A stretch of DNA of 33,312 bases from Candidatus Methylomirabilota bacterium (lineage in GTDB: Bacteria; Methylomirabilota; Methylomirabilia; Rokubacteriales; CSP1-6), in the NCBI GenBank assembly GCA_035936835.1, contig DASYVT010000203.1, forward strand, positions 1 to 33,312, written 5' to 3'. The translations under genes were made by a program, and so were the position numbers. Below the pieces are notes generated by a model. It saw only the letters and a program-made list of their open reading frames with translations, did no database searches and was not told where the DNA came from. Each line of letters opens with the position of its first letter. Positions within the stretch are counted from its first letter, which is position 1. This document shows, piece after piece, positions 1-33,312 of this stretch.

Positions 1-368
1 ACCATGGGCTCAGGTGGCTCGAGCCCGCGCACGTCGAGAACGGCCATGTCACCGTCAGCATCCGCGGCGGCGCGGGCGCCCGCGACCGCCTCCGCCGGCG
101 CGGAGGGCTCGCGGTAGAACCAGACGATCCAGTCGTCCGGCGCGCTCTGCTCGGCCCAGTGAGCGAAGCCGCGCTTGCCGAGCGCGGCAAAGAGCGGCAC
201 GGGCTCGAAGGGCGCGCGCAGGACCAGCGCCTGCTCCGGAGCCAGCGCCTTGACGGTCGCCATGATCCTGGCGAACGGCTCGTGGCCGCGGCGGATGTCC
301 TCCCGAACGTCGAGGCGGACCAGGTTCGCCGCGGTCACCCGGCGGAGCGCCTGCGGGCGGTCGGCCAC
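1..368 (-). CDS. DUF2249 domain protein, partial (runs off left edge)
   Basis: Only the first 122 codons are in the window; the gene continues past base 1. The chosen GTG start at 368 lies 5 bp after the stop of the DUF542 gene, so the two are probably co-transcribed. The protein has one complete DUF2249 (TusA/SirA-like fold) unit, recognisable by V-R-L-D-V-R-E-D-I-R-R-G-x-x-P at the start, L-V-L-R-A-P-F-E-P-V-P-L in the middle and a tryptophan-rich end (residues about 15-85). A second unit begins at L-D-V-R-G-L-E-P-P-E-P-M at the window edge. DUF2249 proteins commonly travel with ScdA/RIC-like and denitrification or low-oxygen genes, which fits this neighbourhood. The biochemical role is not established. 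Confidence 0.75.
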   Translation of the reverse strand, partial: MADRPQALRRVTAANLVRLDVREDIRRGHEPFARIMATVKALAPEQALVLRAPFEPVPLFAALGKRGFAHWAEQSAPDDWIVWFYREPSAPAEAVAGARAAADADGDMAVLDVRGLEPPEPM

Positions 369-373
369 GGCGC

Positions 374-625
374 TTACGCCTTCACGGCCGCCGGCCGGTT
401 GAGCGCATCCAGCAGCGCCTCGAGCGGGACGCCTGCCGAGGCGGCGGCCTCGCGCAGCGTCAGGTGCGCTCCGCAGCAGTGGTTGATCCCCATCTCCTTC
501 ATGATGTCGAGCGCTCCGGCGTAGTGGTGGGCGACGTCACCCACCGTGAGATCGGCGTTGACGGGCGCGCCCGCGGCTTGAGCCGTCGCGGGCGACTGAG
601 CGTGGCAGCTGCATTCGTGAGCCAT
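374..625 (-). CDS. DUF542 protein (stand-alone ScdA/RIC N-terminal domain)
   Basis: An 83-residue protein made of a DUF542 (ScdA_N) domain, the N-terminal module of the iron-sulfur cluster repair proteins ScdA/YtfE/RIC. The hallmark I-N-H-C-C-G-A-H lies near residue 48, followed by L-R-E-A-A and a leucine-rich helix. The C-terminal di-iron hemerythrin domain of full RIC proteins is absent, so this is a single-domain form. Translation start is well defined: ATG at 625 with an AAGGAGGAAGG Shine-Dalgarno at 641-631. It is followed after 5 bp by the DUF2249 gene. A Crp/Fnr-type palindrome lies at 674-693. The family points to nitric-oxide or low-oxygen stress; a specific reaction for this short form is not known to me. 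Confidence 0.85.
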   Translation of the reverse strand: MAHECSCHAQSPATAQAAGAPVNADLTVGDVAHHYAGALDIMKEMGINHCCGAHLTLREAAASAGVPLEALLDALNRPAAVKA

Positions 626-673
626 GGTGTCCTTCCTCCTTGAAAGGAAGGTTACTCCACGGCGCTGGAGGCG

Positions 674-693
674 CCTATGACGGGGATCATAGG
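674..693 (-). promoter_or_regulatory. Crp/Fnr-type operator upstream of the DUF542 gene
   Basis: A perfect inverted repeat, CCTATGA-N6-TCATAGG, contains the Crp/Fnr core TGA-N6-TCA. On the minus strand a -10-like TAACCT (654-649) would place transcription start near 642. The operator centre (683.5) is then at -41.5, the class II activator position. The regulator gene at 1166-1870 is the obvious candidate. The site is seen in the sequence; the regulator assignment is inferred. Confidence 0.7.
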
Positions 694-721
694 TGGTGAA
701 GCAATGGACAAGCGGAGGGGA

Positions 722-1159
722 TCAGTGCTGGGCTGCGGCGGGGGGCATGCGGACGCGGCGCCACATATTGACGACGAAGAGCAGCGTGCCCGCCACCTGG
801 CCGAGGCCTCCGGCGGCGATCGCGAGCCGGAGCGCGGGGGCGGGTGAGAGCCCCGCCCACAGCTCGGCCGCGGCGCGCACCGCGGTGGAGACGGCCATCA
901 CCCAGTAAACCGCTTCCGCCAGCTCCGGCCGGTAGCGCGTGTCGTCCTTGGCCGGTCGCGGGAACATCCACGTCGCCACGCCCATGACCATCATCAGCAT
1001 GAAGCCCACGAGAAGCAGGTGGACGTGGGCGGTGATGAAGAGCCTGGGCGGGTAGCGGCCTGCAAGAAACTCCGCGACGATGATCCAGCCGCCCAGGATG
1101 AGGCCGGCCAGGAGGAAGACGAAGCTCGTCTTGATGTAGCGGCGCACCAGCGGCGTCAC
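722..1159 (-). CDS. small membrane protein, haem-copper oxidase subunit I/NnrS-like
   Basis: A 145-residue protein with four predicted membrane helices (about residues 8-30, 40-65, 82-104 and 110-130). The second helix begins A-H-V-H-L-L-L-V-G and ends M-F-P-R-P, resembling a haem-ligand helix of cytochrome oxidase subunit I, NorB or NnrS proteins, but it is much shorter than any complete oxidase and lacks the other histidines. It starts at GTG 1159, 6 bp after the Crp/Fnr gene stops, so it is almost certainly in that operon. The context suggests a role in nitrogen-oxide or low-oxygen physiology. It could be a haem-binding accessory protein; the function is not proven. Confidence 0.7.
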   Translation of the reverse strand: MTPLVRRYIKTSFVFLLAGLILGGWIIVAEFLAGRYPPRLFITAHVHLLLVGFMLMMVMGVATWMFPRPAKDDTRYRPELAEAVYWVMAVSTAVRAAAELWAGLSPAPALRLAIAAGGLGQVAGTLLFVVNMWRRVRMPPAAAQH

Positions 1160-1165
1160 AGCGCC

Positions 1166-1870
1166 TCAGTCCCCGGGCTCGCCCGCCGCGATGTCGGCGA
1201 GCGCCGTCTTGTCGACGATGACGAGGCGGCCGCCCTCGTCGATGACGAGCCCCGTCTTGAGCCAGCGGCTCACGCTGCGGATGGCGGTCTCCACCGTGGT
1301 GCCCGTCATGTCGGCGAGGCTCTGCCGCGTGAGATGGAAGGGCAGGGCCAGCCCGGCCTTGGTGCGCGCGCCGTCGCGCTCGGCCAGCCGGAGGAGCGTC
1401 GCGGCCAGCCGCGCCTCGACAGGGTCCACGGACAACGACTTGACCGAGTCGTGGGCTTCGCGCAGCCTGCGCCCGATCATGAGCGCCATTTCCTTGATCA
1501 CGACCGGGTGTCGCTCGCTCGCGGCGATCAATGCGTCGGCCGGGATCTTGAGCACGGTGGTGGGCTCGAGGGCCTGGGCGGCGGCGGGATACGGGCGCTT
1601 TTCGATGACGGCGACGCCGCCGAAGATCTCTCCGGGGCCCAAGAGCTCGAGCACGACGTCCTTGCCCGCGCTCGAGTGCCTCACGATCTTCACGCGCCCC
1701 GACGCGACCACGCAGAGCCAGCGCGCCGGGTCGCCCTCCATGAAGACAAACTCGCGCGCCCGGTATGTGTCCTCGCGGGCTGCGCCGGCCAGGGCCTCGA
1801 GCTCCTTGGCCGGCAGCCCGGCGAAAACCGGGTTGGACTTGAGCGCCGTCACCCGCTCGCCCGTGGGCAT
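1166..1870 (-). CDS. Crp/Fnr family transcriptional regulator
   Basis: A 234-residue protein with an N-terminal cyclic-nucleotide-binding-like beta barrel (about residues 10-125), a long dimer helix and a C-terminal winged helix-turn-helix (about 150-225). In the latter L-T-R-Q-S-L-A-D-M-T-G precedes the recognition helix T-T-V-E-T-A-I-R-S-V-S-R, whose Glu/Arg pattern matches the FNR/DNR half-site TTGA or close relatives. Only one cysteine is visible, so it is not a 4Fe-4S FNR and looks more like a DNR/NnrR-type or ligand-binding member. The ATG at 1870 was chosen because the domain begins soon after; no strong ribosome site precedes it. It heads an operon with the membrane protein gene and probably acts at the palindrome at 674-693. 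Confidence 0.9.
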   Translation of the reverse strand: MPTGERVTALKSNPVFAGLPAKELEALAGAAREDTYRAREFVFMEGDPARWLCVVASGRVKIVRHSSAGKDVVLELLGPGEIFGGVAVIEKRPYPAAAQALEPTTVLKIPADALIAASERHPVVIKEMALMIGRRLREAHDSVKSLSVDPVEARLAATLLRLAERDGARTKAGLALPFHLTRQSLADMTGTTVETAIRSVSRWLKTGLVIDEGGRLVIVDKTALADIAAGEPGD

Positions 1871-1985
1871 GGCGAGACGATAGCACGGTGCGCAGTGATC
1901 ACTCCGTCCAGGGAGGCGGCCATGCATGTCAGCGAGTTGAGGTGGACGCCGCGTGCTCCAAGGACATCGCCGATATCGTCGTCTC

Positions 1986-2546
1986 CTACCCGTGACCGGC
2001 GGCCGGCGGGTCCGTGCGGCGCTCGAAGAGCAGGGTGACCACGCCCGCCTCGAGGTGTCGCTCGCGGATGTCGGTGAAGCGAGTGAGCAGGTCGAGCATG
2101 CGCCTGTTGTCGGCGAGCACGTAGGCGGAGAAGCGGTGGATGCCCCGCGCCTCGGCGGCGTCGAGCAGGTGGTGCAGGAGGATCGCGCCAAGGCCCTGGC
2201 CCTGGAGGCCGTCCTGGACCACGAAGGCGACCTCGACCGTGTCGGGGTCCTCGGTGGGCTCGTAACGGCCCACGCCGACCAGCTCCGGGGAAGAGGCGGG
2301 CCCGCGCTCCGCCACGAGCGCCAGGCGGCGCCGGTAGTCCACGGTGGCGAAGAGGCGCGCCCAGTCAGGCGGCAGGCGCTTCATGACGGTGAAAAAGCGC
2401 TGGTAGGCGCTGTGGCGGCTCAACCGGTCGTAGAAGTCGATAAGGCGCGGCGCGTCTTCGGGACGTATGGGGCGGAGGTGAAGCTCCGTCCCATCCTTCA
2501 GCGTGACGTCACGCTCCAACTCGCGCGGGTAGTCGTCGTGGCTCAC
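1986..2546 (-). CDS. GNAT family N-acetyltransferase
   Basis: A 186-residue acetyltransferase. The GNAT fold is clear: L-R-P-I-R-P-E-D-A-P-R-L in the first strand and helix, then V-E-V-A-F-V-V and the acetyl-CoA motif A loop Q-G-Q-G-L-G-A-I-L-L-H-H-L (R/Q-x-x-G-x-G/A type). It resembles GNAT domains attached to acyl-CoA synthetase-like protein acetyltransferases. The GTG start at 2546 is preferred because family homology begins just after it. An ATG at 2684 in the same frame has an AGGAG at 2698-2694 and would add 46 low-complexity residues, but it overlaps the sigma-54 site of the divergent hpf gene. The substrate is unknown. Confidence 0.82.
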   Translation of the reverse strand: MSHDDYPRELERDVTLKDGTELHLRPIRPEDAPRLIDFYDRLSRHSAYQRFFTVMKRLPPDWARLFATVDYRRRLALVAERGPASSPELVGVGRYEPTEDPDTVEVAFVVQDGLQGQGLGAILLHHLLDAAEARGIHRFSAYVLADNRRMLDLLTRFTDIRERHLEAGVVTLLFERRTDPPAAGHG

Positions 2547-2678
2547 GTCGGTATATTCTAGCCCGAAGGGGTGGAGAGTACCGGGCGGTGGCACACATGA
2601 GGCGCGCGTGCCCCAGCCAAAACGGTCAAGCGCGGCCCGGCCCGCGCGAAAGGCTCCGGAATCCTTGACGTCGGTGCT

Positions 2679-2694
2679 TGGCATCAGGGTTGCT
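2679..2694 (+). promoter_or_regulatory. sigma-54 (-24/-12) promoter for hpf
   Basis: TGGCAT-N5-TTGCT keeps the invariant GG (2680-2681) and GC (2692-2693) exactly 10 bp apart and matches the TGGCA...TTGCW consensus. The expected start near 2705 leaves about 35 nt before the hpf ATG. No convincing sigma-70 pair was seen in the same interval. No enhancer site for an activator was identified. Confidence 0.6.
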
Positions 2695-2740
2695 CCTGGT
2701 CTATGGAGAAGGGAAACGGAATCCTCTGAGAGGACAAACC

Positions 2741-3142
2741 ATGGTCATCGACATCCAGGGAGTGGAGAAGGACACGGCGCTGCGCGCCCGGGCGGCCAAG
2801 GTGGTCGGCGCGGCGCTCGAGCACATCAAGCTGGCGCCCATCCGGGCGAAGGTCACGTTCTTCGACGACAACGGCCCCAAGGGCGGGCTGGGCATGCGCT
2901 GCGCGATGGACGTGCGGCTGCCCTATCGCCCGGCGATCCGCGTCGAGCAGGTGGCCGAAACGACGCGGCTCGCCTTTGACGGCGCCTTCGCCGCGCTCGA
3001 GCGCAAGTTGGAGCGTTACCGCGAGCGTGACCGTGACATCAAGCGGCGTCCGAAGAAGTACTTCGTCGCCAAGCGTCTGCTGGCAGGCGGGCTTCAGACG
3101 CCGACCAAGTCCAGGCGCGTCAGACGGCGGAAGGAGCTCTAG
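2741..3142 (+). CDS. hpf: ribosome hibernation promoting factor / RaiA family protein
   Basis: A 133-residue protein of the sigma-54 modulation/S30EA (HPF, RaiA) family, which binds the 30S decoding region and inactivates ribosomes in stress or stationary phase. The beta-alpha-beta-beta-beta-alpha core (residues about 1-98) starts I-D-I-Q-G-V and ends with a basic helix, A-A-L-E-R-K-L-E-R-Y. The last ~35 residues are strongly basic (K-R-R-P-K-K ... R-R-V-R-R-R-K) and replace the dimerisation domain of long HPF. The ATG at 2741 has a GAGAGGA ribosome site. The gene is preceded by a sigma-54-like promoter and followed 4 bp later by the baeRF gene, forming a translation-silencing pair. Confidence 0.82.
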   Translation: MVIDIQGVEKDTALRARAAKVVGAALEHIKLAPIRAKVTFFDDNGPKGGLGMRCAMDVRLPYRPAIRVEQVAETTRLAFDGAFAALERKLERYRERDRDIKRRPKKYFVAKRLLAGGLQTPTKSRRVRRRKEL

Positions 3143-3146
3143 GGCC

Positions 3147-4304
3147 ATGCCTGACGCCATGGGAGCCCGTGCCATGGACATGAACGCGCGCATGATCGAG
3201 CTGTCCCGAGTCTCGAAGTCCGACACGCCCGTCGTGAGCGTCTACCTTGATACGCGCTGGAGCGACGAGCACCAGCGGGGTCGCGTCCGCATCTTCCTTA
3301 AGAACGAGATCGCCAAGGCGCGGGAAGCTCGCAGCCGCCGCGCCGCCCCGGGCGATCTCGACTGGATCCAGTCCGCGGGCGACGAGCTGGTCTCCCAGGC
3401 GGCCGCCCCCGACACGCGCGGCGTGGCGCTCTTCGCCTGCGAGTCCTCCGGGCTGCACGAGCTGCTGCGCTTCCGCGTGCCGTTCGCCAACGCCTTCGCC
3501 GTGGAAGACACGCCGTTCCTGGCGCCGCTGAGCTCGGCCGTCCAGCAGACGCCCTCTACCCTCGTCGCCTTCGTGGACACCGAGAGCGCCCGCCTGATGC
3601 ACGTGTCCCGCGGAGGTCCTGGCGACGAGGTCACTCTCGCGACCGACATGCCGGGGCACCACAGCCGGGGCGACGAGTGGGTGCAGTTTGCGCAGTCGCG
3701 CTACGAGCGGCATATCCGTGAGCACCGCGGTCGTCACTTCGCCGCGGTGGCCGAGAGCCTCGGCCAGCTCATCGACGCGCATGGTGTGGAGCGCATCGTG
3801 CTGGCCGGGGAGCCCAGGAACGTATCCGCGTTCCACCGCGAGCTGCCGCCGCGGATCGCCGCCCACATCGTCGGCGACGTCTCGGCCTCCCGGCACGAAC
3901 CCTCGAGCGTCATCGTGGGCCGCGCCCTCGAGCTGGTCGGGCACCTCGATGCCTCCAGCGATGTCCCGGCGGTGGACGCGGTCCTGACCGAGGCGGCCAA
4001 GAGCCGACAGGCGGTGGCCGGGATGGAGGAGACGGTCGAGGCGGTCAACAGGGGAGCGGTCCGTCGGCTGTACGTGCTCCGCGGCGAGCGCGGTCCGGCG
4101 AGCGCCTGCCCCGGGTGCGGCGCGCTGTTTCCCGGTGTGGCCGAGGACTGCCGGCTCTGCGGCAAGGCGCTTCAGGAGGTGGAGCTGGGCGAGGCCCTTG
4201 TCCACCGCGTGCTCGCGGCGGGCGGTACGGTGGACACCGTCGAGGCGCACCAGGGCTTGGCGGCGGTCGGCGGCGTGGCGGCTTTGCTCCGCTACCCGCT
4301 CTGA
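3147..4304 (+). CDS. bacterial archaeo-eukaryotic release factor-like protein (baeRF, probably family 10)
   Basis: A 385-residue protein of the eRF1/Pelota-like bacterial baeRF group. The N-terminal part V-V-S-V-Y-L-D-T-R, a central V-A-F-V-D-T-E-S-A-R strand and the segment around R-I-V-L-A-G-E-P match these proteins. A C-terminal zinc ribbon is formed by C-P-G-C and C-R-L-C (about residues 325-345). No GGQ peptidyl-hydrolase motif is visible; the corresponding loop reads H-H-S-R-G-D-E-W-V-Q, so stop-codon release activity is doubtful. It starts at ATG 3147 behind AAGGAG (3131-3136), 4 bp after hpf. Context suggests a ribosome-associated stress or rescue factor. Confidence 0.75.
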   Translation: MPDAMGARAMDMNARMIELSRVSKSDTPVVSVYLDTRWSDEHQRGRVRIFLKNEIAKAREARSRRAAPGDLDWIQSAGDELVSQAAAPDTRGVALFACESSGLHELLRFRVPFANAFAVEDTPFLAPLSSAVQQTPSTLVAFVDTESARLMHVSRGGPGDEVTLATDMPGHHSRGDEWVQFAQSRYERHIREHRGRHFAAVAESLGQLIDAHGVERIVLAGEPRNVSAFHRELPPRIAAHIVGDVSASRHEPSSVIVGRALELVGHLDASSDVPAVDAVLTEAAKSRQAVAGMEETVEAVNRGAVRRLYVLRGERGPASACPGCGALFPGVAEDCRLCGKALQEVELGEALVHRVLAAGGTVDTVEAHQGLAAVGGVAALLRYPL

Positions 4305-4326
4305 GAGTCGCGTACGGGAGCGGCTG

Positions 4327-6846
4327 ATGACGCCCCAGACATTTTGGGCCGCGCCGGCTGACGTCGCGCTGGCCGACGCCGGCAGCTCGGCCGCGGGCCT
4401 CACGTCCGAGGAGGCGGGCGCGCGTCTCAAGCGCGTGGGGCCCAACGAGCCCGCGCCGCCGCGGCGCTTCGAGGCGCTGCGCGAGCTCGGCGCCTTCCTG
4501 CTGAACCCGCTGGTCTTGATCCTGCTCGTGGCGAGCGCCGTGTCGGCCGCCTTCGGCCAGGTGGTCAGCTCCCTGATCATCGCCTGCATGGTGTTGCTGA
4601 GCGTCGGACTCAATTTTAGCCAGACGTATCAGTCGCAGATGGCGGCGCAGCGGCTCCGCGACCGGGTCGGCCAGCGCGCCACGGTCCTGCGCGACGGGCG
4701 TGCGCACGAGATCCCGGCGCGCGAGGTGGTGCCCGGCGACGTCGTCCGGCTGTCGGCTGGAGACCTCGTGCCGGGTGACGGTCGGCTGCTGTCGAGCAAG
4801 GACCTCTTCCTCAACGAGGCCGCGCTCACGGGCGAGTCTCTGCCGCGCGAGAAGCACGCCGACGCGGCGCTCGGGCCCGGGACGTCGCTCGCGGAAGCCC
4901 CCACGGCCGTGCTCCAGGGCACGTCCGTGGTGAGCGGTCTCGGCGAGGCCGTAATCGTCCATACGGGTGCCCGAACCGAGTTCGGGCAGGTGGCGGCACA
5001 GCTCGCCGGTCGGGCACCGGAGACGGAGTTCGAGCGCGGCACGCGCCAGTTCGGGATGCTCATCCTCCAGGTCGTGCTCCTGCTTGTCCTGTTCGTGTTC
5101 CTCGTCAACGCCCTGGTCCGGCGCGACCCGCTCGAGTCCTTCCTCTTCGCGGTGGCGCTGGCCGTCGGGCTCACGCCGGAGCTCCTGCCCATGATCGTCT
5201 CGGTGACGCTGTCGCGCGGCGCGGTGCGGATGGCGCGGAAGAAGGTCATCGTCAAGCGGCTGGCCGCCATCGAGAACTTCGGCAGCATGGACATCCTCTG
5301 CTGCGACAAGACGGGCACGCTGACGGTGGGCGAGATCTCCGTCGCGCGCCACGTTAACGCGCGCGGCGAGGAGGACGAGGCGGTGATCCGCCTGGCCGCC
5401 CTCAACAGCGCCTTCCAGACAGGCCTCAAGAGCCCGATGGACGAGGCCGTCCTCCGTCACGAGCATCCCGACGTCGCCCGCTACCACTCGCGCGACGAAA
5501 TCCCGTTCGATTTTCAGCGGCGCCGGATGTCCGTGGTCGTCGAGGACGGCGGCGAGCGCCTCCTGATCACCAAGGGCGCGCCCGAGAGCGTGCTGCCGGC
5601 CTGCGGCGCGCTCGAGCTCGCCGGAGCGTCCGCTCCGCTCGACGCGGCGGCGCGTGCCGGGATCGAGGCGCTGTTCCGGAGCCTCTCTGCCGACGGCTAC
5701 CGTGTCCTCGCGGTCGCGTACCGGCCCGTGCCGGACCAGACCGCCTACGGCATCGCCGACGAGCGGGAGCTCCGGTTCGTTGGGTTCGCCGCTTTCCTGG
5801 ACCCGCCCCGGGAGGGCGTCGCGGAAATGCTCACCGCGCTCAAGGCCGATGGTGTCACGGTCAAGATCATCACGGGGGACAACGAGCTCGTGACCCAGCA
5901 TATCTGCCGGCAGGTCGGCCTCGACGCCGACGAGATCGTGCTGGGAGACGCGGTCGAGCGCATGTCCGACCCGGCGCTGGCGGCCGTGGCCGAGCGGACG
6001 CAGGTCTTTGCCCGCGTGTCGCCGATGCAGAAGAACCGCATCATTCTGGCGCTGCGCTCGCGCGGCCACGTCATCGGCTGCATCGGCGACGGCATCAACG
6101 ACGCGCCGGCGCTCCGCAGCGCGGACGTCGGCATCTCGGTGGATACGGCCGTCGACGTGGCCCGCGACGCGGCCGACATCATCCTGCTCGAGAAGCGGCT
6201 GGATGTGCTCCATGACGGGGTGGTCGAGGGGCGGCGGAGCTTCGGGAACATCATGAAGTACGTGCTGATGGGCACCAGCTCCAACTTCGGCAACATGCTG
6301 AGCATGGCTGTGGCGTCGCTCTTCCTGCCCTTCCTGCCCATGCTGCCGCTGCAGATCCTGCTCAACAACTTCCTCTACGATCTCTCCCAGGTGCCGATCC
6401 CGTCGGACCGCGTGGACGCCACCTACACGCTCAAGCCCAAGCGCTGGAACGTCGCCTTCATCCGGCGCTACATGCTGGTGATCGGGCCGCTCTCCTCCGT
6501 CTACGACTTCCTCACCTTCGCCGTCATGCTCGGCGTCTTCCACGCCGACGAGCGCCTGTTCCGCACCGGCTGGTTCGTCGAATCGCTGGCGACCCAGACC
6601 CTGGTCATCTTCGTCATCCGCACCGCCGGGCGCCCGTGGCAGAGCCGGCCGGGCGCCGGCCTGGCCTGCGGCGTGTGCGCCTGCGTGGCGACGGGCGCCA
6701 TCATCCCGTTTACGCCGCTGGCGCCGTGGCTCGGCTTCACGCCGCTGCCGCCGCTCTTCTTCGCCATCCTCGTGCTGATGGTGGTGACCTACCTGGGGCT
6801 CGTCGAGGTCGTCAAGCGCTGGTTCTATCGCCGCTACCCGGCCTAG
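4327..6846 (+). CDS. MgtA-type (type III) cation-transporting P-type ATPase
   Basis: An 839-residue ATP-driven cation pump, closest to MgtA/MgtB magnesium importers. Order: an N-terminal cation-ATPase domain with G-P-N-E-P; helices 1-2 (about 55-100); actuator domain with T-G-E-S at 168-171; helices 3-4 with the ion-site motif T-P-E-L-L-P at about 283; phosphorylation motif D-K-T-G-T-L-T with Asp327; nucleotide domain with K-G-A-P-E; hinge G-D-G-I-N-D-A-P at about 587; then six C-terminal helices. All catalytic residues are present and length is near the family's ~900. ATG 4327 has GGGAG 7 nt upstream. Substrate assignment to Mg2+ is by family only. It sits between the baeRF gene and a stress operon. 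Confidence 0.9.
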   Translation: MTPQTFWAAPADVALADAGSSAAGLTSEEAGARLKRVGPNEPAPPRRFEALRELGAFLLNPLVLILLVASAVSAAFGQVVSSLIIACMVLLSVGLNFSQTYQSQMAAQRLRDRVGQRATVLRDGRAHEIPAREVVPGDVVRLSAGDLVPGDGRLLSSKDLFLNEAALTGESLPREKHADAALGPGTSLAEAPTAVLQGTSVVSGLGEAVIVHTGARTEFGQVAAQLAGRAPETEFERGTRQFGMLILQVVLLLVLFVFLVNALVRRDPLESFLFAVALAVGLTPELLPMIVSVTLSRGAVRMARKKVIVKRLAAIENFGSMDILCCDKTGTLTVGEISVARHVNARGEEDEAVIRLAALNSAFQTGLKSPMDEAVLRHEHPDVARYHSRDEIPFDFQRRRMSVVVEDGGERLLITKGAPESVLPACGALELAGASAPLDAAARAGIEALFRSLSADGYRVLAVAYRPVPDQTAYGIADERELRFVGFAAFLDPPREGVAEMLTALKADGVTVKIITGDNELVTQHICRQVGLDADEIVLGDAVERMSDPALAAVAERTQVFARVSPMQKNRIILALRSRGHVIGCIGDGINDAPALRSADVGISVDTAVDVARDAADIILLEKRLDVLHDGVVEGRRSFGNIMKYVLMGTSSNFGNMLSMAVASLFLPFLPMLPLQILLNNFLYDLSQVPIPSDRVDATYTLKPKRWNVAFIRRYMLVIGPLSSVYDFLTFAVMLGVFHADERLFRTGWFVESLATQTLVIFVIRTAGRPWQSRPGAGLACGVCACVATGAIIPFTPLAPWLGFTPLPPLFFAILVLMVVTYLGLVEVVKRWFYRRYPA

Positions 6847-6984
6847 GCGGAGAGTGCGTCGCCTCGAACAAAGAGCGGCCCGGAGATCGGGCCGAACAAC
6901 ATCCCGGCTTCGCTCACCGCCTTTGGCGCGCCGCCGCGGCGGGTCACCGTCACCGTGGTGCGTCCGTCTCCGGGTCAGCGCCTC

Positions 6985-7065
6985 TTTAAGAACGGGCTGC
7001 TGACGGTCAGCCTGCCCAAAACGCCGGCCGCCAAGGGCACGATGATCCCGATCAAGACGGAATAA
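6985..7065 (+). pseudogene. Hsp20/alpha-crystallin C-terminal remnant
   Basis: The last 26 codons before TAA at 7063-7065 encode F-K-N-G-L-L-T-V-S-L-P-K followed by an A-A-K-G and I-P-I-K tail, the classic end of a bacterial small heat-shock protein (the N-G-x-L-x-V-x-L-P-K signature). The frame is open back to the ATPase stop, but the upstream 40 codons do not resemble an alpha-crystallin domain and no start with a ribosome site is seen. It looks like the stump of a deleted hsp20 gene. Small heat-shock genes are frequent partners of the Usp/CBS genes that follow. Confidence 0.65.
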
Positions 7066-7227
7066 CGTCTGGGGCGTTGCCGCTTTCTCGAAGAGGTCGC
7101 GCTCGCCGATCAAGCGTTCAGCCTGTCGGGGCGCCGCCGCCCCAGCCGGGTGAGCGCGACCCCACCGCGCGCCGCGGCCGCCCGCCGCAACTCGATGATT
7201 CTGTGGGCGTGTAGCGCCGTTGAACCG
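7066..7227. other. intergenic stretch without a recognised gene
   Basis: Together with 6847-6984 this makes up most of the 450-bp gap between the ATPase and the dksA-like gene. I see no complete reading frame with a ribosome site, no RNA gene and no repeat, only the Hsp20 stump upstream and the sigma-54 promoter downstream. Confidence 0.6.
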
Positions 7228-7243
7228 TGGCACCCGCCTTGCT
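7228..7243 (+). promoter_or_regulatory. sigma-54 (-24/-12) promoter of the dksA-like stress operon
   Basis: TGGCAC-N5-TTGCT is a near-perfect match to the sigma-54 consensus: GG at 7229-7230 and GC at 7241-7242 are 10 bp apart. The expected start near 7254 gives a ~45-nt leader to the ATG at 7299. A competing sigma-70 reading (TTGAAC 7220-7225, TATCTG 7243-7248, 17-bp spacer) is possible but weaker. Confidence 0.7.
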
Positions 7244-7298
7244 ATCTGGGTATGATGGCCGCGCTCGACCCGGCTACGCAACGCACAGGAGGCTTTCG

Positions 7299-7667
7299 AT
7301 GACGGCAGGCAAGGGACAGCTGGACGCGGACAGGAGCAGCGAGTTTCGTGGGCTGCTGCGCGAGGCGCGCCAGCAGTTGCTTCGCACCGTGGTGGTGACG
7401 GACGGCGAGCTCGCTTCGCTGTCGGCGCACGAGCCCGGCGCGCTCGTCGAGGATTCGGCGCGGGGCGTTATGGCGGACCTGCTGGCGCGCCTCGAAGGTC
7501 GAGAGCGCCACGAGCTCGACGAGATCCAGGCCGCGCAGGCGCGGCTCGAGACGGGCAGCTTCGGCGTGTGCGAGGACTGCGGCGGCGCCATCCCGCTGCC
7601 GCGGCTGCGGGCGGTGCCCTGGGCGCGTCACTGTCTCGGCTGCCAGGCCAGGGACGAGCGGCGATGA
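7299..7667 (+). CDS. DksA/TraR family zinc-finger protein
   Basis: A 122-residue protein with a predicted coiled-coil hairpin (residues about 10-85) followed by a C4 zinc finger: C91-x2-C94-x17-C112-x2-C115, with the typical G-x-C-x-x-C-G-G-A-I-P sequence. DksA/TraR proteins enter the RNA polymerase secondary channel and change promoter choice, often with ppGpp. It is shorter than E. coli DksA (151 aa), and the acidic D-x-x-D-A tip motif of true DksA is not evident, so a TraR/YbiI-like role is possible. ATG 7299 has AGGAGG at 7287-7292. It is the first gene after the sigma-54 promoter and overlaps the cytochrome gene by ATGA. Confidence 0.85.
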   Translation: MTAGKGQLDADRSSEFRGLLREARQQLLRTVVVTDGELASLSAHEPGALVEDSARGVMADLLARLEGRERHELDEIQAAQARLETGSFGVCEDCGGAIPLPRLRAVPWARHCLGCQARDERR

Positions 7668-7999
7668 TTGCGTGGGCGCGCGACGTGAGGGCGGCGTCCG
7701 TGGCCGCGGCGATCGCCCTGGCGGCGACCGTGGCGTTCGGGCAAGATGGTACCGCGCTCGCCTCGCAGGGCAAGCGCCTGTTCACCGAGCAGGGCTGCTA
7801 TGGCTGCCACACGATCGGAAAGGCCGGCACACCCATCGCGAACGACCTTTCGCAGGTGGGCTCGAAGTACCCGGAGAGCTACCTGCGCCAATGGCTGCGC
7901 GAGCCCAAGCAGCAGAAGCCGCGGGCGCACATGCCGAAGATCGACATGGCCGACGCGGATGCCGGGGCAATCGCCGCCTACCTGGCTTCCCTCAAGTGA
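7664..7999 (+). CDS. secreted class I cytochrome c
   Basis: A 111-residue periplasmic monohaem cytochrome c. An N-terminal signal sequence (hydrophobic A/V-rich segment about 10-25, likely cleaved after A-F-G) is followed by the haem site C45-Y-G-C48-H49. Later M-P-K and D-M segments supply candidate axial methionines, and the C-terminal helix ends A-I-A-A-Y-L. It probably carries electrons to a terminal oxidase or nitrogen-oxide reductase not in the window. Its ATG overlaps the stop of the dksA-like gene, so the two are translationally coupled. A redox carrier inside a Usp operon supports a respiratory-stress role. Confidence 0.88.
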   Translation: MIAWARDVRAASVAAAIALAATVAFGQDGTALASQGKRLFTEQGCYGCHTIGKAGTPIANDLSQVGSKYPESYLRQWLREPKQQKPRAHMPKIDMADADAGAIAAYLASLK

Positions 8000-8003
8000 C
8001 GCC

Positions 8004-8453
8004 ATGACCACTTTCCGCCGCATCCTGCATCCAACGGACTTCTCGCGAGCCTCGGCACCGGCCCTTCGGCGCGCCGTGGCTCTGGCGAGAGCGTGCCGCG
8101 CGCCGCTCGTGCTGCTCCACGTCATGACGCCGCCGTTCCCTTTCATAGGTGAGGGAGCGCCGCCGAGCGGCTACGCCGACCTGCTCATCCTGGCTCGCCG
8201 CTCCGCCAGGCGGCGGCTCGCCGCCGCCCTCGCCCGCGTCAGGCGCGAGCGCGTGCGCGGCCAGGCGATCTTCGCGGAGGGGCTCCCGGCGGACGAGATC
8301 CTGCGCGCGGCGCGGCGCGCGCGCGCCGACCTCATCGTGATGGGCACGCACGGGCGAACCGGCGTGTCGCGCGTCTTCATGGGCAGCGTCGCCGAGCGCG
8401 TCGTGCGCGAGTCGCGTTGTCCGGTGCTGACGGTGCGGGCCCATGGCCGCTGA
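8004..8453 (+). CDS. universal stress protein UspA family (1 of 3)
   Basis: A 149-residue single Usp domain. The first strand reads R-I-L-H-P-T-D-F-S, and the ATP-binding signature G-T-H-G-R-x8-G-S (G-2x-G-9x-G-S/T) is intact near residues 113-127, so nucleotide binding is expected. It starts at ATG 8004, 4 bp after the cytochrome gene, and overlaps the next Usp gene by 11 bp. Usp proteins aid survival of starvation, hypoxia and DNA damage, generally as cytoplasmic homodimers or heterodimers. Three unequal Usp copies in one operon suggest different partners or conditions. Confidence 0.9.
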   Translation: MTTFRRILHPTDFSRASAPALRRAVALARACRAPLVLLHVMTPPFPFIGEGAPPSGYADLLILARRSARRRLAAALARVRRERVRGQAIFAEGLPADEILRAARRARADLIVMGTHGRTGVSRVFMGSVAERVVRESRCPVLTVRAHGR

Positions 8454-8907
8454 CCCGGCCGCCGACGGTCTCGCGCGGATCCTCGTGCCGACGGATTTCT
8501 CCGCGGGCTCCGAGCGCGCATGGGCCGAGGCGGGTCGGCTGGCCGCGCGGCTCGGCGCCGAGCTGGTGCTGGTTCACGTGCTGGTCGAGGCTCCGCTCTA
8601 CTCGGAGGGGCGCTTCACCATGAAGCAGGCGCGCGGCGTCTTCGATGCGGCGCGCGCGTGGGCCGTGAAGACACTCGGGGAGTGGACCGCGACCGCCGCG
8701 GCCGCGGGCCTCTCCGCGCGCTGGGTCCTGCGGACCGGCGTGCCGTACAAGGAGATCGTTGGGGCGGCGGCCCGCGAGCGCGCCGATCTCATCGTGATCG
8801 GGACGCACGGGCGGGGCGGCCTCGATCGCGCGCTGCTCGGCAGCGTCGCCGACCGCGTGATCCGCCTCGCGCCGTGTCCGGTCGTGACCGTGCGGGACAC
8901 GGAGTAG
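8443..8907 (+). CDS. universal stress protein UspA family (2 of 3)
   Basis: A 154-residue single Usp domain beginning R-I-L-V-P-T-D-F-S. The nucleotide loop G-T-H-G-R-G-G-x6-G-S is complete, placing it in the ATP-binding class. It starts at ATG 8443, inside the end of the preceding usp gene (11-bp overlap), which implies translational coupling, and is followed 3 bp later by the CBS gene. It differs clearly from copies 1 and 3 in the middle helix region (residues about 45-85), so it is an old paralogue rather than a recent duplicate. Confidence 0.9.
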   Translation: MAADPAADGLARILVPTDFSAGSERAWAEAGRLAARLGAELVLVHVLVEAPLYSEGRFTMKQARGVFDAARAWAVKTLGEWTATAAAAGLSARWVLRTGVPYKEIVGAAARERADLIVIGTHGRGGLDRALLGSVADRVIRLAPCPVVTVRDTE

Positions 8908-8910
8908 GGC

Positions 8911-9321
8911 ATGGCGGACCGATCGACGGAGCGTTGCGGGGCGGTGCGCGACTGGATGACGAAGCAGCCCGCCACGGTGGCGCCGGACTCCTCGATCGGC
9001 GCGGCGCTCGCGCGCATGCGCCGCGCCGAGGTGCGTCACCTGCTCGTGGTGGAGGCCGACCGGCTGGTGGGCATTGTCTCGGACCGGGACTGGCGTCGGA
9101 CTGAAGCCGGCGAGACGCCGGGCGGTTGGGAGGGCCAGCCCGTGACGCGCATCATGACCGAGGACCCGGTGACGGTGGCGCCGGAGACGCCGGTCACGGT
9201 CGCCGCGCGCGTGCTGCTGGAACGGAAGATCGGCTGCCTGCCGGTGCGCGACGGCGAGACCATCGTCGGCATTTTCACCATCTCGGACGCGCTCGAGGCG
9301 CTCCTCTCGGCGCTCGAGTAG
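8911..9321 (+). CDS. tandem CBS-domain protein
   Basis: A 136-residue protein consisting of a Bateman module: CBS 1 at about 12-68 (V-R-D-W-M-T ... H-L-L-V-V-E-A-D-R-L-V-G-I-V-S-D-R-D) and CBS 2 at about 78-134 (I-M-T-E-D-P-V-T-V ... C-L-P-V-R-D-G-E-T-I-V-G-I-F-T). Such pairs bind AMP, ATP or related adenylates and act as energy sensors; no effector domain is attached. The gene lies 3 bp after usp 2 and ends 13 bp before a 38-codon gene. Usp-CBS pairing in one operon is common in hypoxia regulons. Confidence 0.88.
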   Translation: MADRSTERCGAVRDWMTKQPATVAPDSSIGAALARMRRAEVRHLLVVEADRLVGIVSDRDWRRTEAGETPGGWEGQPVTRIMTEDPVTVAPETPVTVAARVLLERKIGCLPVRDGETIVGIFTISDALEALLSALE

Positions 9322-9334
9322 GAACGGAGACGAC

Positions 9335-9451
9335 ATGGGCATCCGGAAGAGCTACGGCAAGAACAAGAAGAACGATCGCCCCATCTCTGCCATCGCGGTG
9401 AAGCGGGAAGAGATCCTCCGCCGCGCGCGACGGCGACCTCGCAAGCCGTGA
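9335..9451 (+). CDS. 38-aa basic peptide of unknown function
   Basis: ATG at 9335 to TGA at 9449-9451, with GGAG about 7 nt upstream, gives 38 residues starting M-G-I-R-K-S-Y-G-K-N-K-K and ending R-R-A-R-R-R-P-R-K-P. Roughly 40% of residues are Lys or Arg, with a short acidic-basic helix K-R-E-E-I-L in the middle. It sits exactly between the CBS gene and the third usp gene, on the same strand. Composition suggests RNA, ribosome or nucleic acid binding. I do not recognise a family; chance cannot be excluded, though the start, ribosome site and spacing are operon-like. Confidence 0.5.
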   Translation: MGIRKSYGKNKKNDRPISAIAVKREEILRRARRRPRKP

Positions 9452-9485
9452 GCATCGGGTCATCCGCTTGCTCGGAGTCGAGGAC

Positions 9486-10046
9486 ATGAAGATCAGCGAG
9501 ATCCTGCTTCCGACCGACTTCTCGACCGCAGTCGAGACGGCCGCGCTGGTCGCGACGGCGATGGCGCGGGAGGCCGGCGCGCGGCTGCACGTGGTGCACG
9601 TCGTGCCCCCGGCCACCGACCCGTCACCGGGCTCGGAGCAGTTGACGCGGCTCGGCCGCCAGCTCGGCACGGGACTCGCCGTCGAGCTCGCGCTCCTCTC
9701 CGGCCGCGCGGCCCGGGAGATCACGGCGTACGCGCGCGACAAGGGCATCGACCTCATCGTGATGAGCACCCACGGCCGCACGGGCGTGAGCCGGACCCTG
9801 CTCGGCAGCGTGGCCGAAGCCGTCGTGCGGCTCTCGCCGTGCCTCGTGCTGACCGTGCCTATGGCGTTGCCCAAGGCCGCGATGCGCGCGGCATCGACGG
9901 CGCCCGCCTTGCCCCAGCGCTGCATCGTTTGCGCGGGCCAGACCGACGACCTCGTCTGCGAAACGTGCCGCGCGCGCATCCGGGGCGAGGCGCTCGAGCA
10001 CAAGATAGAAACCGAGCGGGCGGGCCGCCGCGGGTCCTCGGCCTGA
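9486..10046 (+). CDS. universal stress protein with C-terminal zinc ribbon (3 of 3)
   Basis: A 186-residue protein. Residues about 1-125 form a Usp domain (I-L-L-P-T-D-F-S start; loop S-T-H-G-R-x8-G-S with the first Gly replaced by Ser). A linker leads to a C-terminal ribbon with C146-x2-C149-x8-C158-x2-C161, then a basic end. The ATG at 9486 was chosen; a TTG at 9468 in frame would add six residues. It is the last gene of the stress operon, 34 bp after the small basic gene. The added metal site is unusual for a Usp and may mediate redox sensing or nucleic acid or protein contact. Confidence 0.85.
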   Translation: MKISEILLPTDFSTAVETAALVATAMAREAGARLHVVHVVPPATDPSPGSEQLTRLGRQLGTGLAVELALLSGRAAREITAYARDKGIDLIVMSTHGRTGVSRTLLGSVAEAVVRLSPCLVLTVPMALPKAAMRAASTAPALPQRCIVCAGQTDDLVCETCRARIRGEALEHKIETERAGRRGSSA

Positions 10047-10110
10047 CACCAGGGCCCCGCTAACTCGGCTCGGCCGCGTAGGCTGGTGAGCCCGGCTCGA
10101 GCCGCCCGAT

Positions 10111-10139
10111 TTGACTTCTCCCGCCGTCTGTCGGAGTAT
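10111..10139 (+). promoter_or_regulatory. sigma-70-like promoter of the flavoprotein gene
   Basis: TTGACT (10111-10116), 17-bp spacer, GAGTAT (10134-10139). The expected start near 10146 is only about 2 nt before the ATG at 10148, so the message may be leaderless. Confidence 0.45.
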
Positions 10140-10147
10140 CCGGTGAC

Positions 10148-11206
10148 ATGGCTGGCCGGGACTACGACGCCATCATAGTGGGCGCCAGCTTTGCCGGCTT
10201 GGCGGTGGCGCGCCGGCTCACCGGGCGCGTCCTCCTCCTCGACCGAAACGAGGTCGGCGCGGTACAGACGTCGGCCTGCGGCACGCCGCTCTGGGTTCCA
10301 CAGGCGCTCGGCGTCGCCGACAGCGTGCTCCAGGTCCACGACAAGCTCACCGTGCGGGCCCCGACGCGCACCGTTACCTACGACCTCTCGGCGGTGCCCT
10401 TCTGCACGTTCGACTACAAGCGCTTCTGCGAGGGGCTCCTCGAGCAGACGCAGGCGCGTTTCCTCAGGGCCTCCGTGACGGGGGTCGAGGACGGCGCGGT
10501 GCTGACGAGCGACGGGCGCTTCACGGCGCCGGTGATCGTGGACTGCTCGGGCTGGCGGGGCGCCCTCGTCAACAGCGGCAGCGGAGCGACGCCTGCGCGC
10601 GGTGACTTCTCATTCGGGCTCGAGACACGGACCGCGCTCGAAGACGAGGGGCTGTCCTTCTGGCTCGACGGCAGCCTGATTCCGCGCGGGCTCGGCTGGA
10701 TCTTCCCCGTTGGCAAGGGCAGCCTCATCGGGCTCGGTTCCTACGTCGGGCTGTCCAAGCTCAAGCCGGCCCTCGAGCGCTTCCTGCGTGACCGCGGCAC
10801 GGTGGCGACCACCTACCACGGCACGTACTTCCCGAACCGCCTCTTCCGCCCGACCGTGGGACGGCTCTTTGCCGTCGGCGATGCGGCCGGCCAGTGTCTG
10901 CCGCTCACGGCCGAGGGCATCAGGCCGGCGCTGTACTTCGGGGTCGAGTGCGGGCGCATCATCCAACAGATCTTCGAGGGCCGCGTGGGTCTCAGCGACG
11001 GGCTCGAGCGCTACCGCGCGCTCGTGGACCGCTATCGCCGCGCCTACCGCATCCTGCGGCTGGCGCAGTGGGCGGCCGAGCATGTCCCGACCCACTGGTT
11101 CGTCGCCCTCACGGGGCTGGCCGCGCGCCACCCAGTGCTGCCGCGTTGGTGGCCGCGCTACGGCTGGTTCGGGCGCTTCGATCCCGACCCGTCGCCGGTG
11201 GCGTGA
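10148..11206 (+). CDS. geranylgeranyl reductase family FAD-dependent oxidoreductase
   Basis: A 352-residue flavoprotein of the p-hydroxybenzoate hydroxylase/geranylgeranyl reductase group. The N-terminal FAD dinucleotide fold I-I-V-G-A-S-F-A-G-L-A-V-A-R-R-L lies at 9-25. The second FAD motif, F-A-V-G-D-A-A-G-Q-C-L-P, followed by E-G-I-R-P-A-L, lies at about 240-260. The substrate domain in between contains a G-L-G-W-I-F-P-V strand. Members reduce isoprenoid double bonds or oxidise aromatic or thiol substrates; the substrate here cannot be read from sequence. It begins a two-gene unit with the TVP38-like membrane protein. Confidence 0.82.
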   Translation: MAGRDYDAIIVGASFAGLAVARRLTGRVLLLDRNEVGAVQTSACGTPLWVPQALGVADSVLQVHDKLTVRAPTRTVTYDLSAVPFCTFDYKRFCEGLLEQTQARFLRASVTGVEDGAVLTSDGRFTAPVIVDCSGWRGALVNSGSGATPARGDFSFGLETRTALEDEGLSFWLDGSLIPRGLGWIFPVGKGSLIGLGSYVGLSKLKPALERFLRDRGTVATTYHGTYFPNRLFRPTVGRLFAVGDAAGQCLPLTAEGIRPALYFGVECGRIIQQIFEGRVGLSDGLERYRALVDRYRRAYRILRLAQWAAEHVPTHWFVALTGLAARHPVLPRWWPRYGWFGRFDPDPSPVA

Positions 11207-11234
11207 GCGCGCGGGGCGTGACCGAGAGGCGGCT

Positions 11235-12023
11235 CTGACCACCCGCACGCGGTGGGCGCTGGCGCTGGCCGTCACCCTCGGCGTGTGCGCGTATTTCGCG
11301 TGGCTCGTCTGGACGGACGCGCCCGCGTACCGCTTCGCCTACCGCCTGTTCCACGACAACCAGTACATGAAGGAGAAGCTGGTCGAGTGGGGAGCGCTGG
11401 CGCCCCTCATCTTCATCCTGATCCAGGCCTTGCAGGTCGTCATCGCGCCCATCCCCGGCGAGGTGACCGGCATTCTCGGCGGTTTCGTCTTCGGTCAGTG
11501 GATGGGGCTCGTCTATTCGACGATCGGGCTCACGGCGGGCTCGCTCCTGGCGTTCGCGCTCGGCCGGTGGCTGGGCGACGCCTACGTGCGGCACCTCGTC
11601 AGCGAGGAGACGTGGAACAAGCTCGGGTTCATTGTGGAGGCCGAGGGCACGATTCTCTGCTTCATCATCTACCTCATCCCGGGGCTGCCCAAGGACATCG
11701 TCTGCTATCTCTTCGGGCTGTCCCCCATGCCCTTCTGGGTCTTTGCCGTGGTCTCGACGCTCGGCCGCATCCCCGGCACCTGGGTGCTGTCGGCCCAGGG
11801 GGCCCAGACCGCCACGGGGCACTATATAGAGGTAGCCCTCCTGACGGCGGCCGTCGCCGCTCTCGCCGTGCCGGCCTACTACTATCGCCACCGCATCGTG
11901 GCCTGGTTCGAGGGACGGACCCAGGATGACGAAGCGCAGGACGGGGAGAACACGCAGGATCAGGGCGGCAAGCCGGGTAAGAAGCGGCGCAAGCGCCGTC
12001 GGCGGCGCGGAGCGGGCTCCTGA
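11235..12023 (+). CDS. TVP38/TMEM64 (VTT/DedA-like) membrane protein
   Basis: About 262 residues with an N-terminal helix, then the VTT/SNARE-associated domain: a long stretch I-L-I-Q-A-L-Q-V-V-I-A-P-I-P-G-E re-entrant motif, F-V-F-G-x-W-x-G, and the second re-entrant segment Y-L-I-P-G-L-P-K-D, with P-G and charged residues as in DedA lipid scramblase/transport proteins. The C-terminal ~35 residues are polar and then poly-basic (K-K-R-R-K-R-R-R-R-R). No ATG, GTG or TTG in frame precedes the first helix; CTG 11235, 5 nt after GAGAGG, is the best start, otherwise ATG 11367 would delete the first helix. It lies 28 bp after the flavoprotein. Confidence 0.8.
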   Translation: MTTRTRWALALAVTLGVCAYFAWLVWTDAPAYRFAYRLFHDNQYMKEKLVEWGALAPLIFILIQALQVVIAPIPGEVTGILGGFVFGQWMGLVYSTIGLTAGSLLAFALGRWLGDAYVRHLVSEETWNKLGFIVEAEGTILCFIIYLIPGLPKDIVCYLFGLSPMPFWVFAVVSTLGRIPGTWVLSAQGAQTATGHYIEVALLTAAVAALAVPAYYYRHRIVAWFEGRTQDDEAQDGENTQDQGGKPGKKRRKRRRRRGAGS

Positions 12024-12040
12024 GGCGGTCCCCACAAGAC

Positions 12041-12070
12041 TTGACAGGGTCCGGCAAGCCGGGGTACAGT
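12041..12070 (+). promoter_or_regulatory. sigma-70 promoter of the aromatic attenuator operon
   Basis: Consensus TTGACA at 12041-12046, an 18-bp spacer and TACAGT at 12065-12070. The predicted start near 12077 gives a leader of about 225 nt before the first DAHP synthase ATG. Confidence 0.7.
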
Positions 12071-12104
12071 CGGCGGCACTTTCTCCATGGGAGGTTGTGA
12101 GTTG

Positions 12105-12191
12105 GTGAATCGGACGGGGAGCGGTACCGCGCAGGGCTGGTGGCGGTATTTTTACTTTACCCCCGTCTGCCCGCTGGCTCCCATGAGCTGA
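12105..12191 (+). CDS. aromatic leader peptide (W-W-R-Y-F-Y-F)
   Basis: A 28-codon frame from GTG 12105 to TGA 12189-12191 (TTG 12102 is an alternative start; GGGAGG at 12089-12094 is the ribosome site). Seven consecutive codons read Trp-Trp-Arg-Tyr-Phe-Tyr-Phe (12138-12158), six of them aromatic and covering all three aromatic amino acids. It lies between a promoter and a terminator hairpin, immediately upstream of two DAHP synthase genes, the first enzyme of aromatic synthesis. This is the layout of a ribosome-stalling attenuation leader (trpL, pheL and similar). The stop codon falls in the loop of the first RNA hairpin. The peptide itself need have no function. Confidence 0.85.
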   Translation: MNRTGSGTAQGWWRYFYFTPVCPLAPMS

Positions 12192-12276
12192 ACCGAGGAG
12201 CCACGGGGCGGACCTACCGCCGGCCCGTGGCGAAGACAGACACCAGACGCCGCGGGTTACGGACCCGCGGCGTTTT
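12175..12276 (+). promoter_or_regulatory. transcription attenuator: competing hairpins ending in a terminator
   Basis: Segments A 12175-12181 and B 12197-12203 can pair (7 bp). B extended (12200-12207) pairs perfectly with C 12224-12231 (8 bp, GCCACGGG/CCCGTGGC, plus an inner GGCGG/CCGCC). C also pairs with D 12249-12256 (8 bp, one G-U). D pairs with E as the terminator (12247-12273). A:B, B:C, C:D and D:E are mutually exclusive in sequence, so a ribosome stalled on the aromatic codons can leave A:B and C:D formed and stop D:E from forming. Pairings are seen directly; the switching logic is inferred. Confidence 0.75.
12247..12276 (+). terminator. rho-independent terminator of the aromatic leader
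   Basis: A perfect 11-bp stem, ACGCCGCGGGT (12247-12257) with ACCCGCGGCGT (12263-12273), a 5-nt loop and TTTT. It lies 26 bp before the DAHP synthase start, inside the transcript, so it works as a conditional terminator. Confidence 0.85.
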
Positions 12277-12301
12277 CCATTTCGAGACAGGAGAAACGGA
12301 C

Positions 12302-13318
12302 ATGATCATCGTGCTGAAGCCGGGATCGAGCGACGCGGACATCGAGGACGTGTCGCGCCGCGTGCGGGACATGGGCTTCAAGACCCATCTCTCACGCGGG
12401 GAGGTCCGCACCATCGTCGGCGTGGTCGGCGACGACCGCGCCAAGGAGCAGCTGCTGGCGCTGCAGTCGCTCGACTGCGTGGAGAACGTGGTGCGGATTC
12501 TCCAGCCCTTCAAGCTGGCGAGCCGCGAGGCTCATCCTGACGACACCCAGTTCAAGGTCCACGGCGTGCCCATCGGCGGCACGCAGCTGGTCGTCATGGC
12601 CGGGCCCTGCTCCGTCGAGTCGCGGTCGCAGATCATGGCCGTCGCCGAAGGCGTCAAGGCGGGCGGCGCACAGGTTCTCCGCGGCGGCGCGTTCAAGCCG
12701 CGGACCTCGCCCTACGGCTTCCAGGGGCTCGAGGAGGAGGGGCTGAAGCTCCTGAGCGAGGCGAGCAAGGCGACCGGCCTTCCCGTCGTCACGGAGGTCA
12801 TGGAGCCCGACAAGGTGGACGTGGTGGCCCAGCACGCCGACATCCTCCAGATCGGCGCGCGCAACGTGCAGAACTTCTCGCTTCTCAAGCGCGTCGCCGA
12901 GTGCGGCAAGCCCGTGCTCTTGAAGCGCGGCATGTCGACCTCGATCCAGGAGTGGCTCCTCGCGGCCGAGTACGTGCTTGCCGGCGGCAACCCCAACGTC
13001 ATTCTCTGCGAGCGCGGCATCCGGACCTTCGAGACCTCCACACGCTACACGCTCGATCTCAACGCCATCCCCGTGGTCAAGAAGCTCTCGCATCTCCCCG
13101 TGCTCGTGGACCCCTCCCACGGCACAGGCCACTGGGAGTACGTGTCCGCCATGGCCAAGGCGGGTCTCGCCGCCGGGGCCGACGGGCTCATCATCGAAGT
13201 CCACAACAATCCGGCCGAAGCGCTCTCGGATGGGCCGCAGTCGCTCAAGCCGGACAAGTTCGCCAAGCTGATGGCCGAACTTCGGCCGTTGGCCCAGGTG
13301 CTGGGGAGGTCGCTATGA
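12302..13318 (+). CDS. aroF: 3-deoxy-7-phosphoheptulonate (DAHP) synthase, first tandem copy
   Basis: A 338-residue type I DAHP synthase, which condenses phosphoenolpyruvate and erythrose 4-phosphate as the first step of the shikimate pathway. Residues about 1-70 form the ferredoxin-like regulatory domain of the AroA/TM0343 (I-beta) class; the TIM barrel follows with [38 protein letters not shown] and D-P-S-H-G-T-G-H, which include the metal ligands (Cys, His, Glu, Asp) and substrate lysine/arginine residues. ATG 12302 lies behind AGGAG (12289-12293). It follows an aromatic attenuator and overlaps its paralogue by ATGA. Confidence 0.95.
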
Positions 13319-14331
13319 TCATCATCCTGAAGTCGGGTATCGGAGACGCGGAGATCGACGACGTCTGCCGCCGCGTGACCGAGATGGGCTACGCGCCGCA
13401 CATCATTCGCGGCGAGTTCAAGACCATTGTCGCGGCGGTCGGAGAAGAGCGGGGGCGGCCCGATCTCCGCCTGCTCGAGGCGGTCGAGACGGTCGAGTCG
13501 GTTATGCCCGTCCAGCAGCCCTTCAAGCTCGCGAGCCGTGAAGTCCGGCAGGAGCCCACCGAGGTGCGCGTCAACGGCGTGGTCATCGGCGGCAAGGCCG
13601 TTGTCGTCATGGCGGGGCCCTGCTCGGTCGAGTCGGAGGCGCAGATGGTCGAGGTCGCCGACCGCGTCAAGGAGTCGGGCGCGAAGATCCTCCGCGGCGG
13701 CGCGTTCAAGCCGCGGACCTCGCCGTATGCGTTCCAGGGGCTCAAGGAACAGGGGCTCAAGTACCTGGCCGAGGCGCGCAAGCGCACGGGACTGCCCGTC
13801 GTGACGGAAGTGCTCGAGACCGAGAGCGTGGATCTCGTCGCTGAGTACGCCGACATACTGCAGATCGGCGCACGCAACATCCAGAACTTCACGCTGCTGC
13901 GGCGGGTAGGCGAGATGGGCAAGCCGGTGCTGCTCAAGCGCGGCATGGCGACCAGCATCCAGGAGTTCCTGCTCTCGGCCGAGTACATTCTGGCCGCGGG
14001 CAACCCGAACGTCATCCTCTGCGAGCGCGGCATCCGCACGTTCGAGACCTCGACGCGTTTCACGCTCGATCTGAACGCGGTGCCGGTGCTGAAGAAGCTC
14101 TCCCACCTGCCGGTCTTCGTGGATCCGTCGCATGGTACCGGCCACTGGGACCTCGTGGCGCCCATGGCCAAGGGGGCGGTCGCCTGCGGCGCCGACGGGC
14201 TCATCATCGAGGTGCATCCGAAGCCCGAGGAGGCGCTCTCCGACGGGCCGCAGTCGCTCAAGCCCGCGAAGTTCGCCCAGCTCATGCGCGAGCTTCGTCC
14301 CGTCGCTGAAGCGGTCGGCCGGAGCTTGTAG
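13315..14331 (+). CDS. aroF: DAHP synthase, second tandem copy
   Basis: A 338-residue paralogue of the preceding gene with the same length, domain order and catalytic motifs ([43 protein letters not shown]). The barrels are nearly collinear while the N-terminal regulatory domains differ much more (residues 1-75). That suggests separate allosteric specificity, for example one copy responding to Phe or Tyr and the other to Trp or prephenate. GGGGAGG at 13303-13309 serves ATG 13315, which overlaps the first copy's stop. Both copies are controlled by the leader upstream. Confidence 0.94.
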
Positions 14332-14335
14332 TCGC

Positions 14336-14477
14336 GGGCAGCAAGCCGGGCCGCGGCGGCGGGGGCGCCGATCAACTCAGCCCTCGCCTCGCGGCTGGGC
14401 CGCTCAGCTCGAACGGCGACCCCCAACAGCACGGGAGTTCGTGGGCATCCCCCGCTGCCCCGGCCGGCTTGCTGCCC
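14336..14477. repeat. 142-bp imperfect palindrome (MITE-like or large hairpin)
   Basis: The ends are a perfect 14-bp inverted repeat (14336-14349 with 14464-14477, GGGCAGCAAGCCGG), and the similarity continues inward imperfectly for roughly 30 more bases on each side. It fills most of the 199-bp gap between the second DAHP synthase gene and the TonB-like gene. No gene is seen inside. It could be a miniature inverted-repeat element or a strong bidirectional hairpin. No clear target-site duplication was recognised. Confidence 0.5.
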
Positions 14478-14516
14478 CCCGCGAGGTCACGAGGACGCCC
14501 GTCAAGCCAAGTAGGC

Positions 14517-14529
14517 TATAGTCGAGGGG
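14517..14529 (+). promoter_or_regulatory. -10-like element and ribosome site of the TonB-like gene
   Basis: TATAGT (14517-14522) followed by GAGGGG (14524-14529) just before ATG 14531. No good -35 was found, and transcription from this -10 would begin at about the start codon, so the assignment is weak. Confidence 0.25.
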
Positions 14530-14530
14530 T

Positions 14531-15523
14531 ATGCGTGGCGTGTGGGAGTGGTGCCTGAAATACCTGCCTGAGGACCGGACCAACCGGTATCTCGTCGTCA
14601 CGGTCATCGTGTCGGTGCTCTTCCACATCCTCATCGGCGTGGGGCTGATCGTGGGCGGCGACATCGAGCAGCGGAAGATCATGGCCAAGCGCGGCGAGGC
14701 GCTCCTCGTGGACATGGCTCCCGACAAGCCGAAAGAGTCGGCCCCGCTCGGCGATCCTTCGCGCCCGGCGGTCCCCAACATACCTGAGCCGCCACGCCGG
14801 GCCGCGCCTCCGGCGCCCCCGGCTCCCAAGGCCGCGCCGACGCCACCGGCGCCCGCGGCTCCGCCGGCGCCCGCGGCTCCCAGAGTCGCGGAAGCTCCCA
14901 AGGCCGCGCCCAAGGCGCCGCCCGCGGCGCCCAAGTCCGCCGATCCCGGCCCAGCGCCCAAGGCGGCTCCGCCGACCCCAGCTCCCGACCAAGGTCAGAG
15001 TGCGAAAGCTGCGCCACAACCGCCCGCGGCGCAGCCTCAGCCGCCGGTGCAGCCTCCCGCGCCGGCCGCCGATCCGCGCGTCGCCTCGGCGCCGCCACAG
15101 CCTCCGCCCGCGGCGGCGATGTTCCGTCGGGGAGGGGGAGGAGGGCTCAAGGGCGGCCGAGGAGGCATCGAGGGCGAGGCGATCCCGCTCGACACGCCCG
15201 AGCCGAAGTTCCAAGACTACTTCAACCAGATCCGCGAACGGATCAAGAGTAAGTGGATCTACCCGTACGAGGCTTCCAGCCGCGGTATCGAGGGCGAGCT
15301 GCAGATCGAGTTCGGCATCGCGAAGAGCGGGGAGCTCCAGTTCATCGAGAGGCGCCGCTCCTCGGGCGTCGAGATCCTCGACGACTATGCCATGCGCGCC
15401 GTCCAGCTGGCCTCGCCCTTCCCGCCCGTGCCGGACGCGATCTCCAAGGGCGGCCTGCCCATCAACGGGAGCTTCCGCTACCATATCCTCGGCTCCGGCC
15501 TCATCAACAACTACCTGCGTTGA
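14531..15523 (+). CDS. TonB/TolA-like energy transducer protein
   Basis: A 330-residue envelope protein: a short cytoplasmic start, one membrane helix (about residues 21-43), a long Pro/Ala-rich periplasmic stalk (about 65-200, built of P-A-P, P-P-A and K-A-A units), a Gly-rich hinge and a C-terminal TonB-type domain (about 225-320) with W-I-Y-P-Y-E-A, G-x-L-Q-I-E-F-G-I, I-x-R-R-R-S-S-G and A-S-P-F-P-P-V-P. Such proteins couple the proton-motive force from ExbB/ExbD or TolQ/TolR to outer-membrane processes. No exb or tol genes are adjacent, so the partner cannot be named. The start has GAGGGG immediately upstream. Confidence 0.85.
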   Translation: MRGVWEWCLKYLPEDRTNRYLVVTVIVSVLFHILIGVGLIVGGDIEQRKIMAKRGEALLVDMAPDKPKESAPLGDPSRPAVPNIPEPPRRAAPPAPPAPKAAPTPPAPAAPPAPAAPRVAEAPKAAPKAPPAAPKSADPGPAPKAAPPTPAPDQGQSAKAAPQPPAAQPQPPVQPPAPAADPRVASAPPQPPPAAAMFRRGGGGGLKGGRGGIEGEAIPLDTPEPKFQDYFNQIRERIKSKWIYPYEASSRGIEGELQIEFGIAKSGELQFIERRRSSGVEILDDYAMRAVQLASPFPPVPDAISKGGLPINGSFRYHILGSGLINNYLR

Positions 15524-15547
15524 GCCCCCGGAACGGGGACGGTGCCC

Positions 15548-15575
15548 TTGACAGCCGTGTCGGCTATCCTGTAGT
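15548..15575 (+). promoter_or_regulatory. promoter of tRNA-Val
   Basis: Consensus TTGACA (15548-15553) followed, with a 16-17 bp spacer, by TGTAGT/GTAGTC (15570-15576). It lies about 20 bp before the tRNA and after the TonB-like gene stop. Confidence 0.55.
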
Positions 15576-15595
15576 CTCGGTTGTACTTTTTGGCG

Positions 15596-15671
15596 TAGGC
15601 TCGTAGCTCAGCGGGAGAGCGCTACCTTGACACGGTAGAGGTCGGCGGTTCGACACCGCCCGAGCCTACCA
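15596..15671 (+). tRNA. tRNA-Val (anticodon GAC)
   Basis: A 76-nt cloverleaf with encoded CCA. The acceptor stem TAGGCTC/GAGCCTA is 7 bp with a U1-A72 first pair. The D arm contains GCTCAGCGGGAGAGC. The anticodon stem is CTACC/GGTAG with loop TTGACAC, giving anticodon GAC. The T arm is GGCGG-TTCGACA-CCGCC. It reads GUC and GUU valine codons. Confidence 0.96.
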
Positions 15672-15742
15672 TTTACTCCACCAGTCGTTGAGGAGTGCAC
15701 ATCGTCGGGAACGGGCAGCACGTGTGTGGTTGAGGGAGTGCG

Positions 15743-15777
15743 AAGCATCACCGGGCGCAATCCCCGTGATGCTTTTC
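15743..15777 (+). terminator. hairpin between tRNA-Val and thrS
   Basis: AAGCATCAC (15743-15751) pairs perfectly with GTGATGCTT (15766-15774) and is followed by a short T-rich run. It probably ends the tRNA transcript. Because it lies about 30 bp before thrS it could also act as an attenuator there; no T-box specifier or T-box sequence was seen. Confidence 0.6.
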
Positions 15778-15808
15778 TGTGTTTAATGACTGGACGCAAG
15801 GCACAGAC

Positions 15809-17605
15809 ATGATCAAGTCCGAAGAGGATCGGCACCTCAAGCTCGCTGGGGAGACGGACTGCGCCCCGGAGCCGCTGCCGACTCTCCGCCACTCGACGGC
15901 GCATCTGATGGCCCAGGCCGTCACGCAGATCTTCCCCGAGGTCAAGGTCGCCATCGGTCCGGCCATCCAGGACGGCTTCTACTACGATTTCGCGAAGCCC
16001 GCGCCCTTCACGCCCGAGGACCTCGAGCGCATCGAAGCCGGGATGCGGGAGCTGGCGAAGCAGGACCTGCCCTTCAGCCGCGAGGAGATGGCGCGCGACA
16101 AGGCGATCCGCTTCTTCGAGGAGCGCGGCGAGCCCTTCAAGGTCGAGATCCTGCGCGGCATCGACGCGCCCACGGTCTCGTTCTACCGCCAGGGCGACTT
16201 CGTGGACCTCTGCCGCGGGCCGCACGTGGCCTCGACCGGGGCGATCCGGTTCTTCAAGCTCCTCTCGTCTTCGGGCGCCTACTGGCGCGGGAGCGAGAAG
16301 AACCCGATGCTCCAGCGGATCTACGGCACCGCGTGGCTGACCAAGGAAGAACTGGACCAATACCTGTGGCGGCTCGAAGAGGCCAAGAAGCGCGACCACC
16401 GCAAGCTCGGACGTGAGCTCGACCTCTTCGAGTTCCACGACATCTCGCCAGGCGCCCCCTTCTGGCTGCCGGGCGGGATGGTCCTGGTCCGGGAGCTGGA
16501 GAAGTTCGCCCGCGAGTCCCTGGATGCCCGAGGCTACCAGGAGATCTCGACGCCCATGCTCGTGAACAAGAAGCTGTGGGAGCAATCGGGACACTGGGAC
16601 TACTACCAGGACAACATGTTCAAGGTCGAGGTCGAGGACGAGACCTTCAGCCTGAAGCCGATGAACTGTCCCGAGTCGACGTACGTGTATCGGCGGACGG
16701 TGCGGTCGTACCGCGATCTGCCGATCCGCTATTCCGAGATGGGCCGCTGCCACCGCAACGAGCGCTCCGGCACGCTCACCGGCCTGATCCGCGTGCGGCA
16801 GTTCACCCAGGACGACGCGCACATTTATTGCCGCCCGGACCAGCTCCAGGCGGAGATCACGGACCTGCTGGACCTCGTGCGCGAGTGGTACGGGACCTTC
16901 GGCCTCCGGCCGTCGTACCGTCTCTCGACGCGTCCGGCCGACAAGCTCGGCACGGAGCAGCAGTGGGACCTGGCGGAGGACGGCCTCCACGAGGCGCTGC
17001 GCGCGAACGGTCTCGCCTACGACCAGGACAAGGGCGGCGGGGCCTTCTACGGGCCGAAGATCGATATCGACGTCGAGGACACGCTGGCCCGGCAGTGGCA
17101 GCTCGCCACGATCCAGGTCGATCTGACGATGCTGCCCGAGCGCATGGGGTGCGAGTACATCGACACCGACGGCCAGCCCAAGCGGCCGGTCGTGATCCAC
17201 CGCGTCATCTTCGGCTCCTACGAGCGCTTCATCGCCATCCTGACCGAGCATTTCGCCGGCGCGTTCCCGACGTGGCTCGCGCCCGTGCAGGCCCGCGTCC
17301 TGCCCGTGAGCGAGAAGCACGCCGAGTACGGCAAGGCCGTGCACGCGCGGCTGCGCGCAGCCGGGCTCCGTGCCCACCTCGACGACCGCAACGAGAAGCT
17401 CGGCTACCGCATCCGCGAGGCGCAGGTGCACAAGGTGCCGTACACGCTGGTGGTCGGTGAACGCGAGGCGCAGCAGGACACGGCGAGCCTGCGCCCCCGC
17501 GGCAGCGACCAGTCGGCCGTCCTGCCCGTGAACGAAATCCTTGCCGCGTTGGCCGCCGAGATCGGCAGCCGTTCCGCCACCCTCACCGTGGGCCGCTCAG
17601 GTTGA
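15809..17605 (+). CDS. thrS: threonyl-tRNA synthetase lacking the TGS domain
   Basis: A 598-residue class II synthetase that charges tRNA-Thr. It begins almost directly with the N2 editing domain (H28-S-T-A-H32, Y-Y-D-F and D-L-C-R-G-P-H-V), so the ~60-residue N-terminal TGS domain of E. coli-type ThrRS (642 aa) is missing. The catalytic core has zinc Cys287 in M-N-C-P-E-S, motif 2 (C-H-R-N-E-R-S-G-T-L-T-G), R-Q-F-T-Q-D-D-A-H and motif 3 (G-S-Y-E-R-F). The anticodon domain ends the protein. ATG 15809 has AAGG about 8 nt upstream; a GTG at 15779 would overlap the preceding hairpin. It starts the thrS-infC-rpmI-rplT-pheS-pheT cluster. Confidence 0.95.
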   Translation: MIKSEEDRHLKLAGETDCAPEPLPTLRHSTAHLMAQAVTQIFPEVKVAIGPAIQDGFYYDFAKPAPFTPEDLERIEAGMRELAKQDLPFSREEMARDKAIRFFEERGEPFKVEILRGIDAPTVSFYRQGDFVDLCRGPHVASTGAIRFFKLLSSSGAYWRGSEKNPMLQRIYGTAWLTKEELDQYLWRLEEAKKRDHRKLGRELDLFEFHDISPGAPFWLPGGMVLVRELEKFARESLDARGYQEISTPMLVNKKLWEQSGHWDYYQDNMFKVEVEDETFSLKPMNCPESTYVYRRTVRSYRDLPIRYSEMGRCHRNERSGTLTGLIRVRQFTQDDAHIYCRPDQLQAEITDLLDLVREWYGTFGLRPSYRLSTRPADKLGTEQQWDLAEDGLHEALRANGLAYDQDKGGGAFYGPKIDIDVEDTLARQWQLATIQVDLTMLPERMGCEYIDTDGQPKRPVVIHRVIFGSYERFIAILTEHFAGAFPTWLAPVQARVLPVSEKHAEYGKAVHARLRAAGLRAHLDDRNEKLGYRIREAQVHKVPYTLVVGEREAQQDTASLRPRGSDQSAVLPVNEILAALAAEIGSRSATLTVGRSG

Positions 17606-17633
17606 GCGCCGCCCGCAGCTAGGAGCCACGCCC

Positions 17634-18149
17634 ATACAGTCCAAGGAGATCCGCATCAACGAGGGCATTCGCGTTCGGGAGGTCCGCGTGGTCAGCGCGG
17701 ACGGCGAGCAGCTGGGGGTCCTGCCCATCGCGCAGGCGCTGGAGCTGGCGCGGCAGGGGGAGATGGATCTCGTCGAGGTGGCGGCCGAGGCGGCGCCCCC
17801 CGTGTGCCGGATCATGGACTTCGGGAAGTACAAGTACATGCAGGCGCGCCGCCAGAAGGACGCGCGGAAGAAGCAGACGACGATCCAGGTGAAGGAGGTC
17901 AAGCTCGGGCCCAAGACGGACACTCACGATTTCGATTTCAAGGCGAAGCACGTGAGACGCTTCCTTGAAGAAGGCAACAAGGCCAAGGTGACCGTGCGCT
18001 TCAAGGGACGCGAGATGGCCCACACGGAGCTCGGGTGGAAGATGCTGAACAAGATGACGGAGATCATGGCCGACATGGCGATCATCGAGAGCCACCCTCG
18101 GATGGAAGGGCGCATGCTCTCCATGATCCTGTCGCCGAAGCCACATTAA
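17634..18149 (+). CDS. infC: translation initiation factor IF-3 (apparent AUA start)
   Basis: A 171-residue IF-3. N-terminal domain: R-I-N-E-G-I-R-V-R-E-V-R ... L-G-V-L-P-I-A-Q-A-L-E-L-A, then C-R-I-M-D-F-G-K-Y-K-Y, the basic linker, and the C-terminal domain with K-E-V-K-L-G-P-K-T-D-T-H-D-F and V-T-V-R-F-K-G-R-E-M. No ATG, GTG or TTG fits: AGGAG at 17621-17625 lies 8 nt before an in-frame ATA at 17634, exactly where IF-3 should begin. Many bacteria start infC with AUU or another rare codon so that IF-3 represses its own synthesis. It lies 28 bp after thrS. Confidence 0.93.
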   Translation: MQSKEIRINEGIRVREVRVVSADGEQLGVLPIAQALELARQGEMDLVEVAAEAAPPVCRIMDFGKYKYMQARRQKDARKKQTTIQVKEVKLGPKTDTHDFDFKAKHVRRFLEEGNKAKVTVRFKGREMAHTELGWKMLNKMTEIMADMAIIESHPRMEGRMLSMILSPKPH

Positions 18150-18151
18150 GA

Positions 18152-18187
18152 CCCCTCACCCTGCCCTCTCCCCAGAGGGGCGAGGGG
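18152..18187 (+). repeat. interspersed palindrome, copy 1
   Basis: CCCCTCACCCTGCCCTCTCC then CC-AGA-GGGG-C-GAGGGG, a self-complementary unit also found at 26415-26453, 26500-26537, 26902-26938 and partly at 32981-33003. This copy begins 3 bp after the infC stop and lies within the infC-rpmI operon. Confidence 0.8.
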
Positions 18188-18207
18188 AATAAGGAAAGAG
18201 GCTCATT

Positions 18208-18405
18208 ATGCCGAAGATGAAGACGAAGCGGGCCGCGGCCAAGCGCCTCAGGGTGACGGCGAGCGGCAAGCTCATGGGCAGGAGCGGTTGGAAGCGGCAC
18301 CTCTTGGAAGCCAAGAGCCCCAAGCGGCGGCGCAAGCTCCGCGGGCCGAGGTTGATCGCTAAAGCGGACGTGCCGAGACTCAAGCGGCTGGTACCGTACC
18401 TATAA
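18208..18405 (+). CDS. rpmI: 50S ribosomal protein L35 (bL35)
   Basis: 65 residues, the usual length, highly basic: P-K-M-K-T-K-R-A-A-A-K-R at the start and G-x-L-M-G-R-S-G-W-K-R-H-L-L mid-protein, ending V-P-R-L-K-R-L-V-P-Y-L. The ATG at 18208 is preceded by AAGGAAAGAGG. It lies between infC and rplT in the canonical infC-rpmI-rplT order, with a palindromic repeat inserted after infC. Confidence 0.95.
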   Translation: MPKMKTKRAAAKRLRVTASGKLMGRSGWKRHLLEAKSPKRRRKLRGPRLIAKADVPRLKRLVPYL

Positions 18406-18426
18406 GAGCGGGAAGGAGACACTTAC

Positions 18427-18783
18427 ATGCCACGGGCAAAGGGCGGGTCCAAGACCCGCCAGCGCAGGAAGAAGGTGCTCAAGAAGGCCAAGGGTTATTT
18501 CGGCGGGCGCCGCAAGCTCTACCGCACGGCCGCCGAGACGGTGCTCCGCGCCGGGGCCTTCGCCTACAAGGGCCGCAAGCAGAAGAAGCGCCGCGCGCGC
18601 GCGCTCTGGATCATCCGCGTCAATGCCGCGTGCCGGCAGCTGGGTCTCTCCTACTCGGTCTTCATGGCCGGGCTCAAGAAGGCCGGCATCACGCTTGACC
18701 GCAAGATCCTGGCCGAGCTCGCCGTCTCGGATCCGCCCGCCTTCGCGAAGCTCGCGTCGATCGTCGCCGCCCAGCGGGGCTGA
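18427..18783 (+). CDS. rplT: 50S ribosomal protein L20 (bL20)
   Basis: 118 residues, the usual length: P-R-A-K-G-G at the start, [34 protein letters not shown] and a C-terminal globular domain [13 protein letters not shown]20 binds 23S rRNA early in 50S assembly and in many bacteria represses rpmI-rplT translation; whether it does so here cannot be seen. The gene starts 21 bp after rpmI with GGAAGGAG upstream and ends 5 bp before pheS. Confidence 0.96.
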
Positions 18784-18788
18784 GCAGG

Positions 18789-19817
18789 GTGGCAGGGGAC
18801 CCGCGGGTCCAGGAAATCCTCGACCGGGCCCTGGCGGACATCGCCGGGGCCCGATCCACGTCCGCCCTCGAGCAGCTGCGCGTGCGCGTGCTCGGGCGCT
18901 CGGGCGAGCTGACCGCGCTCCTGCGCGGGCTCGGCCAGATCGCCGCCGCCGAGCGCCCGCGGGTCGGCCAGGAGGCCAACCGCGCCAAGGAGCAGATCGA
19001 GGAGGCGCTCGCCGCCAGGCTCGAGGCGCTCAAGCCCGAGGAGTACCGCCAGTCGCTCGCCTCCCGGCGCGTGGACCTGACGCTGCCGGGGCGCGCCACC
19101 CGGCCCGGCGCCGTCCACCCGATCATCCGCGTCCAGGACGAGATCATCGGGATCTTCGAAGGGCTCGGGTTCTCCGTGGCCGAGGGGCCCGAGGTCGAGA
19201 GCGACTACTACAACTTCGCGGCGCTCAACTTCCCCGACGACCACCCCGCGCGCGACATGCAGGACACCTTTCACCTGTCGGCGGACACGCTGCTCCGCAC
19301 GCACACCTCGCCGGTGCAGATCCGGACCATGAAGGCGCAGCCGCCCCCGGTGCGCGTCATCTGCCCGGGCAAAACGTACCGCCGTGACGCCGACAACACG
19401 CATTCCCCGATGTTCCACCAGGTGGAGGGCCTGGCGGTGGACGCCAATATCTCGATGGGCGACCTCAAGGGCACGCTCGAGCTCTTCGCCCGCGAGATGT
19501 TCGGCCCGGGCGCCGCGATCCGCTTCCGCCCATCCTTCTTCCCGTTCACGGAGCCCTCGGCGGAGGTGGACGTCCGCTGCTTCGCCTGCGCGGGCGCCGG
19601 CTGCCGGGTCTGCTCGCAGTCGGGCTGGCTCGAGATCCTGGGCTCGGGCATGGTGCATCCCAACGTGCTGCGCAATGTCGGCTATGACAGCGAGCAGGTG
19701 ACGGGCTGGGCCTTCGGCATGGGCGTCGAGCGGGTGGCCATGCTGAAGTACGGGATCGACGACATCCGCCTCTTCTTCGAGAACGACATGCGCTTCTTGG
19801 AACAGTTCACCCCGTGA
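18789..19817 (+). CDS. pheS: phenylalanyl-tRNA synthetase alpha subunit
   Basis: 342 residues, normal length. An N-terminal coiled coil (about 1-85) contacts tRNA. The class II core follows with D-L-T-L-P-G, H-P-I-I, F-x-V-A-E-G-P-E-V-E, D-T-F-H-L, R-T-H-T-S-P-V-Q, G-K-T-Y-R-R-D, F-H-Q-V-E-G-L and the motif 3 region G-M-G-V-E-R-V-A-M-L-K-Y-G. A small C-F-A-C-x5-C-R-V-C cluster is typical of many bacterial PheS proteins. GTG start at 18789, 5 bp after rplT. The 3' end overlaps pheT by 4 bp, matching the alpha2-beta2 enzyme's need for equal subunits. Confidence 0.96.
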   Translation: MAGDPRVQEILDRALADIAGARSTSALEQLRVRVLGRSGELTALLRGLGQIAAAERPRVGQEANRAKEQIEEALAARLEALKPEEYRQSLASRRVDLTLPGRATRPGAVHPIIRVQDEIIGIFEGLGFSVAEGPEVESDYYNFAALNFPDDHPARDMQDTFHLSADTLLRTHTSPVQIRTMKAQPPPVRVICPGKTYRRDADNTHSPMFHQVEGLAVDANISMGDLKGTLELFAREMFGPGAAIRFRPSFFPFTEPSAEVDVRCFACAGAGCRVCSQSGWLEILGSGMVHPNVLRNVGYDSEQVTGWAFGMGVERVAMLKYGIDDIRLFFENDMRFLEQFTP

Positions 19818-22249
19818 AGATTTCCCACCGCTGGCTGCTCGAGTTCGTCGAGACGGACCTCCCGCCCGCCGCGATCGCCGACCGCCTGGTCAACGCCGGC
19901 ATCGAGGTGCCCTCCGTCTCGCCGCTCGTCGAGGGGCTCTCTGGCGTGGTCGTCGGCGAGATCGAGGCGATCGAAAAAGACCTGGGCGTCACACCCGCCG
20001 GCCACCACAATCGCCTCTGCCGGGTCGCGCTGCCCAACAAGAAATTCTCGGTGATCTGCGGCGCGCCCAATGCCGCTGCCGACCTCCGCACAGCGTTCGC
20101 GCCTCCCGGAGCTACCCTGCCCGGAGGCCGCGCGATCAAGGCCGCGAAGATCCGCGGCACGGTCTCCGAAGGGATGCTCTGCTCCGAGCTGGAGCTCGGC
20201 ATCGGCCAGGACGGCTCGGTCATCCTCGAGCTGCCCGCCGACGCGCCGCTCGGCGCCCCGCTCATCCAGTACCTGGGCCTCGATGACACCATCCTCGAGA
20301 TCGAGATCACCCCGAACCGCCCCGACGCGCTCAGCATCGTCGGCGTGGCGCGGGAAGTCGCGGCGCTCACGGGCGCGCCCTTCCGCTTCCCGCAGATCGC
20401 GGTCAAGGAAGGGGAGACCGAGGCAGCAATGCTCGCGACGGTCGAGATCCTCGACCCCGACCTCTGCCCGCGCTATGCCGCGCGCGTCATCACCGGCCTC
20501 ACGGTCAAGCCCTCGCCGCCGTGGCTCGCCCAGCGGCTCCGCGCGGTGGGCCTGCGGCCCATCAACAACCTCGTGGACGTGACGAACTACGTCCTCTGGG
20601 AGATGGGCCAGCCGCTCCACGCCTTCGACTACGACACCATCTCCCAGCACGCGATCGTGGTGCGGCGGGCGCGGCCGGGCGAGCGGCTCCGGACGCTCGA
20701 CGGGCAGGACAGAGCGCTCGAGCCCGACATGCTGATGATCTGCGATCCCGAGCGCGCCGTCGCCATCGGCGGCGTCATGGGCGGCGGCCACACCGAGGTG
20801 ACGGCGGCCACGACGACGGTGCTGCTCGAGAGCGCCTACTTCAACCCTGGCTCCGTCCGCCGGACCGCGCGCGCTCTCGGGCTGCACACCGACGCCGCGT
20901 ACCGCTTCGAGCGCGGCGCCGACATCGAAGGGCTCCGCGAGGCTCTCGACCGCGCCGCCCAGCTCATGGCAGACCTCGGCGGCGGCGCGGTCGCCAAGGG
21001 CGTCGTCGATGTCTACCCGGGGCCGAAGCCCCGCCCGCGCATCGCGCTTCGCCGCTCGCGCATCGACCGGCTCATCGGCGCCTGCCCACCCAGCGAGGAG
21101 GTCGTGAGGATCCTCCAGGCGCTGGGCTTCGCCGTCGATGACTCGGGGGTCGCGCTCCAGGTCGTGGTGCCGAGCTTCCGGCGCGACATTGCCCAGGAGG
21201 ACGACCTGGTCGAGGAGATCATCCGCGTCTGGGGCTACGATAAGATCCCCTCGACGCTGTCGAAGGGCAGCCAGCTCCAGCCCGTGACGCGCCCCGCCGA
21301 TCTCACGCTCTCAGGCAACGTGACGGCCGCGCTGACTGCGGCGGGCCTCTACCAGGCCGTCACGTATGCCTTCGTCGATCCCGGGCGCCTCGCGGCGATG
21401 GGTTGGAGCGCGCCCGAGGCCCTGATCGCGCTCCAGAACCCGATCTCCGTCGAGCGCTCCGTCCTGCGCCCGTCGCTGGCCCCGGGGCTCCTCGAGGTGG
21501 TCGCGCTCAACGGCAGCCGCCAGATCCCCGACGTGCGCGTGTTCGAGATCGGCCAGACCTTCGCTCCCCATCGGGATGAAGACGGAGATTGTCCCGCCCA
21601 CGAAGAGCTCTGGGTCGCTGTGGTGCTGACGGGGCAGCGCGCGGCCCGCGCCTGGCACGCGGGCCGCGAGCGCGCGGACGTCTACGACGCGAAGGGCGCC
21701 GCCGAGCTGGTCGTGGGCGCCGCGGGAGTGGGCGAGGCGGGCGTCACGCCCTATGTGGCCGGCAAGGGCCCGCGCTATCTCGAGGAGGGTCGCGCGGCCG
21801 CGCTCACCGCCGGCGACCGCGAGATCGGCTGGTTCGGCGAGGTCGCGCTCCACGTGCGTGAGGCCTTCGACCTGCCGGCGCCGCTCTTCCTCGCCGAAGT
21901 GTCGCTGACCGCGCTGCTCGCGCTGCCGCGTCGCGAGATCCGCTACGAGCCGCTGCCGCGCTTCCCGGCCGTCCAGCGGGACCTCGCGGTCGTCGTGCCG
22001 ACCGAGGTGACGGCGGGGCAGGTCGAGGCCGCGATCCGCGCGATGACGCTGCCGCTCCTGTCGCGGATCACGCTCTTCGACGTCTACGAGGGCGGCCAGG
22101 TCGGCGCCGGCAAGCGGAGCCTCGCCTGGAGCCTGACCTTCCAGGCGGCCGACCGCACGCTCACCGACAAGGAAGTCAATGATCTCCACGCCAAGATCGT
22201 CGCCGAGATCGGCCGCCGCTTCGCGGCCGAGATCAGGGGGGTGTCATGA
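19814..22249 (+). CDS. pheT: phenylalanyl-tRNA synthetase beta subunit
   Basis: 811 residues, full length. Order: N-terminal K-I-S-H-R-W-L-L-E-F; EMAP/tRNA-binding OB domain (about 40-150); B3/4 editing domain (about 200-390) with F-D-Y-D-T-I and A-I-G-G-V-M-G-G; B5 domain; catalytic-like domain with E-E-I-I-R-V-W-G-Y-D-K-I-P; and C-terminal FDX-ACB anticodon domain (about 715-808) with R-F-P-A-V-Q-R-D-L-A-V-V. GTG start overlapping pheS (GTGA). The last codons overlap the next small gene by ATGA. Confidence 0.96.
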   Translation: MKISHRWLLEFVETDLPPAAIADRLVNAGIEVPSVSPLVEGLSGVVVGEIEAIEKDLGVTPAGHHNRLCRVALPNKKFSVICGAPNAAADLRTAFAPPGATLPGGRAIKAAKIRGTVSEGMLCSELELGIGQDGSVILELPADAPLGAPLIQYLGLDDTILEIEITPNRPDALSIVGVAREVAALTGAPFRFPQIAVKEGETEAAMLATVEILDPDLCPRYAARVITGLTVKPSPPWLAQRLRAVGLRPINNLVDVTNYVLWEMGQPLHAFDYDTISQHAIVVRRARPGERLRTLDGQDRALEPDMLMICDPERAVAIGGVMGGGHTEVTAATTTVLLESAYFNPGSVRRTARALGLHTDAAYRFERGADIEGLREALDRAAQLMADLGGGAVAKGVVDVYPGPKPRPRIALRRSRIDRLIGACPPSEEVVRILQALGFAVDDSGVALQVVVPSFRRDIAQEDDLVEEIIRVWGYDKIPSTLSKGSQLQPVTRPADLTLSGNVTAALTAAGLYQAVTYAFVDPGRLAAMGWSAPEALIALQNPISVERSVLRPSLAPGLLEVVALNGSRQIPDVRVFEIGQTFAPHRDEDGDCPAHEELWVAVVLTGQRAARAWHAGRERADVYDAKGAAELVVGAAGVGEAGVTPYVAGKGPRYLEEGRAAALTAGDREIGWFGEVALHVREAFDLPAPLFLAEVSLTALLALPRREIRYEPLPRFPAVQRDLAVVVPTEVTAGQVEAAIRAMTLPLLSRITLFDVYEGGQVGAGKRSLAWSLTFQAADRTLTDKEVNDLHAKIVAEIGRRFAAEIRGVS

Positions 22250-22467
22250 CCGAGCCGCTCGGGGAGCGACTGGAGGAGCTCGAGAAGGCCGTCAGACGCG
22301 CGGCGGAAGTCATCGCGACGCTCCGCAAGGAGCGCGACACGCTCGTGTCGAAGGCGGGGGCGGGCGACGCCGACCGCGCCGAGCTTCAGCGCCTGCGCCA
22401 GGAGCGCAAGGAGACGCTGTCGCAGGTCAACGCCATGCTCAAAGAGATGGAGAAGCTCGACCTATGA
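22246..22467 (+). CDS. small coiled-coil protein, ZapB-like
   Basis: A 73-residue, highly charged protein predicted to be almost entirely one coiled coil (L-G-E-R-L-E-E-L-E-K-A-V ... L-Q-R-L-R-Q-E-R-K-E ... M-L-K-E-M-E-K-L-D-L). It overlaps pheT (ATGA) upstream and zapA (ATGA) downstream. Small coiled-coil proteins before zapA are recurrent in bacteria, and ZapB, a coiled-coil partner of ZapA at the FtsZ ring, is the natural comparison. Sequence alone cannot prove the homology because coiled coils converge in composition. Confidence 0.75.
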   Translation: MTEPLGERLEELEKAVRRAAEVIATLRKERDTLVSKAGAGDADRAELQRLRQERKETLSQVNAMLKEMEKLDL

Positions 22468-22766
22468 GCGAGATGCAGCGGGTCGAGGTCGAGATCCTCG
22501 GGCAGAAGTACACGATCAGGAGCGAGGCCGATCCCAAGTATGTCCGCGACCTCGCGGCCTACGTCGAGAAGCGCGTCAAGAGCGTGGAAGGGCAGATGCG
22601 CGGCCAGGACCCCGTCAAGGCGCTGGCGCTGGCGGCGCTGTATATCGCCGACGAGCTGTTCCGCGCCCGCGAGGAGCTGTCCAAGTTCGAGGGCGACCTG
22701 CCCAAGCGCATCGGGGCGATGGTGGACCTGCTCGAGGCGATCGTCCCCGCCAAGGGCCAGCGGTAG
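22464..22766 (+). CDS. zapA: cell division protein ZapA
   Basis: A 100-residue ZapA-family protein: a beta-hairpin head V-E-V-E-I-L-G-Q-K-Y-T-I-R-S-E-A-D-P-K-Y-V and L-A-A-Y-V-E-K-R-V, then a long C-terminal coiled coil that dimerises. The A-L-A-A-L-Y-I-A-D-E-L segment is typical. ZapA crosslinks FtsZ filaments at the division site. It starts at ATG 22464 inside the stop of the small coiled-coil gene. The 6S RNA gene follows 48 bp later, an arrangement shared by many bacteria. Confidence 0.92.
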   Translation: MSEMQRVEVEILGQKYTIRSEADPKYVRDLAAYVEKRVKSVEGQMRGQDPVKALALAALYIADELFRAREELSKFEGDLPKRIGAMVDLLEAIVPAKGQR

Positions 22767-22778
22767 CCGAAGTATCTC

Positions 22779-22808
22779 TTGACTGGGTGGGGCCCCCGGG
22801 GGTACACA
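22779..22808 (+). promoter_or_regulatory. promoter of the 6S RNA gene
   Basis: TTGACT (22779-22784), 18-bp spacer, TACACA (22803-22808). The expected start is at about 22815, exactly where the terminal stem of the RNA begins. Confidence 0.7.
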
Positions 22809-22811
22809 GGG

Positions 22812-22995
22812 GAAGCCCTGCGCTGTTTGTGATGTCGGGGGGAAGTTTCAACCTCGATACACATGAGGACGCCGCTCAAGAGGGTGGTGCGCATGCCCCT
22901 CACACGAGGGGAAGCCTGAAGCCCTCCATTTTGGCGCCCACCTGGCTTGCCAGGTTCGAAACACCGTCGGCACACGGCAGAGGCGGGGCGCCTCC
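22812..22995 (+). ncRNA. ssrS: 6S RNA
   Basis: About 180 nt that fold into one long rod. 22815-22821 pairs with 22983-22989. 22823-22831 pairs with 22971-22980 (one bulge). 22836-22838 pairs with 22964-22966. 22845-22854 pairs with 22952-22962 (one bulge). An apical hairpin is formed by 22896-22901 and 22906-22911. The large central region in between is the open-promoter-like bubble. The 5' part has the CCCTGCG-TGTT and AACCTCGATA look of 6S RNAs. Position after zapA is classic. 6S binds the sigma-70 RNA polymerase holoenzyme and down-tunes transcription in stationary phase. A GC-rich hairpin (22980-22994) closes the 3' end. Confidence 0.82.
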
Positions 22996-22999
22996 TTCG

Positions 23000-23029
23000 T
23001 TGACTTTCCTTCCGCAAAGAGTCTATACT
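23000..23029 (+). promoter_or_regulatory. sigma-70 promoter of rny
   Basis: TTGACT (23000-23005), 18-bp spacer, TATACT (23024-23029), one of the best matches in the window. The start near 23036 gives a ~70-nt leader holding three hairpins: TTCGC/GCGAA (about 23041-23055), CTGAT/ATCAG (23059-23075) and CCGGGG/CCCCGG (23077-23092), the last immediately before the GGAG ribosome site. Confidence 0.75.
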
Positions 23030-23104
23030 TTCGATGGTTTTTCGCTGTCGCGAAGGTCCTGATCGTCCTTATCAGTCCGGGGCCGTCCCCGGTTGGAGAT
23101 AGCA

Positions 23105-24712
23105 ATGGACGTCAAGCTTGTCCTGATCATCCTGGTTCCGCTCGTCGCCCTCCTGGCTCTCTTCGTCGGCTACATGGGACACAAGCTCGCGACCGCCCGC
23201 AGGCTCGGCGACGCCGAGACACGCGCCAAGCGCATCCTCGACGACGCCCAGCGCGCCGTGGAGCAGACGCGCGCGGAGGCCGAGGGCAAGTTCCGCGAGG
23301 GCGAGGCCCGCATCCGCACCGTCGAGCTCGAGGCCAAGGAGACGGCGCTCAAGGCGCGCAGCGAGCTCGAGCAGGAGACGCGCGCGCGCCAGAAGGAGAT
23401 CCAGGAGGTCGAGCGCCGCGTGGTCCAGCAGGAAGAGCAGCTGGCCCGCCAGCTCGACCAGCTCGACCGGCGAGAGAGCGAGATCCAGTCTCGCGACCGC
23501 GCGCTGGGCGAAAGGGACAAGAGCATTGTCGCGAAAGAGGCGCAGCTGAATTCCGCGCTCGATGACCAGCGGAGGAAGCTCGAGGGCATCGCCGGTCTCA
23601 CCGCGGAAGAGGCCAAGCGGCAGCTCATGGCCCAGGTCGAGGTCGAGTCCCGTCGCGAGGCCCAGCTCCTCGGGATGCGGCTCGAGGAGGAGGCGAGGGA
23701 GACCGCCCAGGTCAAGGCGAGGGAAGTCCTGGCCACGACGATCCAGCGGCTGGCGCCCGACTACACGGTCGAGACCGCGGTGTCCATCGTGAACCTGCCG
23801 TCGGACGACATGAAGGGGCGCATCATCGGCCGCGAGGGGCGAAACATCCGCGCGCTCGAGCTACACACGGGGGTGGACCTGATCGTCGACGACACGCCCG
23901 AGGCTGTCCTCATCTCCGCGTACGACCCGTATCGTCGGGAGATCGCGAGGCTGGCGCTCCAGAAGCTGATCGCCGACGGGCGCATCCACCCGGCGCGCAT
24001 CGAGGAGGTCGTCGAGAAGGTCAAGAAGGAGATGGAGGACCACCTCAAGGAAGAGGGCGAGAAGGCCTGCTTCGAGGTGGGCGTCCACGGACTGCACCCC
24101 GAGCTCGTCAAGCTCGTGGGGCGCATGAAGTTCCGAACTTCGTACGGCCAGAATTGCCTCCAGCACTCGAAGGAAGTCGCCTGGCTCGCGGGCATGATGG
24201 CGGCCGAGATCAAGGCCGACGTCAAGCTGGCCAAGCGCATGGGGCTGCTCCACGACATCGGCAAGGCGCTCACGCACGAGCAGGAGGGCAGCCACCCGGA
24301 GCTCAGTCTGCAGGTGCTGACCAAGTACGGCGAGTCGCCGCAGATCATCAACGCCGCGCTCTGCGGCCACGAGAACGTCGAGCCCGAGACCATCGAGGCG
24401 GTGCTGACCGAGGCGGCCGATGGCATCTCCGCGGCCCGGCCCGGCGCGCGCCGCGATGTCCTCGAGAGCTACATCAAGCGCCTGGCCAAGCTCGAGGAGA
24501 TCGCCATGTCCTACAAGGGCGTGGAGATGTGCTACGCGATCCAGGCCGGGCGCGAGCTCCGCGTCATGACCAAGTCCGAGCAGATCTCCGACCTCGACGC
24601 CCACCAGCTGGCCAAGGACATCTCCAAGCGCATCGAGGCCGAGATGCAGTACCCCGGCCACATCAAGGTCATCGTCATCCGCGAGACACGCGCGGTGGAA
24701 GTGGCGAAGTGA
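23105..24712 (+). CDS. rny: ribonuclease Y
   Basis: A 535-residue membrane-anchored endoribonuclease that starts mRNA decay. Domains: N-terminal membrane helix (about 4-24), a long coiled coil (about 30-205), a KH RNA-binding domain with G-R-E-G at 242-245 in [10 protein letters not shown], then an HD catalytic domain with L-L-H383-D384-I-G-K and H-S-K-E-V. Length and order match the family (~520 aa). ATG 23105 has GGAG 6 nt upstream; a TTG at 23093 in frame is unlikely. It has its own promoter downstream of 6S RNA and is followed 42 bp later by ymdB, its usual neighbour. Confidence 0.96.
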
Positions 24713-24754
24713 AGCGCCCAACGAGGATCCCTCTGGTGGCGACGCGGATGCTCA

Positions 24755-25549
24755 ATGCCTAAGCCGCTCACCATCCTCTGCGTCGGCGACGTCTTCGGAG
24801 AGCCGGGGCGCAAGGCCGTGCACGCGCTCCTGCCGCGCCTCCGCAAGCAGCACGAGGCCGACCTGGCCATCGTCAACGTGGAGAACGCCGCGGCCGGCTT
24901 CGGGGTTACGCCGCTGATCGCGCGGACGTTCCTCGAGCATGGTGTAGACGTGATGACCTCCGGCAACCACATCTGGGACAAGAAGGAGATCATCGAGTAC
25001 ATCGGGAAGGAGAACCTGCTCCTCCGCCCGGCCAACTTCCCGGCGGGCGCCCCCGGTGTCGGCCACGTGACCGTCAAGGCGGGCCCGCACAAGGTCGCGG
25101 TGCTGAACCTCATGGGGCGCGTGTTCATGCTGCCCATCGACTGCCCGTTCCAGAAAGCCGACGAGATCCTGCCGGAGCTCCGCAAGGACACGCCGATCAT
25201 CATCGTGGACATGCACGCCGAGGCGACGAGCGAGTCGCAGGCCATGGGCTGGTATCTCGACGGGCGGGTCAGCGCCGTGGTGGGGACGCACCGGCACGTG
25301 CAGACCGCGGACGAGCGCGTGCTGCCGCAGGGCACCGCCTACATCACCGACCTCGGCATGACGGGTCCGACCGACTCCGTCATCGGCGTGGACAAGGACC
25401 TCGCGCTCCAGCGCTTCCTCTCGCAGATGCCGAACCGCTTCGAGCCCGCCAAGGGCCCAGTCGCCCTCCACGGCGTCGTGATCCGGATCGACCCTGACAC
25501 GGGCCGGGGGCTGTCCATCGAGCGGCTGCGCGTCCCTCTCCCCGACTAA
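24755..25549 (+). CDS. ymdB: YmdB-family metallophosphoesterase
   Basis: A 264-residue TIGR00282-type phosphoesterase with a di-metal site: G-D-V-F-G-E-P-G-R (8-18), N-V-E-N-A-A-A-G-F-G, S-G-N-H-I-W-D, V-D-M-H-A-E-A-T-S-E and G-T-H-R-H-V-Q-T-A-D supply the Asp, Glu, Asn and His ligands. Members hydrolyse 2',3'-cyclic nucleotides and are genetically linked with RNase Y. ATG 24755; folD begins 5 bp after the stop. Confidence 0.94.
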   Translation: MPKPLTILCVGDVFGEPGRKAVHALLPRLRKQHEADLAIVNVENAAAGFGVTPLIARTFLEHGVDVMTSGNHIWDKKEIIEYIGKENLLLRPANFPAGAPGVGHVTVKAGPHKVAVLNLMGRVFMLPIDCPFQKADEILPELRKDTPIIIVDMHAEATSESQAMGWYLDGRVSAVVGTHRHVQTADERVLPQGTAYITDLGMTGPTDSVIGVDKDLALQRFLSQMPNRFEPAKGPVALHGVVIRIDPDTGRGLSIERLRVPLPD

Positions 25550-25554
25550 GGCCG

Positions 25555-26409
25555 GTGCAGATCCTCGAGGGCAAGGCGGTCGCGGCGAAGGTCCTGGCCG
25601 AGGTCAAGGCCGGCGTCGCCGCCCTCACAGCCAGGACCGGCGTCCAGCCGACGCTCGCGGTCGTCCTGGTCGGCGAAGACCCCGCGTCCCAGATCTACGT
25701 CCGCAACAAGAAGCGCGCGGCCGACGACGTCGGCATCGCCTCGCGCGACTTCCTCTTCCCCGCCGGCTGCTCCCAGGCGGAGCTGTCCGAAACTATCCGG
25801 AAGATAAACGGAGACTCATCCGTCCACGGCATCCTCCTCCAGCTGCCGCTGCCCAAGGGGCTGGACGAGAACGAAGCCGTCAATGCCATCGCCCCCGCCA
25901 AGGACGCCGACGGCCTGCACCCGGTGAGCCTGGGCAATCTGCTGGCGGGCAAGCCCTCCATGGTCCCGTGCACGCCCGCCGGCTGCCTCGAGATCCTGGA
26001 TCATTACGGGATTCCGCTCGAGGGCGCCGAGGCCGTCGTGGTCGGGCGCTCGCGTCTCGTCGGCAAGCCGCTGGCCCAGCTGCTGCTCGCGCGCAATGCG
26101 ACGGTGACCATGTGCCATACGCGCACGCGCGACCTCGCCGGGCACTGCCGCCGCGCCGACGTCCTCTGCGTGGCCGCGGGCAGGCCGCGATTCATCACCG
26201 GTGACATGGTGAAGGAGGGCGCCGTCATCATCGACGTCGGCGTCAACCGCCTCGACACGGGCAAGCTCGCCGGCGACGTGGATTTCGACTCTGCCTCGAA
26301 GCGGGCGCGCGCGATCACCCCCGTGCCGGGCGGCGTCGGTCTCATGACCGTGGCCATGCTCATGCGCAACACCCTCCTCGCGGCCACGCGCCAGCTGGGT
26401 GTCTCGTGA
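25555..26409 (+). CDS. folD: bifunctional methylenetetrahydrofolate dehydrogenase/cyclohydrolase
   Basis: A 284-residue FolD, which interconverts 5,10-methylene-, 5,10-methenyl- and 10-formyl-tetrahydrofolate with NADP. The catalytic Y-V-R-N-K lies at about 50-54, the folate-site Q-L-P-L-P and D-A-D-G-L-H-P follow, and the Rossmann motif V-V-V-G-R-S-R-L-V-G-K-P lies at about 160-171. The C-terminal T-P-V-P-G-G-V-G is present. Start GTG 25555, just after ymdB. Its stop overlaps a GTG and is followed by the palindromic repeats and the DUF559 gene. Confidence 0.96.
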   Translation: MQILEGKAVAAKVLAEVKAGVAALTARTGVQPTLAVVLVGEDPASQIYVRNKKRAADDVGIASRDFLFPAGCSQAELSETIRKINGDSSVHGILLQLPLPKGLDENEAVNAIAPAKDADGLHPVSLGNLLAGKPSMVPCTPAGCLEILDHYGIPLEGAEAVVVGRSRLVGKPLAQLLLARNATVTMCHTRTRDLAGHCRRADVLCVAAGRPRFITGDMVKEGAVIIDVGVNRLDTGKLAGDVDFDSASKRARAITPVPGGVGLMTVAMLMRNTLLAATRQLGVS

Positions 26410-26414
26410 CCGCT

Positions 26415-26453
26415 CTGTCCCCCTCACCCTGCCCTCTCCCCAAAGGGGAGAGG
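26415..26453 (+). repeat. interspersed palindrome, copy 2
   Basis: CCCCTCACCCTGCCCTCTCC followed by CC-AAA-GGGGAGAGGGG and TTCG, identical to the copy at 26902-26938 and in the same orientation. It begins 6 bp after the folD stop. Confidence 0.85.
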
Positions 26454-26499
26454 GGTTCGGATGGTGCCATTGGGGCGGGGGTAGGGATTACTAGGGTCT

Positions 26500-26537
26500 C
26501 CCTCTCCCCCATCGGGGGAGAGGGCAGGGTGAGGGGG
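26500..26537 (-). repeat. interspersed palindrome, copy 3 (inverted)
   Basis: The same unit in reverse orientation (CCCTCTCCCCC-ATC-GGGGGAGAGGG then CAGGGTGAGGGGG). Bases 26515-26536 are a perfect 22-bp inverted repeat of 26903-26924 on the other side of the DUF559 gene. It also seems to supply that gene's ribosome site and GTG start. Confidence 0.85.
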
Positions 26538-26957
26538 CAGGTTCACGAGCATCTGCGTCGTTACGCGCGTCGACTTCGACGCGACCAGACGGATGCGGAG
26601 AGGAGCTTGTGGTCGCGACTTCGGGATCGCGGACTCGTCGGCGCAAGATTTCGGCGCCAGCATCCCATCGGCCCCTTCATCTCAGACTTTTGCTGCACCG
26701 AAGCCAGGCTGGTCATTGAGCTCGACGGCGGCCAGCACGCGCTGCGGCTGCGTGAAGATCAGGCACGCACGAAGTACCTCGAGTCCCAGGGGTACGTCGT
26801 CCTCCGCTTCTGGGACAACGAGGCCCTGACGAATACGGAAGGAGTACTTGACCGCATCGTTGAGGCGCTCGGCGTCAAAGGATCTCCCCCCTCGCCTTCT
26901 CTCCCCTCACCCTGCCCTCTCCCCAAAGGGGAGAGGGGTTCGAGAGGGCGCGCATGA
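26529..26957 (+). CDS. DUF559 (VSR/PD-(D/E)xK-like) endonuclease-domain protein
   Basis: About 142 residues, of which about 5-115 form an intact DUF559 domain: R-R-x-Q-T-D-A-E-R-S-L-W-S-R-L-R, G-A-R-F-R-R-Q-H-P-I-G-P, a D-F strand, then E-L-D-G-G-Q-H and V-V-L-R-F-W-D-N-E. The acidic residues and His of the very-short-patch-repair-like nuclease core are all kept. The frame is open from GTG 26406, through two palindrome copies, but GTG 26529 with GGAG 8 nt upstream fits the domain boundary. The last ~20 residues are translated from a third palindrome copy, and the stop overlaps xseA. The activity is not established experimentally for this family as far as I know. Confidence 0.78.
   Translation: MRGQVHEHLRRYARRLRRDQTDAERSLWSRLRDRGLVGARFRRQHPIGPFISDFCCTEARLVIELDGGQHALRLREDQARTKYLESQGYVVLRFWDNEALTNTEGVLDRIVEALGVKGSPPSPSLPSPCPLPKGERGSRGRA
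26902..26938 (+). repeat. interspersed palindrome, copy 4
   Basis: Identical to copy 2. It forms the 3' coding end of the DUF559 gene and lies 16 bp before the xseA start. With copy 3 it frames the nuclease gene as a 22-bp inverted repeat. Confidence 0.85.
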
Positions 26958-28315
26958 GCGAGGGTGAGCGGCGGGTTTTCACGGTTTCGGAGCTGACGGT
27001 GCGGCTCAAGGCGGCGCTCGAGGAGGCGTTCCCGGCCGTCTGGGTCGAGGGGGAGATCTCGAACCTGCGCACGCCCGGCTCGGGCCACGCCTACTTCACG
27101 CTCAAGGACGAGGGCGCGCAGCTCTCGGCCGTCCTCTTCCGCGGGCGGGGCAGGCGCGTGCGCTTCGATCTCGAAGACGGCATGCAGGTGCTGGCCTTCG
27201 GCGGGCTCGACGTCTACGCCGCCCGCGGACAGTACCAGCTGGTCGTCGAGATGATGGAGCCCAAGGGCCTCGGCGCGCTCCAGCTTGCCTTCGAACAGCT
27301 CAAGCGCAAGCTCGAGGCGGAAGGCCTTTTCGACGAGGGGCGCAAGCGGCCGCTGCCGGCCTTTCCCCGCGTGATCGGCGTCGTCACGTCGCCCACGGGC
27401 GCCGCCATCCGGGACATCCTCAACATCATCGGGCGCCGCTTCGGCGACCTGCGCATCCTCATCGCGCCCGTCCGCGTGCAGGGCGACGAGGCGCCCGGCG
27501 AGATCGTCAAGGCTTTGGAGAATCTCCAGACGGTTCCGGATCTCGACGTCGTCATCGTCGGGCGGGGAGGGGGCTCGGTCGAGGACCTCTGGGCCTTCAA
27601 CGACGAGGGCGTCGCGCGCGCCATCGCGGCCTGCCGCGTGCCCGTGATCTCCGCCGTCGGCCACGAGACGGATTTCACCATCGCGGATTTCGTGGCCGAC
27701 CAGCGCGCGCCGACCCCTTCGGCAGCGGCCGAGCTCGTGGTGCGGGAGAAGCTCGTGGTGATCGAGACGCTCGCCGATCTCTACGCGCGGCTCAAGCAGG
27801 CGGTCACCGCCGAGGTCGCGGCGTACCGGGAACGCGTCGAGTTCCTGAGCCGCCGCCGCGTGCTGACGGATCCCGCGCGCGCGCTCCGCGATCTCCACCG
27901 CCGCCTCGACGAGCTCCAGGGCCGCCTGCGCCTAGGCCTCCGCTCGAGCCAGCGCCAGGTCAGGCACCGCGTGGCGCTCGCCACCGGCGCCTTGCGCTCA
28001 CGTAATCCCTTGGCTAGGATTGCCGGCGGCGCGGCGCTGCTCGTCCAGCTGAGGGGCCGGCTCGTGGCCGCGGCCGCGCACAGCATGAAGGCGTCGCGCT
28101 CCCGCTTCGCCGAGACGGTCGGCCGGCTCGAGAGCCTCTCGCCTTTGGGAGTGCTGGCGCGCGGATACAGCCTGACGCGCCTGCCCTCGGGGGCCGTCGT
28201 GCGGAGCGCCGGGCAGGTCGCCGTGGGCGACCCCCTCGAGATCCTCCTGTACCAAGGCGCGCTCGGGGCGCGCGTGACCGACGTCAAGGAACGGGATGAA
28301 AGACATCAAGTTTGA
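26954..28315 (+). CDS. xseA: exodeoxyribonuclease VII large subunit
   Basis: A 453-residue XseA. N-terminal OB domain (about 8-105): F-T-V-S-E-L-T-V-R-L-K, V-W-V-E-G-E-I-S-N, H-A-Y-F-T-L-K-D and A-R-G-Q-Y-Q-L-V-V. Catalytic region: V-T-S-P-T-G-A-A-I-R-D, G-R-G-G-G-S-V-E-D-L-W-A-F-N and V-G-H-E-T-D-F-T-I-A-D. A long coiled coil and a C-terminal R-G-Y-S-L-T domain follow. The enzyme degrades single-stranded DNA from either end to oligonucleotides. ATG 26954 overlaps the stop of the DUF559 gene; the end overlaps xseB by 20 bp. Confidence 0.95.
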   Translation: MSEGERRVFTVSELTVRLKAALEEAFPAVWVEGEISNLRTPGSGHAYFTLKDEGAQLSAVLFRGRGRRVRFDLEDGMQVLAFGGLDVYAARGQYQLVVEMMEPKGLGALQLAFEQLKRKLEAEGLFDEGRKRPLPAFPRVIGVVTSPTGAAIRDILNIIGRRFGDLRILIAPVRVQGDEAPGEIVKALENLQTVPDLDVVIVGRGGGSVEDLWAFNDEGVARAIAACRVPVISAVGHETDFTIADFVADQRAPTPSAAAELVVREKLVVIETLADLYARLKQAVTAEVAAYRERVEFLSRRRVLTDPARALRDLHRRLDELQGRLRLGLRSSQRQVRHRVALATGALRSRNPLARIAGGAALLVQLRGRLVAAAAHSMKASRSRFAETVGRLESLSPLGVLARGYSLTRLPSGAVVRSAGQVAVGDPLEILLYQGALGARVTDVKERDERHQV

Positions 28316-28535
28316 GGACGCGGTTCAGCGGCTCGAGCAGATCGTGGACCAGCTCGAGGCCGGCGACCTGCCGCTCGAGCAGTCGCTCAAGGTTTTCGAA
28401 GAGGGCGTCGCGCTCGCCCGCCGCTGCGCCAAGTACCTCGAGGAGGCCGAGAAGCGCATCGAGCTCCTGACCAAGGACGAGTCGGGGCTGCTCAAGGTCG
28501 AGCCCTTCGAGTGGGACAAGGACGCCCAGTCATGA
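28296..28535 (+). CDS. xseB: exodeoxyribonuclease VII small subunit
   Basis: A 79-residue XseB: F-E-D-A-V-Q-R-L-E-Q-I-V, L-E-A-G-D-L-P-L-E-Q-S-L-K-V-F-E-E-G and the terminal helix A-E-K-R-I-E-L-L. Several small subunits bind each XseA coiled-coil arm. The 20-bp overlap with xseA implies coupled translation. Confidence 0.95.
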   Translation: MKDIKFEDAVQRLEQIVDQLEAGDLPLEQSLKVFEEGVALARRCAKYLEEAEKRIELLTKDESGLLKVEPFEWDKDAQS

Positions 28536-28565
28536 AGATCCACCAGCCGTGACGATGGGGCAGTC

Positions 28566-31038
<2,473 letters not shown>

Positions 31039-31052
31039 ACCACCGGGGTCCC

Positions 31053-32552
31053 ATGGACGCGCTCCTGCCCATCCTGTTCGTCGCCGCCCTCGTCTTGAAC
31101 GTCCGCGCGTCCTTCAAGCTGGGCCTCGACTGGCGCGGCATGCTGACGACCGTGCGCTTCGTCCGCGACGCCTACGCGCGCCGTTCCGCGCTGCCGACCG
31201 AGGAGGCGCTCGAGCACGACCCCCAGGCGCCCATCTTCCTCCACCTCGTCCCGGCCTTCCAGGAGCCCGACATCGCGGGCACGGTCAAGGCCCTGTGCGC
31301 CTCGCGCTACCCGCACCCGGGCCTCCATGTCGTCGTCGTGACCAAGGAGGACGAGGAGCGCGCGCCGCATCCGGCCATGGGCGTGAGCACGGGCGAGCTG
31401 GTGCGCCGGCTCCGCGAGACTCTGCAGCCCTATCAGCAGAAGCGCCTCGCGCATCTCATCATGCCGGGCCCCGGCCGCAAGGCGCAGCAGCTCAACTGGG
31501 CGCTCCGCCCCGAGGCCCTCCGCGAGATCCTGGGCGACTCCTTCGACCCGTCGCGCGTCTTCGTCGGCGTGAGCGACGCCGACTCGGTCCCCGACCCGGA
31601 CACGTACCGATGGATCGCGGAGCGCGAGCTCGGGGGGCAGGGGAGTCTCGCGTACCAGGGCATCACGCTGTCGCTCGCCAACTACGACCGGCTCGACATC
31701 CGCGGAAAGATCTGCGCCATCCAGCAGTCGTCCATCTTCATCCGCGTCTCGATCGCGCGGCTCATCAACGAGGTCGAGCGGGTGCGGCTGTTCGACGGCT
31801 TCCGCGCGAGGTTCCCGCGGCTCGGGCGCCTCGCGCGCCCTGCCTTCGAGCTGTGCTTCCGCCGCTCCCAGATCTGTCTCGGCCACAACCAGTTCGTGCG
31901 CCTGGACGTCATGGAGTCCCTGGGCGGCTTCCCGACCTCGGGCGCCACGGAGGACTCCACGCTCGGCTACGCGCTGGGCGCGCGCGGCATCCTGATCCAG
32001 GCGACGCCGATGGTCGAGCTGACGGATCTGCCCGAGACGCCCGACAAGATGGTCCGCCAGAACGCGCGCTGGTACCTGGGCGTGCTCGACGACATCCCGT
32101 TCCTGCGGCGCGTCTTCCGCGAGCGCCCGACAGCCTTCAACCTGGCCCAACTGGTCCGGCACGTCGGCAACAAGGTCGTCGAGTGGCCGATCGCCGCGCT
32201 CGTGTATCCGGCGACGGGCTACCTCGGCTGGTGGCTCGCCTACATGTACCGCGGCCGCCATCCGTGGCTCTTCTACCTGGCGACGGGCGCGCCGACGCTC
32301 TCGCTGATCCTGACCGTGTGGGTGGGCGGCATCGTCACCCAGAACCTCGTCGAGGAGCTGAGGCCGTATCTTCCGCGCGAGGTGGACCTGCGCCGCAAGA
32401 GCCTCAAGGAGAAGTTCCTCGGCACCTTCCGCTGCCAGACGTACTGGCTGCTGGCGACGCGCGGCGCCTGGCGCGTGCTCTGGAGCATCGCCCGCACCGG
32501 CCGCTACGAGCCGGGCAAGACCGACCGCGTTACGCACGCCGGCGGCGCCTGA
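31053..32552 (+). CDS. membrane glycosyltransferase, family 2 (processive type)
   Basis: A 499-residue protein with an N-terminal membrane helix, a cytoplasmic GT-A domain and three or more C-terminal helices (about 375-455). Catalytic pattern: L-V-P-A-F-Q-E-P (71-79), D175-A-D177 for the metal/nucleotide-sugar, T-E-D301 as general base and Q336-N-A-R339-W340, the Q-x-x-R-W acceptor-tunnel motif of cellulose/hyaluronan-type synthases. A conserved Q-Q-S-S-I-F segment lies between. It probably makes or extends an exopolysaccharide or glycolipid; the sugar cannot be told. It begins 14 bp after ftsB; no other polysaccharide genes are nearby. Confidence 0.82.
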   Translation: MDALLPILFVAALVLNVRASFKLGLDWRGMLTTVRFVRDAYARRSALPTEEALEHDPQAPIFLHLVPAFQEPDIAGTVKALCASRYPHPGLHVVVVTKEDEERAPHPAMGVSTGELVRRLRETLQPYQQKRLAHLIMPGPGRKAQQLNWALRPEALREILGDSFDPSRVFVGVSDADSVPDPDTYRWIAERELGGQGSLAYQGITLSLANYDRLDIRGKICAIQQSSIFIRVSIARLINEVERVRLFDGFRARFPRLGRLARPAFELCFRRSQICLGHNQFVRLDVMESLGGFPTSGATEDSTLGYALGARGILIQATPMVELTDLPETPDKMVRQNARWYLGVLDDIPFLRRVFRERPTAFNLAQLVRHVGNKVVEWPIAALVYPATGYLGWWLAYMYRGRHPWLFYLATGAPTLSLILTVWVGGIVTQNLVEELRPYLPREVDLRRKSLKEKFLGTFRCQTYWLLATRGAWRVLWSIARTGRYEPGKTDRVTHAGGA

Positions 32553-32572
32553 GCAGTATCCAGGAGACGCAC

Positions 32573-32962
32573 ATGGCCGACCGCATCCCGCTCATGGAGA
32601 TCGGCACGCTGCAGTCGCGCCTCGGCGACCTCAAGGCCAGGAAGGGCGCCCCGCCGTGGTCGGAAGCGATGGTGATGACCGACGACATCCAGGCCTTCAT
32701 CATCTGCCACGCCCCCGGGCATCCGAACGACACGCACTACCACCTGCACGACGAGTGGTGGGTGGTGCTGCAGGGCGAGATCGACTGGCACATCGAGGAC
32801 GCGCCCGAGACTGTCCACGCGCGAGCGGGCGACTTCGTCTTCGGCCCCAAGAACCGCTGGCACCACGTCGAGCCGGTGGGCAGCGAGTCCACCATCCGTG
32901 TCGCCATCAACGCGCGCGGCGAGTTCCACCGCTACGACCGCCCCGGCTGCAAACCCCTGTGA
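32573..32962 (+). CDS. cupin-domain protein
   Basis: A 129-residue single cupin. Motif 1 (about 53-75): H-x-H-L-H-D-E-W-W-V-V-L-Q-G-E, with His/His/Glu metal ligands; motif 2 (about 84-100): A-R-A-G-D-F-V-F-G-P-K-N-R-W-H-H-V. ATG 32573 is served by CAGGAG at 32561-32566. It is the last gene of the run and is followed by a palindromic repeat. Such small cupins include isomerases, dioxygenases and sugar-binding proteins; no substrate can be assigned. Confidence 0.85.
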   Translation: MADRIPLMEIGTLQSRLGDLKARKGAPPWSEAMVMTDDIQAFIICHAPGHPNDTHYHLHDEWWVVLQGEIDWHIEDAPETVHARAGDFVFGPKNRWHHVEPVGSESTIRVAINARGEFHRYDRPGCKPL

Positions 32963-32980
32963 TGTCTCCCTCTGACGGCT

Positions 32981-33060
32981 CCCTCTCCCCGCTGGGGAGA
33001 GGGCCGAAGTTCGAGCCGAGACGCTCGCTTCGAGCGGTGAGGCGAGGGCTGAGAGGGTAA
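32981..33060. repeat. interspersed palindrome, divergent copy 5
   Basis: CCCTCTCCCC-GCT-GGGGAGAGGG (32981-33003) is the core palindrome. It is followed by a second hairpin (33022-33036, CGCTCG-CTT-CGAGCG) and GGTGAGGCGAGGGCTGAGAG, a degenerate form of the outer part in reverse. It lies 18 bp after the cupin stop and could act as a transcript 3' end. Confidence 0.7.
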
Positions 33061-33069
33061 GGGACGACG

Positions 33070-33098
33070 TTGACACGACGCCCCACCTCGGTTACCCT
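33070..33098 (+). promoter_or_regulatory. promoter of the initiator tRNA
   Basis: Consensus TTGACA (33070-33075), 17-bp spacer, TACCCT (33093-33098), ending 12 bp before the tRNA. Confidence 0.7.
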
Positions 33099-33110
33099 CT
33101 GATTTGTCAC

Positions 33111-33187
<77 letters not shown>

Positions 33188-33191
33188 CCGC

Positions 33192-33224
33192 AAGCCCCCG
33201 AGATCAAACAGGTCCCGGGGGCTT
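33192..33224 (+). terminator. hairpin terminator after tRNA-fMet
   Basis: AAGCCCCCG (33192-33200) pairs with CGGGGGCTT (33216-33224), a 9-bp stem; the following sequence is only weakly T-rich. Beyond it (33225-33312) I see no gene, only an 11-bp tandem repeat, CTCTCCGCGTT, twice near 33260-33282. Confidence 0.6.
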
Positions 33225-33312
33225 CGCGCTTCCCCCCTGACTCCGGCGACCCCGTCAACTCTCCGCGTTCTCTCCGCGTTCGGGAACTCGGACGGCCTCC
33301 GGCGCGCGGCGC

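Follow-up and report, generated by a model that had tools for sequence, protein, structure and literature searches.

The window, the whole stretch of 33,312 nt that we analysed (contig C203 of the source genome), carries near one end a Crp/Fnr regulator gene, a gene for a small COX1/NnrS-like membrane protein and the DUF542 and DUF2249 genes, all on the minus strand (Table 1). The ATG (625) of the DUF542 gene and the stop codon of the COX1-like gene are separated by a gap of 96 nt (626–721), and within it lies the sequence CCTATGACGGGGATCATAGG (674–693), whose two 7-bp arms are separated by 6 nt and match without a single mismatch. This is the perfect palindrome CCTATGA-N6-TCATAGG to which the preliminary description had drawn attention. 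Reading on along the minus strand, it is followed by TAACCT (654–649), whose first T and the palindrome centre (683.5) are 29.5 nt apart, by AGGAGG (640–635) and the DUF542 start codon, and then by the DUF2249 gene. Transcription predicted to start at 642 would place the operator centre at −41.5, so the spacing fits the class II promoter that had been proposed. The same description had the Crp/Fnr gene directly upstream of the site, which is not the case: the 145-aa COX1-like gene lies in between, and the operator is found ∼470 bp downstream of the regulator gene rather than adjoining it. In front of the regulator gene of the window, no TATGA-N6-TCATA site with up to two mismatches was detected.

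Table 1. Predicted operator, promoter elements and neighbouring genes in the window
Feature	Position	Strand	Basis and remarks
Operator palindrome CCTATGA-N6-TCATAGG	674..693		Core TATGA-N6-TCATA at 676–691; family-wide consensus TATGAC-N4-GTCATA
Predicted −10 box TAACCT	649..654	−	Sequence; same offset family-wide
Predicted transcription start	642	−	Inferred from the −10 position
Shine–Dalgarno AGGAGG of the DUF542 gene	635..640	−	Sequence
DUF542/ScdA_N protein, 83 aa, RIC/dnrN-like domain alone; predicted target	374..625	−	PF04405, E = 1.7e-11
DUF2249 protein, cut by the contig end; predicted target	3..368	−	PF10006, E = 2.9e-20; continued on contig C13
COX1/NnrS-like membrane protein, 145 aa	722..1159	−	PF00115, E = 6.1e-9; NnrS, 3.7e-4
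Crp/Fnr regulator, 234 aa, helix TTVETAIR, without Fe-S cysteines	1166..1870	−	PF00027, E = 6.8e-22; PF13545, E = 1.1e-14

Occurrence of the motif and geometry of its promoters

Of 100 shuffles of the window, 27 contained one or more copies of the full palindrome with up to three mismatches. Since a shuffle test of the window alone is weak evidence, we relied on tests across the genome and the clade instead. In the source genome (4.117 Mb, 236 contigs), exact TATGA-N6-TCATA had three occurrences, one in the window and two on contig C13 (C13:179 and C13:2635), compared to 0.14 expected for an exact 10-base pattern at the G+C content of the window and none for the reversed control pattern. All three sites were located at nitrogen-oxide genes, with C13:2635 in front of nirK. 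Positions 1–869 of contig C13 are 95.2% identical to positions 869–1 of the window, although both are contigs of one assembly; C13 is therefore probably a strain variant of the window locus, the genome bin probably mixes strain variants, and the two DUF542 sites are probably one locus counted twice. C13 continues the operon of the window with DUF2249 and a 531-aa COX1-like protein fused to an FeS_assembly_P domain; the second site comes next, ahead of a NirK scoring above the NCBIfam cut-off (TIGR02376, 351 bits versus 296). A looser scan of the source genome (TATGAC-N4-GTCATA, up to three mismatches) returned 315 sites versus 189 for the control; because these are mostly uninformative, we claim no further targets there.

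Globally, the presence of the motif followed that of the regulator. Among 57 genomes of the family, 20 encode an orthologue (E ≤ 1e-40) and 29 contain the exact motif. All 20 regulator-positive genomes had it (57 sites versus 2 for the reversed control), as opposed to 9 of the 37 regulator-negative ones (15 sites versus 9), an association with a Fisher p of 1.1e-8 for orthologues that are related, so that their sites and promoters are not fully independent. Phylum-wide (95 genomes), the motif was present in 24 of 24 regulator-positive genomes versus 21 of 71 others. One regulator-positive genome (G076) contains a single site, on another contig and inside a gene resembling an ABC transporter, which looks unrelated. 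As for genomes with the motif and no regulator match, three (G033, G040 and G041) are 71–77% complete, and a fourth (G030), 90% complete, carries its site ahead of an eNOR gene.

The palindrome could also be bound by another Crp/Fnr paralogue or by an unrelated factor, with the neighbouring regulator serving other targets. We consider this improbable. The genome does encode further HTH_Crp_2 proteins, and 9 of the 37 family genomes that lack an orthologue match contain the motif; however, of the three clear HTH_Crp_2 proteins only the window regulator has a TTVET[AT]IR recognition helix, those of the other two being TVRELVSR and VNRGSASQ, and it is the orthologue of the window regulator that motif presence tracks. 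Also against it are three genomes of another family (G057, G058 and G059), whose homologue is ∼37% identical with helix TLETAIR: their single exact site lies 1.36 kb from the homologue gene, with a −10 box at offset 21. In a family of the phylum other than that of the source, the sole genome-wide sites at L196:3473, L197:4661 and L198:4403 have TAGACT at offset 21, the first of them facing a gene ∼260 nt away that resembles radical SAM proteins.

Class II activators bind with their site centred at about −41.5, where they replace the −35 box. Across 130 site directions, 35 of the 43 TANNNT matches following a site were 21 or 22 nt away. An offset of 21 is that of TAACCT in the window and thus corresponds to a site centre at ∼−41.5, the class II position. 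TANNNT at 20–23 nt was found in 34 of 64 gene-facing directions, in 0 of 38 opposite ones and in 2 of 28 at unassigned sites, where the 64 comprise sites of regulator-negative genomes, PAS- and cytochrome-type reference classes and related genomes, and count near-identical orthologous promoters separately. The sequences thus strongly support the layout of a class II Crp-dependent promoter. Repression at the window site is a very unlikely reading: sequence does not fix the sign of regulation, but the centre at ∼−41.5 in many promoters is that of a class II activator, and the −10 boxes are found on the side that faces the gene. Judged by its genomic context, the window site is a real site, class II in layout, and not a chance palindrome.

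Predicted targets of the regulator

To assign targets we examined the neighbourhoods of all 57 sites from regulator-positive genomes and of 8 of the 15 sites from regulator-negative family genomes. Because GC3-based gene calling gave spurious open reading frames on the opposite strand, we identified targets through tblastn searches with reference proteins. A recognised nitrogen-oxide gene was faced within 480 nt by 44 of the 57 sites, and 13 had no recognised target; in the regulator-negative genomes, five of the eight examined sites faced nitrogen-oxide genes. The families faced were DUF542, DUF2249, DUF1858-DUF2249, NirK, COX2/COX1-like pairs, HAO-like multihaem cytochromes, NarG-like molybdoproteins, EB_dh dihaem cytochromes, hemerythrins and NnrS/COX1-like proteins. 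The preliminary description had staked its reading on further sites near functionally related genes in relatives; such sites were found, and the reading was not refuted. The window site would accordingly be one member of a nitrogen-oxide regulon, most likely read by the neighbouring regulator.

Two kinds of COX2/COX1 pair are faced. In the first, Gln replaces the oxidase Tyr (GHxSQQINV) in seven readable loci; Gln at this place is a mark of eNOR, according to the available text of PMC8756737. The second pair retains the oxidase Tyr (GHPIVY). G024 has two sites, spaced by 46 nt, in the region from which nirK-cytochrome c and eNOR genes diverge. At L062 (192–1700 and 1805–1866), a NirK with a fused C-terminal cytochrome c is divergent from eNOR, with two TATGA sites in tandem 46 nt apart. 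Four loci (L067, L074, L091 and L094) encode a protein that combines a cytochrome c at its N terminus with a multihaem part of the hydrazine-dehydrogenase/HAO type; the gene for this protein is divergent from NarG-like, eNOR or EB_dh cytochrome genes, and one palindrome is common to both. Four unassigned sites in four related genomes (L070:1124, L071:2977, L076:2981 and L087:1940) fall within the first part of the coding sequence for a secretin-like protein and are probably coding coincidences. Neither these nor sites near a tmk-like gene were counted as targets.

The small COX1-like gene is a conserved neighbour of the regulator in Rokubacteria and Nitrospirota, and is present in 10 of the 65 homologue loci from outside Rokubacteria described below. 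In eight of these ten we examined the site in front of it, and TANNNT followed at 21 or 22 nt in seven; the ninth locus (L171) has TATGATATTTATCATG ∼79 nt upstream of the COX1-like start, and in the tenth (L186) no site was found in front of the gene. The small COX1-like gene is a probable target of the regulator in several Nitrospirota. In L069, L073 and L095 (G035, G037 and G049), another membrane protein of ∼144 aa, starting with MDLF or MDLL, takes the place of the COX1-like one.

The regulator and its relatives

Membership of the window regulator in the Crp/Fnr superfamily is clear, as both PF00027 and PF13545 scored above cut-off and the fold agrees. Its AlphaFold model (pLDDT 79, pTM 0.55), which we used for the fold only, has a Crp/Fnr fold with GlxR as the best match (3r6s, Z 19.4), and also resembles the sensor domain of DNR (2z69, Z 16.5) and an HcpR structure (9day, Z 16.4). 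As the preliminary description had noted, the protein lacks Fe-S cysteines: each of 19 orthologues has none or one, so the four cluster cysteines of FNR are missing. When the cAMP pocket of GlxR and of Mycobacterium tuberculosis CRP was aligned, its E, R and S/T corresponded to G, Y and P, unlike a cAMP-CRP. Few histidines are conserved (H65 in 17 and H140 in 19 of the 19 orthologues). All 19 share the recognition helix TTVET[AT]IR.

Among the closest known systems is NnrR of alphaproteobacteria. The nearest annotated plasmid relatives, less than 40% identical, lie beside DUF2249-NnrS-nirK-nap (Rhizobium), NnrS-DUF1858 and cytochrome-oxidase/NorQ-type genes (Chelatococcus), DUF2249-DUF1858-hemerythrin (Azospirillum, in a locus with a TTTGCG-type NnrR palindrome) and nar (Thermus); we call the alphaproteobacterial ones NnrR-type from their gene neighbours, as the records say Crp/Fnr only. 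NnrR and the window regulator align almost without gaps at ∼35% homology and share nirK, NnrS, DUF2249 and nor as targets, and control of nir, nor and NnrS by the window type is predicted from the 44 of 57 sites. The YP motif of the NnrR-type sensor domain is also aligned, with Tyr94 in the window regulator; according to the available text of PMC8510549, Tyr93 matters for the function of R. sphaeroides NnrR. In contrast, the helix is TT[VL]HTVSR in the NnrR type, and the operator is TTTGCG-N4-CGCAAA rather than TATGAC-N4-GTCATA (consensus CTTTGCG-N4-CGCAAAG in the available part of PMC1274295). In a tree of 59 rows, the four plasmid NnrR-type sequences formed a separate clade (100/99), which places the regulator outside the alphaproteobacterial NnrR clade, and the 52 sequences of the TATGA-type group came together at 94/92, just under the strict threshold.

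Other systems share single traits. DNR of Pseudomonas is likewise a Crp/Fnr regulator of denitrification genes with a similar sensor fold (2z69, Z 16.5), yet its operator, CTTGAT-N4-ATCAAG in the excerpted text of PMC1274295, is unlike TATGA. HcpR1 of deltaproteobacteria regulates nitrogen-oxide-related genes and has the very similar half-site TTGAC, with T instead of the A of ATGAC at the third position; the same portion of PMC1274295 gives TTGAC-N4-GTCAA as its operator and hcp and frdX as targets. As classified with the reference families named above, the targets include no hcp gene, and the match to HcpR is at the level of the fold. CRP and GlxR (TGTGA-N6-TCACA) have the same half-site spacing, and GlxR is the best full-length fold match, but they have G at position 3, and the GlxR pocket FGE..RTS aligns to FGG..YPA here; the TGTGA half-site of cAMP-CRP likewise differs from the TATGA of the window. 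In the literature searched, we found no paper describing a TATGA-N6-TCATA operator.

Homologues reach well beyond the phylum. Relatives of the source that were named include Candidatus Rokubacteria/Methylomirabilota metagenome-assembled genomes, and 65 of the best 80 of 308 homologue loci are from outside Rokubacteria, mostly from Nitrospirota, Chloroflexota and deltaproteobacterial lineages. One of the patterns used to find these loci includes the helix itself, so they cannot show how often the helix varies. Across the 461 kb of the 65 loci, TATGA inverted repeats without mismatch occurred 9 times at a spacer of 6 nt (0.65 in shuffles) and 0–2 times at other spacers. The commonest inverted repeat was GGCCG (20 versus 3.2), so the argument rests on the specificity for a spacer of 6 and on the position beside the regulator. 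Of self-complementary T-N-TGA palindromes, the best 80 of 308 loci contained no TGTGA, no TCTGA and one TTTGA; a matrix scan added sites of the GATGAT-N4-ATCATA type. Homologues with the TTVET[AT]IR helix in Nitrospirota and Chloroflexota adjoin the same palindrome; in the 4–9 kb of many distant ones that share this helix, no exact site is present. Taken together, the co-occurrence of motif and regulator, the conserved helix and the recurrence of the site next to homologues from other phyla strongly support the earlier suggestion of a regulator with its own specificity. In three Anaerolineae loci (L162, L177 and L189), the TATGA site is centred ∼20–60 nt before the start codon of the regulator itself, which suggests autoregulation, perhaps repression, unlike the window.

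At helix positions 180, 181, 184 and 185, FNR has V, E, S and R, position 184 being FNR Ser212. The TATGA group has V180, E181, I184 and R185, and so differs from FNR at 184; we hypothesize that I184 may set the A at operator base 3. CRP position 180 tracks operator base 3 (G versus T) and position 181 tracks base 6, according to the accessible part of PMC1274295. A broader reading is that the TTVET[AT]IR clade across Methylomirabilota, Nitrospirota, Chloroflexota and deltaproteobacterial lineages reads ATGA[CT]-N4-[AG]TCAT, with A at base 3 (G for CRP; T for FNR, HcpR1 and DNR), that its members are the nitrogen-oxide master regulators of these organisms, and that the small COX1-like haem-type protein is their ancestral partner. 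On this joint reading our confidence is evenly divided. In the literature we found no nitrogen-oxide master regulator described for those phyla.

Proposed mechanism and significance

The palindrome is probably the operator of the Crp/Fnr regulator encoded in the window. That regulator would be an NnrR-like protein that acts as a class II activator on nitrogen-oxide genes and has an operator code of its own. At the sequence level, this is supported by the site and its −10 spacing, by the regulon, by the conserved recognition helix and by the fact that regulator and motif occur together. We infer from them that the regulator binds the site, activates transcription and responds to a nitrogen-oxide signal, most likely NO and perhaps via haem. 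In the proposed mechanism, a cysteine-poor, probably cAMP-independent dimer would bind TATGA-N6-TCATA centred at ∼−41.5 and bring RNA polymerase to the DUF542-DUF2249 operon as class II activators do. In the source genome nirK would be under the same regulator, and in relatives so would the genes for the eNOR-type NO reductase and the nitrate-reductase-like and HAO-like proteins.

The preliminary description had also proposed sensing of NO or haem ligands, which the target genes and the NnrR-type relatives make plausible. It had further suggested that the signal may pass through the adjacent oxidase-like membrane protein; what the loci show for this small COX1-like gene is conserved proximity to the regulator and, in several Nitrospirota, a probable role as target. 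A tentative alternative is that the regulator binds the site and answers to another signal (low oxygen, nitrite or nitrate), or that it is ligand-free and controlled through its own expression, as is the case for FixK2. Few histidines are conserved, and nitrate-reductase-like genes and the GHPIVY-type COX2/COX1 pair are among the targets, which would suit this alternative; however, the commonest targets (DUF542, DUF2249, eNOR and nirK) are NO-linked, and the nearest annotated relatives are in nir/nor loci.

For nitrogen-oxide respiration in uncultured bacteria of soil and groundwater, an NnrR-like activator reading TATGA provides a regulon, an operator and a regulator that are open to testing. 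In the available text of PMC8510549, an NnrR homologue of Nitrospira was scanned with operator matrices borrowed from proteobacteria, and such matrices would miss the TATGA operator wherever the regulator reads TATGA. Finally, the natural series of G, T or A at one operator base, together with the helix changes at 180, 181 and 184, gives a means to test the evolution of Crp/Fnr specificity.
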